From NCBI GenBank assembly GCA_017398545.1, contig JAFQFT010000039.1, positions 1 to 55,738 on the forward strand: 55,738 nucleotides of DNA. The letters run 5' to 3'. Origin of the DNA: Bacilli bacterium. Its GTDB lineage: Bacteria > Bacillota_I > Bacilli_A > ML615J-28 > CAG-313. Shown piece by piece: positions 1-55,738 of this stretch. Under the pieces are notes generated by a model that did no database searches, had not been told where the DNA came from, and saw nothing but the letters and a program-made list of their open reading frames with translations. Made by a program: the position numbers and the translations under genes. The stretch's first letter is position 1; each line of letters begins with the position of its first letter.

Positions 1-1
1 A

Positions 2-1549
2 GCACCACTTGAGATTGTTTTAAACTTAAGAGGTAAAAATGAAACTGGTTTAATACTTAATAAACAATTATTAATTTCATCTAAACTTGATGCTCCAAGA
101 ATTCATTTATTAAATAAGAAAATCTCAAACCCTGAAGTTCCAAATAACTTTTGTATGCTACTTAGAAAGTATATTGAGCGTGGAATAATTAATAAAATAA
201 TTCAACATGAAAATGATCGTCTGATTGAACTACACATTACTGCTTTTAATGAGTTAGATGATGAAAATACTTTTATCTTAATCTTTGAAATAATGGGTAG
301 AAATAGTAATATAATTCTCTTAAATAACGATTTTTTTATCATAGATGCTTTACGAAAACTTCCGCCTTCTAATGAAAATTCTAGGACAATTATCCCTCAC
401 GCAAAGTATCTTTATCCAGAATCAAATAAGAAAATTAACCCATTTATAGATGAAATTCCTCCAGTATTAGATAGCATTCAAGGTGTATCAAAACCTTTAT
501 TACATACACTAAATGAGTTAGATTCTTCTAAAATAAAGGACTTTTTAAATCAAGAAATTAACCCTGTAATTTATAAAACAGAAAAGAAATTAGACTTCTA
601 TGCATACCCAATATCAAGTGATTATGAAGTAATTTCAAGGCACTCTACACTTTCCAATATGTTAGAAGAATACTATACAGAGTCATTAAAAACTGTTAAT
701 TTTAATGCAGTAGAAATAGAAAAAACTATTTCGAAAGAACTAAAAAAAGCAATTACAAAATTAAATAACTTAACACTTGATTTAGAAAATGCAAATAAAA
801 ATCTTAAATATTTTAACATTGGAATTTTACTCCAATCTAATCTTTATAAGGTTAAAAAAGGCGATGAAAGTGTAATAGTAAATGATTATTTTAATGATAA
901 TCAACCTATTGAAATAAAACTTAATCCTTTACTTGATCCTTCTTCTAACTTAAAAGTAATCTTCAATAAATCAAAAAAAGCTCAAAAAGCGCTTATTGAA
1001 GTAAAAAAACAAATAGATAAAGTAGAAAAAGAAATCGAATATTTTAATACAATATTATTCCAATTATCAATCGCAAACAACACTGATTTAGAAGAAATTA
1101 AGAGTGAATTAATCCTTAATGGTTATTTAAAATCAAATCAAAAATTAAAGAAAAAACAACAAAAATTAAATATCTTATCATACACAATAGATGATGTTAC
1201 TATTTATATTGGTAAAAATAATACACAAAATGATTACCTAACACATAAACTTGCCTCAAGTAATGATTACTGGTTTCATACACAAAATATTGCGGGAAGT
1301 CATGTTATTGTAAAAGTACCAGAAAACAATCCAAATTACCAAATGACAGAACTTATAATTAGAGCAGCAGCAAATCTTGCAGCATACTATTCAACCGCTA
1401 AAAATTCTAGTAGTGTTCCAGTAGATTATACAAAGGTAAGATATTTGAAAAAAGTACCTGGTATGAAAGGATCATTTGTAACACTTTCAAATCAAAAAAC
1501 AATCTATATTGATCCAGATATTAATTTAATTAATGAATTATTAAAATAA
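2..1549 (+). CDS. rqcH: Ribosome quality control protein RqcH (NFACT/Rqc2 family), 5' end missing
   Basis: The frame is open from the first bases of the window and runs through the ATG at 155, so the gene is cut by the window edge and 155 is not its start. The fragment holds the end of the NFACT-N domain (the stretch before LLRKYIERG), a long lysine-rich coiled-coil middle (about residues 190-350 of the fragment), and a C-terminal NFACT-R (DUF814) domain with NDYWFHTQNIAGSHVIVK. The family binds stalled 50S subunits carrying peptidyl-tRNA and, in Bacillus, adds C-terminal alanine tails that mark the peptide for degradation. Older annotations call it fibronectin-binding protein. It is followed at once by a strong hairpin terminator. 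Identity is secure; only the N-terminus is unseen. Confidence 0.93.
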   Translation, partial: APLEIVLNLRGKNETGLILNKQLLISSKLDAPRIHLLNKKISNPEVPNNFCMLLRKYIERGIINKIIQHENDRLIELHITAFNELDDENTFILIFEIMGRNSNIILLNNDFFIIDALRKLPPSNENSRTIIPHAKYLYPESNKKINPFIDEIPPVLDSIQGVSKPLLHTLNELDSSKIKDFLNQEINPVIYKTEKKLDFYAYPISSDYEVISRHSTLSNMLEEYYTESLKTVNFNAVEIEKTISKELKKAITKLNNLTLDLENANKNLKYFNIGILLQSNLYKVKKGDESVIVNDYFNDNQPIEIKLNPLLDPSSNLKVIFNKSKKAQKALIEVKKQIDKVEKEIEYFNTILFQLSIANNTDLEEIKSELILNGYLKSNQKLKKKQQKLNILSYTIDDVTIYIGKNNTQNDYLTHKLASSNDYWFHTQNIAGSHVIVKVPENNPNYQMTELIIRAAANLAAYYSTAKNSSSVPVDYTKVRYLKKVPGMKGSFVTLSNQKTIYIDPDINLINELLK

Positions 1550-1551
1550 AC

Positions 1552-1603
1552 AAATCTCCAAATCGATTATACTAAATATTTTAGTATAAAGATTTGGAGA
1601 TTT
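1552..1603. terminator. Bidirectional intrinsic terminator between rqcH and the VWA gene
   Basis: A perfect 13-bp stem (aaatctccaaatc at 1552-1564 with gatttggagattt at 1591-1603) encloses a second nested stem (atactaaa/tttagtat). T-rich tracts flank it on both strands, so it can end both convergent transcripts. Confidence 0.88.
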
Positions 1604-1614
1604 TTATTTTATAT

Positions 1615-2901
1615 TTATTTTGGAATCTTAATTCTTGCTACTTTTCCATAAGGAGGAGTAATTTTGTCATTATTAATAAGCCATAAAATAGGTATATTAT
1701 AACTACTGTCAAGTTTAGGATAAGGAGCCTCTCCATCCGTTAGAATAATTATCATTATAGGAGGTTCATCCATTCTATCAACATATTCAAAAACAGATTC
1801 AAAACTAGTTCCTCCACCACCCATAGGTTTAATTTTTTCAATATCAGATACATCTTCAAAATCTACAACATTATGAACAATATAATCAAAGAATCCAAGT
1901 TTACCAGATAGCTTACCATCAAACATCGAAATAGCACCATATACTTCAGAAAAAGCATATGCAATCATTTCATTAGTCATAGAACCAGATGTATCAATCA
2001 TAAATAAAACATCTTTAACTATATCATCTTTATCAGAATATGATGGTAAAAAGAAATCACCACTATAACGATAATCTGGCGGTAAAAATGTATAATCATT
2101 TATCTCTTCTTGAATAAATTCATTTAAAACATAACGCCAATCAATTTGAGGTGTTGTTAACTTAGTAACAAGTCTTTCTATATATGCAGGCATATCACCT
2201 GCACCAAGAGCCTCATTTTGACGTTCTATTGCTTTAACAGCTTCATATATACGGTTATCCCATTCAGCTTCCTTATCCTTAGTTTCACCACTTTTTTCTT
2301 TCCATTTAGAGTGATCATCTATTGTTTTACTATTAGATGTACCTCCTGAAGAATCAGACTCATCATTTGAATCACTCGATGATGAACTAGATCCTTTAGA
2401 ATTATTACCACTACCTTTTTTTGCCTTCATGCCTTTTTTAGACATTTTCTTCTCTAACATTTCATAAACTTCTTCTGCAGTATAGTTACACCCCTCTTTC
2501 CCATTAGGTGCTATATGCATAGAGGTTCCATATTTATCAAGGGTAATAGCTTTTAAATCAAACCCGTGTTCTTGTAAGATAATTGAGTTAATAACAATAT
2601 CACACGCAATATTAAATAACTCTGGATTTCTTTCACCATCTCTAAAACAATGTTTTAATACTACATGTAATATCTCATGCATTAGAATAAAATCAAGTTC
2701 ATTATCAGATAATTCATTTAAAAACTTAGGACTAAAATATATATATTCTGCATCTGTTGCGGCAGTCTCAATACTTTCATCTAATGCCATTTTCATATGC
2801 ATTAACAATAGTCCTAAGAATCCATACTTTGCTAAGACTCTTGTTCTAGAAAGCAGTAGTTTTCTTATTAGATTATTCTTTTCTTCATTAGATAAGTCCA
2901 T
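1615..2901 (-). CDS. Putative metallopeptidase with VWA-like domain (DUF2201 type), third gene of helicase-MoxR operon
   Basis: This 428-residue protein has an N-terminal DUF2201-type domain with HEILH at residues 75-79, a zinc-protease-like HExxH. A low-complexity Lys/Ser/Gly/Asp linker follows (about 155-215), then a C-terminal VWA-like domain with a MIDAS motif DTSGSM (about residue 303) and GGGGTSF. Proteins of this type (COG3864) commonly pair with MoxR ATPases, which are thought to remodel a target bound by the VWA partner. Here it overlaps the MoxR gene by 14 bases and is the last gene of a three-gene operon. No signal peptide is seen, so it is probably cytoplasmic. Whether the HExxH is active, and what it would cut, is unknown. 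Confidence 0.85.
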   Translation of the reverse strand: MDLSNEEKNNLIRKLLLSRTRVLAKYGFLGLLLMHMKMALDESIETAATDAEYIYFSPKFLNELSDNELDFILMHEILHVVLKHCFRDGERNPELFNIACDIVINSIILQEHGFDLKAITLDKYGTSMHIAPNGKEGCNYTAEEVYEMLEKKMSKKGMKAKKGSGNNSKGSSSSSSDSNDESDSSGGTSNSKTIDDHSKWKEKSGETKDKEAEWDNRIYEAVKAIERQNEALGAGDMPAYIERLVTKLTTPQIDWRYVLNEFIQEEINDYTFLPPDYRYSGDFFLPSYSDKDDIVKDVLFMIDTSGSMTNEMIAYAFSEVYGAISMFDGKLSGKLGFFDYIVHNVVDFEDVSDIEKIKPMGGGGTSFESVFEYVDRMDEPPIMIIILTDGEAPYPKLDSSYNIPILWLINNDKITPPYGKVARIKIPK

Positions 2902-4003
2902 TTAAAAACCTACCTTTAGTTTTTACAAAATTCATAAATTCAGGTAATTTCATTAATTTAAACTTATAATCTTTTTCAAGTGCTAAATAGTCTTTAATTA
3001 AAATTACTGAAAAATCAGGTGGAAACTTATCAGAATATCTTATTGAATAAGCAATCTTTCTTAAATCATCTTTATGTTTAGATGCATATGCTACCATTGA
3101 AGAAACAAGGGCATATAGTTCATCAACTTTAGAAGGACATGGTGGATTTTTACCATTAAAAATATCTTCAATATCAGGTAAGTTTTTATATAGTTTACAC
3201 CATGTTCTAAACTCAGTTGCAGTACCAACACCGACTATTCCACTTATTAAATCAAATACTTCATTAACATTATCAGATATATTATTTAAAATATTACTTA
3301 CCATTTCCCATGAACGAGGAGTTGCAAAAGCGATTGAATCAACACTTGGGTCAAAAGCCATTAATGCAGTTGGCTTAAATGTTAAGAACCCTAATACTTT
3401 TTCATTTATTCCACTTCTTACTGCCCATCTTTTCCACGCATCAAAATCATCTTCAATTTCAAAATGCATAAGTCTATTTGCAAGTGCCTTTGGCATTTTA
3501 AAAGTTACTGATTTATCAGTCATTCTATTACCAGCCGCAATAACAATACAGTTATCAGGAAGTTTATGTTCACCGATAACACGGTCTAGTGTAATTTGAT
3601 AAGCAGCAGCTTGAACAGATTGTGGAGCAGCAGAGATTTCATCAAGAAATAAAATATTAACAACGTCACTACTATCGCTCATATTAAAAATTTGTGGTTT
3701 TAACCATACTGCAAGTGTCTTATCAGCATTAGCTGTAGGAATACCACGTAAATCAATTGGATTAAATAGTAATAATCTAACATCAACAATATTAACTTTT
3801 TTCTTAGTATTTAATTCTATTTCTTTACCAATTTGTCTAATACCTTGCGATTTACCAACACCTGGAGGTCCCCACAGCATTACTGAGGGGATATTTTTAA
3901 GAGGAACATTATTTAAAATAGCTTTTGTATAAACAAAAGATAACTTTTCTACAACCTTTTCGATTGTAACTGTGGGCATATCAAATGTATTTAATTTACT
4001 CAT
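2888..4003 (-). CDS. MoxR-family AAA+ ATPase
   Basis: This 371-residue AAA+ protein has Walker A WGPPGVGKS at residues 44-52, Walker B ILFLDEIS, and the sensor-like stretch IAAGNRMTD. MoxR ATPases act as hexameric chaperones that work with a VWA protein to activate or remodel a partner. The gene overlaps the helicase gene upstream by four bases (ATGA) and the HExxH/VWA gene downstream by 14 bases, so the three are translationally coupled. The family is clear, the substrate is not. The VWA partner is next door, and the obvious third partner is the helicase. Confidence 0.9.
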   Translation of the reverse strand: MSKLNTFDMPTVTIEKVVEKLSFVYTKAILNNVPLKNIPSVMLWGPPGVGKSQGIRQIGKEIELNTKKKVNIVDVRLLLFNPIDLRGIPTANADKTLAVWLKPQIFNMSDSSDVVNILFLDEISAAPQSVQAAAYQITLDRVIGEHKLPDNCIVIAAGNRMTDKSVTFKMPKALANRLMHFEIEDDFDAWKRWAVRSGINEKVLGFLTFKPTALMAFDPSVDSIAFATPRSWEMVSNILNNISDNVNEVFDLISGIVGVGTATEFRTWCKLYKNLPDIEDIFNGKNPPCPSKVDELYALVSSMVAYASKHKDDLRKIAYSIRYSDKFPPDFSVILIKDYLALEKDYKFKLMKLPEFMNFVKTKGRFLNGLI

Positions 4004-7000
4004 TTTATTTCAACTCCTAATAGTTCATCAATTTTCTTTAATTCAGTTTCTAGTCTTTCAATTATTTCTGCATAATAATTATCTTTAGATAATTCTTGTT
4101 TTAAATCCAATTCTTTCTTTAATAACTTTTCCTTAGTTTCAAGATAATCATCTTTTATTTTAGGTAAACGTTCTAAAAAGTTATCTAAACGAACAATCGT
4201 ACCAAGTTCAGTATTTCCCATATCTACATGATATTTAGAATATCCTTCAACATATAAATAAGCTTGATCTCTTACAATATTTGTTGGAACAATCAATCTA
4301 AACCCTTGATAATCACAAATATATACTTCTTCAGTAGATAATTCATTTTGAATAATTGCATCATATATAGTAGATCTAAGCATTTTACGAGCCTCTTCAT
4401 CATACTCTGCTTTATTATTTAAATAAATCTTAATATCTTCTTCACAGCCACTAATTTTATCATCAAGAACTTTAATACGATCAGGAATATCTGATAATTC
4501 TATTTCCATAGCATATCTCGTTTCAAAATATTTCTTTTGAAGAAGACGATATCTATTTAATTCATTAGATGTTTCAACACGTTTTTTAAGTAGTGGATTA
4601 CCAAGTGCTAAAGCTTTAATCTCACCATAATTAAGAACAATTGCTTCAAATTCCTCACACATTCTTTCAGTCATACAACCTTTAAGAAGAGCATTAATCA
4701 TCTTTTGTTTAGACTCTAAAATTTGCCAAGAATATGCATCAAAACTACCTTCAGTAATATATCGATAAATAAACACTTCTTCATTTTCATTACCTTGTCT
4801 TACAATTCTTCCTTCACGTTGAATAATATCCGAAGGACGCCAAGGAATATCTAAATGGTGTAATGCAATAAGTTTATCTTGAACATTAACACCAGTACCT
4901 AGTTTAAAGGTTGATCCAATTAAAATACGTATTTTTCCACGTCTTACATCTTCAAATAATCGATTACGTTTCGAATCAGTTGTCGCATCATGAATATACG
5001 CAATCTCATCTTCAGGAATTCCATAAGTAGTTAAAAGATATTTTAAATCATCATAAATATTAAACTCATCTTTAGGTGTAGATATATCACAAAATACAAG
5101 TTGAGCATACTTTTCATTATAATATTTAAAATAAAGATCAAAAATATTCTTTGCACAATAGGCTACTTTAGATTGTAGATAAAACTGCATACCAGGCTTA
5201 ACAAGTCTTAAATCAAGAGCTGCTTTTCTTCCATCAGTAGTAACTTTCAATAAATTATCATCTTTTCTTTTAACTTTATTATTTCTAATTTTTTCTGCAC
5301 GTTCAGAAATAGTTTTTAAATACTGTTTAAACTCATTTGTTTGAGGAATAGTCACATCAATATAACCATTCATTTTAGGTAATTCATCAGAATCATCAAC
5401 ATTATAAAAATCAATCACATTAGATAAGATGCTTGATAACTCTGGCATATTATGATAATTAGAAAAACGTGTTGCAATACGATAATTAGTAGTATCTACA
5501 TCAATTTCAAATGTTGATTCTTTTTCAACAAACATCCCAACCCAACTATCAAAGTTTTGTAAATTAAATAACGATAGTTCACCACTTTGAAGATACATTT
5601 GCATTACATAAATATCCGATAATGAGTTAGTAATAGGTGTACCTGTTGCAAAAACTACCCCTCGACCATTATTATTCTTTTGAACACATCTAACTTTTAA
5701 CATCATCTCATCACATTTTTTAGAACCAGTTGATGTCATTCCATTAACTCTTTTAATCTTAGTCTCAATTGTAAGATTCTTATAATTATGAGCTTCGTCT
5801 ACAAATAAAGTACCAATACCAAGTTCATCAAAAAATACTGCATCTTCATTTTCAATATATTCTTTTTCTAACTTTTCAATTTCTTCTTGTAAACTCTTAA
5901 TCTTAGATTTAACTAAAGTAGTTTGTTTCTTCTTTTTAGTTTGTTTTTGTAATTCATCAAGTTTAGCTTTTAATATTTCTAATAAATAATTCTTAGAAAT
6001 TGGCATACGATCAAAACAACTATAAGGAATAATTACCGCATCAAAATCTTCATCTTTAATTTTCTTAAGTGTTTCAAACATCTTAGTCTTAGTAAACATA
6101 CTGGGAGTAATCGCAAGTACTTTAGAAGTAGGATATAAATATGTAAACATTGAACTCCACTGTCCAACTAAACTATTTGGAACAACATACATATTCTTAC
6201 TTGAAATCCCAATTCGTTTTAATTCCATCCCTGCAGCAATCATTACATATGTCTTACCAGCACCTACTTCATGTGCAAGTAAAGTATTTGGTGAAAATAA
6301 AATACGAGCTACAGAATTCTTTTGATAATTATAAAGTTTAATATCTTCATTTAAGCCTGGAAACTCTAAGAAACTTCCATCATATCTTCTAATTACATTA
6401 GAACAATACTTTTGTTCATAAATATCCATCAAGTATTTCTTTCGAGATTCATTACTCCAAACCCAACTTCTAAACTTATCAATAAGTAATCTTTGTTTTT
6501 CAAGTACTACTGTTGTTTGTTCTTTATCAATAACACGCTTTTTTTCAATTCCATTTCTAACTTCAGTAGTAATCTCAATCGTACGCATATTTAGAGTTCT
6601 TTCTAAAATATGCAGTGCATTATGCTCAGCAGTACCATAAGTTCTAGAAACGGCTACATTATAATGTAAATATCTATTTTTATAAGGTATTTCCCAACTA
6701 CCAGTAAGTTCATCATGAATTGTTTTTAACTCTTCTCTTGCTGCAGGTCCATAACATTTACCAAAGTATGATGTTCCAAAAGTTTCATCAATAAACTGAT
6801 CAATGATTTCACTAGGAAGCCAAGGAGAACCAAGTGTTACATATACTTCTCCACTAGATACAGTATGAGGCTTTACTAATTTTAATGCATCAACATTCTT
6901 CTTAAAATAACCTTTATACTTTTTATTATATTCTTCCGCAATCCTTAACTTTTCATATATATTACCAGATAAATACTCATCAGCTGTTTCATATCCTTTA

Positions 7001-7770
7001 TAGAAACACTCTTCCCAATATAAAGGATTTTGATAAATAGTGCCACCTAATTCAATAATAACTTCTTTTAAACTATAACCAGTAATAGAAGATATATATT
7101 CAATATCAACTTTACCTAATACATTTAAACATTTAACAAGCCCATCCCCAATATTTTCTTCAAATACACCTTGAGCACGCTCATCATTTAAATAAATATT
7201 AGTCCAATCCATTGGTAGTTCCATAGTATTAAGATTTTCTAAAACTATTTCAGTCTTTTCTTCTTCTAATAAATCATTATACTTTTTAATAAATTCTAAA
7301 AAACCATACTCTTTAACTGCATCAAAATTAACAACTAAATAATCAAGTAGTTCATTTGTTAAATCAATATTAAGATTTGGAACACTTTTTGCAACTGTCT
7401 TAATAATACTTCTTTTATCTTTATCATCAAAATTAAAATTTAATGTAAAATTAAAATTTTTAAAACACTTTAATCCATCAATGAAGAAATTAATAGCATG
7501 CTTTGATTTAGAAATATACACAACATTTTTAACTTGATCATAAAAATTAAAATAATATCTAATTGCCACAAGATGAGAAATAATTAACTCTACATTATCT
7601 TCAAATGCTAAATAAATTCTATTACCATCAAAACCAACCGTAAAAACATAATCATCTGCATTTTTAACCGGTGTTACAAACTGATCTTTAATACGCGTTT
7701 CAAAAGTTTTATCTACATCTTTTTGTGTATACACTGAATAAAAAATTGATATTGTTTCTTTACTTGCCAC
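4000..7770 (-). CDS. Large SF2/SNF2-like helicase (COG4646-like), first gene of operon
   Basis: This 1256-residue protein carries SF2 helicase motifs: Walker A HEVGAGKTY (about residues 500-508), DEAH (about 658), motif III FATGTPITNS, and motif VI QREGRIVRQGN (about 983). It lacks a visible methylase domain. From memory, its closest relatives are the helicase halves of giant methylase-helicase proteins in Firmicutes conjugative elements; shared landmarks include YETADEYLSGN and the spacing around YDGSFLEFPG. A long helical, coiled-coil-rich C-terminus follows. The start is GTG at 7770, with GGGAGG eight bases upstream. No integrase, relaxase or conjugation gene lies nearby, so this is not an obvious mobile element. 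It likely acts on DNA or nucleoprotein with the MoxR and HExxH/VWA proteins encoded downstream. Confidence 0.85.
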   Translation of the reverse strand: MASKETISIFYSVYTQKDVDKTFETRIKDQFVTPVKNADDYVFTVGFDGNRIYLAFEDNVELIISHLVAIRYYFNFYDQVKNVVYISKSKHAINFFIDGLKCFKNFNFTLNFNFDDKDKRSIIKTVAKSVPNLNIDLTNELLDYLVVNFDAVKEYGFLEFIKKYNDLLEEEKTEIVLENLNTMELPMDWTNIYLNDERAQGVFEENIGDGLVKCLNVLGKVDIEYISSITGYSLKEVIIELGGTIYQNPLYWEECFYKGYETADEYLSGNIYEKLRIAEEYNKKYKGYFKKNVDALKLVKPHTVSSGEVYVTLGSPWLPSEIIDQFIDETFGTSYFGKCYGPAAREELKTIHDELTGSWEIPYKNRYLHYNVAVSRTYGTAEHNALHILERTLNMRTIEITTEVRNGIEKKRVIDKEQTTVVLEKQRLLIDKFRSWVWSNESRKKYLMDIYEQKYCSNVIRRYDGSFLEFPGLNEDIKLYNYQKNSVARILFSPNTLLAHEVGAGKTYVMIAAGMELKRIGISSKNMYVVPNSLVGQWSSMFTYLYPTSKVLAITPSMFTKTKMFETLKKIKDEDFDAVIIPYSCFDRMPISKNYLLEILKAKLDELQKQTKKKKQTTLVKSKIKSLQEEIEKLEKEYIENEDAVFFDELGIGTLFVDEAHNYKNLTIETKIKRVNGMTSTGSKKCDEMMLKVRCVQKNNNGRGVVFATGTPITNSLSDIYVMQMYLQSGELSLFNLQNFDSWVGMFVEKESTFEIDVDTTNYRIATRFSNYHNMPELSSILSNVIDFYNVDDSDELPKMNGYIDVTIPQTNEFKQYLKTISERAEKIRNNKVKRKDDNLLKVTTDGRKAALDLRLVKPGMQFYLQSKVAYCAKNIFDLYFKYYNEKYAQLVFCDISTPKDEFNIYDDLKYLLTTYGIPEDEIAYIHDATTDSKRNRLFEDVRRGKIRILIGSTFKLGTGVNVQDKLIALHHLDIPWRPSDIIQREGRIVRQGNENEEVFIYRYITEGSFDAYSWQILESKQKMINALLKGCMTERMCEEFEAIVLNYGEIKALALGNPLLKKRVETSNELNRYRLLQKKYFETRYAMEIELSDIPDRIKVLDDKISGCEEDIKIYLNNKAEYDEEARKMLRSTIYDAIIQNELSTEEVYICDYQGFRLIVPTNIVRDQAYLYVEGYSKYHVDMGNTELGTIVRLDNFLERLPKIKDDYLETKEKLLKKELDLKQELSKDNYYAEIIERLETELKKIDELLGVEIK

Positions 7771-7803
7771 TTTAATTTCCTCCCTTTAAATTTCGTCACA
7801 AAA

Positions 7804-7826
7804 AGTAGACAAAAAACTTGTCTACT
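7804..7826 (-). promoter_or_regulatory. Terminator-like leader hairpin (attenuator candidate) before the helicase gene
   Basis: A 9-bp perfect stem (agtagacaa/ttgtctact) with a 5-base loop sits in the 5' leader of the helicase operon and is followed on the minus strand by a short T tract. It lies between the 14-codon leader ORF and the helicase Shine-Dalgarno site, the usual place for an attenuator. Function is inferred. Confidence 0.55.
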
Positions 7827-7835
7827 AATTTTCCA

Positions 7836-7880
7836 TTATTTCATAAAAAACGCCCTAAAAAAAGACGTATTTTTACTCAT
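7836..7880 (-). CDS. Possible 14-residue leader peptide of the helicase operon
   Basis: An ATG at 7880 follows AAAGGGTG by five bases and opens a 14-codon frame, MSKNTSFFRAFFMK, ending TAA. It lies downstream of the consensus promoter P2 and upstream of a terminator-like hairpin and the helicase start. This layout matches leader peptides in attenuation control of stress and resistance genes. No homology can be claimed for so short a peptide. A chance ORF is possible, but ribosome-binding site, promoter and hairpin are all in the expected order. Confidence 0.45.
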   Translation of the reverse strand: MSKNTSFFRAFFMK

Positions 7881-7911
7881 TTTTACACCCTTTTCAAAAT
7901 TAGGTAAAGGC

Positions 7912-7940
7912 ATTATACACCTTTATATATCGTTTGTCAA
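7912..7940 (-). promoter_or_regulatory. Consensus sigma-A promoter P2 of helicase operon
   Basis: On the minus strand TTGACA (7940-7935) and TATAAT (7917-7912) are separated by 17 bases, a perfect consensus. Transcription would start near 7905, giving a leader of about 135 bases before the helicase GTG. Confidence 0.85.
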
Positions 7941-8028
7941 CAAATTAAATAAAAATCAATAAAAAATAATATTTAACACTTTTTAAACACTATTTTCATA
8001 AATTTTTTTGTTTTTTTAACCTATTTTA

Positions 8029-8057
8029 ATTATATCAGCATTAACATACTTTGTCAA
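8029..8057 (-). promoter_or_regulatory. Consensus sigma-A promoter P1 upstream of helicase operon
   Basis: On the minus strand TTGACA (8057-8052) and TATAAT (8034-8029) are separated by 17 bases, a second perfect consensus about 117 bases upstream of P2. It begins just after the terminator of the Cse60-like gene. No gene start lies between the two promoters, so it may drive the same operon or a short RNA. Confidence 0.75.
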
Positions 8058-8068
8058 TATTTGAAAAA

Positions 8069-8103
8069 AAATAACTATTTAAAACAATCTTAAATAGTTA
8101 TTT
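8069..8103 (-). terminator. Terminator of the Cse60-like gene
   Basis: A 13-bp perfect stem (aaataactattta/taaatagttattt) is followed on the minus strand by a run of eight T. It lies eight bases after the stop codon of the small gene. Confidence 0.88.
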
Positions 8104-8110
8104 TCATAAT

Positions 8111-8284
8111 TTATTTAATTATAATCATACAAGAAAAACAATATATTTGTTCTCTTTCATCATATGTTACCGCAACACTATATTTAATATCAAAGATATC
8201 ATCACTATCATAATCACTTAACACTTCATTAACTTTCATTTCTAAATCTAATTCATTCTCTTCATCAAAAACATATACACGCAT
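8111..8284 (-). CDS. Cse60-like small sporulation protein
   Basis: This frame encodes 57 residues, starting MRVYVFDEENELDLEMKVNE and ending SCMIIIK. The pattern of short length, V-Y/K-V-FDEE near the start, I-KYS in the middle and EQIYCFS near the end matches my recollection of the Bacillus Cse60 family (about 60 residues), a mother-cell sporulation gene of unknown role. The start is supported by GGAGG nine bases upstream of ATG 8284. The Shine-Dalgarno site lies inside the 3' arm of the nth terminator hairpin. A strong terminator follows. The family assignment rests on pattern recognition of a short protein, so it is moderate. Confidence 0.68.
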   Translation of the reverse strand: MRVYVFDEENELDLEMKVNEVLSDYDSDDIFDIKYSVAVTYDEREQIYCFSCMIIIK

Positions 8285-8288
8285 ATAA

Positions 8289-8342
8289 AAAAACCTCCAC
8301 TATTATTTTACTATTAATTAGTAATTAATCTTGGAGGTTTTT
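8289..8342 (-). terminator. nth terminator hairpin overlapping both nth and the next Shine-Dalgarno site
   Basis: An 11-bp stem (aaaaacctcca at 8289-8299 with tggaggttttt at 8332-8342) is followed on the minus strand by T residues. Its upstream arm encodes the last codons of nth; its downstream arm contains the GGAGG of the Cse60-like gene. Confidence 0.7.
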
Positions 8343-8975
8343 GTCATTATAATAAATACAACTATTTTTATAAAAACAACTTTCACAATTAGGTTTTTTC
8401 GCAAGACAAAAATATCTTCCAAAGAAAAGTAATAAATGATGTGATTTATGCCACTTAGTTTCATCTATTAATTCCATTAATTTTAACTCTACATCTAAAA
8501 CGCTAGAATTATTATCTACTAATCCAAGCCTTTTACTAACACGCTCAACATGAGTATCAACTGCAATTCTAGGAATTTTAAATCCTTCGGACATTACAAC
8601 GTTTGCTGTCTTTCTTCCAACACCAGGTAGAGTCATAAGTTCATATAAATCACATGGAACTTCACCATTATATTTTTCCGCTAATATTTTAGAAGTTTCA
8701 ATAATATTTTTAGACTTAGTTGAATAAAGACCAATTCTTTTAATTATTTCTTTTACATCTTCAACACAAGCACTTCCTAAAGCATTAGCATTAGGATATT
8801 TTTTAAATAACTCAGGTGTAACAATATTCACAGATTTATCAGTAGTTTGAGCACTAAGCATTACTGCAATTAATAATTCAAATACATTATTATAATTTAA
8901 TTCACAACCAGCATTTGGAAACATTTTTTCTATTTCAAATAAAATACTAGTTAGTTCTTCTTTACTTTTTAACAT
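8325..8975 (-). CDS. nth: Endonuclease III
   Basis: This base-excision repair DNA glycosylase/AP lyase removes oxidised pyrimidines. It shows the helix-hairpin-helix LPGVGRKTANVV, the following DTHVERVSKRLG region with the catalytic aspartate, and the C-terminal 4Fe-4S ligand set C-x6-C-x2-C-x5-C (CLAKKPNCESCFYKNSC). Length, about 216 residues, is usual. I prefer the ATG at 8975 (MLKSKEELTS) over 8984, because GGTG precedes it and the family usually begins there. It overlaps the end of dnaD by 14 bases, giving the dnaD-nth pair known from Bacilli. Confidence 0.95.
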   Translation of the reverse strand: MLKSKEELTSILFEIEKMFPNAGCELNYNNVFELLIAVMLSAQTTDKSVNIVTPELFKKYPNANALGSACVEDVKEIIKRIGLYSTKSKNIIETSKILAEKYNGEVPCDLYELMTLPGVGRKTANVVMSEGFKIPRIAVDTHVERVSKRLGLVDNNSSVLDVELKLMELIDETKWHKSHHLLLFFGRYFCLAKKPNCESCFYKNSCIYYNDKNLQD

Positions 8976-9585
8976 ACGCACCATCTAATAATGCTTTTAA
9001 CTCTTCATCAACTTCAATTTCAGGTTTTGCTTGATGAGATGCTTTACTTGCAAGTATAGCATCAGCATATTTTAAATTATATTTACCAAGTTGAAATGCT
9101 CTAAACACAGCACTTTTAATATCTTCATAATCATAATTATTATCAAGCCAAGCATTTATAATTATTAAATCAGCAGCACTACAAATTCTAGAAAAAGTAG
9201 TCTCAACATAAGATACAATTAAACTTAATTTTTCTTTTCTTTCATCAAGTAATTCATCACTTGATCCTTTATCTAACACAACACCTAACTTTTCAATAAC
9301 ACCATCAAGTGTAAATGTTTCTTTACCATTATTATCAAGTGTAAGTTCAATATACCCCTTATTTACTAAATCAATAACTAAATCACTTAACTCTTCAATA
9401 TTAATTGTTACTTCTTTTGCAAGTTTTTCAAGTTCTAAGAAATTATCATTTTCATCAGCTAAATAATAAAGTTTAGCTACTATTACAGCAGTTGCTTCAT
9501 TTAAACCAATCGCTTTATAATGTTTTATTAATACTTGAGTAAAATCAATCGTTTTTGCTTTAATTAATTTTGCTATACTATTCAT
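8962..9585 (-). CDS. dnaD: DnaD-like replication initiation protein
   Basis: This 207-residue protein has an N-terminal winged-helix part (about 1-100), a linker, and a C-terminal DnaD domain with YDYEDIKSAVFRAFQLGKYN and KYADAIL. DnaD takes part in primosome assembly and DNA remodelling at the origin and at restart sites in Bacilli. GAGGG lies nine bases before ATG 9585. The gene is followed by an overlapping nth, as in Bacillus. Assignment to chromosomal DnaD rather than a phage paralogue rests on the nth neighbour. Confidence 0.9.
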   Translation of the reverse strand: MNSIAKLIKAKTIDFTQVLIKHYKAIGLNEATAVIVAKLYYLADENDNFLELEKLAKEVTINIEELSDLVIDLVNKGYIELTLDNNGKETFTLDGVIEKLGVVLDKGSSDELLDERKEKLSLIVSYVETTFSRICSAADLIIINAWLDNNYDYEDIKSAVFRAFQLGKYNLKYADAILASKASHQAKPEIEVDEELKALLDGAYVKK

Positions 9586-9624
9586 AATTATAATCCCTCA
9601 TTTCATATTATAAATTATAGCATA

Positions 9625-9653
9625 ATTATACATTTTTTTCTATTGTTTAACAA
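9625..9653 (-). promoter_or_regulatory. Promoter of dnaD-nth
   Basis: On the minus strand TTGTTA (9653-9648), a 17-base spacer and TATAAT (9630-9625) lie 40 bases before the dnaD start. The rest of the intergenic stretch 9654-9896 is very AT-rich; I see only a weak 7-bp stem (aagtgac/gtcactt, 9817-9846) near the end of the region. Confidence 0.6.
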
Positions 9654-9896
9654 AAGAAAATTATAGCAAATGAATTTCATGAAACATATTTTTTCAGTAT
9701 TTTTTAAGGGAAATTAAATTATTATAAATAAAAAATTAAAATACACTAAAAATAAAAACATTTTAATTTTAAAATTAAGTAAATTTTAAAAAATATATAA
9801 TTTATACAAAGAATAAAAGTGACACAAAACATAAATTGAGTCACTTCTATTTTGACAACATTTTTAAAAAAATGTCCTTTTAATAATACATTATAA

Positions 9897-10544
9897 TTAA
9901 GAATATAAATTATTTTCCAACAAAAATATTACATCATTTTTTTCTTCATCAGTACTACTTTCATTTTTATAAAGATAAGAAAAAATTATTTCTTTTCTAT
10001 CATCATTGTAGCCGAACCAGTAAGAGAATATTCGAAAATCATCTGGTTCTTGATATCCATGTTCTCCTAAAAAATAATCATAATGAATTTCTCGGTAAAC
10101 TGTTCCATTAATATCAAAAAACTCTTCATAACTTATATCATCTGATTCATAAGATAACAATACTGGCGTTTCCACAAATTTATATTCAGTTAAGATTTTT
10201 TCTTTAATTAGATCATAATCTTCTTCACATTTTATGACATACGAATATGACTCCTTAGCGAATTTATCAAATGTCAAATTATACTCTGGAATTAAAGCTT
10301 TATGACCGAAGCAATAATAAAACTTTGTATCATATTTATTTTCATAATCTTCATATTGTAAAAAATCATAATAAAATATTTTAAAATGCTCCTCATAATT
10401 TAAAGAATAGTCTTCAGGAGAATATAAAATATCTTTATTTTCTCCTTTAAAAGGCATAAATACATTATTATATAAATAAACAAATAAACTAAACAATATA
10501 ATTAGAATAATAAAAATAATTAATATAATAAATTTTTTCTTCAT
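9897..10544 (-). CDS. Membrane-anchored protein of unknown function
   Basis: This 215-residue protein begins with a lysine patch and a single long hydrophobic helix (residues 4-27, rich in Ile and Leu), with no lipobox cysteine. The rest is acidic and aromatic (many Asp, Glu, Tyr and Phe), so it probably sits outside the cell anchored by its N-terminus. No family is recognised. The Shine-Dalgarno site before ATG 10544 is weak. It lies alone between dnaD and a decayed non-coding stretch. Confidence 0.6.
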   Translation of the reverse strand: MKKKFIILIIFIILIILFSLFVYLYNNVFMPFKGENKDILYSPEDYSLNYEEHFKIFYYDFLQYEDYENKYDTKFYYCFGHKALIPEYNLTFDKFAKESYSYVIKCEEDYDLIKEKILTEYKFVETPVLLSYESDDISYEEFFDINGTVYREIHYDYFLGEHGYQEPDDFRIFSYWFGYNDDRKEIIFSYLYKNESSTDEEKNDVIFLLENNLYS

Positions 10545-10689
10545 ATCTTATTTGATAATAATTTTTTTAACATCAACGTATTAAAAAATTTTTATTATTT
10601 ACCCTCCTTTCGTTTCTGTTTTTATACTAATTTTATCAATATAATAGATGTTCGTTTAACATATCCATCACATTTCAACTTCATATTTT

Positions 10690-10866
10690 TTAAAATAACC
10701 AGTAAATGTACCAAAAAGAATCCTTTTTTAAATTTTTATTAAAATCAGTAGATCTAGTACATTTTCCCCAATCACCTTTTTTATAAAGAGAATATGCAAA
10801 ATTATGTGCTTTCCATTCAGAAAGGTAGCTCTTTAACGTGCGAGTATAACCAAATGATTTATAATC
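10690..10866 (-). pseudogene. Remnant of the C-terminus of an unidentified protein
   Basis: On the minus strand a 58-codon open stretch follows a TAG and has no start codon. Its translation (with RTLKSYLSEWKAHNFAYSL and ending WYIYWLF) looks protein-like, rich in Trp and aromatic residues. It resembles the tail of small hypothetical proteins with a conserved WKAHN, recalled only vaguely. The rest of the 10545-11095 gap holds a Shine-Dalgarno-like GGAGGG near 10605 with no start codon after it, and a long inverted repeat. I take it as a decayed gene. Confidence 0.4.
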
Positions 10867-10885
10867 CTATTCAAAAAGCAGCCTA

Positions 10886-10947
10886 TTTATAATTACTTAA
10901 ATATGCTACTAATGTTTTAGTAAATTTTAACCTTAAGTAATTATAAA
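10886..10947. repeat. Long inverted repeat
   Basis: A perfect 15-bp inverted repeat (tttataattacttaa/ttaagtaattataaa) spans a 32-base loop. Outside it, agcagcc (about 10877-10883) can pair with ggctgt (about 10959-10964), so the structure may reach about 90 bases. It could be the terminator of a lost gene, or the remains of a small mobile repeat. Confidence 0.55.
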
Positions 10948-11095
10948 AATTATCTAAGGGCTGTATCCCCACTAATATTTTACCATAATTTAGTATATTT
11001 TGTAAAGAAAAATATAAATGTATTTATACATATAGCAAATCTATTTATAAAAACCATAAAATTTAGTATAATTAAAATATAAAGAGGAAAATACA

Positions 11096-11668
11096 ATGGA
11101 AACAATAATTTGCTTAATTAGACATGGACAAACAGATTGGAATAAAAATAAACTAATCCAAGGAAGAATAGATAATCCCTTAAATGAAGAAGGAATTAAA
11201 CAAGTAACTGATGTTGCTGAAATTTTAAAAGAAAAAGATCCTAATTGGGACATTATTATCGCAAGTCCTTTAAATCGTGCAATTCATTCTGCAAGAATAA
11301 TTAAAGATACTCTTAACTATACTGGAAAAATTATTATTAATAATGACGTTATAGAACGTGATTTTGGTAAAGCAGAAGGATGCCTTATTTGTGAAGAAAT
11401 CTATGATAAAATAAAACGTGATGATGTAGAAAACTTAGAAAAAAGTTATGAACTACAAAATAGAGCTTTTAACGCAATATTAAAAATCGCCAAAACATAT
11501 AAGGGCAAAAAAATATTAATTGCTACACACTCTCATTTTATTAAAGGTCTATTTACAAAAATATCAAATGAATTTACCTTTACATCACCTCTATATAATG
11601 CATCAAGAAACTATGTTTATATAAAAGATAATAAAATAACTAAATATATTTTTAACTTAAATGACTAA
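11096..11668 (+). CDS. Histidine phosphatase family protein (phosphoglycerate mutase-like)
   Basis: This 190-residue protein has the catalytic RHGQTDWN near the start (residues 9-16), a conserved arginine segment ASPLNRAIHSA, and the second histidine in THSHFIKG. The superfamily uses a phosphohistidine intermediate on sugar phosphates, nucleotides or other phosphoesters. Glycolytic mutase activity is unlikely, because a GpmI gene lies elsewhere in this window. Start ATG 11096 follows AGAGG by eight bases. It is a single-gene unit convergent with the NUDIX gene. Confidence 0.88.
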   Translation: METIICLIRHGQTDWNKNKLIQGRIDNPLNEEGIKQVTDVAEILKEKDPNWDIIIASPLNRAIHSARIIKDTLNYTGKIIINNDVIERDFGKAEGCLICEEIYDKIKRDDVENLEKSYELQNRAFNAILKIAKTYKGKKILIATHSHFIKGLFTKISNEFTFTSPLYNASRNYVYIKDNKITKYIFNLND

Positions 11669-11700
11669 AGCAGGTCCATATTAAAATATGAACCTGCTTT
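11667..11700. terminator. Bidirectional terminator between phosphatase and NUDIX genes
   Basis: The stem aaagcaggt/acctgcttt with an inner catat/atatg is flanked by T-rich sequence on the plus strand and overlaps the phosphatase stop codon. Confidence 0.87.
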
Positions 11701-11703
11701 TTC

Positions 11704-12222
11704 TTATTCACTATACATATCTATAGCGTTTCTAAATTCAAATAATAATTTAATATAACTTTCATAGTACATAATAAATTCATCATTTTTAATCATTGTA
11801 AGTATTTCATCCATAGTAGCCCAATAAACGTCTATTACTTCTGATTCTTGAAGTATAAGACTTGATAAATCAATATCATCAATATTAATTAAATAAATAT
11901 CATCAAATCCATCTTCAAATGTAAATGTAAAATTACATCTTGTATTAGTTAAATCAATATCTAATCCAATCTCTTCTTTAATTTCCCTTGTTGCAGCCTC
12001 TCCACTAGTTTCACCTGCAACCGCAGAACCTCCAACACTAATATCCCATTTATTACCCCAGTGTTTATGAGGAGCCCTTTTTTGAATAAGCATTTTACCT
12101 TCTTTATTAAAGATACACATATGAACTACTAATCTATAATATCCTTTAGGTACTTTAACCCCCCTTGATACTTGCATATTAGTTAGTTTTTTATCTTTAT
12201 CATATAAATCAACTATTTCCAT
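11704..12222 (-). CDS. NUDIX hydrolase (IPP isomerase-like subgroup)
   Basis: The NUDIX box runs from GGSAVAGETSGEAATREI into KEEIGLDI (about residues 66-92), with the GX5EX7REUXEEXGU spacing intact. The N-terminus (VDLYDKDKKL ... PKGYYRLVVHMCIFN) resembles the isopentenyl-diphosphate isomerase-like NUDIX group often annotated as such in Firmicutes. True isomerase residues cannot be confirmed, so a nucleoside-diphosphate-X pyrophosphatase role is as likely. AGGAGG precedes ATG 12222. It is the last gene of the operon hydrolase-TraX-NUDIX. Confidence 0.87.
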   Translation of the reverse strand: MEIVDLYDKDKKLTNMQVSRGVKVPKGYYRLVVHMCIFNKEGKMLIQKRAPHKHWGNKWDISVGGSAVAGETSGEAATREIKEEIGLDIDLTNTRCNFTFTFEDGFDDIYLINIDDIDLSSLILQESEVIDVYWATMDEILTMIKNDEFIMYYESYIKLLFEFRNAIDMYSE

Positions 12223-12231
12223 TTTAACCTC

Positions 12232-12942
12232 CTAAATGAGCATTGCTATAGCGTAAAGTATTACCATATGAAGCGGATAAAAAATATAAAATAAATACTT
12301 TAGATTATATTTTCCCTTTTTACCATTATACAGTAAAATAAATACAAAAGAAAACATTCCATATAATTGATAATTATATGCTCTAAAATGATTCATTAAA
12401 ACTAGTGCAATACATATTAAAGCAATATTAATAAATATATGAATATCTTTTATATACTTTCTTACTATATACATTAAAACAGGTAAGAATATTCCATATA
12501 TGCCATAGTTTGAATAAAAATAAATAGTACTATTATCAATTATAAATATAAAACAACTTAGTAAGATTAAACCGATTATTAAACTAATTGATACCATATA
12601 CTTCTTTTCTCTAAAAAACTTATCAATAAAATCAATAATATAACATATACCTACTGCAATCGAAAAATGAACAAAAATCGAAAAATCAGTCATTGAAGTT
12701 GCAAGATATAAAACTACCTGCATAACAAGTGCAAAACCACTTATTACTAAAAAATGTCTTAATTTATTTCTAGTATAAAAGCATCCTTCTGCAAGTAAAA
12801 ATGCAAATATTGGAAAAGAAACTCTACCAATAATTCTAAGAATCATTATATTAGGAAAAAGTATTACTCCCATATGATCTATTAACATTGTGATACATGC
12901 AATAACTTTTAACATATTATTAGATAAAAATCCAAATTTCAT
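12232..12942 (-). CDS. TraX family membrane protein
   Basis: This 236-residue protein has about seven hydrophobic helices and the TraX signatures MLKVIACITMLIDHMG at the start and FPIFAFLLAEGCFYTRNK. F-plasmid TraX acetylates pilin, but chromosomal homologues are common in Firmicutes and are probably membrane acyltransferases of unknown target. The start follows the stop of the hydrolase gene by one base and the NUDIX gene begins nine bases later, so the three are co-transcribed. Confidence 0.9.
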   Translation of the reverse strand: MKFGFLSNNMLKVIACITMLIDHMGVILFPNIMILRIIGRVSFPIFAFLLAEGCFYTRNKLRHFLVISGFALVMQVVLYLATSMTDFSIFVHFSIAVGICYIIDFIDKFFREKKYMVSISLIIGLILLSCFIFIIDNSTIYFYSNYGIYGIFLPVLMYIVRKYIKDIHIFINIALICIALVLMNHFRAYNYQLYGMFSFVFILLYNGKKGKYNLKYLFYIFYPLHMVILYAIAMLI

Positions 12943-12943
12943 A

Positions 12944-13798
12944 TTAAAAACCCTTTTTTATAAGTTCAACGCATACACTTATATAAAACTTATAAACCTT
13001 TTCTTTTTTCTTATGTTTAACCATAAAATCAATAATTTCTGAATGTGATATCGAATCATCAATCGCATACCCTTTATATTCACCAAACACACAAGAATCA
13101 ACAGGTACCATTCCATCCGTTTCAACATGCTCAAAATACATTGAAAACGCATAAGGTATTCCCATTAAAAAATCATCAGTAGACTTATTCATTTTAGAAG
13201 AATAACTTTGGCAATAAACTTTATCACTAATCATTAAGACTCTTTCTTCTTCTAAATTAACACGCTTTAACTCTTTACATACTTCTAAACTATCAGGATG
13301 TTCATCTCCAAATATTTTATACCAAAAATTAATCCAAAAACTAATAAATTTTAACATCCATTTAGGAAGTTTAAGAAGTTTACTCGCAATAGGAGACCCT
13401 TTATGAGGAGTACAAATCGTTGTAAGTGACGCAACACTTTCTTCCATATCTAAAGAAGTTATCATATATTTAGCATCAAGTCCACCTTTAGAATGAGCGA
13501 TAATATTAACTTTATCAACATTTTCTTTTTCTAAAATTAGTTCTATATATTTCTTTAATTGTTCTGCATTACTTAGAATAGTTCCAAACCCATCAGTTTT
13601 AGCAGTATAAACAATTAAGCCTTGTTCTTTTAAAACTTTTTCAATTTTACCAAAACACTTAAATTTCTTAAAATCTTTTACAACAATACCATGTACTAAA
13701 ATTATTGGATATCTAGTTTTTATAATAACACCTTCTTTTATATTATTATACCAAATACAACATAAAAAAACAAATAAAAAATAATAGTTAGTAAAATA
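12944..13798 (-). CDS. Alpha/beta hydrolase (lipase/esterase-like); true start unclear
   Basis: The ATG at 13465 is internal. In the same frame the sequence continues upstream without a stop to 13798, encoding RYPIILVHG (oxyanion-hole region), SNAEQLKKYI and the nucleophile elbow IIAHSKGGLD. Downstream, TPHKGSP and the catalytic-histidine region SHSEIIDFM complete a lipase-like fold of about 265-285 residues. No ATG, GTG or TTG exists in frame upstream of the HG motif. An out-of-frame ATG lies at 13763-13761 and would need one base removed. A non-standard start (ATA 13741 or ATT 13756), a sequence error or N-terminal decay are possible. A hydrophobic stretch (LFVFLCCIWY) suggests membrane anchoring. 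Confidence 0.7.
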   Translation of the reverse strand, partial: YFTNYYFLFVFLCCIWYNNIKEGVIIKTRYPIILVHGIVVKDFKKFKCFGKIEKVLKEQGLIVYTAKTDGFGTILSNAEQLKKYIELILEKENVDKVNIIAHSKGGLDAKYMITSLDMEESVASLTTICTPHKGSPIASKLLKLPKWMLKFISFWINFWYKIFGDEHPDSLEVCKELKRVNLEEERVLMISDKVYCQSYSSKMNKSTDDFLMGIPYAFSMYFEHVETDGMVPVDSCVFGEYKGYAIDDSISHSEIIDFMVKHKKKEKVYKFYISVCVELIKKGF

Positions 13799-13806
13799 CT
13801 AACTAT
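13784..13806 (-). terminator. Terminator of the solute-binding lipoprotein gene
   Basis: A 10-bp perfect stem (atagttagta/tactaactat) with a 3-base loop is followed on the minus strand by tattttttattt. It overlaps the possible 5' end of the hydrolase gene. Confidence 0.85.
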
Positions 13807-13828
13807 AATTTTTCCATAATTAATTAAC

Positions 13829-15919
13829 TTAACTATCTAATATTTCTTGATATATAGGTACTAGTTCTTTTAATAACTCTGCAGGAGTTTCATCACTTAT
13901 CATCATATTAGATAAAACTAACCATAATCCGTTATCCGCAATATGATCTCCATTACCTGCTTTAATAGATAATGATTTTATAGGATCATAATATAAAAGG
14001 CTAGAATCTTGAACTGACATTATTACTTCTACATCAATTGAATTATCTAATTTTTTATTGAGATATAATCTATAAATATCATCACGTGTATATCCTTCTG
14101 AATCAGGATCAGCTGCACATCCTAACATTAAAGTATATAATATATCAAATGCTACTATACTATTAATACCATTTTGACCTTCACCTTCATAATTAAATAT
14201 TGAATAACAAGACATTTCAGAACCTGTATAAGGAATCAAATAATTAGATTCAGATAAATCAATACCATAGATTGCATCACCATCATTATTAGTTAATGTT
14301 TCATTAGATCTAGTTTTTAAAGGTTCAGTTACTTCTACTAAATTACCTTCAGTATCTTCATAAGTATAAGGAGCAGTATACGGAGTAACTTCTGTATTTT
14401 GATCAATTGGATAAGGAACAACACCTACTGTAAAATCAATTCCATTTTCTTCACCTTCAGGTGTAAAACGAGTTGATTCTTTTAAGAACCATATACTACC
14501 ATTATGAAGTAAAGTCTTACCCTCTTTAAAGTTTATAGAAACTTCTTGAACACCATGTTTAGTATTCCAATAACCTTCTTTATAATAAGTTTTCATTTTA
14601 TCAGCAACATTTGTTACTGACGATTTACCAAACATAATAGTTTTACGAGAATTAGAAACCAAAAGATTCCCTTGAGCAGCACAAGCACCGATTAAAAAAT
14701 CTGCATAACTACAATCAATTGCATATTCATCATCACCAAGTTTACTTTGAGAATCTTTAACCCACTTATCAAAATTAGACCACGTCCATTCACCTTTAAA
14801 CCACATTTCAGCTGGATCTTCTATACCTAAAGAAGCTATTTTAGATGCATTATAATATAAGAAATAATCAGGACGCACCATCTTAGTTTGAAAACCATAA
14901 ACTTTATTATTCAAAGATGCAGCTTCATAAGCTACTAAATTATCATAAGAATCATAATTATATAAATCAAAATATCCAGTTTCATATTCTAAATCATATA
15001 GTTCAGTTAAAGCATTGTTTTCAACAAGCATGGAAATCCAATCAGTAGAAATTTCAGCAGCATAAACATTTTGTTTTTCTAATGATTTATCTAAATAATC
15101 TGCTTTAACATTATTTAATGTATATTCCTTTCCAGTATCATCTTTTCCCCATTCAGAATATTTAATTTTAATATTATATAATGCTTCAACGTCCTTTTGA
15201 TGAGCTTGTTTTAAAGCTTGACTTTCACCTAAATACTTTGAATTAAATGGATCATTTTCTGATAATAAATATACTTTTATTACATATTCCATACTTTGAC
15301 CATCAAATCCTATAGGTCTACTAATATCACCGCATTCACATATTCCATTTATATATTCATGAACATGTTGTTTTACTGTCCATTTAGCATAAAATACTTT
15401 ATCACCTTTAGAACCAGCAACAATTACACTACAAGATGAGCCACTAAAATCAGGGTTATCATACCAACCACCAAAATCATAACCTTCTTTAGTAGGAGTT
15501 GGAAGCGTTACATCAACAGAACCATCATATTCTTTTGGAGCATTTGATATAGAACCACCATTTAAATTAAAAGTAATTGTATAAATTACAGGCTCAGGAT
15601 TATAATTTGGATCTATTTCACCACAGGCACAAATACCTTCAATAAATTTATGGATATGATAAGGGTCAAACTCACCACAAGAACATTTACCATTAACATA
15701 ACTATGTACATGATAATTAGGATCTTTTTCACCACATGAACAAATTCCCTCTATAAACTCATGTGTATGAGGTTTATAATTTGGATCAACAGCTTCACAT
15801 TTTGAACATACACCATCTACAAACTCGTGATTTTTACATTTCTTTTCACAAGAAACACAAAAACTAGTTATTATAACTAAACATAATAACAATAAAGTTT
15901 TTACAAGAGATTTTCCCAT
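13829..15919 (-). CDS. Lipoprotein with Cys/His repeats, InlB B-repeat and solute-binding domain
   Basis: The 696 residues begin with a signal peptide ending FCVSC (Cys24, likely lipid-modified). Four repeats of the form H-x-F-x-x-G-x-C-x-CGE-x-DP follow (about 28-110), then an InlB/Flg_new repeat ending VFYAKW (about 112-180) and a fifth Cys/His repeat. The rest (about 200-696) is an extracellular solute-binding domain of the ABC sugar-binding type, with NKVYGFQTKMVRPD and WTWSNFDKWV. The Cys/His repeats may bind metal. No permease or ATPase for an importer lies beside it, so it may be an orphan binding protein or a surface adhesin. A terminator isolates it as a single-gene unit. Confidence 0.85.
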   Translation of the reverse strand: MGKSLVKTLLLLCLVIITSFCVSCEKKCKNHEFVDGVCSKCEAVDPNYKPHTHEFIEGICSCGEKDPNYHVHSYVNGKCSCGEFDPYHIHKFIEGICACGEIDPNYNPEPVIYTITFNLNGGSISNAPKEYDGSVDVTLPTPTKEGYDFGGWYDNPDFSGSSCSVIVAGSKGDKVFYAKWTVKQHVHEYINGICECGDISRPIGFDGQSMEYVIKVYLLSENDPFNSKYLGESQALKQAHQKDVEALYNIKIKYSEWGKDDTGKEYTLNNVKADYLDKSLEKQNVYAAEISTDWISMLVENNALTELYDLEYETGYFDLYNYDSYDNLVAYEAASLNNKVYGFQTKMVRPDYFLYYNASKIASLGIEDPAEMWFKGEWTWSNFDKWVKDSQSKLGDDEYAIDCSYADFLIGACAAQGNLLVSNSRKTIMFGKSSVTNVADKMKTYYKEGYWNTKHGVQEVSINFKEGKTLLHNGSIWFLKESTRFTPEGEENGIDFTVGVVPYPIDQNTEVTPYTAPYTYEDTEGNLVEVTEPLKTRSNETLTNNDGDAIYGIDLSESNYLIPYTGSEMSCYSIFNYEGEGQNGINSIVAFDILYTLMLGCAADPDSEGYTRDDIYRLYLNKKLDNSIDVEVIMSVQDSSLLYYDPIKSLSIKAGNGDHIADNGLWLVLSNMMISDETPAELLKELVPIYQEILDS

Positions 15920-16000
15920 ATTTCCTCCTAATAATTATTTTATATATCTTAATTATATTATATAACAAATAGTATTATTTGTCAACATTTTTTGTAATAT

Positions 16001-16033
16001 AAAAAATAAAGGTTTTAAAACCTTTATTTTTTA
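16001..16033 (-). terminator. Terminator of rnc
   Basis: A 16-base arm aaaaaataaaggtttt is followed immediately by its exact complement, which overlaps the last codons and stop of rnc. The minus-strand arm ends in a T tract. Confidence 0.85.
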
Positions 16034-16734
16034 GCTAATTTTTCTAAAGCATTTTTTGCAGCTGCTTGACTAGCAGTTTTTTTTGATAAACCAGTTCCTT
16101 CACCAAGTACTATATCATTAAATATAACTTGCATTGTGAATACTCTTTCATTAGGTTTACCTACTTCTTTTACAACAACATACTTTAAAGTATTTTGATA
16201 ATCTGCTTGAATATACTCTTGAAGTTTAGTTTTGTAATCAAAGAATTGTTCATTATCAATTCGTTTAATATGAGGAAAGACAACTTTTTCTAAAATCTTT
16301 TTAACAGCTTCTAATCCAAAAGTAAGATACGTTGCGCCAAGGAAACATTCAAACAAATCTGCAATAATAGCTTTTTTGCCTCTTCCACCTTGTGTTTCTT
16401 CACCTACACCAAGTAAAATTAATTTATCTAGTTCAAGCTCTTTTGAATATGAAAAGTTAGCATCTTCACAAACATAAGTTGCACGAAGTTTTGTCATTTT
16501 ACCTTCTGGCATATCTGGATAAGTATGATAGATATATTCAGCAGTAAGCATTCCTAAAAGTGCATCACCTAAATATTCAATACGTTCATTACTTTCAGTA
16601 CCATTTTCATTTGCGTAAGTTGAGTGTGTTAATGCAAGTATATAATTATCATAATGAGTAGTAAATAATCCAAACTTATTAAGTACCGCATTTAATAACT
16701 TTTTATTAAATGTGTTTCTCTTTTGATTAGCCAT
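16024..16734 (-). CDS. rnc: Ribonuclease III
   Basis: This double-strand-specific endoribonuclease processes rRNA precursors and structured mRNA. The signature NERIEYLGDALL (residues 49-60) and ADLFECFLGATYL hold the metal-binding acidic residues, and a double-stranded RNA-binding domain occupies the last 70 residues (EGTGLSKKTASQAAAKNAL). I choose ATG 16734 (MANQKRNTF) over the longer frame, because GAGG lies nine bases upstream and the length becomes 236. It overlaps the plsX stop by eight bases. In B. subtilis the genes fabD, fabG and acpP lie between plsX and rnc; here they are absent. Confidence 0.95.
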   Translation of the reverse strand: MANQKRNTFNKKLLNAVLNKFGLFTTHYDNYILALTHSTYANENGTESNERIEYLGDALLGMLTAEYIYHTYPDMPEGKMTKLRATYVCEDANFSYSKELELDKLILLGVGEETQGGRGKKAIIADLFECFLGATYLTFGLEAVKKILEKVVFPHIKRIDNEQFFDYKTKLQEYIQADYQNTLKYVVVKEVGKPNERVFTMQVIFNDIVLGEGTGLSKKTASQAAAKNALEKLAKK

Positions 16735-17740
16735 TAGATACTTCCTCAAAAGGGTGATTTTCAATAAATTCTTTCATTTTATTTACAACATCACCTTTAA
16801 CAGCTTTATATGCAAGTGTAATAGCATTAGAGAATGCATCTGCATTAGATGATCCATGTGCTTTAATAACAGTACCATCTACACCAAATAACGTTGCACC
16901 ACCAACTTTATCAGCACTAAAATGTTCTTTAAAACGTTTTAGATTTTTCTTCATAAATAAAGCCCCAATAATACCACCAAGACTAGATTTAATTTCTTTT
17001 TTAAGAAGTTCACCCATACCCTTTGCAGTACCTTCAAATGCTTTCATCGCAACATTACCAGTAAATCCATCTGTTACAATAATATCTGCATCAGTTGTAA
17101 GAATTTCTTTTGATTCCACATTACCACAGAAGTTAATTGGAAGACGTTTTAACAATTCATAAGTTTGTTGTTCTAGTTCTCTTCCTTTACCTTCCTCTGT
17201 TCCAATATTTAAAAGATAAATTTTAGGGTTTTTAATACCTTTTACTTCTTGAGCATAAAAGTTAGCATATTGAGTATATTGCGCAATATGTTCAGGTCTA
17301 ATATCAGTATTAGCACCAACATCTAGCATTAATGTTCCAGTTTCTTTAAAAGTAGGAAGTGTAGGACATAAAGCACAACGTTTCATACCTTTAATTCTAC
17401 CAATATGAACATGAGCAGCAGCAATAACACATTGTGTTGGACCAGCAGTTACTACACCATCTACTATCTTTTCTCTAACAGCTCTAAATGCCATAACTAA
17501 CGAACTATCACGATTATTTCTTACTTCAGAAATTGGATTATGTTCACCCATATCAATTACTCTTGGAGAATCAACAATTGTAATTCTATCATTTAAATCT
17601 AAGTACTTTTTAATTTCCTCTGGTTTGCCATATAAAACAAGTTCTAAATCACTATGTTTTTTAATAGCTATATTTACACCTTTAACAATTTGTTCTGGAG
17701 CAAAATCTCCACCCATTGCGTCAATCGCAAGTTTAATCAT
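16727..17740 (-). CDS. plsX: Phosphate acyltransferase PlsX
   Basis: This 337-residue enzyme makes acyl-phosphate from acyl-ACP, or takes acyl-phosphate from the FakA/B route, for the PlsY step of phosphatidic acid synthesis. The N-terminus IKLAIDAMGGDFAPEQIV is diagnostic, and the C-terminal ALFMKKNLKRFKEHFSADKV region is typical. TAGGAGG precedes ATG 17740. It follows recG by ten bases and overlaps rnc. fapR, usually between recG and plsX in Bacillus, is missing. Confidence 0.97.
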   Translation of the reverse strand: MIKLAIDAMGGDFAPEQIVKGVNIAIKKHSDLELVLYGKPEEIKKYLDLNDRITIVDSPRVIDMGEHNPISEVRNNRDSSLVMAFRAVREKIVDGVVTAGPTQCVIAAAHVHIGRIKGMKRCALCPTLPTFKETGTLMLDVGANTDIRPEHIAQYTQYANFYAQEVKGIKNPKIYLLNIGTEEGKGRELEQQTYELLKRLPINFCGNVESKEILTTDADIIVTDGFTGNVAMKAFEGTAKGMGELLKKEIKSSLGGIIGALFMKKNLKRFKEHFSADKVGGATLFGVDGTVIKAHGSSNADAFSNAITLAYKAVKGDVVNKMKEFIENHPFEEVSNG

Positions 17741-17750
17741 AAAATTCCTC

Positions 17751-19793
17751 CTAATCTAATTCACTAACCTTACGTAAGTAATTATTATGAACTACTTCAT
17801 ATAAGTAGTGATATTCTTCGTCATCCATAAGTTTTGTTGTAAGCATAATAAGTCTTGAGTCTTCATTAACAAGTTCTAATAAATCATTATCTTTTAAGAT
17901 ATCAGCATATTTAAAGTTCATTGCACCTGCTTGACGTTCCCCAAAGAATTCACCAGGTCCCCTATGTAACAAGTCATATTCTGCAAGTTTAAATCCATCT
18001 GATGTTTCTTCAACCATCTTAAGTCTTGCAAGTGATACATCTGTAATATTTTCTGGAATTAAGAAACAATAAGGAACTGCTCCACTTCTCATTACACGTC
18101 CACGCAATTGATGAAGTGTTGCTACACCAAAACGTTCAGCACCAAGAATAAGAATTGTTGTTGCATTAGCTACATTTACACCTACTTCAATTACACTAGT
18201 TGCAACAAGAATATGAATTTCATTCTTTAGGAATTTTTCCATAATCTCTTCTTTTTCAAAAGGCTTTAACTTTCCATGAATTAACCCAACTTGATACTCA
18301 CCCTTAAAGTATTTAACCATTTTATTATATACTTCATTTGCGTTGGCAGTATCAATAGCTTCAGATTCATCAATTAATGGTGTTACAACATATATTTGAT
18401 GACCATTTTTAAGTTCTTCTTTCATATGTAACATAACATCTTTTTTACCAGCTTGATCAACCAGTTTAGTAATAACTTTCTTTCTATTACTTGGAAGTGT
18501 TTTAATAACAGAAATATCAGTATCCCCATAAGCACTAATCGCAAGAGTTCTAGGAATTGGTGTTGCAGACATCTTCAAGTAATTAACAGATAAACCTTTA
18601 TTCTTAATCATTACTCTTTGATGAACACCAAATCTATGTTCTTCATCTGTAACAACAAGCGCTAAATTCTTATATTCAACTTCACTTTGGAATAATGCAT
18701 GAGTACCAACAATTACATTAATTTCCCCAGATTTTAATTTTTCAATCACTTCATTACGCTTACTAGCAAGAGTGCTACCTGTTAAAAGTCCTAATTTTAC
18801 TTCACTATAATCTTTAAATGTTTCAATTAAAGTTTCATAATGTTGATTAGATAAAATTTCAGTTGGACACATAAGTGCTGCTTGATAACCAGCAAGTACA
18901 GTTGCAAGAATAGCCATTTCCGCAACAATTGTTTTACCACTACCAACTTCACCTTGAAGTAATCTATTCATTGCATATGGAGCTTTTAAATCAGTTAATA
19001 TATCATTAATAGCTAACTTTTGATCTTGTGTTAACTCATATGATAGATTTTTATTAAGTTTTTCTAATAAACTATAATCACAATCAATTACTGGACAATT
19101 GTGGTTTTGTTCACGCATATAATGTAAATATTTCATTGATAATTGATATTGTAATAATTCTTCATACTTAATTCTTGTTAGAGCCTTATTTATTTGTTCA
19201 AAATCATCTGCAAAATGTAACTTATAAATAGTTTCTTGCATTGACAAAAGATTATGTTTTTCTAACAATTCTTTAGGTAAAGTTTCAATTATTAAATTCT
19301 TATATCTACGAAAAGCTTTTTCCATTATAGCAAGATATTTATCATGTGCAATATCTTTTACTTTATATACAGGAACAATATCACGATTAATCTCATCACA
19401 TATAAGTAAATTGTTAACTGTAAAATTATTCATATTTTGGTAGAAATGACCTTGAATCCTAAGTACAGTCCCATAGTTGATTTTACCCTTTAAAAATACA
19501 CGATTAAAAATCGTACATCTTATTCTTTCGCCTTCTACTTCCATTGTAAAAACAACTGTTGATAATTTACTCTTTAGATAATTAACAGTGACTTTACTAA
19601 CTATTGTACCCTCTAATACGATAGCCTCATCTATCTTTGCATCTTTAATACTAGATACTCTATAGTCTTCGTATTTAGTAGGAAAATTAAATAATAAATC
19701 TTCAATAGTTAAAATATTTTGTTTTTTAAGTAAATTCTTATATCTAGCTAAGATGTATTCTTCATCCGCTATCATTATGTCATTTAATTTCAT
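17751..19793 (-). CDS. recG: ATP-dependent DNA helicase RecG
   Basis: This 680-residue branch-migrating helicase rescues stalled forks. It has an N-terminal OB-fold wedge domain (about 55-150), SF2 motifs GEVGSGKT (Walker A), DEEHRFGV (Walker B), MSATPIPRT (motif III) and LRGRVMRSG (motif VI), and the C-terminal SDGFKLAEYDLLHRGPGEFFG typical of RecG. Length is normal. It lies downstream of fakA across a strong hairpin and ten bases before plsX. Confidence 0.97.
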   Translation of the reverse strand: MKLNDIMIADEEYILARYKNLLKKQNILTIEDLLFNFPTKYEDYRVSSIKDAKIDEAIVLEGTIVSKVTVNYLKSKLSTVVFTMEVEGERIRCTIFNRVFLKGKINYGTVLRIQGHFYQNMNNFTVNNLLICDEINRDIVPVYKVKDIAHDKYLAIMEKAFRRYKNLIIETLPKELLEKHNLLSMQETIYKLHFADDFEQINKALTRIKYEELLQYQLSMKYLHYMREQNHNCPVIDCDYSLLEKLNKNLSYELTQDQKLAINDILTDLKAPYAMNRLLQGEVGSGKTIVAEMAILATVLAGYQAALMCPTEILSNQHYETLIETFKDYSEVKLGLLTGSTLASKRNEVIEKLKSGEINVIVGTHALFQSEVEYKNLALVVTDEEHRFGVHQRVMIKNKGLSVNYLKMSATPIPRTLAISAYGDTDISVIKTLPSNRKKVITKLVDQAGKKDVMLHMKEELKNGHQIYVVTPLIDESEAIDTANANEVYNKMVKYFKGEYQVGLIHGKLKPFEKEEIMEKFLKNEIHILVATSVIEVGVNVANATTILILGAERFGVATLHQLRGRVMRSGAVPYCFLIPENITDVSLARLKMVEETSDGFKLAEYDLLHRGPGEFFGERQAGAMNFKYADILKDNDLLELVNEDSRLIMLTTKLMDDEEYHYLYEVVHNNYLRKVSELD

Positions 19794-19820
19794 CTTGCGT
19801 ACACCCTATTCTTATAAAAG

Positions 19821-19855
19821 AAATGAGATAATAAGGATTGCTTATTATCTCATTT
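19821..19855 (-). terminator. Terminator between fakA and recG
   Basis: A 15-bp perfect stem (aaatgagataataag/cttattatctcattt) with a 5-base loop lies nine bases after fakA. T tracts after the stem are short on the minus strand, so some read-through into recG is likely. Confidence 0.75.
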
Positions 19856-19864
19856 TATATTTAA

Positions 19865-21547
19865 TTATTCAATTGAGAAAATATAGCTATAGACATCTTG
19901 TTCACCAGTAATTTCATCAACTTCAACATGTGGATATGCTTCAGCAATATAAGCCTTTACAGCAGCAATCTCTTCAACAGTTGCGTCCTTACCAGTGATA
20001 ATTGTAATAATTTCTTTTTCTGCGATATCACTAAATTCTAATAATTTCTTAATTGAGTCTAAACGACTTACATTAGCAGTAACAATTTTACCATTACAAA
20101 TACCAATATAGTCACCTTGTTTAATAGATACATCTTCAAATTCAGTATCTCTAATTGAATAAGTAATTAACCCTGTTGTAACATTAGCAATTACTTCTTT
20201 AATTTCTTCAACGATTTGATCAGCATCACCACTACTTAAATCTAACATTGTTAACGCAGAATAACCTTGTGCAAGTGTCTTACTTGGAACAACAATAATA
20301 TTAGCTTGATCATAATATTTAGCAGCTTGTTGCGCAGTTAAAACAATATTACTATTGTTAGGGAAAACAATGATATTTTCAGCATTTAATAAATCAAAAC
20401 CTTTAACAAAATCTTCAGCAGAAGGGTTCATACTTTGACCACCAGATACAACGTAATCAACACCCATTTCTTTAAAGATATTTACTAGTCCATCACCACT
20501 TGCCACTGCAACAACTGCAAATTTTTTACGTTCTTCACTTCTTCTCATTTCTACACATTCAGGACAATCACATTGTGCTGGATCTGTATTTTGTAATACT
20601 TCACCTTCATTGTGTTGAATTTGCATGTTTTCAATTTTTAAAGTGATAAATTCACCATATTGTTGGCAGAATTCAAATACTTTACCAGGAGTCATAGTAT
20701 GTACATGTACTTTAACAATATCTTCATCTTGAAGTGCAACAATACTATTACCAATTGTTTCTAAGTAATTTGAAATTACTTTAATATCAAATTTTGCGAT
20801 ATCAACTTTTGCATATTGAAGTTGTAAAATAAATTCAGTACAATAACCAAATTCTAACTTACTATGAGCATTAAATGAACCTCTATTAACAGTAGTAGCT
20901 TCAGTTACTACTTCAACTTCTTTGATTTCTTCACCTAATAGATATTTTTGCATACCTTCAATTACATTGATGAAACCTGCACCACCTGAGTCAACAACAC
21001 CTGCTTCTTTTAATTGAGGCAATAAATCAGGAGTTCTTTCTAGTGAAGCATTAGCTTCTTTTAAAAAGATTTCAAAATATTTTTCAAGTGAATCATTTTT
21101 CTTAATAGTCTTAAATGCTTTTTCACTTGCTTCTCTAGCTACAGTAAGAATAGTTCCTTCAACTGGTTTTAACACTGCATGATATGCTTGAGTAACACCA
21201 CTTTGGAATGCTTTAGCAAACTCCTTAACACTAGCTTCTTTTATATCTTTAAAACCTTTATATATTCCTCTGAAAAATTGACTTAAAATAACACCAGAAT
21301 TTCCGCGTGCCCCCATAAGCATTCCACGAGAAACCTTCTTAGACATTTCATATACTGATTCTTCATTTACATCTTTAATAGCTGTAGCTCCAGCTTCAAT
21401 AGTCATACGCATATTTGTACCCGTATCACCATCTGGAACAGGGAACACATTTAGTGCATCTATAACTTTATAATTAGCTCTTAAGTTAGCAGCACCATGA
21501 ATAACAAGTTGTTTATATAATTCCCCATTAACTTTTAACGTTGCCAT
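19865..21547 (-). CDS. fakA: Fatty acid kinase subunit FakA (DAK2/YloV family)
   Basis: The 560-residue protein has an N-terminal DhaL-type ATP-binding domain with VFPVPDGDTGTNMRMT and RGARGNSGVILSQFFRG-like stretches (residues 25-80), a middle domain, and a C-terminal DAK1-like part (KKFAVVAVASGDGL). FakA phosphorylates fatty acids bound to a FakB protein, feeding acyl-phosphate to PlsX/PlsY. A short cysteine cluster CDCPECVEM (about 325-333) precedes the C-terminal domain and may bind metal. In Bacillus the small yloU gene lies between rpmB and fakA; here it is absent. Confidence 0.94.
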   Translation of the reverse strand: MATLKVNGELYKQLVIHGAANLRANYKVIDALNVFPVPDGDTGTNMRMTIEAGATAIKDVNEESVYEMSKKVSRGMLMGARGNSGVILSQFFRGIYKGFKDIKEASVKEFAKAFQSGVTQAYHAVLKPVEGTILTVAREASEKAFKTIKKNDSLEKYFEIFLKEANASLERTPDLLPQLKEAGVVDSGGAGFINVIEGMQKYLLGEEIKEVEVVTEATTVNRGSFNAHSKLEFGYCTEFILQLQYAKVDIAKFDIKVISNYLETIGNSIVALQDEDIVKVHVHTMTPGKVFEFCQQYGEFITLKIENMQIQHNEGEVLQNTDPAQCDCPECVEMRRSEERKKFAVVAVASGDGLVNIFKEMGVDYVVSGGQSMNPSAEDFVKGFDLLNAENIIVFPNNSNIVLTAQQAAKYYDQANIIVVPSKTLAQGYSALTMLDLSSGDADQIVEEIKEVIANVTTGLITYSIRDTEFEDVSIKQGDYIGICNGKIVTANVSRLDSIKKLLEFSDIAEKEIITIITGKDATVEEIAAVKAYIAEAYPHVEVDEITGEQDVYSYIFSIE

Positions 21548-21587
21548 AAAAAATATTCCTTTCTTATCATATTTATATGATATATAT

Positions 21588-21616
21588 ATTATATCTTATT
21601 TTCCGATAAATTGCAA
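21588..21616 (-). promoter_or_regulatory. Promoter of fakA
   Basis: On the minus strand TTGCAA (21616-21611), 17 bases, TATAAT (21593-21588). The leader contains an inverted repeat tcatat/atatga. Confidence 0.78.
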
Positions 21617-21678
21617 GTAATATAATATTTACTACTCTTTCCCTAATATATAAATATTAATTATTATTTGCAACTTTC

Positions 21679-21707
21679 TTGCAATAACATCCATTTTTTG
21701 ATATAAT
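21679..21707 (+). promoter_or_regulatory. Promoter of rpmB
   Basis: TTGCAA (21679-21684), 17 bases, TATAAT (21702-21707), about 45 bases before the rpmB start. A second TTGCAA-like site occurs ten bases upstream. It is divergent from the fakA promoter. Confidence 0.8.
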
Positions 21708-21752
21708 TATATAGGTTAAATATCAAATTAATTTTTTAGGAGGTACTATATA

Positions 21753-21956
21753 ATGGCTCGCAGATGTTATGTTACTGGTTTAGGTTCTACTTCAGGAAAC
21801 AACCGTTCTCACTCTCTACAAGCTACTCGTCGTACTTGGAAAGCTAATTTACAAAAAGTTAGAATTAAAGATGATAAAGGTCGTGTCGTAAGAGTTTACG
21901 TTTCAACACGTGCTTTACGTACGATGGCTAAAAACGGTTCAATCGAACGCGCATAA
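21753..21956 (+). CDS. rpmB: Ribosomal protein bL28
   Basis: This 67-residue basic protein of the large subunit is slightly longer than the 62 residues of Bacillus. It begins [20 protein letters not shown] and contains the family's conserved [16 protein letters not shown] lies nine bases before ATG. As in Bacillus it is divergent from spoVM-thiN, which confirms the syntenic position. No CxxC zinc motif is present. Confidence 0.97.
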
Positions 21957-21964
21957 GAGAAACA

Positions 21965-21990
21965 AAAAAAATGACTTTACGTCATTTTTT
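21965..21990. terminator. Bidirectional terminator between rpmB and spoVM
   Basis: The stem aaaaaaatgac/gtcatttttt with a 5-base loop has T runs on both strands and lies between the convergent stops of rpmB and spoVM. Confidence 0.88.
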
Positions 21991-22071
21991 TTATTTTTTC
22001 TTAAATAATTTCATAAAAAATCTAATAATTATAGATAAAAATCTAGGTAATTGAATAACATGAAAACGCAT
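21991..22071 (-). CDS. spoVM: Stage V sporulation protein M
   Basis: This 26-codon gene begins MRFHVIQLPRFL and ends FKKK. It has exactly the length of B. subtilis SpoVM (which begins MKFYTIKLPKFL), with 11 of 26 positions identical as I recall that sequence, including the proline at 9 and arginine at 17. SpoVM is an amphipathic helix that recognises the curved forespore membrane and anchors SpoIVA for coat assembly. The position between rpmB and thiN is the Bacillus position. GGAGG lies eight bases before ATG 22071. Start codon and part of the Shine-Dalgarno site lie in a hairpin, see the regulatory entry. Confidence 0.9.
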   Translation of the reverse strand: MRFHVIQLPRFLSIIIRFFMKLFKKK

Positions 22072-22104
22072 ATAAGATACCTCCATTTGGTACATTATAT
22101 GCGT
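22066..22104 (-). promoter_or_regulatory. Hairpin over the spoVM start, with sigma-E-like promoter in its upstream arm
   Basis: A perfect 10-bp stem (acgcatataa at 22066-22075 with ttatatgcgt at 22095-22104) plus inner tacc/ggta would bury the spoVM AUG and part of GGAGG in any transcript reading in from thiN. The upstream arm on the minus strand also reads CATATAAT (22101-22094), preceded 13 bases earlier by GTATAAA, similar to a sigma-E promoter. A transcript starting there would lack the masking arm. On the plus strand the hairpin is followed by a long T run and could be a backup rpmB terminator. Confidence 0.6.
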
Positions 22105-22115
22105 CTTTTTTTTAT

Positions 22116-22721
22116 TTATACTTCTTTTACTAAAATAACTCCACCACTATAAATATTAATATAAGTAACATCTTTAGTTTCATTACTAGATGTATAACAA
22201 TCCTTTAAAGAAAGAGTTGTTTTTGATAGTGGATATTTTGCACCAATAATTTCAAGTTCTACATCATCTAGAGTTATTAAACTAAATCTTTTATTTAACT
22301 CACTTATTTTATAATTTTTCGTTAAATAAATAATTTCTTCCGTATCATTCATTAAATGAAGATTAAGATTAGAATATTTAATTAAAAGTTTAATAGTAAT
22401 AAGTTCATGATCCATTCTACCTAGTGTTGCATTAAAGATATATACATCAGAAGTTAGATAATTACTTTCTATATACTTTAGTGCTAGTTCTAAATCAATC
22501 TCATCTTTTTCTTTAGGATACTTAATAAAATCTTTTGCTTTACAAATTATTTCATCAATGTGTGTTGTAGTATCAAAATCTCCTAATGTTAAATGTAAGG
22601 GATACCCTCTTTTTATAACTTCATAAGCTCCATCTTCAATCCCAATAATGAAGTCATCTTGTAAATAATCGTAACGATCAAAATTTTTATATTTGCTTCC
22701 CGCAACAATAATTATTCTCAT
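22116..22721 (-). CDS. thiN: Thiamine pyrophosphokinase
   Basis: This 201-residue enzyme transfers pyrophosphate from ATP to thiamine. It shows LGDFDTT (about 47-53), FIKYPKEKDEIDLELAL with the conserved lysine and acidic run, and TLGRMDHEL. It overlaps the rpe stop by four bases (ATGA) and precedes spoVM, as in Bacillus. Confidence 0.93.
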   Translation of the reverse strand: MRIIIVAGSKYKNFDRYDYLQDDFIIGIEDGAYEVIKRGYPLHLTLGDFDTTTHIDEIICKAKDFIKYPKEKDEIDLELALKYIESNYLTSDVYIFNATLGRMDHELITIKLLIKYSNLNLHLMNDTEEIIYLTKNYKISELNKRFSLITLDDVELEIIGAKYPLSKTTLSLKDCYTSSNETKDVTYINIYSGGVILVKEV

Positions 22722-23362
22722 AAACTATCTACTTTTTCAATAACTTCTTTTTTAGAATTACTATTAATAAGTGCTGTTCCCATTACCACAACATTACATC
22801 CAGCATTTCTTACAAGAGGTGCATTATCCATATTAATACCACCATCTACTTCAATTAGATAATTGTAATCATCATTATTATTTCTAAGCTCATCAAAATA
22901 TTTAATTTTATCAAGTGAAGACTCCATAAACTTTTGCCCTCCAAAACCAGGCTCAACACTCATAATTAAAACTTGATCTATTTCTTTTAAGTATGGAAGT
23001 AATACTTCAGGACTAGTTCCTGGTTTAATTGAAACACCACATTTAATACCTAATGAATGAATTTTTCTAATTAGTGGTAAAACATCTTTAACTGCTTCAT
23101 AGTGGAAAGTAATGATATCACTACCTGCTTTATAGAATTTATCAATATAATTAATAGGATCTTCTACCATAAGATGAGTATCAAAAACAAAATCAAACTT
23201 ATTAATCTTTTTTAACATTCCTACACCTTCAGTGGTATTAGGTACAAATTTACCATCCATAATGTCAAGGTGTAAATATATAATTCCAAGATTAGACAGT
23301 TCTGTTAAAACACTATTTCTTTCTTCTTCTTTTACTGTTAGAATTGATGGGGCTAGAATCAT
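22718..23362 (-). CDS. rpe: Ribulose-phosphate 3-epimerase
   Basis: This 214-residue TIM-barrel enzyme interconverts ribulose-5-phosphate and xylulose-5-phosphate. It shows APSIL at the start, HLDIMDGKFVPN, the metal-binding DTHLMV, MSVEPGFGGQKF and the catalytic EVDGGIN. The start lies 50 bases inside the rsgA frame; AGGAAAGG precedes ATG 23362 by about ten bases and the next in-frame methionine would delete conserved sequence, so the long overlap seems real. Order rsgA-rpe-thiN matches Bacillus. Confidence 0.95.
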   Translation of the reverse strand: MILAPSILTVKEEERNSVLTELSNLGIIYLHLDIMDGKFVPNTTEGVGMLKKINKFDFVFDTHLMVEDPINYIDKFYKAGSDIITFHYEAVKDVLPLIRKIHSLGIKCGVSIKPGTSPEVLLPYLKEIDQVLIMSVEPGFGGQKFMESSLDKIKYFDELRNNNDDYNYLIEVDGGINMDNAPLVRNAGCNVVVMGTALINSNSKKEVIEKVDSL

Positions 23363-24245
23363 ATTCTTTTTTATCCTTTCCTAAATCATTTATAAATGCT
23401 AAATAATTTTCATATCTAGATTTTAAAATTTTATCTTCAAGAACTAATTCTTTTACTTTACAAGAAGGTTCATTTATATGAAGACATCCATTATATTTAC
23501 AAAGACTGCTATATTTAAAAAATTCAATAAAGTTTTGTGCAAGATCAATTTTTTCCATACCTTCAAAATCAATTGTTCCAAATCCAGGAGTATCAGCAAC
23601 CCACCCTGATTCCACATTAATTAACTCAACATGACGTGTTGTATGTTTACCACGCCCAAGAGCCTGTGATATTTCATTAGTTTCAATTGATAAAGTTGGA
23701 TCAATTAGATTAAGTAAACTACTTTTACCTACTCCACTTTGGCCAGTAAAAACACTTATTTTATCTTTAATATAATCTTTTAAATCATTTAATAAATTCT
23801 TACTACAAGAAGTAATAATTGTTTTATAACCAATTGATTCATAATAACTAATAACCTTTTTAGTTTCATCTATTTCACAATAGGAAAGTAAATCCCATTT
23901 ATTAAATACAATAATTGGTGTAATATTATTAAACTCTAATGTTACTAAAAATTTATCTAAAAGATTCAAATTAAGGTCTGGTTCTTTGACACTAAAAATT
24001 ACAAATGCTTGATCAATATTACAAATATATGGTCTAATTAAATCATTACGTCTTTTGTGTATTCTTTCAATAACGCCTTTTTCATCATCTGTAAGTGTAT
24101 AATCAACATAGTCACCTACTTTAGGAGCACTTGACTTTATACGCATAACACCTCGAGGTTTTGCGTTTAAAATCTTTTTAGAATTTAAATCATATACTAA
24201 ATATTCACCAGCAATTAATCTAATTACAAGTCCTTTACAAATCAT
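23313..24245 (-). CDS. rsgA: Ribosome small subunit maturation GTPase RsgA
   Basis: This 310-residue circularly permuted GTPase releases assembly factors from the 30S subunit. It has an N-terminal OB-fold, the G4 motif FNKWDL, Walker A GQSGVGKSSLLNL, DTPGFG, and the zinc ligands in CKYNGCLHINEPSC. The basic tail SNSKRRRKK is coded within the sequence shared with rpe. It overlaps the rlmN stop by 11 bases. The prpC-prkC phosphatase/kinase pair that precedes rsgA in Bacillus is missing here. Confidence 0.96.
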   Translation of the reverse strand: MICKGLVIRLIAGEYLVYDLNSKKILNAKPRGVMRIKSSAPKVGDYVDYTLTDDEKGVIERIHKRRNDLIRPYICNIDQAFVIFSVKEPDLNLNLLDKFLVTLEFNNITPIIVFNKWDLLSYCEIDETKKVISYYESIGYKTIITSCSKNLLNDLKDYIKDKISVFTGQSGVGKSSLLNLIDPTLSIETNEISQALGRGKHTTRHVELINVESGWVADTPGFGTIDFEGMEKIDLAQNFIEFFKYSSLCKYNGCLHINEPSCKVKELVLEDKILKSRYENYLAFINDLGKDKKEYDSSPINSNSKRRRKK

Positions 24246-25284
24246 TAATATCTTCTCTCATTCTTTTTGCACGAAGTTGTCCACAAGCAGCATCTATATC
24301 AGAACCATGTTCCATTCGAAGTGTTACATTAATACCTGCTTTATGTAAAATACTAAAGAATTCTTCTGCCTCTATGTGTGGTGTAGTTTTAAAAGGTTTA
24401 GTAGATACTTCATTATATGGTATTAAATTAACATATACATTCATACCACGAATAAGTTTTATAAGTTCTTTTGCACAATCTTTTGTATCATTTATACCAT
24501 GAAGTAATATATATTCAAACGTTACACGACGATTAGTTTTATCATAATAATATTTTATCGCTTCCATTACTTCTTCAATTGGATATGCTTTATTAATCTT
24601 CATTAATTTATTTCTAAGTTCATTAGTTGGTGCATGAAGACTTAATGCTAAATTAATTTGTAGTGGAAATTCTGCAAATTCTTTTATTTTAGGAACAATT
24701 CCACAAGTAGATACTGTAATATGACGAGCACCAATTTCAAGTCCTTTTGCATAATTTATTACTGTTAAAAATTTTAAAAGAACATCATAATTATCAAATG
24801 GTTCACCAATTCCCATAACAACAACATTAGTAATACGAGAACCCTCTTTATCTAAATCTTTTTGAACAGTTAAAACTTGAAGCACCATCTCTTCAAGTGT
24901 AAGTCTTCTAACACAACCAAGTTCTCCACTAGCACAAAAAGCACACCCCATATTACAACCTACTTCACTTGTTACACAAATACTATTTCCATAGTTATGT
25001 CTCATTAAAACTGATTCAATAAAATGTCCATCACTAAGTTTAAATAAATATTTTCTTGTACCATCACTTGATACTTGAAGACGTTCAAGGGTTAATAAAT
25101 CCATTGTAAAGTTTTCTTTTAAGTGAACAATAGCTTTTTTAGGTACATTAGTCATTTCATCAAAACTATTAACACGACTTCTATAAAGCCATTCAAAGAT
25201 TTGAATAGCACGAAATTTTTTATCACCAATTGATATAAAATAATTACCCAGTTCTTCTAAAGTATAATTATAAATACTATTCAT
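24235..25284 (-). CDS. rlmN: Dual-specificity 23S rRNA/tRNA A2503/A37 methyltransferase RlmN
   Basis: This 349-residue radical-SAM enzyme methylates C2 of adenine in 23S rRNA (A2503) and some tRNAs. The cluster motif is CNMGCAFCAS (CxxxCxxC), followed by GIGEPFDNYD and a C-terminal HGSDIDAACGQL with the catalytic cysteine. It overlaps rsmB by eight bases and rsgA by 11. Confidence 0.96.
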   Translation of the reverse strand: MNSIYNYTLEELGNYFISIGDKKFRAIQIFEWLYRSRVNSFDEMTNVPKKAIVHLKENFTMDLLTLERLQVSSDGTRKYLFKLSDGHFIESVLMRHNYGNSICVTSEVGCNMGCAFCASGELGCVRRLTLEEMVLQVLTVQKDLDKEGSRITNVVVMGIGEPFDNYDVLLKFLTVINYAKGLEIGARHITVSTCGIVPKIKEFAEFPLQINLALSLHAPTNELRNKLMKINKAYPIEEVMEAIKYYYDKTNRRVTFEYILLHGINDTKDCAKELIKLIRGMNVYVNLIPYNEVSTKPFKTTPHIEAEEFFSILHKAGINVTLRMEHGSDIDAACGQLRAKRMREDINDL

Positions 25285-26518
25285 GAATCTTTTCCTTTCT
25301 CATTTTACATATATAAAATCCATCCTCTTTACTACTCGGTAGGATAATTTCTTCTTCTAATTTTACAAACTCTTTAAATTCATTTAAGAAATCTTTAATC
25401 AACCATTCATTCTCAAACTTATTAATTGTACAAGTACTATATACAAGTATTCCACCATCTTTTACATAATCTTTTACATGACGAATAATCTTTTTTTGAA
25501 GATTATTAATTCCTTCAATATCTTTTAATGTAATATGATATTTTAAATCTGGTTTATGACTTATTACTCCAAGTCCAGAACAAGGAACATCCACTAAACA
25601 ATAATCAAACTTATTATTATAATCATAAGTTGTTGCATCAGCTAATTGAGTATTAATAATAGATACACCAAGTTTTTTTGCGTTAAGATTTATTTTTTCA
25701 AGTTTATGTTCATACACATCACAAGAAGTAATACTACCAATATTATTCATAATAGCTGCCATATGAAGGCTTTTTCCCCCTGGTGCACTACAAGCATCTA
25801 AGACGCTTGAACCTAAAGTAGGATTTACAACTTCAGCAACTCTAATACTTGATGCGTCTTGCGCAATAATTAACCCATTATTAAACATATCGGTGTGGAT
25901 AAGCGATTCACGGGTATAAAGCGTAACATTATTAATTTCATATTGAATATTTAATTCATCTAATAATTTAGATATTTCACTAACACTTGTTTTTAATGTA
26001 TTAATACGATATGTATTATAAACATTTCCATTTTCGAAGAAAGTTACTAATTTTTCCTTATATTGTTTATATAATAAATTAGTAAGTTCAAGTGGTAAGG
26101 ATACTTTTAAACTAATACGCTCTATTTCACTTAAATTACTAATACTAGGTTTTTCACTTCTTTGATAACTTCTTAATACACCATTAACAAACATTGCCGA
26201 TTTATAATCATCTTTTTTAACAATTTTAACAAGTTCATTAACTATGAAATGATCTTTCATATTCATATAGTCAATTACATAAACACCAATACGTAAAATA
26301 TTTTTAATAAATGGTTTAACACGTTTACCTTTAATAAGTAGTGACATGTTATAATCTAACATCATTCTTTTTTCACAAACACCATATAAAATTTTAGTAT
26401 ATACTTTTTTATCACTAATATCTAATTTTAATTCTTTTATTGCATTATCTAAAACAATTGATAGATATGCACCTTCATTAAATATTTTAACTAAGTCTAA
26501 AGATAGTCTTTTATACAT
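25277..26518 (-). CDS. rsmB: 16S rRNA m5C967 methyltransferase RsmB
   Basis: This 413-residue protein has an N-terminal NusB-like RNA-binding domain (about 1-130) and a C-terminal SAM-dependent domain with DACSAPGGKSLHMA, VDVPCSGLGV and STCTINKFENE, holding both catalytic cysteines. The stop is TGA inside ATGA-type overlap with rlmN, showing that TGA is a stop here. It overlaps the unknown upstream gene by eight bases. Confidence 0.94.
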   Translation of the reverse strand: MYKRLSLDLVKIFNEGAYLSIVLDNAIKELKLDISDKKVYTKILYGVCEKRMMLDYNMSLLIKGKRVKPFIKNILRIGVYVIDYMNMKDHFIVNELVKIVKKDDYKSAMFVNGVLRSYQRSEKPSISNLSEIERISLKVSLPLELTNLLYKQYKEKLVTFFENGNVYNTYRINTLKTSVSEISKLLDELNIQYEINNVTLYTRESLIHTDMFNNGLIIAQDASSIRVAEVVNPTLGSSVLDACSAPGGKSLHMAAIMNNIGSITSCDVYEHKLEKINLNAKKLGVSIINTQLADATTYDYNNKFDYCLVDVPCSGLGVISHKPDLKYHITLKDIEGINNLQKKIIRHVKDYVKDGGILVYSTCTINKFENEWLIKDFLNEFKEFVKLEEEIILPSSKEDGFYICKMRKEKIHE

Positions 26519-27116
26519 GTTTAAACTCCTTAACTAAATAATTAAAATACATCGCAAGAAGTTCAATATAACTATTTTCTAATCCTTCACTCTTCAAATC
26601 TTTTTTATGTTGTTTAATACTACCCATAACACTTTCTAATCTATCACTAGTAATTACAGTTTGACTTAAAAAATCCTTTACATTATTTCTATATTCAACA
26701 CTTGGAAAATACATTAATGTTTTATAAATTTGAAATACTAACGCATCAATTCCCCTAGTTTCTTCAAAATCTAAATACTTAACTAAAAAATTATAAATTT
26801 TATCAACATCTGTTTTAGGAAGAACCGATAATAACATTACCCCTTTAACAGGGAAACAAGGATATACCTCTTTCTTAAATTCTTCATATAACTCTTTTAG
26901 CGTAAAAAAATCATTATCAATCGTATTATATAACTCTTCACTTTTTTCTTTTGAATAAATAACCATATCACTTTCAATCTTTGAAGTTACTTCCAAAATC
27001 ACATCATAACACAATTTATCTTCATTATTATCATGATATAATAAAAGTAACTTAAAAATAGAAATTTCTGATTTACTACGTTTTATAAAACTATTAATTT
27101 CATTAAATAATTCCAT
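26511..27116 (-). CDS. Hypothetical helical protein, first gene of the rsmB-rlmN-rsgA operon
   Basis: This 201-residue protein is rich in Lys, Glu, Leu and Tyr and predicted by eye to be all alpha-helical. It has no signal peptide, membrane segment or cysteine motif, and no family is recognised. It begins the operon (promoter TATAAT at 27152-27147) and overlaps rsmB by eight bases, where Bacillus has def and fmt. A role near translation or RNA modification is only guilt by association. Confidence 0.65.
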   Translation of the reverse strand: MELFNEINSFIKRSKSEISIFKLLLLYHDNNEDKLCYDVILEVTSKIESDMVIYSKEKSEELYNTIDNDFFTLKELYEEFKKEVYPCFPVKGVMLLSVLPKTDVDKIYNFLVKYLDFEETRGIDALVFQIYKTLMYFPSVEYRNNVKDFLSQTVITSDRLESVMGSIKQHKKDLKSEGLENSYIELLAMYFNYLVKEFKHV

Positions 27117-27146
27117 AATTTATTCTCCACTAATTTATATATTAAC

Positions 27147-27152
27147 ATTATA
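27147..27152 (-). promoter_or_regulatory. Promoter -10 of the rsmB operon
   Basis: TATAAT on the minus strand lies 31 bases before the first gene, in gtgTATAATgtt. A -35 is poor (TGAAAA at 17 bases). It is divergent from lgt. Confidence 0.5.
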
Positions 27153-27225
27153 CACTTTTTTTAATATTTTTTCACTTGTTTGACTAATTAAATAACTATT
27201 ACACTTTACCATTAGTTCTTACATC

Positions 27226-27254
27226 TTGACTAAAATCATTTTTTTTGGTAAAAT
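27226..27254 (+). promoter_or_regulatory. Promoter of lgt
   Basis: TTGACT (27226-27231), 17 bases, TAAAAT (27249-27254), 26 bases before the TTG start. Confidence 0.78.
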
Positions 27255-27280
27255 ATATATAAGAAAAACGAGGTGATAAA

Positions 27281-28306
27281 TTGAATATATCAAAATTTTT
27301 ATTTAATGTTGATAAATGGGATAATATAGTTATATTTGGTAAATCAATAAGTAGTTACGCCATAATGATGGTAATTGGCGTAATATGCTGTGCACTTGTA
27401 TTCTTTTATCGTTTAAGAAAATATGGAACAGATGAAAAAACAATTGATCGTTTAACAATCATAACACTAATTGGTGGAATGTTTGTCTATCTTGGAGCAT
27501 CTTTTTTTGATACTTTATGGCACTGTATTGAACTACACTTAGAAACAGGTGAACCATTTAAATTAGATTTTAATGAAGGTGGTATAACTTTTTCGGGAGG
27601 CATCATTACAGGAATAATTGTATTCTTTATTATATTTCCATTTGGAATGAAATATGATAAGAATCGTTCAATCAATTATATGGACCAAATCGTGATTGGA
27701 ATATTGATTGCTCACTGTTTTGGTAGAATCGGATGCTTTCTTGCAGGATGTTGTTATGGTAAAGAAACTGACTTCTTCTTAGGAATCTATTACTCTGAAG
27801 CAGGTACAGTAGTTCATCCAACACAACTATACGAAGCAACATTCTTACTTGTTGCATTTATTGTATTCTTCTTATTCTTAAAGAAATATCATACTGAAAC
27901 TTATCTAATATCTTATGGTATCTTTAGAATTTTTATTGAAATGTTACGTGGAGATGATCGTGGTGCTTCACCATTTGGCTTTTTAACTCCATCACAACTA
28001 ATGTCAATCGTAATGATTGCAGGTGGAATATTAATCTTCTTCTTAAGAAAACGAGTTTTAAGAAAAGAACTTGAAAAATACCATCAAGATCCTACATCTA
28101 TTACACCAAGAATAAGATACTACGAAGCAAGTTATAAAAACATATTTAAAGGACTAACTAAAAAATGTAATTGTCCTACTTGTAACAATAAGATGAAACT
28201 TTCTTGGCATAAAGAAATAACAGAAGTTAATGAAGTAGAACTAAAAAATACAGAACACTTAGTATACTATTGTAAAGAGTGTAATATAGAACAAGAAATA
28301 GAATAA
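27281..28306 (+). CDS. lgt: Prolipoprotein diacylglyceryl transferase with C-terminal zinc ribbon
   Basis: This membrane enzyme transfers diacylglycerol to the lipobox cysteine of prolipoproteins. The signature GRIGCFLAGCCYG begins at residue 148, and several hydrophobic helices are clear. The start is TTG, supported by GAGGTG seven bases upstream. The protein, 341 residues, is longer than usual: about 45 extra residues at the end carry CNCPTC and CKEC, a zinc-ribbon-like pair absent from standard Lgt. The many lipoproteins in this window are its natural substrates. Confidence 0.92.
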   Translation: MNISKFLFNVDKWDNIVIFGKSISSYAIMMVIGVICCALVFFYRLRKYGTDEKTIDRLTIITLIGGMFVYLGASFFDTLWHCIELHLETGEPFKLDFNEGGITFSGGIITGIIVFFIIFPFGMKYDKNRSINYMDQIVIGILIAHCFGRIGCFLAGCCYGKETDFFLGIYYSEAGTVVHPTQLYEATFLLVAFIVFFLFLKKYHTETYLISYGIFRIFIEMLRGDDRGASPFGFLTPSQLMSIVMIAGGILIFFLRKRVLRKELEKYHQDPTSITPRIRYYEASYKNIFKGLTKKCNCPTCNNKMKLSWHKEITEVNEVELKNTEHLVYYCKECNIEQEIE

Positions 28307-28330
28307 AATTAAACAGAATACAAACACACT

Positions 28331-28367
28331 AAAAACTGCAACACTATCATAAAAGTTTGCAGTTTTT
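28331..28367 (+). terminator. Terminator of lgt
   Basis: Stem aaaaactgcaa/ttgcagttttt with T run after it, 25 bases after the lgt stop. Confidence 0.87.
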
Positions 28368-28379
28368 TATTTTTAACAC

Positions 28380-28408
28380 TTGATTTTGTGTATCAAATGT
28401 GATACAAC
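28380..28408 (+). promoter_or_regulatory. Promoter with operator palindrome of the antitoxin gene
   Basis: TTGATT (28380-28385) and TACAAC (28403-28408) are 17 bases apart. The perfect inverted repeat TGTATCA-aatg-TGATACA (28389-28406) covers the spacer and -10, the usual placement of an antitoxin autorepression site. Confidence 0.6.
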
Positions 28409-28427
28409 ATTAAAAGAGGTGAATAAT

Positions 28428-28730
28428 ATGAATAAAATGTCAAACAATAAAACAGAATTAATCCACATAAGGATTGAACCTGATGTAAAAGAACAATCAG
28501 AATATATTTTCAAAAAACTAGGAGTTAATACATCCTATGCGGTGTCAATGTTTCTAAATCAAGTAATTTTACGAGGTGGATTTCCTTTTGAAATTGAACT
28601 CCCTAAAGTTAATAACGATGAACTAACTGAACTTGCAGCAATATTAGAATCAACTGCTGGTAGTGGTGAAATTAGTCAAAAGAATAAAAATATACTAACT
28701 TTATATTCTACAGGGCAAATTGATTATTAA
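28428..28730 (+). CDS. RelB/DinJ-type antitoxin, without adjacent toxin
   Basis: This 100-residue protein has an N-terminal ribbon-helix-helix of the RelB/DinJ type (IHIRIEPDVKEQSEYIFKKL, then GVNTSYAVSMFLNQVILRGGFPFE). It should dimerise, bind the palindrome just upstream and neutralise a RelE/YafQ-type toxin. I choose ATG 28428 (MNKMSNN), since AGAGGTG lies seven bases before it; the longer frame starts inside the operator. No toxin ORF follows before the terminator, so it is an orphan or acts on a toxin elsewhere. Confidence 0.83.
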   Translation: MNKMSNNKTELIHIRIEPDVKEQSEYIFKKLGVNTSYAVSMFLNQVILRGGFPFEIELPKVNNDELTELAAILESTAGSGEISQKNKNILTLYSTGQIDY

Positions 28731-28770
28731 ACCGCAGTATTTGCAATAAAAAGAAACTTTACAAAATAGA

Positions 28771-28794
28771 AAATGTGCAGAAATCTGCACATTT
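28771..28794. terminator. Bidirectional terminator between antitoxin and ABC permease
   Basis: Stem aaatgtgcag/ctgcacattt with a 4-base loop; T run on the plus strand and a T-rich tail on the minus strand. Confidence 0.85.
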
Positions 28795-28807
28795 TTTATT
28801 TTATAAA

Positions 28808-31045
28808 TTATATTTTACGATATTTTATATTAGAATATATAAAACTAATCAATAAACATACTGAAGTTATTACAGTTGATATTAAGACAATCTTAAAATC
28901 AAATTCAATATAGAATATAGTATTAAAGTTTTCTGCAACATCATCAATAATACTTAAAATAATTTTTGATGAAATAATGCCTAATAAAGAACATAATACT
29001 AAATTATATATAAATTTAACAATTGAAGTTAACATCATTTGTTGATTATTAAGACCTAGTAATTTTAATTTTCTAAGATTACTTTCTTGATATAAATGCT
29101 CTTCATACGCAATATAAATAGACAATAATATTATAATACCAATTATTATAACTAAGGTATATTTAACAAGTTGTAAAACATTATTATATAAATCTTGATG
29201 TTTATTTATTGAATCTTTAAAATTAACAATTGAATATTTATACTCATTAAAATTAGTTATCAAATCATCACTCAAATTATTAGAATCAATTGCATAACCA
29301 TAATACATATTATCACTATGATTAATTATTGCCATCTTATAATATATATGATTAACAAACTTTAATATTTCAAAACTTTCTATTTTTTCATTAATTAATA
29401 ACTCAACCTCATCTCCAACTTCAAGATGATAAGTATTTTCAAAATATTTAGGTAAGATGATATAATTTACATCTTTCGAAAATTTATCTTTTTCTTCACT
29501 TGTTAATGGCGGATAATCTAAATAGGACTCATATTGATTTACATTTAGCCCTAATACAATATTTAAATTAGTATCATAGATATTTACATTATTATCAATT
29601 TGTATTTGATCATATGAATCATTTTCAGTAAAGATCGTTTTTGTAGCAACAACAGTATCTAATTTAACTAATTTAGAAAAGTTGTTTATTTGTGTTGTAT
29701 ATGTATTTAAAGTAGATAAAATAAGTGAAATAATTACTATTATAAAAACATATATAAATTGTAATAATCTAAATATCAGTGTTTTCTTATTTAAATCATA
29801 TATAACCACTCTTTGAATATAACTTAACAAATACTTAGATAATCTATACACTATTTCAATAATGAATAAACTCAATACGATAATTAATAATAATAAAAAT
29901 ACACTAAATAAATTACTGTTCTTAAAGCAAACCATTAAAACACTAAACACTAAAGAAAAAGATATTAATATATAAATGTATATTTTATTAAAATTAACCC
30001 TTCTAAAGTTTATATCAAAAACCCTAAATAACATTACAACTAAAAGTGGTATTAAACTATAAATAAATGAAATTTTATTAATGATATATGGAATTCTACA
30101 TTTATAGATTTCAAGCATTATATTAATAAATAAATTAGATAGTAAAATAGAAAAAGTTAAAGATATAATAATTAAAAATAACCAAGCTAATAACTGATAA
30201 GATTTATAAAAGTTGTTCTTTCCTATTAATATAAAATATTCTTTTTGTTTTTTTAGTTTTTCACTAAACATTTTAAGTAAAATTATAAGAATAATAATAA
30301 AGATCAATGTTATAATCATAAGAGTTTCATCTAAAGAACTATTAGATAATGATTCTACATGTTTTGTATCATTAATATTAGTAACAGTATAAGAATTATA
30401 TTTATTCTTAATATGATTATAAAGACCATCAAAATTAACATCATCTTTTACATCTAACATGATCAGATTATACATCTTTTTAAGAGCATAGTGTTCTGCA
30501 ACATTATAACCAGTTATAAAAGCACTATCACCTTTATACATTCCACTTCCATCAATGATATCAACTACTTTATATTTAATAGTTTTATCGCCAATATATA
30601 AATCAATTAAGTCGTTAATAGATACTTGTAAATTATTAGCTAAACTTTTTGTAATAACAATTTCAAAGTCATTTATATTAAGACTTTTATTAAAAGCAGA
30701 ATTTATATCTTCGTTAGTTCCTTCAAATATTTGAATAACACAATTAGAATTATCTGATTTAACAAGAAGCGTAACATTATAAAATGCATTTCTTCTTTCA
30801 TATGATGAATCATACTCTAAATTATCTCCCCTAGTACCTTTTAGCGATAACCCAGTATTAGCTTTAATAATAATATCCATATCATGATTAACAAGTTTAT
30901 ATTCATCACCTGTAACATGATTCAAAAAAGAATTAGTTTCTAAAGATAGATTAATTGATGTTACGATAACAATAGTAGTAAACACTATAAATAAGGATAA
31001 TACTAAATGATGTTTAATATTTTCATATAATATCTTTAATCGCAT
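28808..31045 (-). CDS. ABC transporter permease (FtsX/MacB-like)
   Basis: This 745-residue membrane protein has a first transmembrane helix near residue 15-33, a large extracellular region, then two blocks of helices (about 235-450), another external domain and three final helices (about 625-740). This layout fits FtsX-like permeases of exporters for peptides, lipoproteins or bacteriocins, and of peptide-sensing systems. It overlaps its ATPase gene by ten bases. Sequence alone does not show the substrate. Confidence 0.85.
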   Translation of the reverse strand: MRLKILYENIKHHLVLSLFIVFTTIVIVTSINLSLETNSFLNHVTGDEYKLVNHDMDIIIKANTGLSLKGTRGDNLEYDSSYERRNAFYNVTLLVKSDNSNCVIQIFEGTNEDINSAFNKSLNINDFEIVITKSLANNLQVSINDLIDLYIGDKTIKYKVVDIIDGSGMYKGDSAFITGYNVAEHYALKKMYNLIMLDVKDDVNFDGLYNHIKNKYNSYTVTNINDTKHVESLSNSSLDETLMIITLIFIIILIILLKMFSEKLKKQKEYFILIGKNNFYKSYQLLAWLFLIIISLTFSILLSNLFINIMLEIYKCRIPYIINKISFIYSLIPLLVVMLFRVFDINFRRVNFNKIYIYILISFSLVFSVLMVCFKNSNLFSVFLLLLIIVLSLFIIEIVYRLSKYLLSYIQRVVIYDLNKKTLIFRLLQFIYVFIIVIISLILSTLNTYTTQINNFSKLVKLDTVVATKTIFTENDSYDQIQIDNNVNIYDTNLNIVLGLNVNQYESYLDYPPLTSEEKDKFSKDVNYIILPKYFENTYHLEVGDEVELLINEKIESFEILKFVNHIYYKMAIINHSDNMYYGYAIDSNNLSDDLITNFNEYKYSIVNFKDSINKHQDLYNNVLQLVKYTLVIIIGIIILLSIYIAYEEHLYQESNLRKLKLLGLNNQQMMLTSIVKFIYNLVLCSLLGIISSKIILSIIDDVAENFNTIFYIEFDFKIVLISTVITSVCLLISFIYSNIKYRKI

Positions 31046-31695
31046 TCTAATACACCATTATTATATTTTATTATTCTTGTTGCATACTTCAAATTGTCTT
31101 GTTCATGCGTAACAAGAATTACTGTAATATTATATTCTTTATTTAACTTAGATAATAATTCCATAATTTCAAGTGTAGCTTTAAAATCTAAAGATCCAGT
31201 AGGTTCATCACAAAATAAAATCTTCGGATTATTAATCAATGCTCTTGCTATTGCAACCCTTTGTTTTTCACCACCACTTAAAACACTTGGATATTTTTTT
31301 AATAAATGATTAATTGATAACATTTCAATAACATCATTAACTCTTTTTTCATCTTTAATTTTTAACAATCTTTGAGACAAAATAAGATTATCATAAACAT
31401 TAAGTTCATCTATTAACATAAAATCTTGATATACAAAACCACTATCTTTAAGTCTTAAATTACTTAAATTACTATTTGAAAGTTCATATATATTAATATC
31501 ATCCCAATAGACTCTACCATTATCAGGTTCTTTTATCCCACTCAATATCTTCAAAAGTGTTGTCTTACCAGAACCACTAGTTCCAGTAATAATAACAAAT
31601 TCACCATCTTTAATTTCAAAAGAAATATCTTCAAATATTGTTTGTACAAACGATCCATTCTTATATTTACATGTAATATTATTAACTTTTATCAT
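31036..31695 (-). CDS. ABC transporter ATP-binding protein (LolD/MacB type)
   Basis: This 219-residue ATPase has Walker A GTSGSGKTTLL, Q-loop region YQDFML, signature LSGGEKQRVAIARAL, Walker B ILFCDEPTGSLD and the H-loop VTHEQD. The GSLD ending is typical of the exporter group paired with FtsX-like permeases. It is co-transcribed with the overlapping permease gene. No sensor kinase or regulator lies beside it. Confidence 0.93.
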   Translation of the reverse strand: MIKVNNITCKYKNGSFVQTIFEDISFEIKDGEFVIITGTSGSGKTTLLKILSGIKEPDNGRVYWDDINIYELSNSNLSNLRLKDSGFVYQDFMLIDELNVYDNLILSQRLLKIKDEKRVNDVIEMLSINHLLKKYPSVLSGGEKQRVAIARALINNPKILFCDEPTGSLDFKATLEIMELLSKLNKEYNITVILVTHEQDNLKYATRIIKYNNGVLECD

Positions 31696-31797
31696 ATAAC
31701 TACCCTCTTTATCAACATTATATCATATTTTTTCATAAAATACCTTATAATAAGAAAGATAATATTTCCCTATTATTCTTATTATTTAATTGCTAAA

Positions 31798-31824
31798 AAG
31801 AACCCAACATTTAGTTGGGTTCTT
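31798..31824 (-). terminator. Terminator of the 31.8-33.7 kb lipoprotein operon
   Basis: Stem aagaacccaac/gttgggttctt overlaps the last codons and stop of the gene and is followed on the minus strand by a T run. Confidence 0.87.
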
Positions 31825-32773
31825 CATTATCTAAATTTTCTAAATCGCCGTCAATTATTGTTTCAATGTAATATTTATTAAATGTTCCGTCTGATAATCC
31901 AAAATATTTATCAGTTATAACTGTATCCATCATATTAATTCCATCACTAACAATGCCTTGATTCATTAAAGCACTTATATCTTCTTTTCTTATACTTATT
32001 TCTTGATTATCATTAGTAAAATATAGAGGAAAATCATCTATTTGATACATGCAAATTATAATTTTCTTTCCTTCGTATTCAATATAATAATTATCAGTAA
32101 ATTGTAATTCACCAAGTTCATATCTTTCATTTTGTAATAATTCATTTATTTTATCTTTATCTTTAGTAAGGCTATAAGTAGGTGTATATTTATAAAAACT
32201 ATCCTTAGCATCTTTGTCTCTAAAATAAACAAAATATTCTCTTTCTTTTAATGGAGTAATATAATCTAAATCTAATACATCGTAACAATTATAAAATTCA
32301 AAATAAATATAAGTATTTTTTTTATAATCATTATAAACATAAGAGCTGTATATTCTTAAACTACTATAATAATAATCATTAGGTATAGTTCCTACAACAT
32401 TACTTGTTATAAGTTCCTTAGGAATATTATTTCTTACATCTTTTCCATTATTATAAGTTACACTATAAGTCCATTCATAACCATAAATACAATTTTCAAA
32501 TTTATCATCACGTGTAGATTGTTTTTTACTTTCAACATCAACAGTATTATCAGCTATAGATTTAGGAATATAATAGGTCCCATAAATATTTTTTACTGTA
32601 AAGCCTCTTTCTTTAGCTAGTCTAGTATATTCTGGTATAAAACTATCATTTACCTCATCAAGATAATAAGCAGATCCCACAACAGAATATGTTGGTGGAT
32701 AACCTGGATTACAACTACTTATAAAAAATAATAACATAACAATTAAAAATAATTTTAACATTTTATTATTCAT
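31811..32773 (-). CDS. Lipoprotein of unknown function
   Basis: From ATG 32773 (MNNKMLKLF) the protein has 320 residues, with a signal peptide ending FFISSC, a good lipobox. The mature part is Tyr/Asn/Asp-rich with no family recognised. I prefer 32773 to the longer frame, because GGAGG lies nine bases upstream. It overlaps the stop of the upstream gene by eight bases (ATAATGAA region), so both are coupled. It probably works with the Cys/His-rich exported protein encoded just before it. Confidence 0.7.
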   Translation of the reverse strand: MNNKMLKLFLIVMLLFFISSCNPGYPPTYSVVGSAYYLDEVNDSFIPEYTRLAKERGFTVKNIYGTYYIPKSIADNTVDVESKKQSTRDDKFENCIYGYEWTYSVTYNNGKDVRNNIPKELITSNVVGTIPNDYYYSSLRIYSSYVYNDYKKNTYIYFEFYNCYDVLDLDYITPLKEREYFVYFRDKDAKDSFYKYTPTYSLTKDKDKINELLQNERYELGELQFTDNYYIEYEGKKIIICMYQIDDFPLYFTNDNQEISIRKEDISALMNQGIVSDGINMMDTVITDKYFGLSDGTFNKYYIETIIDGDLENLDNEEPN

Positions 32774-33746
32774 TATCTTCTTCCTCCATAGTTTCATTTA
32801 CATTTTCTAAATACAAAATATTATTAGCATCATATTCTAATACTTCAACATCACCAATTGTACCATCAATAGTTACAAAACCTGTTGTAAAATACCCACA
32901 ATGTTTACATGTATTACCTAATATTCCTATATTAAATGAATGAGTTTCATAGATTTGTTCCCCACATAAACAGTATTTTAAATGTTTAGAAGATGAATAT
33001 TTAGAATAAAGATATGTATGAGTTAAATGTTCAAATCCACAAACCGTACATATTAAATTCTCATCAAAAGAATGTGTTTCAAATCTTTCGTATCCACAAT
33101 TACATAAATATTGGTGTTTACTATTGTTATAATTATTAACAGTAACAATATGTTCTTCAGTACTTATTTCATACTCACATTCTCGACATATACCAGTATG
33201 AGAGTCATCATTTCCACTATATATGAAATAATGTTCTTCCCTATCATATTCTTCTAAGCAATAACTGCAATATTTATAGTGTTTTGTATCATTACTTATT
33301 GTTATAAAATCAATATGGGATTCATATTTTGTATATCCACAATCTTTACATTTTATGTAGTGCTCTGAATCATTAGAACTTCCAATAATCACAAAATTAT
33401 GATTTTCTAACTCTGATTTTCCACAATAATTATAAAGTCTACATTTTTTTAAATGTTGGCTTTCATTATAAACTTCATAGTTATCAAGCGAATGTTCAAT
33501 TTTTATTGGATTAACATGATTATCATAATTTACTAAGTCATAATCAGATGTACTTGAAATAAAATAAAAATTATCTTCAAAACTTTCACAAGTACAAATT
33601 TCAATGTAAAGAGAATTTTCATGATATTCACTATTATCAAATTCACCATAAACAGACGTAATAATAGAGCTTTCACTTCCCGAAATTTTAAGTTGTGAAG
33701 CAAAAACAAATAATAAAACAATTAATAAAGTAAATATTTTTTTCAT
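32766..33746 (-). CDS. Exported protein with Cys/His repeats
   Basis: This 326-residue protein starts with a signal peptide (MKKIFTLLIVLLFVFASQ) and has no lipobox. From about residue 95 it consists of about seven units of the form H-x(2)-Y-C-x(2)-C or C-x-CG, followed by an E-x-H motif (YIKCKDCGY, HYKYCSYC, YLCNCGYERFETHSF, KYCLCGEQIYETHSF, CKHCGY). The same kind of CG...H repeat occurs in the lipoprotein at 13.8-15.9 kb. The units look like small metal- or disulfide-stabilised modules; function is unknown. It is followed by the coupled lipoprotein gene. Confidence 0.7.
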   Translation of the reverse strand: MKKIFTLLIVLLFVFASQLKISGSESSIITSVYGEFDNSEYHENSLYIEICTCESFEDNFYFISSTSDYDLVNYDNHVNPIKIEHSLDNYEVYNESQHLKKCRLYNYCGKSELENHNFVIIGSSNDSEHYIKCKDCGYTKYESHIDFITISNDTKHYKYCSYCLEEYDREEHYFIYSGNDDSHTGICRECEYEISTEEHIVTVNNYNNSKHQYLCNCGYERFETHSFDENLICTVCGFEHLTHTYLYSKYSSSKHLKYCLCGEQIYETHSFNIGILGNTCKHCGYFTTGFVTIDGTIGDVEVLEYDANNILYLENVNETMEEEDNE

Positions 33747-33847
33747 AATAACCGCTTTAAACTTATTTATATGAGTATAGTATATAATATTTATAGACTA
33801 AAATCAATAAAAATATGAAATAATTACTAAATTTTTCTTTAAAAATA

Positions 33848-33884
33848 AAAGTCAATAATATGATTAAATCACATTACTGACTTT
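33848..33884 (-). terminator. Terminator of the InlB-repeat lipoprotein gene
   Basis: A long nested stem (aaagtca ... tgacttt with inner tgat/atca pairs) is followed on the minus strand by a T-rich tail. Confidence 0.8.
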
Positions 33885-33898
33885 GTTTTTATTTAATA

Positions 33899-36586
33899 CT
33901 ATTCATAGTCCTCAACACTTGGATAAGCCCAATTGAATAACTCTAAATCATAAATTAGTGTTTGTTCTTCAACAGTTAACTCAAGATAAGTTTTACCAAT
34001 TAAACTAGTTAGTTTATCCATTGAACCTTGATAATCTTTATAGAATGCATTTTCTTTATAACTTTCATCAATAGTTTCATCACCATCAATAAGTTGTTGT
34101 CCCTTAGCAATGAAATCCATATATGCTTTATATTCTGCATTAGTATATTGTGATTTAGCAAATTCAATTTTACATTCAAGTAAAGTCTCATAATCATAAT
34201 CACCATACATTTCATCAATTAAGCCAAGTTTATTATAAACTTTTAGTGCATTAATTGCTATATTAAAATCTTTCTTAATAAGTTGATAGAATTCTTCACC
34301 ATTATTATTTTCAAATGACTCAGAAGAATCTATAGCACACTTAATATATTTTTCATACTTAGTAAGTTTATCTACAGTAAAATACGCAGCAACATAATCA
34401 ACAACTTTGAAAATTTCATCTAATGCTTCTTCAGGATCAACACTACCAGTATATAAACCAGGAAGCAATTCTTCAAGTGTAGTTGTATCATATGCTTCAA
34501 TATATTCAACAAATGCATTTACCTCATCTTCTAATTCTTTTACTTGTTCATCAGTAAATTGAATATTAAATAAAATACTTATTTGTGATTTTAATTGATC
34601 TAAATCACCATCACCATTTGAAATAAACAATAAACCTAGTACAGTTTCTAAGTCAACTTCACCTTTAATAGTGATACCTGATAATTTTCCTTCAAGTAAA
34701 CCTACAATTTTCTTAACTGTTTCAATAGCAGCTTCATCTTCAGGATTTTGCATTAGGCCAAGGATAGATTCAACATCTGCAACACTAATTTCCTCTATAA
34801 TAGAAAGAGTTTCATTAATAGTAGTAATTGCAGTATTTAATAAAGTTTCAATTGTTGTAAATAATCCATCAAGATCTTCAACATATGTTCCAACTACAAA
34901 TCCATACCCTTCTAAAGTTTCAATTAACACTTGAACTTCAGCTTCAGTAGGTAAGTTATCTTCAATTAATTCAGCAACTTGAATTGCAAAGTTTCTAGCA
35001 TCTTCAATAGCAGCACTTAAAGCTTCTTCAGAATCTACACTTTGGAATTTGCCCATTAATTCTTCTAATTTTGTTTGATAACCCATTGCAGTTTCATAAG
35101 CATCATATAATTTACTAGCTGTTGCATTTAATACATCTTTATTCTTTTCAAAGTTTGCAATAATTACAGCAACATTTTCTTCTGCAATTTTTTGTGCTTC
35201 AACGAATTTATCATACATATATTTTTCATACATATATTGTTCCATTGCATCTTCACATTCAAATGTTTCTTCAATTAACGAATAATCACCTTCACATTTA
35301 TTATATTTTGCAACATAATAATTTTTAATAGATTCAATTTCATCTTTAGTTAAAACAAATTCTTTACCATCATATTTAGTGAATGTATAAGAGTCATCAT
35401 TTCTAATTACACTATAAATAGGACCTACCATATCAAGTACATTTTGTATATAATTATATGTAGAAACATCAGTTTTTTTATAATTAATAGAATATCTTAT
35501 AGTACTACCAAAAAATGGAACTACTAATTCTTCAAACTTATCATCATCTTCATAATTTGTTTTAGTAGAACTATAAGCACCTTTAGTTTTCATATCATCA
35601 AATAATGCTTGTAAATCAACCTCAGGCATTTCAAATTCAGGATACTCAGTCATCTTATATCTAGCATAAAGCATTATACCAAAGAATGAAAGTACATTAC
35701 TTGTTTTTCCATTTTGAACATATTGTAATAATTCAATAGGATCATCGATATATTCAAGTTCATCAAATGATACACCAAACTTTTCTTGAGCACCAAGAAC
35801 AATTCTAAATTCTTCTAAATACTCTTTAGCATAATCTTCATCAACATCTAGTTTTTCAACAATTTCACTAATTGAATATTCTTTAGTATAAACAACTGTT
35901 TCAGTAGTTTCTGAAAGACCATTGTCAGAAGTTGCTGCAACACTAAATGCCACTAAAACTTCCTTATTTAAATCAACTACATATTCATTAGCATTAACTA
36001 CTTTTTTAACACCATTAACATATACATTGTAACCTGTAGCACCATTTACATTATCCCAAGTAACTTTATTATTTGCAAACTTAACATTTGTTGGTGTTAC
36101 AAGAGCAGATTTCCATACTGCAACAAGAGTAATATTTTCATTTAATACAGTATTAAAATCAAAAGTAGCACCATTTAATTGCCATCCAGCAAATACACTT
36201 CCATCTTTTATAGGTGCAGTAGGTTCATTAATCTTACTACCTTTATTAACAATAACACTATCTACTTTAGATCCACCTTGTGAATCAAAAATAATTTTAA
36301 CTTTGCCTTCAATAGCAGGGATTACCCACTTAGCAACTAATGTAATATCTTTCTTAACTTTTGATGAAAAATCATAAGTAGTACCATCTAGTTGCCATTC
36401 AACAAAATCATAACCTTCTTTAACTGGATTTTCAGGTTTAGCTACTGTTTTATTTTTCTTAACTTCAACTGAAGCAATTTCACTTCCACCTTGTGTATCA
36501 AAAGTAACAATATACTTTTTACCACATGACACAAGAGTTAATGAAATCATTAAAACTGCAACAAAAACTAAAATTTTTCTTTTCAT
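33899..36586 (-). CDS. InlB-repeat/Fn3-like lipoprotein with long helical C-terminus
   Basis: The 895 residues begin with a signal peptide ending LTLVSC (Cys21). Two InlB B-repeats follow (about 24-86 and 95-157, each ending ITLVAKW or ITLVAVW), then a fibronectin-III-like domain (about 160-235, VTWDNVNGATGYNVYVNG). About 650 residues of acidic, mostly helical sequence follow with no family recognised. The layout suggests a surface lipoprotein displayed beyond the cell wall. It is transcribed alone from a good promoter with a palindrome at the start site. Confidence 0.8.
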   Translation of the reverse strand: MKRKILVFVAVLMISLTLVSCGKKYIVTFDTQGGSEIASVEVKKNKTVAKPENPVKEGYDFVEWQLDGTTYDFSSKVKKDITLVAKWVIPAIEGKVKIIFDSQGGSKVDSVIVNKGSKINEPTAPIKDGSVFAGWQLNGATFDFNTVLNENITLVAVWKSALVTPTNVKFANNKVTWDNVNGATGYNVYVNGVKKVVNANEYVVDLNKEVLVAFSVAATSDNGLSETTETVVYTKEYSISEIVEKLDVDEDYAKEYLEEFRIVLGAQEKFGVSFDELEYIDDPIELLQYVQNGKTSNVLSFFGIMLYARYKMTEYPEFEMPEVDLQALFDDMKTKGAYSSTKTNYEDDDKFEELVVPFFGSTIRYSINYKKTDVSTYNYIQNVLDMVGPIYSVIRNDDSYTFTKYDGKEFVLTKDEIESIKNYYVAKYNKCEGDYSLIEETFECEDAMEQYMYEKYMYDKFVEAQKIAEENVAVIIANFEKNKDVLNATASKLYDAYETAMGYQTKLEELMGKFQSVDSEEALSAAIEDARNFAIQVAELIEDNLPTEAEVQVLIETLEGYGFVVGTYVEDLDGLFTTIETLLNTAITTINETLSIIEEISVADVESILGLMQNPEDEAAIETVKKIVGLLEGKLSGITIKGEVDLETVLGLLFISNGDGDLDQLKSQISILFNIQFTDEQVKELEDEVNAFVEYIEAYDTTTLEELLPGLYTGSVDPEEALDEIFKVVDYVAAYFTVDKLTKYEKYIKCAIDSSESFENNNGEEFYQLIKKDFNIAINALKVYNKLGLIDEMYGDYDYETLLECKIEFAKSQYTNAEYKAYMDFIAKGQQLIDGDETIDESYKENAFYKDYQGSMDKLTSLIGKTYLELTVEEQTLIYDLELFNWAYPSVEDYE

Positions 36587-36699
36587 TGTTTTCCTCCTCT
36601 TAATGTAATTAACAATTAGCTTTCATATATAAAACAATTTAAATTAAAAAAAGTGACAAAAATTAAATATTAATAATTATTTGTAAGCTAATTATATTT

Positions 36700-36718
36700 A
36701 ATAGATACATTATCTATT
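36700..36718 (-). promoter_or_regulatory. Operator-like palindrome at the start of the InlB-lipoprotein transcript
   Basis: Inverted repeat aatagata-cat-tatctatt lies directly downstream of the -10 box, where a bound repressor would block initiation. The leader from there to the gene is about 130 bases long. Confidence 0.45.
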
Positions 36719-36725
36719 TGTAAAC

Positions 36726-36754
36726 ATTATACCATTCAATTATAAAAAAGTCAA
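36726..36754 (-). promoter_or_regulatory. Promoter of the InlB-repeat lipoprotein gene
   Basis: On the minus strand TTGACT (36754-36749), 17 bases, TATAAT (36731-36726). Confidence 0.82.
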
Positions 36755-36815
36755 CATTTAATTAAAAAACCATAGTTACTTTAATATTAAATAATAGTTA
36801 CTTAATATCAAAAAA

Positions 36816-36835
36816 AGTCACCTTTAACAGTGACT
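36816..36835 (-). terminator. Terminator of eno
   Basis: Stem agtcac/gtgact, short (6 bp), followed on the minus strand by seven T; nine bases after the eno stop. Confidence 0.75.
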
Positions 36836-36843
36836 CATATTTT

Positions 36844-38160
<1,317 letters not shown>

Positions 38161-39336
38161 TTATGCAATATTTCTAATTTTATTAAAAATATTTAATAAT
38201 TCTTTATCACTAAAATATCTAGGCACAGGATATAATGGATATACCTCTTTTTTTATGTGCTTTATCATCTTAGGAATATCTTCATCTTTTATTATATCAC
38301 ATAAATTATTTTCTTGATTTAAATTTACTAATAAGTCTTTTAGTTTTTCAATAAAATCATTAGGGTTATTAGAATTAATACCAACTTCATGATTTAAATC
38401 AATTAACTTTTTATTTGCTGATTTTCCGTATGCTTCTAAAATTATTGGTAACAAAATTCCATTTAAATATCCATGAGGCAAATGATAATAAGCACTTATC
38501 GCATGACTAAATGCATGAACATATCCAACATATGCTTTCGTAAATGCAATACCAGCTTCATATGAAGCTTGTTGTAATAGTTCTCTAGAATTTAAGTCTT
38601 TTTTGTTATTATAAGCAGTTTCAACATTATATATAATTTTATAAATAGCACGTCTTGCATAAAGATAAGTTTCGTAAGTATTACTTTTTCCAATATATGC
38701 TTCTATAGCATGAGTTAAAGCATCAAGAGCGGTTGTTGCAATAAGATTTTTAGGAAGAGTTAACAACACTCTTGGATCTAATACTGCATATTGTGGAATA
38801 AGTTTAGGATCATTTATTGCATACTTTTCATTTCTTTTAAGGTCTGTTACAACACTTGCAACAGTACATTCAGAGCCAGTTCCACAAGTTGTAGGTATAC
38901 AAATCATAAAGATTGGTTTTTTTGTAATTTTAAGAAGGCCACGCATTTTTCTAATAGACTTTTTATTAGTAAGTCTTGCCGCAACAACTTTACCGGCATC
39001 CATTGTAGATCCACCACCAATTGAAATAATCGCATCAGCATTAAATTCTTTTGATACTGTTACTGCTTTTTCAATTGATTCAATATCAGGATCTGAAGGT
39101 ATTTCATTATAATCTAAAATATTAAAGTTATCTTTTAATAAATTAAATAAATATATATAGAATTCTTCTTTACATACCCTTTTACCTGATAAAAGTAAAA
39201 TATGTTTTTTATTTTCTTTTTTTAATACATCAACTACATCACTTAATTCATTTAAAATAATAGGTTCTCTAAACTTTATAAACTTAGTAAAAATATACAA
39301 AATCTTTTGATAAATTCTTGCAAATATAGTTTTCAT
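38161..39336 (-). CDS. Iron-containing alcohol dehydrogenase
   Basis: This group III dehydrogenase shows the NAD-binding ISIGGGSTMDAGK, TCGTGSECT, and the metal ligands D and H in ALDALTHAIEAY, AFSHAISAYYHLPHG. The substrate could be an alcohol/aldehyde, lactaldehyde or glycerol-type compound; sequence alone does not decide. Start at ATG 39336 (MKTIFARIY) or GTG 39345; neither has a strong Shine-Dalgarno site, and both touch the stop of the 5'-nucleotidase gene, so translation is coupled. It lies upstream of eno. Confidence 0.9.
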   Translation of the reverse strand: MKTIFARIYQKILYIFTKFIKFREPIILNELSDVVDVLKKENKKHILLLSGKRVCKEEFYIYLFNLLKDNFNILDYNEIPSDPDIESIEKAVTVSKEFNADAIISIGGGSTMDAGKVVAARLTNKKSIRKMRGLLKITKKPIFMICIPTTCGTGSECTVASVVTDLKRNEKYAINDPKLIPQYAVLDPRVLLTLPKNLIATTALDALTHAIEAYIGKSNTYETYLYARRAIYKIIYNVETAYNNKKDLNSRELLQQASYEAGIAFTKAYVGYVHAFSHAISAYYHLPHGYLNGILLPIILEAYGKSANKKLIDLNHEVGINSNNPNDFIEKLKDLLVNLNQENNLCDIIKDEDIPKMIKHIKKEVYPLYPVPRYFSDKELLNIFNKIRNIA

Positions 39337-39337
39337 C

Positions 39338-41188
39338 TTATACACCGTTTTCTAATTTATAAACAACCGCATCACGTATTTGCAAGTCAAGAGTTGTTGC
39401 TTTAAGGTTCTTAAAGAACTTTTGATAATAGTAATAATTATAAACATAATCAATAACACATATCTTATAAGTTTTATTATTAGAAATATTGTTAATATCT
39501 AAATTACTAGAAAAATATAAATAACCATCAGCTGTATTAAAAAATGATTTTAAAGTACTTCCACTCATTTCAACAATAATTAATTTATTATCAAATGGGA
39601 ATACTTCATATATATCTTCCATTGTAATAGGACCTAAATCAATTGTACTTCTTACACCACCAGTATTTAAACACGCAAAATCACTTCCAGTTAATTCTAC
39701 CATTCCATTTGCCGCAAGAGGACCTAAATAACTTTTTGATAAATAAGAACTTGTATAACCAATTACCTTTTCACCTTCTAATATCACATCTTCATAATTT
39801 TTTATAATATCTAAAACATTACTACTACTTGAATAATTAGAAGGATAATAATGATTAACACTTTTTTTAGTAATATCACCATTTTCAAGTGTTAAATTAA
39901 TAGAACCAACAGTTATATTTTTAGTATTACTTTGAAGAACTGGAATTTTATAATTATCTATTCTATTTACAGTTTCATTAATCTTTTGATGTGTATGAGC
40001 ACAAAGAATTGCATCTATTCTTGCATCACCAAATAATGTAGCAAAACGTTCATTAGTATCAGAATCATAATCATGTGTTGCAACAACAACTACATCACAA
40101 TCTTCATCAGTTCTTAATGTAGTTGCAAGACGTTCAACAATTGGAACAGGATCTTTGAATATATAATTTTCTACAAATTCTGCATTAATTGAACTAGTTA
40201 ATCCTTCACCAATAACACCAATAATACCAACTCTTAAACCATTGTTTTCAACAATGGTATATTCATCTAACCATTCAGGCATAGTTGATGATGATTTATA
40301 AACTATATTAGCCCCAAGGAATGGAAAATCTGCCTCACCATTAGATAAGTCTCCATCTTTATATACACTAATAGTTTCAATACCCCAGTCGAATTCATGA
40401 TTACCAATTACAAAACAATCAAATTCCATTTCATTTAAAACATCAATAAATATTCTTCCTCTTGTTACATTAGCAGCATAACCACCTTGGAAAATATCAC
40501 CATTTGCAACTTTAATATAATCAGTATTAGTTTCTAAACTATTAACAAGTGTTTCAACCTTATCAAGTCCAGTTACACTAGCATTTGTTGATACAGCACC
40601 ATGAGTATCATTAATTGAGAATATATTTACAACTCCAGTATTTATATCCCCATTAATTTCTACTACATTACTTTTATCACTATAAGAATTTCCGTTTCTT
40701 GCAACAACATAATACTTATCACCATAAGTTTCTTCTATACTATATGAAAAACTAGTTATAGAATCTAATAAAGAATCATTTTTATATATATCATAACTAA
40801 CTGCATTTAAAACTTTATTCCAAGATAATATACCATCAGTTAACTTAATTACAGGAGCTTGTAATTTTATAACTACATCTTCATATTTAGAACCATCTGA
40901 ATAGTATTCTAATATATTACTAAATGATGAATATCCATTAGTTGTTTTTGCGTTAACTTTAATTTGATAAGTTCCTTCTTTTAAACTAAGATCATAACAA
41001 GTTTGAGTTACAGTATCAGTTAATATATTGTCAATATATATATTATAATTTAATGCATCAGTATAACTATCCCACAATAAAACATCATTCTCTATTTTAA
41101 TAGTTATACTATTATCAGTAGTATCTGTACAACTTGTAATACCAAAACAAATAAATATTATTATAAATAATTTTAAAATCTTTTTCAT
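39338..41188 (-). CDS. Surface 5'-nucleotidase/cyclic phosphodiesterase lipoprotein
   Basis: The 616 residues begin with a signal peptide ending FGITSC (Cys20). Two Fn3-like domains follow (about 30-100 and 108-180). A calcineurin-type phosphoesterase domain carries INDTHG, NGDIFQGG, VIGNHEFDWG and ATHDYD/AHTHQ (about 190-430). The 5'-nucleotidase C-terminal domain (about 440-616) has LNTGGVRSTIDLGPITMEDIYEVFPF. It releases nucleosides and phosphate from external nucleotides. It is the first gene of the operon with the dehydrogenase and eno. Confidence 0.92.
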   Translation of the reverse strand: MKKILKLFIIIFICFGITSCTDTTDNSITIKIENDVLLWDSYTDALNYNIYIDNILTDTVTQTCYDLSLKEGTYQIKVNAKTTNGYSSFSNILEYYSDGSKYEDVVIKLQAPVIKLTDGILSWNKVLNAVSYDIYKNDSLLDSITSFSYSIEETYGDKYYVVARNGNSYSDKSNVVEINGDINTGVVNIFSINDTHGAVSTNASVTGLDKVETLVNSLETNTDYIKVANGDIFQGGYAANVTRGRIFIDVLNEMEFDCFVIGNHEFDWGIETISVYKDGDLSNGEADFPFLGANIVYKSSSTMPEWLDEYTIVENNGLRVGIIGVIGEGLTSSINAEFVENYIFKDPVPIVERLATTLRTDEDCDVVVVATHDYDSDTNERFATLFGDARIDAILCAHTHQKINETVNRIDNYKIPVLQSNTKNITVGSINLTLENGDITKKSVNHYYPSNYSSSSNVLDIIKNYEDVILEGEKVIGYTSSYLSKSYLGPLAANGMVELTGSDFACLNTGGVRSTIDLGPITMEDIYEVFPFDNKLIIVEMSGSTLKSFFNTADGYLYFSSNLDINNISNNKTYKICVIDYVYNYYYYQKFFKNLKATTLDLQIRDAVVYKLENGV

Positions 41189-41250
41189 ATTATACCTCTT
41201 GTATCTATTTTACCATATTTAAAAGTTTTAATCACTCTAGTTGCAATAAA

Positions 41251-41289
41251 TAACAATATGACAAGGTATTAAACCTTGTCATATTGTTA
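41251..41289 (-). terminator. Terminator of the 1937-residue helicase gene
   Basis: A 16-bp perfect stem (taacaatatgacaagg/ccttgtcatattgtta) with a 7-base loop includes the stop codon of the gene. Confidence 0.87.
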
Positions 41290-44200
41290 TTTTAATTTTA
41301 CATAATTATCTTTAATAATAAATTCACTTGAATTTAAAACAACATATTTAATTAACTTACTAAGCTTATCAAGCGTTGCTTGTGTTAAAACTTTAACTCC
41401 AAAGAAATTACCTAAAATATGTGCAAAATCATCATATTTAACACTACCCTGTACTTCTAAAATATCTTTCATAGCTACTTTAATTTCACATGCAGGTATC
41501 TCAGTAATATCTCTTTGAGAATTATTAGAAATACGATAATAATCAATATTCTTTTCTTTCTTATCTTTAGGAAAATATATTGCTTGAGACAATTCTAATT
41601 TCTTTTCACGATTAATAGCAGTTAAATGTTTATCAAATAAACGTTTAACTCTTGCACCTGCTTTAGAAACATTAACTAATTCTTTAAATCTTTCAAGAAG
41701 TAGTGTATAAGCAATCGGACCTTCAAAATCAATAATCTTTGTAAGTTCTTGAACAATACCATTTTGAATATATTCATCCACCATAGCATCATAACTAAAA
41801 TGAATTCTAAATGGATATTTTTCATATGTCTTTGCACGTTTATATACTTCAACAATATCTTTTTCAAACACAACATCAATTGGATCATCAATCACTTCAA
41901 TTATTTGATTCTTTTTATTAATAGCTTCAATTATTAAATCTAGAACTTGTTCTTTATTCTTAATATAATCAATTGAATATATATTAATTATATTCCAATC
42001 AAGACGTTGAAGTGTTCTTATTTGAACACAGTTTCTATCACGACATGTAGAATCTTGTGCGTTGACACCACCATCACAAATAATACCAAGAACATAATTA
42101 CCATTCATATCTTTAACACAAAGATTTAATTTTAGTTTAGAATCACCTACTAAAATATCAGAATCAATTCCTCTTTTTAATAGTTCTTCTTGAAGTTCTC
42201 TTTCAATACCAACATAGCTAATTACTTGATGAGCATTTTCCATAATTAAACATGACATTCCATGTTCTGCATAAATCAAGAATTCTCTTAAGACTTCTGC
42301 ACCTTTATTTTTAGTCTTAAAGGTATTGATATCATTACCATGAATAGAAGCATATACTTTCATTTCTACTTTAGATCTAGTTACCGCAACATTTAGTCTT
42401 CGTTCACCTTTTTCAAGTGATAAAGGACCAAAATGAAGATGGAACTTCTTATCTTTATTAAAACCAAATCCAACTGAGAATAAAATAACATCACGTTCAT
42501 CACCTTGAACATTTTCAAGATTTTTAACAAACAACTTATCTTTATTAGCTTCATTAATCTCATTAAACTTAGGATTAGCCTCAAATAAATCATTAATCTT
42601 TTCAAGAATAAGTTCTTGTTGTTTCATATTAAATGTAATAATACCAATAGATTGTTTAGAAAGTTCTGGATCTTTAAAACGTCTTACAACTTCTTTTACT
42701 ATCGCATCAGCTTCTTTTTCATTAATACCTGAATCATATACACCACCAACATACTCATAACTAACTCTTCTAAATGAATTATCTGGAGAAGGGAATGTAT
42801 ATAAAGAATGATCATAGAACATGTTATTAGAAAATGCAATTAATGATTCATGAGTACTACGGTAATGCCATAAAAGTCTGTTTCTTCTCATACCAAGTGC
42901 TAAACAGTCATCTAGTAGGCTTTCTAAATCATCAAAGTTACTACCTATTTCCGCAATCTCATTATTTCCAATTACAGTTTGGAAAAAAGTAGTTGGTGGC
43001 ATTTGTTCAGGATCCCCCGCAACAATTAACGATTTACCACGTGAAATAGCACCTATTGCTTCACAAGTCGGAATTTGACTCGCTTCGTCAAATATAACTA
43101 AATCAAATTTTTCACTATCTAGACTTAAATACTGAGCAGCACTCATTGGAGACATTAAGAAACATGGACAAATTTGTCTAATTAATTTACCATATTCAAT
43201 TAGAATATTTCTAATTGTTGTTTTATGGCCACCATTTTTAATACACTTTTGCAAGCCATAAATAGCAGTAGATTTAGCGTAACCAAAATTATTAACTGGA
43301 TAATTCTTAGTAATCTTACTTGCAGTTTCAGTAATAATCAGTTCTGTATATTGATCAAGTAATTCATTATATTTTCTTATCGCATTATCAAATAATAAAC
43401 CATTAAATTCAATAAAATAATAATCTTTAAAATACTCATTAATTAACGCATAATTATGACTTGCTATAAAATGATTTAATAAATCATTTAAAGAACATTT
43501 ACCTTCTTTATAATATGTAATAAACTCAATTGGGAATAAAACATTTGAAAGTTCAATAAAACTCTTATTATATAAAGAAATACCTTCAAATTTATTAATT
43601 TCATTTACCATTTTATAAACAATAGATTTATAAATTTCATAAGCATTATTATCTTCTTTGAAGACAAATTTATTAATATTAAGTTCAAAATCATTTACTA
43701 AATTAGTTTCAGAAACTAAATAAGCATTATATACTTCAACTACTTTTTGTAACTTATACTTACGATGGTCATCATTATTAATTTCATTATTCATTACTTT
43801 AAATGAAGTAATAATGTTAAATAAATTATCATCAAGATCATTTTGATAAGTTAATTTATCCAAATATTGTTTGAATAAATAAGTATTATTATAATATTCT
43901 TTCATTAATGAAAAATTAGAAGATAGTTCTTTATACTTATCGCCAAATAATGCTTTTAAGAAACTATTATTTTCATTAATATATTTTTCATTAAGTTGAT
44001 ATTTTAAGACTTTTTCAAGTGTAGTAGTAAGGTCAAAATTATTAATTTTATAACTTATATTTTTCAAATATGATTTAAGAGTTTTCTTAATATTTGATTG
44101 AATAAAGATTTTAGTTAAGAAATTACTATTATTTAATTTAGTTAGTAATTCATTTGCATTAATATTTAAAACATCTTTATGATATAGTTTTTCTAAATCT

Positions 44201-47100
44201 TTTAATACATCATTACAAATAATTCCTTTTTCAATTAAATTTAATGAATTAGAATTATTATTAATAATATCATTTGAATATAAATTATTAAATGTAACTT
44301 TATTTGTTAAAACTAATTCTAACATTTTAATAAGAATAGATACATTATTAAAACTAAAATTAATATTTGCGTTAATATAATCTTTAAACTCATTTAATTT
44401 ACCACATAAAAGTCCAAGTTTTTCGTTTAAATCAACTACTAAATCATATAAATGTTCTTTCATTGTAAATAAATAATTAGATATATCAAAAGCATAGAAT
44501 GCAGAATCAGTGTATTCACCATATTGTTGTTTAATAGAATTAAGTTTTATAAAAAGTTCATTAATTTCTTTTAAGTTATTTTCATTTAAATTTAAGAACT
44601 TATTAGAATCAATTTTTAAATCAATTAAATAATCTTCTTTAGAATAATAATTTACAATCGCATCATGTAAAGAATATACAAGTGTTTTAGTATGAATTCG
44701 TTTAATAAAATCATTTAAATAAGAACGATTTTTAGCAAGTTCATTAATTTGTTCATCAAATTCTGAAGGAGATTTTGTATGATCATGAGCAAGTGCTTTT
44801 CCAATTTGATCTAAAACAGCACGTTTATGAGCTTTATGTGAATGAAGTTCTAAACAAAAACATCCAAGATTAATATCATCAATACGCTTTTTAACAACTT
44901 CTAAAGCAGCCATTTTTTCCGCAACAAATAATACAGTTTTACCATTATACATTGCGTTAATAATCATATTAACAATTGTTTGTGATTTACCAGTACCAGG
45001 AGGCCCATCAAGGACAAAACTTTCTCCTTTTGTTGAAAGAGCAATTGCCTTAATTTGTGAACTATCTGCAGATAGTGGAATTGCAAGATCATCTGGATTA
45101 AAATCTTTATCAACATCAAAATTGAATTCTAAGTCGTGTTCAAGTGGAAGTCCTTCAACAAATCCTTTAATAACTTTATTTTCTAAAAGTTGATCTTTTC
45201 TATTATGAATATCTTCCCAAAGAATATAGTTTGCAAAAGAGAAAGTTGATAAGAATACTTTATTATCGTCAACTGCAATCATACATTCAGAAGATGTTTT
45301 TTCTCTAATTGCGTTAAATACAGAAGAAATATTTAAGTTATTAATTTCTCTATCAACATTATATAAAGATTCAAACGAAATATCACAAGTTTGATGTAGG
45401 TATTCTAACACTGTTGTATTGATTGCAATATTATCACTATCAACCATTACTTCATAACCATTAATAGTACGTTTATTCTTACCACGAACAGGAATTAAAA
45501 ATACTGGTGCAACAAGTGATTTTTTTGAATTCTTTGGTGTAAAGTTAATTAAACCAAAACTTAAATATAAATTATTAGATCCTGTTTCTTCAATTGATGA
45601 ATTACCTGCTCTAAATAAAGCTTTTAGTGTTGTATCAGTTGTACAAATTGCGTACACTCCTCTTTTAGCTAAATCATCAATATTAGTTGAATCTTCCCCA
45701 TATTCATAATAAGTATTTGCTGGTAAGACTTTATCGTTTGGATATAAATAAATCTTATCTGTTTTAAGAAGTGTTTCTAACATATTACTTGCACTAGAAT
45801 ATACAAGTTGAGGACTAGAAGGACCAATCTTAAAATTAATTAATTTATTTCTTAAACTTAAATCAAGTAACTTTTTAGACCAGTAATTAAACTTATCAGA
45901 ATTTTCAATGCCTTCATAAACTTCTTGATTTGTATCACTATTCTTTCTTTTTAAATCATCTTGTTCTTCTACTTCCATATTAATAACAAAATTACCATTT
46001 TCATCTCGTTCTAAACTTGGAATTGGACGGAAAATAGTTTTATGACAAGAAAGAACATCTATTGCACAAAAGAAACTACTATAAAGTCTTATATGATCAC
46101 GTGCTTGTTTAGTAGCTGCATTAAAAGTTTGATTACTTGATGCAGTATACATTGTACATTCAACGAGCTCAATCGCAAGGTTATCATTAGCTGATTGATT
46201 AAACACCTTACCAACATCTGTACAAGTCTTTTCTAAGAAACATTCATCATTTAAGAAACATCCTGCAAAAGCATGACCATCAATTAAAATTAGAATAGGA
46301 TTTAAACCAACATTTTCTAAACAAGCACAATATAAAATAGCTAAATCTAAACAAGTACCTAGTTTTTCATTTAATACACTCTTTGGAAGTCTAACACTTT
46401 GGAATAAATTAAAACTTGCAGGTGGATTAGCATAGTTAATACCTATTGATTTTAAAGCATTATATATTGCCATCATTTCTTCACGAACTGAATCAATATC
46501 ATTAGCTTGATAACCAACAAAAGCACTTTCTTTTTTTCTAATCTCAGATAAAACTTTTGTCGCATGTTTAATTACTTCTTTTACTTCATTAATATTAGGA
46601 GTTACGAAACAAGATAACATTTCATAATTATCAATAATATGACTAGATTCATTCATTGGCGTAATAATGATATCAGTAGTTACTTCTTTTAATAAAGTAT
46701 TCTTATCATAAAGTTTAATAAGTAAATTAATAGGAGTAGTCTCAGATATATTATATAGACCTACAGTATCAACTTTAGTCATAATACCTTCAGTAACTTT
46801 AGTAGTTGAATTTTCACTAACTAAACTTAAATAAATATCACTAATACCAATTAAATTATGTGAAAAATTAAACTCTAATCTTAAATCTTTATAAGATTTG
46901 TTTTCTTTATTAGTTATAATAATTGATTCAACTAACGAAAAAGGAGTTTGTTTAAGAGTAGTATTACGAATTTTATAATAAGTATCACACTGATAACATA
47001 AATAATTATACTCTTTTTTAATATTAAGTGTAATATCAATATCATGTTTAATATCATGCTTTCTTATAACATCAAATTCTTCATTTCTAGTTGGTTCCAT
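41287..47100 (-). CDS. Transglutaminase-like/DUF4011/SF1 helicase/REase/DUF3320 giant protein
   Basis: This single 1937-residue polypeptide has an N-terminal part with a transglutaminase-like Cys-His stretch (LGTCLDLAILYCACLENVG at about 244, then IDGHAFAG). A DUF4011-type region follows (about 395-650). An SF1 helicase core has Walker A DGPPGTGKSQ (about 697), DEAS (about 1336), GDPEQMPP and VAVTRS. A long helical insertion lies between the motifs (about 790-1290). A nuclease-like domain with LGIICDGG (about 1672) resembles the MTES_1575/Vsr-type restriction fold, and a DUF3320 C-terminus ends it. Relatives are frequent in accessory DNA and are suspected to act against foreign DNA. It is transcribed alone. 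Confidence 0.87.
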   Translation of the reverse strand: MEPTRNEEFDVIRKHDIKHDIDITLNIKKEYNYLCYQCDTYYKIRNTTLKQTPFSLVESIIITNKENKSYKDLRLEFNFSHNLIGISDIYLSLVSENSTTKVTEGIMTKVDTVGLYNISETTPINLLIKLYDKNTLLKEVTTDIIITPMNESSHIIDNYEMLSCFVTPNINEVKEVIKHATKVLSEIRKKESAFVGYQANDIDSVREEMMAIYNALKSIGINYANPPASFNLFQSVRLPKSVLNEKLGTCLDLAILYCACLENVGLNPILILIDGHAFAGCFLNDECFLEKTCTDVGKVFNQSANDNLAIELVECTMYTASSNQTFNAATKQARDHIRLYSSFFCAIDVLSCHKTIFRPIPSLERDENGNFVINMEVEEQDDLKRKNSDTNQEVYEGIENSDKFNYWSKKLLDLSLRNKLINFKIGPSSPQLVYSSASNMLETLLKTDKIYLYPNDKVLPANTYYEYGEDSTNIDDLAKRGVYAICTTDTTLKALFRAGNSSIEETGSNNLYLSFGLINFTPKNSKKSLVAPVFLIPVRGKNKRTINGYEVMVDSDNIAINTTVLEYLHQTCDISFESLYNVDREINNLNISSVFNAIREKTSSECMIAVDDNKVFLSTFSFANYILWEDIHNRKDQLLENKVIKGFVEGLPLEHDLEFNFDVDKDFNPDDLAIPLSADSSQIKAIALSTKGESFVLDGPPGTGKSQTIVNMIINAMYNGKTVLFVAEKMAALEVVKKRIDDINLGCFCLELHSHKAHKRAVLDQIGKALAHDHTKSPSEFDEQINELAKNRSYLNDFIKRIHTKTLVYSLHDAIVNYYSKEDYLIDLKIDSNKFLNLNENNLKEINELFIKLNSIKQQYGEYTDSAFYAFDISNYLFTMKEHLYDLVVDLNEKLGLLCGKLNEFKDYINANINFSFNNVSILIKMLELVLTNKVTFNNLYSNDIINNNSNSLNLIEKGIICNDVLKDLEKLYHKDVLNINANELLTKLNNSNFLTKIFIQSNIKKTLKSYLKNISYKINNFDLTTTLEKVLKYQLNEKYINENNSFLKALFGDKYKELSSNFSLMKEYYNNTYLFKQYLDKLTYQNDLDDNLFNIITSFKVMNNEINNDDHRKYKLQKVVEVYNAYLVSETNLVNDFELNINKFVFKEDNNAYEIYKSIVYKMVNEINKFEGISLYNKSFIELSNVLFPIEFITYYKEGKCSLNDLLNHFIASHNYALINEYFKDYYFIEFNGLLFDNAIRKYNELLDQYTELIITETASKITKNYPVNNFGYAKSTAIYGLQKCIKNGGHKTTIRNILIEYGKLIRQICPCFLMSPMSAAQYLSLDSEKFDLVIFDEASQIPTCEAIGAISRGKSLIVAGDPEQMPPTTFFQTVIGNNEIAEIGSNFDDLESLLDDCLALGMRRNRLLWHYRSTHESLIAFSNNMFYDHSLYTFPSPDNSFRRVSYEYVGGVYDSGINEKEADAIVKEVVRRFKDPELSKQSIGIITFNMKQQELILEKINDLFEANPKFNEINEANKDKLFVKNLENVQGDERDVILFSVGFGFNKDKKFHLHFGPLSLEKGERRLNVAVTRSKVEMKVYASIHGNDINTFKTKNKGAEVLREFLIYAEHGMSCLIMENAHQVISYVGIERELQEELLKRGIDSDILVGDSKLKLNLCVKDMNGNYVLGIICDGGVNAQDSTCRDRNCVQIRTLQRLDWNIINIYSIDYIKNKEQVLDLIIEAINKKNQIIEVIDDPIDVVFEKDIVEVYKRAKTYEKYPFRIHFSYDAMVDEYIQNGIVQELTKIIDFEGPIAYTLLLERFKELVNVSKAGARVKRLFDKHLTAINREKKLELSQAIYFPKDKKEKNIDYYRISNNSQRDITEIPACEIKVAMKDILEVQGSVKYDDFAHILGNFFGVKVLTQATLDKLSKLIKYVVLNSSEFIIKDNYVKLK

Positions 47101-47133
47101 TGTTAGTCCCTCCTTAATAAATATAGTAAAATT

Positions 47134-47162
47134 ATTATATCAAATATTTATAAGAAATGCAA
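47134..47162 (-). promoter_or_regulatory. Promoter of the giant helicase gene
   Basis: On the minus strand TTGCAT (47162-47157), 17 bases, TATAAT (47139-47134), then GGAGGG ahead of the start. Confidence 0.8.
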
Positions 47163-47188
47163 TACTTGATATGAAAAAATAAAGGGGC

Positions 47189-47228
47189 AAAAAAGTACTT
47201 AAAACATATGTGCTTTAAGTACTTTTTT
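47189..47228 (-). terminator. Terminator of the GGGtGRT operon
   Basis: Stem aaaaaagtacttaaa/tttaagtactttttt (15 bp) with a 10-base loop, 23 bases after the stop; T run on the minus strand. Confidence 0.88.
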
Positions 47229-47250
47229 ATTTAAATCATTTTTAATAAAA

Positions 47251-48252
47251 TTATTTATTTAAACTTTGAGAAATTGCAACTGCAACAGCTACTGTAGCAC
47301 CAACCATAGGGTTGTTACCCATACCGATTAATCCCATCATTTCTACGTGAGCAGGAACTGAAGATGAACCAGCAAATTGAGCATCTGAGTGCATTCTTCC
47401 TAGTGTATCAGTGAATCCATAAGAAGCAGGACCTGCAGCCATGTTATCTGGGTGAAGAGTTCTACCAGTTCCACCACCTGAAGCTACTGAGAAGTAAGGT
47501 TTACCAGCAAGTACTCTTTCTTTCTTATAAGTACCAGCTACTGGATGTTGGAAACGAGTTGGGTTAGTTGAGTTACCTGTGATAGATACATCTACGTTTT
47601 CATGCCACATAATTGCAACACCTTCACGTACATCATCAGCACCATAACAACGAACCTTTCCACGGTCACCATCTGAATATGGAGTAACTTTAGTTTCTTT
47701 TAATTCACCAGTTTTATAATCAAATTCAGTTTCAACAAGTGTAAAACCATTGATTCTTGAAATGATTTTAGCAGCATCTTTACCAAGACCGTTAAGGATT
47801 ACTCTTAATGGTTCTTTTCTAACTTTATTAGCTGTTTTTGCAATACCGATAGCACCTTCAGCAGCAGCGAATGATTCGTGACCTGCAAGGAATGCGAAAC
47901 ATTTAGTTTCTTCAGATAATAACATTGCACCTAGGTTACCATGACCTAAACCAACTTTTCTATCATCTGCAACAGATCCAGGAATACAGAATGATTGTAA
48001 ACCTACACCAATCCATTTAGCAGCTTCAGCAGCATCTTTAGCTTTATTCTTAAGAGCAAGTGCAGCACCAACTACATAAGCCCATGCAGCATTTTCAAAA
48101 CAGATAGGTTGAATACCTTTAGTAATACCATAAGCATCAACACCAGCAGCATCACAAATTGCTTTTGCTTCTTCAATGTCTTTGATACCATTTTCATTTA
48201 AACATTTATTGATTTGATCAATTCTTCTTTCATAACTTTCAAATAATGCCAT
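47251..48252 (-). CDS. GGGtGRT protein
   Basis: This 333-residue protein contains the eponymous motif in SVASGGGTGRTLHPDNMAAG (about 257-276), the Pfam family named GGGtGRT. It is abundant in anaerobic gut bacteria and, to my knowledge, has no assigned function. Other conserved-looking features are SVDDR-like VADDRKVGLGHGNLGAM, FLAGHESFAAAEG and a Gly-rich C-terminus MGLIGMGNNPMVGAT. No signal peptide is present. It follows the scaffold-like partner by 12 bases and shares its promoter and terminator. Codon use looks optimised (GGT, GCA), fitting a highly expressed gene. Confidence 0.9.
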   Translation of the reverse strand: MALFESYERRIDQINKCLNENGIKDIEEAKAICDAAGVDAYGITKGIQPICFENAAWAYVVGAALALKNKAKDAAEAAKWIGVGLQSFCIPGSVADDRKVGLGHGNLGAMLLSEETKCFAFLAGHESFAAAEGAIGIAKTANKVRKEPLRVILNGLGKDAAKIISRINGFTLVETEFDYKTGELKETKVTPYSDGDRGKVRCYGADDVREGVAIMWHENVDVSITGNSTNPTRFQHPVAGTYKKERVLAGKPYFSVASGGGTGRTLHPDNMAAGPASYGFTDTLGRMHSDAQFAGSSSVPAHVEMMGLIGMGNNPMVGATVAVAVAISQSLNK

Positions 48253-48264
48253 TATAGTATCCTC

Positions 48265-48966
48265 CTATTCTTCACGTGGGTCAATGTATTTAGCAGCATC
48301 TGCAAATCTACCATATGTACCCATTGATTTTTTAATTGCTTCATCAGCATTAATACCTTTCTTTAAGAAATCAGTAAATTTACCTAAAGATAAGTATTCA
48401 TAACCGATAATTTCGTTATTTGCATCAAGCGCAAGTCTTGTAATATATCCTTCTGCAAGTTCAAGATATCTTGGTCCTTTAGCAAGTGTTGAATAAGCTG
48501 TACCAACTTGGCTTCTTAAACCTTTACCTAAGTCTTCTAGACCAGCACCAATGTGTAAGCCACCTTCAGAGAATGCTGATTGGCTACGACCATAAACGAT
48601 TTGTAAGAATAATTCACGCATTGCAGTATTGATAGCATCACATACTAAGTCTGTATTTAATGCTTCTAATACAGTTTTTCCAACTAATGCTTCAGATGCC
48701 ATAGCAGCTGAGTGAGTCATACCAGAACAACCAATAGTTTCAACTAATGCTTCTTGAATGATTCCACCTTTAACGTTTAATGATAATTTACATGCACCTT
48801 GTTGAGGAGCACACCAACCTACACCATGAGTAAAACCGTTGATGTCTTCGATTTTACGAGAATATGTCCATTCACCTTCTTGAGGAATTGGAGCACAACC
48901 ATGGCTAGCACCCACTTTAACAGGGCACATTGCTTTAACTTGACTTGTGTAATTCATGTTATCCAT
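48265..48966 (-). CDS. Iron-sulfur scaffold-like (NifU-related) partner of GGGtGRT
   Basis: This 233-residue protein has ACKLSLNVKGG-type and VETIGCSGMTHSAAMASEALVGK stretches resembling the IscU/NifU N-terminal fold, where a cysteine in GCSG-type context binds a cluster. Further cysteines are in VKAMCPVKVGASHGCAP and WCAPQQGACK. Such proteins are commonly annotated as iron-sulfur cluster assembly scaffold next to GGGtGRT. AAAGGA lies ten bases before ATG 48966. It is the first gene of a strict two-gene operon. Confidence 0.85.
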   Translation of the reverse strand: MDNMNYTSQVKAMCPVKVGASHGCAPIPQEGEWTYSRKIEDINGFTHGVGWCAPQQGACKLSLNVKGGIIQEALVETIGCSGMTHSAAMASEALVGKTVLEALNTDLVCDAINTAMRELFLQIVYGRSQSAFSEGGLHIGAGLEDLGKGLRSQVGTAYSTLAKGPRYLELAEGYITRLALDANNEIIGYEYLSLGKFTDFLKKGINADEAIKKSMGTYGRFADAAKYIDPREE

Positions 48967-49000
48967 ATTATTTAAATCCTTTCAATTTATTTCCTTTATT

Positions 49001-49029
49001 ATTATACTACATTTTTTAAATTATTTCAA
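49001..49029 (-). promoter_or_regulatory. Promoter of the GGGtGRT operon
   Basis: On the minus strand TTGAAA (49029-49024), 17 bases, TATAAT (49006-49001), 35 bases before the first start codon. Confidence 0.82.
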
Positions 49030-49046
49030 AAAATAAGTATTAAAGC

Positions 49047-50579
49047 CTATTTATAATTTTTAATCATGCTCTTACCTGACATTTCTACTGGTTTAGTAAT
49101 ACCAAGAAGTTCTAATAATGTAGGAGCAATATCACCTAAATTACCTGTTTCATGAAGTTCAACATTTTCTTTTGTAATTAAGAATGGAACAGGTGCAGTT
49201 GTATGAGCTGAGAATGGATTTCCATTTTCATCAAAGATACAATCAGCATTTCCGTGGTCTGCTGTTAAAATAATTGTACCACCAACTTTTTCTACTGCTT
49301 CTGCAACCTTACCAACACATTCATCAACTACTTCAACAGCTTTAATAGCAGCATCATAAACTGTAGTATGACCAACCATATCACAGTTAGCATAGTTAAG
49401 AATAATCGTATCATATTTTTCAGATTTAATAGCTTCAAGTACTTTTTCAGTTACTTCATAAGCACTCATTTCAGGTTGTAAATCATAAGTAGCAACCTTT
49501 GGAGATGCAACTAAAATTCTATCAGCACCAGGTAATTCTTTATCAACACCACCATCAAAGAAGAATGTTACATGAGCATATTTTTCAGTTTCTGCAATTC
49601 TAAGTTGTTTTAGACCATTTGCAGCAATAACTTCACCATAAATATTATCTAACTTTTGAACACCAAATGCTACATCGCCTTTAACTTTATCAGAATATAA
49701 CATCATTTGAACAAAGCATAAATTCTTAAATTCAGTATAATTTTCTAAGTTACCTTTATCAGACTTAGCTTCTGTTGGATTAGTAAGTGCGATACTCATT
49801 TGAATAGCACGGTCTGGACGGAAGTTTGCAAAAATAACTGAGTCATTTTCTTTAATAATGGCTTTATCACATACGATATAAGGTACAACAAACTCATCAA
49901 TTACATCTTCAGCATATGATTCATCAATACCTCCAAGTAAATCTTTAACAGGAGCTTTACCATAAACAAGCGCATCATATGCAAGTTGAATACGGTTGTA
50001 GTTCTTATCTCTATCCATTGCATAGTATCTTCCTGAAACAACACCAAGTTCAACACCTGGAATACGAGCAGAATCTAGTTTTGCTAAAAATTCTTTTGCT
50101 GATTGAGGTGGTACATCACGTCCATCTAAGAATGAGTGAACATATACATTTTTAACACCAGCTTTTTTAGCTTCATTCATTAAATAAATGATATGATCGA
50201 TATGAGAGTGTACACCACCATCACTCATAAGACCCATAATATGTAAATCAGAATTATTATTAATAGCATGTTTAATTGCTTTATCAATAGCAGGCATTGA
50301 AAGTAATGTATTTTCACGACATGCAATATTAACTCTAGTTAATGATTGGAATACAACACGTCCTGCACCAATATTCATATGACCTACTTCACTATTACCC
50401 ATTTGACCATCAGGAAGACCTACTGCTTCACCAGATGCTTCAATTAAAGTATTAGGATATTTCTTAAATAATTTATCAAGATTAGGTTTTTTAGCATTTG
50501 CAATAGCATTACCTTCTACTACATTTCTAATTCCATAACCATCCATAATGACAAGCATTGCTAATTTTTTTGTACTCAT
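49047..50579 (-). CDS. gpmI: 2,3-bisphosphoglycerate-independent phosphoglycerate mutase
   Basis: This 510-residue metal-dependent enzyme interconverts 3- and 2-phosphoglycerate. It shows VIMDGYG at the start, the catalytic serine in GQMGNSEVGHMNIGAGR, SDGGVHSHIDH, FLDGRDVPP, NFRPDRA and the C-terminal metal site NYANCDMVGH and TADHGNAD. I choose ATG 50579 (MSTKKLAM); the longer TTG frame would include its own Shine-Dalgarno site AAGGAG as coding sequence. It completes glycolysis with eno in this window. Confidence 0.97.
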   Translation of the reverse strand: MSTKKLAMLVIMDGYGIRNVVEGNAIANAKKPNLDKLFKKYPNTLIEASGEAVGLPDGQMGNSEVGHMNIGAGRVVFQSLTRVNIACRENTLLSMPAIDKAIKHAINNNSDLHIMGLMSDGGVHSHIDHIIYLMNEAKKAGVKNVYVHSFLDGRDVPPQSAKEFLAKLDSARIPGVELGVVSGRYYAMDRDKNYNRIQLAYDALVYGKAPVKDLLGGIDESYAEDVIDEFVVPYIVCDKAIIKENDSVIFANFRPDRAIQMSIALTNPTEAKSDKGNLENYTEFKNLCFVQMMLYSDKVKGDVAFGVQKLDNIYGEVIAANGLKQLRIAETEKYAHVTFFFDGGVDKELPGADRILVASPKVATYDLQPEMSAYEVTEKVLEAIKSEKYDTIILNYANCDMVGHTTVYDAAIKAVEVVDECVGKVAEAVEKVGGTIILTADHGNADCIFDENGNPFSAHTTAPVPFLITKENVELHETGNLGDIAPTLLELLGITKPVEMSGKSMIKNYK

Positions 50580-50678
50580 AAGTTTTCTCCTTATCAATTT
50601 TTAATATATTTATAACCTTATTTATTATATCAAAAATTATAAAATATTTCAAGTTGAAAGTATTGTAATATTAAAAAG

Positions 50679-50701
50679 GTATTGATATCAAAATCAATAC
50701 C
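50679..50701 (-). terminator. Terminator of the TrkA-C membrane protein gene
   Basis: Stem ggtattgat/atcaatacc with a 5-base loop; T run on the minus strand. Confidence 0.83.
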
Positions 50702-50709
50702 CAATTTTA

Positions 50710-51696
50710 TTAATATAAGAATACATTTTTAATTGCTAGATAAGGCCCAAATAATACTATTTTATCTCCTTTCAATATTATAGTATCTTTATCTACTTCT
50801 ATAATTTCTTCGTTTCTTTTAATGAAAATAATATTTATTCCAAATCGTTCTTTTATTCCACTATTATATAAAGTCTTTTCTGAAAGAACTAACGGAACTT
50901 CATTAATTTTTACTTCAACCATAGCTTGAGAAGAATAATTATCTATTAAATCTATTTCGTTAAAACGCTCGTTTTTCTCTTCAATATATTCTTCTTTATG
51001 AAGAACATTAGAAAATAATTCTTTAATTTTATTATATTGACCATAAACTAAAATAACATCATTTTCTTGAACTAATGTATTTCTCGTAATTTCAATTTGA
51101 CGTTTATTTCTTTTAATAGATAAAATATTAATATCATGAGTAACTTTAATTTTACTTTCATGAATAGTTTTATTTTTTAAGAAATTAGGCATTTTGTGGA
51201 TATATATTTCTACAATAGAATAACTACCAAAATTTTCTACAATTGTAATTACATTATCTTTACTAGCAACATTAATAAAATATTTAACAAAACCTTGAAT
51301 TAATTTTGAGATTAAATTTTTAATTGGTTTTAATTGCGTGAAAATAATTAATGACAAGAAAACTCCTACAATTACTAAACAAATAATATATGTTTGGTTT
51401 TCATGCTCTAGACTAAATGAACTAATCATACTAACTATTAAAGAAACGATAATTACTGAAAAGAAATTACCAGTTATCATACAAGCCAAAGAAATTCTTC
51501 TTCTAAACTTATTATTAGTTATTGTTTCACTTTCAGAAGTGGTATAACCACAATTAGTAAACAAAGATATTCCTTGATAGTTAGCAATATTTTCAGGAAG
51601 ACCTGTTATTTGAAGTAATACTGAATAAATTTTTATTGCGATAATGTATATGATGATTACTATAATAATTAATATTATTGATAATTCTAGTGTCAT
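50710..51696 (-). CDS. Membrane protein with two TrkA-C (RCK_C) domains
   Basis: From ATG 51696 (MTLELSIILI) the protein has 328 residues: one hydrophobic helix at the N-terminus (about 3-22), two helices (about 68-93 and 105-125), then two consecutive RCK_C domains (about 160-225, ending ENDVILVYGQ, and about 250-320, ending KGDKIVLFGPY). RCK_C domains bind small ligands such as cyclic dinucleotides and gate transporters. The helix content looks too small for a full channel, so it may regulate or be a reduced transporter. AAGGAG precedes the start, one base after the YbaK-like stop. Confidence 0.75.
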   Translation of the reverse strand: MTLELSIILIIIVIIIYIIAIKIYSVLLQITGLPENIANYQGISLFTNCGYTTSESETITNNKFRRRISLACMITGNFFSVIIVSLIVSMISSFSLEHENQTYIICLVIVGVFLSLIIFTQLKPIKNLISKLIQGFVKYFINVASKDNVITIVENFGSYSIVEIYIHKMPNFLKNKTIHESKIKVTHDINILSIKRNKRQIEITRNTLVQENDVILVYGQYNKIKELFSNVLHKEEYIEEKNERFNEIDLIDNYSSQAMVEVKINEVPLVLSEKTLYNSGIKERFGINIIFIKRNEEIIEVDKDTIILKGDKIVLFGPYLAIKNVFLY

Positions 51697-51697
51697 T

Positions 51698-52171
51698 TTA
51701 TAATTCTCCTTCTTTACAAACATCAACCCATTTAATATATTTTGATGCTTTTTCTAACTCATTAATTAATAGTTTAACTGCAGTATTGCTTGTACCACAT
51801 GCTGGATAAACATATTCATATTTTTTTAATGATAAGTCTAAATATACTCTTACATTATTATTAATACCAAATGGACATACACCACCAGATTTATGCCCGA
51901 TATATTCTTCTACTTGATTAAATGAAATCATTTTAGCTTTAACTTTGAATTCTTCTTTATATTTATGATTATCAATTTTTTTATCTCCTGCTACAACTAC
52001 TAAGATAGGATTATCATTTACAATGAATGATAATGATTTTGCAATTTCTCCTTCAGTTACACCAAGGGCTAATGCTGCGAGTGCTACAGTTGCAGTTGAT
52101 TCATTAAATTCTATTATTCTAGATTCTAAATTAAATTTTTCTAAATGTTGTTTTGCTTTAATAAACGACAT
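51698..52171 (-). CDS. YbaK/EbsC-type aminoacyl-tRNA deacylase
   Basis: This 157-residue protein has the family's EGEIAKSLSFI with the key lysine (about residue 45), VVVAGDKKID and GGVCPFG. The family hydrolyses mischarged tRNA such as Cys-tRNA(Pro) or Ala-tRNA(Pro) in trans. It is free-standing, not fused to ProRS. It is coupled to the TrkA-C gene that follows. Confidence 0.9.
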   Translation of the reverse strand: MSFIKAKQHLEKFNLESRIIEFNESTATVALAALALGVTEGEIAKSLSFIVNDNPILVVVAGDKKIDNHKYKEEFKVKAKMISFNQVEEYIGHKSGGVCPFGINNNVRVYLDLSLKKYEYVYPACGTSNTAVKLLINELEKASKYIKWVDVCKEGEL

Positions 52172-52237
52172 AGTCCACCTCTTAATTATTATTAGTATAT
52201 CAAATTATTTTTAAAAACAGATAAAAACTAAAACAAA

Positions 52238-52275
52238 AAAATAGGTTTTTGTATTTTTTTACAGAAACCTATTTT
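52238..52275 (-). terminator. Terminator of the YwaF-like gene
   Basis: Stem aaaataggttt/aaacctatttt with a T run on the minus strand. Confidence 0.82.
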
Positions 52276-52295
52276 ATTAGTTTTTTGAATTTTTC

Positions 52296-53090
52296 CTACA
52301 TAGCAACTTCTTTTTTACTTTTTTTATTATATAAATAGACTACTAAATAATAAACTCCATAAATAACTAAGCAAGATAAATATATGGCTAACATTACTGT
52401 GTATGGATTTAAATTCTCTGGAACAAAATCAAACACTGGATCTTTTATAAACAACCAGTTATAATCATGATTACTTGAAGAATAAATTGCATTACCAAAA
52501 GCAGCCCATAAAGTTATACCTACGACAAAAATTGCTTCTTTGTAACACTTCTTAATATCTAGTTTATAATCTTCTAAACATAGACTCAAAATACCATATG
52601 CAAATACTAATCCATGATACATAAATAATTGAACAATTTCATAAGAAAATGCAGAACAATCTGTATCTAGAGCACTACCAGGATATACTAACCACATCAG
52701 TGGAGCTACAATCGATAAAACTGCAATTGGTGTTTTAATAACATTTTTATACTTAGAATATCTTGAAAACATTATAAGCGGACAAAGAACTGTACAAATA
52801 TGAAATGGAAACTTATCAAGAATTAACTCACCATTCTCATCCATAGTCCCACCATTAAAAAATGGTTGAAAGAAAAAATCTAATAAATAACATAACAATA
52901 CTAATATTGCAAATATATTAACAATCTTTTCTTTCTTTTCTATATCTTTCTTAAAATATAAAAAAACAAATAGTGATATTATTAATACTATAACTGCTAA
53001 ATATGCAAAATGAAGCGGTGAAAAAAGTGATATTTTTGTAAACTCATTTGCAGGTTTTTCACTAAATATTTTTAGAAAAAATTCTCTCAT
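52296..53090 (-). CDS. YwaF/TIGR02206-family integral membrane protein
   Basis: From ATG 53090 (MREFFLKIF) the protein has 264 residues with about seven membrane helices and the family landmarks SLFSPLHFAYLAV, FPFHICTVLCPLIMF and VYPGSALDTDC. It is a TMEM164-like membrane protein of unknown activity in bacteria. AAGGAGG lies eight bases before this ATG, so the longer frame from 53129 is not used. The gene is transcribed alone. Confidence 0.85.
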   Translation of the reverse strand: MREFFLKIFSEKPANEFTKISLFSPLHFAYLAVIVLIISLFVFLYFKKDIEKKEKIVNIFAILVLLCYLLDFFFQPFFNGGTMDENGELILDKFPFHICTVLCPLIMFSRYSKYKNVIKTPIAVLSIVAPLMWLVYPGSALDTDCSAFSYEIVQLFMYHGLVFAYGILSLCLEDYKLDIKKCYKEAIFVVGITLWAAFGNAIYSSSNHDYNWLFIKDPVFDFVPENLNPYTVMLAIYLSCLVIYGVYYLVVYLYNKKSKKEVAM

Positions 53091-53192
53091 AGAACTTTCC
53101 TCCTTAATAATTACACCATTAATATACAAAAATTTACTTAGTTTTACAATACCAATTTAATTAGAAAACATTTTTTCCCCTTTTAAATGCAC

Positions 53193-53221
53193 AAATGAGC
53201 CTTTTTTAAAAAGGCTCATTT
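53193..53221 (-). terminator. Hairpin after the flavin reductase-like gene
   Basis: Stem aaatgagcctt/aaggctcattt, two bases after the stop. The T tract on the minus strand is weak. Confidence 0.65.
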
Positions 53222-53222
53222 T

Positions 53223-54149
53223 CTACTTTTTATTCTTTTCTTTTGATCTTTTATCATTAATAATTGCAATTTCTTTTTCTGTAATTAATGTACAATTATT
53301 TTCTTTAGCCCAATCTACACATCCTTTTAAGACAAGTTTTAAGAAAGGACGAGGAACTTTTACAAGCATTTTTAAAGCTTCATCTGTAAACTTAACAACA
53401 TCATCAGCTCGATCTGCAGCATATCTAATTGATGTAAGATCCACTTCTTTGTCAGGAATTCCTTCAGCATGCGCAGTTTTAAAACCAGAACACCAAAAAT
53501 TTTTTGAATCACGATAACCCCAGTTAGTAGGAATAGGAGCAAAATTTCCTCTAGTTACACCGTTAATTATTGAGTTATGATATTTTTCTTTCATTAAAAT
53601 ATGATCAATTTTTAAAATAAAATGTGCACCATATTTAGATGTAATACCATTAAAATCATGATATGGACCATTGTATTCTTCCTCAATTTGATCATTTTCT
53701 GCATTATCTAATTCTTTAACCCATGTACATTCAAACACTTGTAAAGCCTCATCAATAACTTTAGGAAATGCATCATTAGGATGATCAATACAAGACATAC
53801 CATCAACCATTGTAAATTTGAAATCTTTCATTTTTTCAGTAGGTGTATCACCAGGAAAACCAAGACGCACACATTCCTTAAAAATCTTTTTACTATATGG
53901 CATGAAATTAATTGTACATTTGCCAGTTCTTAAAATTCCTTTACAAGTGTTTGATGAATTACGACATTCAAGCACCATTGCGTAATAATCTTTACCTGCT
54001 ATATAATAAGGAAAGACAAGCGAATATGCACCAAATGATGTATTACCATTTTCATCAAGAGTTCCAATTAAAGTAAGTGGCATTGGAAAAAAAGCAGATG
54101 TTTGATAAAAATTATCTACAATTCTTAAATCTTTAAAATTATTTTTCAT
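53223..54149 (-). CDS. Flavin reductase-like (split-barrel FMN-binding) protein
   Basis: The N-terminal two thirds of this 308-residue protein have the flavin reductase/DIM6-type split barrel: FPMPLTLIGTLDENGNTS, AYSLVFP, MVLECRNSSNTCKGILRTG and CTINFMPYSKK. The protein is about 100 residues longer than simple family members; the C-terminal part (SGFKTAHAEG onward) is unfamiliar. It probably binds FMN, redox partner unknown. It lies beside the FAD-Rieske oxidoreductase, 91 bases apart and same strand. Confidence 0.8.
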   Translation of the reverse strand: MKNNFKDLRIVDNFYQTSAFFPMPLTLIGTLDENGNTSFGAYSLVFPYYIAGKDYYAMVLECRNSSNTCKGILRTGKCTINFMPYSKKIFKECVRLGFPGDTPTEKMKDFKFTMVDGMSCIDHPNDAFPKVIDEALQVFECTWVKELDNAENDQIEEEYNGPYHDFNGITSKYGAHFILKIDHILMKEKYHNSIINGVTRGNFAPIPTNWGYRDSKNFWCSGFKTAHAEGIPDKEVDLTSIRYAADRADDVVKFTDEALKMLVKVPRPFLKLVLKGCVDWAKENNCTLITEKEIAIINDKRSKEKNKK

Positions 54150-54240
54150 AATAAATCCTCACAAAATTTGTATTACTTATATTATACTATTTTATTTTTA
54201 TTTTTCAAAACAATTATTAATTATTTTATAATAAACTATA

Positions 54241-55521
54241 TTATACATTAATATCTTTTCTTGCAGGACCATTAATAACTTTCCCTTCCTTATTATATAT
54301 AGAACCATGACATGAACATTCATAAGTTTCCTCTTCCTTATTATATATAAGAGCACATCCTAAGTGAGTACATCTAGGACGCCTAAACGTTAATAAATTT
54401 ATTATTGATGTCCAAATGTTTTTAAATAAGTTTTTATTTATAGAACATCTATTAAGTCGTGTTAATTTAAAATACTTTTTATCTTTAATTATCTTTAAAA
54501 CTATTTCAGAACTAGCCATTGCCCATGTAAATCCCCATAAATTAAATCCTGTTACAATAATATGATTTTTATGGAAGATATCACTACAACCTATATAAGG
54601 TATTCCATCTAAACTTATTGTATCTTGTCCATGCCAACTATATAATATATCTTCTTTTTTAATATTAAATTTTCTGCAGACTAATTCCTCAAATTTAGAA
54701 ATACACCTACACCCAACATCTGTATCATTCCCTCCTATTATTAAATAATCTTTATACATTCTATAGTATAATCCACCATCTTTATCTAAGCTACAATATG
54801 TTCCTTTTACAAACTCATTTTTAATCACACATACATATGACTTTTTTTGTGTTAGTTTCATAAATAAAAAGTTTAGTTTATTATTAATAGGATAATGTGT
54901 TGCGGTAACTAAGTATTTAAATTTAATTATTTTGCCATTTTTTAAAACTGCATAATGTTTCTTTATTTTTACTACTTCAGTATATTCATAAATATTTAAG
55001 TTTTTTGATAGTTCATTTATTAACTTAATTGGATTTATAACAGCTTGTTTTTTAAAAGATATTCCAACTTTATCTTTATCAAAAGGTATATTATTATTAA
55101 TATAAATATCATTATAAATTTCTTTTAACACTTCATATTCTTTTTTTATTAAATTATGATCTTTAGAATATAAACAAGAATCTACTTCTTCATAATCAAA
55201 ATTATATATTTTTGATAGTTGTTGATATCTATGAAGTGCTTTACTATTTATATATAAGTATGCTTGTCTTTGTTTTTCAGTTAATGTTTGATAAAGTGTT
55301 TCGTGCTGTGTTGTAAGAAATGCTGTTGTTTTAGAAGTAGTACCACTTCCAATAGTATCTTTTTCCACTAAACAATAGTTAATATTATAGTCTTTTAAAA
55401 GATGTGCTGTAAGAACACCTACAATTCCTCCACCTATTATTAAAACATCAGTTTCAATATCATTTTCTAATTTATTAAATTTTTGTCCTTTCAAATATTC
55501 ATCCCAAATTGATTTATTCAT
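54241..55521 (-). CDS. FAD-dependent oxidoreductase with C-terminal Rieske [2Fe-2S] domain
   Basis: The 426-residue protein has a Rossmann FAD motif DVLIIGGGIVGVLTAHLL (residues 26-43) and the DAO-type body ending in VTGFNLWGFTWAMASSEI. A short Rieske domain (about 380-426) has ligands CTHLGC and CSCHGS, that is CxH and CxxH. This matches the YhfW-type family of Bacillus. Substrate is unknown. TTTTATCACC-type sequence precedes the start with no strong Shine-Dalgarno site. Confidence 0.9.
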   Translation of the reverse strand: MNKSIWDEYLKGQKFNKLENDIETDVLIIGGGIVGVLTAHLLKDYNINYCLVEKDTIGSGTTSKTTAFLTTQHETLYQTLTEKQRQAYLYINSKALHRYQQLSKIYNFDYEEVDSCLYSKDHNLIKKEYEVLKEIYNDIYINNNIPFDKDKVGISFKKQAVINPIKLINELSKNLNIYEYTEVVKIKKHYAVLKNGKIIKFKYLVTATHYPINNKLNFLFMKLTQKKSYVCVIKNEFVKGTYCSLDKDGGLYYRMYKDYLIIGGNDTDVGCRCISKFEELVCRKFNIKKEDILYSWHGQDTISLDGIPYIGCSDIFHKNHIIVTGFNLWGFTWAMASSEIVLKIIKDKKYFKLTRLNRCSINKNLFKNIWTSIINLLTFRRPRCTHLGCALIYNKEEETYECSCHGSIYNKEGKVINGPARKDINV

Positions 55522-55607
55522 TTTATCACCATTATTATTATTACCATTTAATAATAACTTATAAAATAGAAAAGGTATATATTTATTAAGCTTTTGAGGT
55601 TCTATAA

Positions 55608-55650
55608 AAAATTCTAGGGTTTTGAAAAAAACTTTAGAAAATTCTAGGGT
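55608..55650. repeat. Two direct repeats of 13 bp with 30-bp period
   Basis: aaaattctagggt occurs at 55608-55620 and 55638-55650 in the non-coding stretch 55522-55738 upstream of the oxidoreductase gene. Nothing else is identifiable in this 217-base end of the window. Confidence 0.6.
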
Positions 55651-55738
55651 GAAACTATTTCACTCTTTTTCTTTTCTTCTTTTTATATAAATGTCTTTTA
55701 TTATTTATACTACTAAATGGAATTGGGGTATTAGTACT

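What the first reader, a model, noticed from the sequence alone, without database searches (positions are those of the whole stretch)
1615..7770. Three-gene operon: COG4646-like helicase, MoxR ATPase and HExxH/VWA protein
Seen: three genes overlapping by 4 and 14 bases, so a fixed stoichiometric unit. Known: MoxR ATPases work with VWA proteins, and the helicase type usually occurs as part of giant methylase-helicases in conjugative elements. Here it has no methylase and no mobile genes around it. Inference: a chromosomal machine in which the MoxR/VWA pair loads or remodels the helicase, or the HExxH protein cuts something when the helicase meets foreign or damaged DNA. It resembles the parts list of ternary NTP-dependent conflict systems, but I know of no described system with this triad.
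Basis: partly seen in the sequence, partly recalled or inferred. Interest (0 to 1): 0.75.

Follow-up and report, generated by a model that had tools for sequence, protein, structure and literature searches.

The report
Helicase, chaperone and metallopeptidase trio
Gut bacteria carry, here and there in their chromosomes, a tightly packed three-gene cassette (a DNA-translocating motor, a protein-remodelling ring ATPase and a zinc-peptidase-like partner) that is found as a unit in about 85 loci, matches no described system, and is most likely an immune device against phages or other invading DNA.

Summary
Window 1615-7770 (minus strand) encodes a DarB-type SNF2 helicase without methylase (1256 aa), a MoxR AAA+ ATPase (371 aa) and a DUF2201 protein (HExxH domain plus VWA, 428 aa), overlapping by 4 and 14 nt. 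The trio is strongly conserved. A MoxR search of 84,980 species gave 80 loci; all have the VWA gene and all 77 with room have the helicase, with overlaps kept in about 90%. The three proteins co-diverge (Mantel r about 0.8), keep their motifs and are under purifying selection. The helicases form one clade, separate from the methylase-helicases of conjugative elements. Distribution is patchy (2/15 in the family). In relatives the site is empty: the 6.6 kb cassette sits between two genes that are adjacent elsewhere. Flanks vary, lack conjugation genes, and are enriched for WYL regulators (15 of 259 neighbours, 0.26 expected); a few adjoin CRISPR or restriction genes. PADLOC and NCBIfam have no matching system and no paper found describes it. 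Best reading: a new variant of MoxR-vWA ternary conflict systems, with an SNF2 translocase as third component, acting on proteins bound to invading DNA. Defence and mechanism are inferred; nothing was tested at the bench.

The parts
4000..7770 (-). DarB-type SNF2/SWI2 translocase (helicase) without methylase, 1256 aa, GTG start with GGGAGGA Shine-Dalgarno; Walker A 500-HEVGAGKTYV, DEAH 658-661, motif VI QREGR 984-988; residues 1-190 are a genus-specific extension
2888..4003 (-). MoxR-type AAA+ ATPase, 371 aa; Walker A 44-WGPPGVGKSQ, Walker B LFLDE, conserved GNR, ANR and TPRSWE motifs; overlaps helicase by 4 nt
1615..2901 (-). DUF2201 protein, 428 aa: N-terminal HExxH (H75, E76, H79) zincin-like domain, low-complexity linker about 160-200, C-terminal VWA with MIDAS (D303, S305, S307, T388-D389); overlaps MoxR by 14 nt
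1552..8121 (.). Inserted cassette (about 6.6 kb) relative to relative G012, where the two flanks are contiguous
8029..8057 (-). Upstream sigma-70-like promoter, TTGACA-17-TATAAT with TG before -10 (12/12 match)
7912..7940 (-). Proximal sigma-70-like promoter, TTGACA-17-TATAAT (12/12 match)
7804..7868 (-). Two terminator-like hairpins (7868-7850 and 7826-7804) between promoter and helicase start, the first inside a short leader ORF (MSKNTSFFRAFFMK); possible attenuator, similar sequence in sister species G011
155..1549 (+). Flanking core gene rqcH/NFACT, convergent with the cassette (boundary marker, not part of the system)
8325..8984 (-). Flanking core gene nth (endonuclease III), adjacent to rqcH in relatives without the cassette (boundary marker, not part of the system)

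Best explanation
This is a self-contained, horizontally spread three-gene conflict (probably anti-phage or anti-plasmid) system. Shown: the three genes form a conserved, co-diverging, overlapping unit with intact ATPase, MIDAS and metal-site motifs, present sporadically and inserted in otherwise conserved chromosomal sites. Inferred: the SNF2 protein translocates on double-stranded DNA and is the DNA-facing sensor. The MoxR ring with the VWA protein as MIDAS adaptor forms the remodelling unit. When the translocase engages invading or actively replicating DNA, MoxR-VWA is recruited to the protein obstacle or target, unfolds it, and the zincin-like domain cleaves it or holds it through a bound metal, so that the invader's nucleoprotein complexes are dismantled. 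It would work like a SPRTN/p97 type DNA-protein clearing machine turned against invaders. With no methylase encoded, self/non-self discrimination cannot rest on co-encoded DNA methylation; the hypervariable N-terminus of the translocase is a candidate sensor.
For: Triad in 77/77 loci with room. Conserved overlaps, 74/82 and 72/82. Co-divergence, Mantel r 0.78-0.81 with 0/1000 permutations as high. Motifs near-invariant. dN/dS 0.09-0.13. Triad helicases are one clade apart from methylase fusions, and an Eggerthellaceae member nests inside Bacillota. Patchy presence, 2/15 family, 3/43 order, 5/98 around a Lachnospiraceae genome. Empty site. WYL regulators are 15/259 flanking genes against 0.26 expected, nine of them next to the triad within 150 nt; WYL/BrxR regulators co-localise with phage defence (PMC9122601). 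Neighbouring type III-A CRISPR, type IIG RM, retron-like RT and McrBC. A Hhe/PDC-S37 defence gene lies 34 kb away in the same window.
Against: No functional data. Apart from WYL, known defence genes adjoin only a handful of loci, so classic defence-island clustering is modest. No nuclease or toxin domain is evident. The catalytic Glu of HExxH is lost in 5/79 members. Direct contact between helicase and MoxR-VWA is not tested. In phages the same MoxR-VWA-zincin pair occurs without this helicase next to it, so the pair can have other targets.
Confidence: 0.5

Rival explanations
1. Accessory host repair machine: SNF2 translocase plus MoxR/VWA-zincin removes DNA-protein crosslinks or stalled complexes from the host's own chromosome (SprT/SPRTN-like role), without a role against invaders.
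For: HExxH domain has weak similarity to SprT-like and Peptidase_M48 (below cut-off); SNF2 fold close to RapA, Rad54 and CSB; purifying selection.
Against: Patchy presence even within a genus, insertion at an otherwise empty site, horizontal spread and WYL association are unusual for repair genes.
Confidence: 0.2
2. Dedicated chaperone pair: MoxR-VWA only matures or assembles the helicase, for example by metal insertion or conformational activation as in NorQD or CbbQO, and the helicase alone is the effector.
For: MoxR/VWA pairs usually serve one client (PMC9976466); invariant metal-site His with dispensable Glu fits metal handling more than proteolysis; tight co-divergence.
Against: The fused relatives of this helicase have no adjacent MoxR/VWA in the two contigs examined; related MoxR-VWA pairs occur without the helicase, next to type I RM-like genes or alone.
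Confidence: 0.15
3. Selfish or anti-defence cargo: the triad is a relic of, or benefits, an integrative element (DarB-like antirestriction lineage).
For: Helicase is related to DarB antirestriction polyvalent proteins (PMC5512222); one locus (L113) has two large serine recombinases nearby.
Against: Conjugation genes of the fused loci have no homologues in the triad flanks; no close MoxR on 72,556 plasmids or in 50,697 phage records; the insertion in the window carries no integrase; triad helicases are a separate clade.
Confidence: 0.1

Closest known systems
MoxR-vWA ternary conflict systems (VMAP, iSTAND, TERNS3; Kaur et al. 2020 and 2021, PMC7159879, PMC8195603)
   Same: Operonic MoxR AAA+ plus vWA core with a third, larger component; accessory distribution
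   Different: Third component is an SNF2 translocase, not VMAP/iSTAND/TERNS3; zincin is N-terminal to the vWA instead of an effector at the vWA C-terminus; hosts are mostly gut and rumen Firmicutes rather than multicellular prokaryotes
DarB-like methylase-helicase polyvalent proteins (phage P1 DarB, conjugative elements; PMC5512222)
   Same: Same SNF2 helicase family, about 35-40% identical over about 1000 residues
   Different: No N-terminal adenine methylase or LPD36; no transfer genes nearby; always with MoxR and DUF2201; separate clade
Phage MoxR plus metallopeptidase-vWA pair (jumbo phages, PMC7824862; N4-like gp25)
   Same: Same MoxR and DUF2201 families (phrog_1297, phrog_1314), fold similarity over the whole DUF2201 protein
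   Different: No adjacent DarB-type helicase in the phage loci examined; proposed virion-assembly role; at most about 47% (MoxR) and 34% (VWA) identity in the hits listed
RavA-ViaA and NorQ-NorD chaperone pairs
   Same: MoxR ring with VWA adaptor
   Different: No helicase; known clients are respiratory or metalloenzyme complexes
ZorD, DrmD, BrxHI defence SNF2 helicases
   Same: SNF2/SF2 motor core
   Different: Only partial motor-domain similarity, far below family cut-offs; partners differ

Membership tests
MoxR-vWA ternary systems | MoxR AAA+ and vWA with MIDAS in one operon | tested here: met
MoxR-vWA ternary systems | MoxR of the ternary-system type (bpMoxR PF20030) | tested here: not met
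   E 0.22, 11 bits against cut-off 27
MoxR-vWA ternary systems | VMAP, iSTAND or TERNS3 third component | tested here: not met
   Third gene is an SNF2 helicase; no such Pfam domain
MoxR-vWA ternary systems | Effector domain C-terminal to vWA | tested here: not met
   VWA ends at residue 424 of 428; zincin-like domain is N-terminal
DarB-like polyvalent methylase-helicases | DarB-type SNF2 helicase | tested here: met
   phrog_10089 E 5e-237
DarB-like polyvalent methylase-helicases | N-terminal adenine methylase fused to helicase | tested here: not met
   No methylase domain; median length 1157 aa in the triad clade
DarB-like polyvalent methylase-helicases | Location in phage or conjugative element | tested here: not met
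   one locus has serine recombinases
Known PADLOC defence systems (DISARM, BREX, Zorya, IetAS) | Full-length match to signature proteins | tested here: not met
   Only partial motor-domain or P-loop hits, e.g. DrmD 53 bits against cut-off 610; no hit for VWA
SprT/SPRTN-like proteases | SprT-like domain above Pfam cut-off | tested here: not met
   17.4 bits against 25.6; HExxH present
MoxR/VWA chaperone pairs (RavA-ViaA, NorQD) | VWA finger or MIDAS binding in the MoxR pore and ATP-driven client remodelling | not testable with these tools
   Needs complex prediction or biochemistry
Anti-phage defence system | Protects cells from phage or other mobile DNA | not testable with these tools
   Only indirect evidence (distribution, WYL, neighbours)

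The most novel reading that the evidence does not exclude
A new class of immune machine in which a DNA-tracking SNF2 motor directs a MoxR-VWA unfoldase with a zinc-peptidase domain to proteins bound on invading DNA: nucleoprotein-directed proteolytic immunity, with no nuclease and no DNA modification.
Probability: 0.3. Interest if true: 0.87.

Novelty: new variant of a known kind. Interest (0 to 1): 0.72.

Why it matters
A conserved three-gene system spread through gut and rumen Firmicutes has no name, no model in the PADLOC or NCBIfam libraries and no described function. If it is defensive, it would add a translocase-plus-unfoldase/peptidase strategy to bacterial immunity, and might help explain why the same MoxR-metallopeptidase-VWA pair is so common in large phages. 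It makes two open points directly testable: what a DarB-type motor does without its methylase, and what MoxR-VWA pairs act on outside metabolism.

Tried and rejected
Known defence systems: PADLOC and NCBIfam give only partial motor or AAA hits. A fixed fourth gene: none; neighbours share no common family beyond WYL, AAA_lid_6 ATPases and LRR_5 proteins. Conjugative element: genes of fused-helicase elements have no counterparts in the triad flanks except common ABC transporters, an exonuclease-like protein and the serine recombinases of L113. Plasmid or phage carriage: no close MoxR; the viral-contig scan gave one triad (L113) and one distant MoxR. Two of the faecal 'phage' contigs with strong helicase hits proved to carry methylase-helicase length proteins without MoxR. 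A nuclease domain in the helicase: the fold search finds only the SNF2 core. Solved structures for MoxR: no sequence match at 1e-3 with the 5-sequence profile. A conserved leader terminator: hairpins upstream of the helicase in 8 of 69 loci, and outside the window some may simply be terminators of the preceding gene, so attenuation is only a possibility here. Rfam: nothing. Papers: no description of this triad.
Full report
1. Observation. Three minus-strand ORFs lie at 4000-7770, 2888-4003 and 1615-2901, overlapping by 4 and 14 nt. Pfam identifies an SNF2/Helicase_C protein, a MoxR-type AAA+ ATPase, and a DUF2201 protein with an N-terminal putative metallopeptidase domain and a C-terminal VWA domain. 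The helicase matches the DarB-like PHROG over residues 205-1216 (E 5e-237) and carries no methylase. Walker, DEAH, HExxH and MIDAS motifs are intact. The genome is a 1.83 Mb, 76-contig assembly (completeness 88%) and holds one copy.

2. Conservation. The triad is nearly identical in a congener (97/95/93%) and recurs at 51/64/51%, 41/53/38% and 41/52/36% identity in other genomes of the class. A MoxR scan of one genome per 84,980 species returned its maximum of 80 loci. All 80 have the DUF2201 gene, and 77 have the helicase; in the three without it the contig ends just upstream. In one locus (L068) the helicase lies about 5.4 kb downstream of the VWA gene instead of upstream. Among 82 loci, helicase and MoxR overlap in 74 (usually 4 or 8 nt) and MoxR and VWA in 72 (usually 14, 17 or 11 nt). 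Distances of the three proteins correlate at r 0.78-0.81, with no permutation of 1000 as high; this includes shared descent, so it shows joint inheritance and not by itself contact. Between the window and its congener dN/dS is 0.13, 0.09 and 0.10.

3. Clade and spread. Helicases of the triad and methylase-fused helicases fall on two sides of one fully supported branch; the sole Actinomycetota member (Anaerotardibacter) nests among Bacillota, which points to horizontal transfer (quick method, some long branches). Presence is patchy: 2/15 genomes in the family, 3/43 in the order, 5/98 around a Lachnospiraceae genome (MoxR matches; one of the five lacks the helicase beside it). In the phylum sample 8/392 genomes have a related MoxR; in two of these (G050, G092) the genome has no helicase match.

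4. Empty site. In six relatives without the triad, nth and rqcH are separated by only about 30-360 bp. BLASTN of the window against G012 aligns both flanks to adjacent bases, so window 1552-8121 is a 6.6 kb insertion next to a small conserved ORF after nth; no integrase is included. The congener has the triad at the same site plus two further ORFs of unknown function. Two perfect sigma-70-like promoters and two terminator-like hairpins, one within a 14-codon leader ORF, precede the helicase; the proximal promoter and leader have close counterparts in the congener. This may be an attenuator, but the fold is not exceptional against shuffles (z -0.98).

5. Neighbours. Flanks share no fixed partner. 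WYL-domain proteins are 15 of 259 genes within two genes of the triad. In 19 carrier genomes totalling about 43 Mb there are 44 WYL matches, so about 0.26 would be expected at an assumed one gene per kb (Poisson P about 1e-21). Nine sit directly beside the triad within 150 nt, eight of them on the same strand. WYL regulators of the BrxR family co-localise with known phage defence in 48% of cases (PMC9122601). Other defence genes next to triads are fewer: a type III-A CRISPR locus with cas1/cas2-like genes, type IIG RM, a retron-like RT and McrBC. The window also carries a Hhe/PDC-S37 gene.

6. Parts. The VWA model (pLDDT 81, pTM 0.56) has a confident N-terminal helical HExxH domain and a VWA fold. 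By profile the HExxH region resembles MJ1213, and over the full length the model resembles phage metallopeptidase-VWA proteins. His75 and His79 are invariant, but the catalytic Glu is replaced in five of 79 members, four of them Lachnospiraceae; metal binding thus seems universal and catalysis not. One locus (L105) has a second, shorter DUF2201 copy with HQMLH. The helicase model (pLDDT 83) shows an SNF2 core like ISWI, CSB, RapA and ZorD, with N-terminal helical regions and a long C-terminal coiled-coil-like helix; no nuclease is seen. Its N-terminus is hypervariable in length and sequence.

7. Mechanism. MoxR-VWA couples are ATP-driven remodellers in which the VWA protein plugs the ring (NorQD, PMC9976466). 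SNF2 motors track duplex DNA (PMC5512222). Conserved joint inheritance with a metal-site domain suggests one machine that finds a target through DNA and then remodels or cleaves protein. The accessory, transferable distribution and the WYL association favour a conflict role over housekeeping repair or simple helicase maturation. I put defence as a class near 0.65 and the specific mechanism near 0.3; the single confidence given for the combined statement is 0.5.

8. Known relatives. Ternary MoxR-vWA systems share the core but not the third component, the position of the effector or the MoxR subtype. DarB-type proteins share only the motor. Jumbo and N4-like phages share the MoxR plus metallopeptidase-VWA pair but not an adjacent helicase in the loci examined. 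No paper found in the searchable open library describes the triad; most subscription papers were not searchable. Hence: new variant of a known kind.

Noticed in passing
window 41287-47100 (-): 1937-aa DUF4011/AAA_11-AAA_12/MTES_1575 protein matching PADLOC PDC-S37 (E 5e-290) and Hhe (E 5e-133): a known candidate anti-phage gene 34 kb from the triad.
   Followed up: partly
window 7804-7940 (-): Promoter, 14-codon leader ORF (MSKNTSFFRAFFMK) and two terminator-like hairpins before the helicase, with close counterparts in congener G011: possible transcription attenuation.
   Followed up: partly
L006 195-9570: Type III-A Csm cluster with cas1/cas2-like genes and a Csm6-like CARF protein directly beside a 51-64% identical triad.
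   Followed up: partly
L131, L132, L133, L130: Related MoxR-DUF2201 pairs without this helicase, in L131 after a type I RM-like MTase/specificity gene, with strings of unknown downstream genes: possibly sister systems with other third components.
   Followed up: partly
L105 11079-13377: Tandem DUF2201 genes, the first shorter (311 aa) with HQMLH instead of HExxH.
   Followed up: no
L113 5293-12087: Triad on a viral-contig record followed by what looks by eye like a TROVE/Ro60-like protein, a sigma-like protein and two large serine recombinases: one case that may lie in an integrative element.
   Followed up: partly
phage records, phrog_1314 (e.g. L138 4962-6167, L137 4977-6140, L134 5980-7158): Phage DUF2201 metallopeptidase-VWA proteins are labelled 'HNH endonuclease'; the related window protein shows no HNH domain, so this looks like a propagated misannotation.
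   Followed up: no
L005 about 6470-8038: In the congener, an HTH-like reading frame interrupted by a TAA and a 230-aa unknown ORF lie between nth and the triad and are absent from the window: the insertion site keeps changing.
   Followed up: partly
L033 4450-6462, L044, L050, L067, L081, L058, L070, L099 and others: AAA_lid_6 ATPases of about 670 aa recur in 13 triad loci (in several directly adjacent); not checked against genome background.
   Followed up: no
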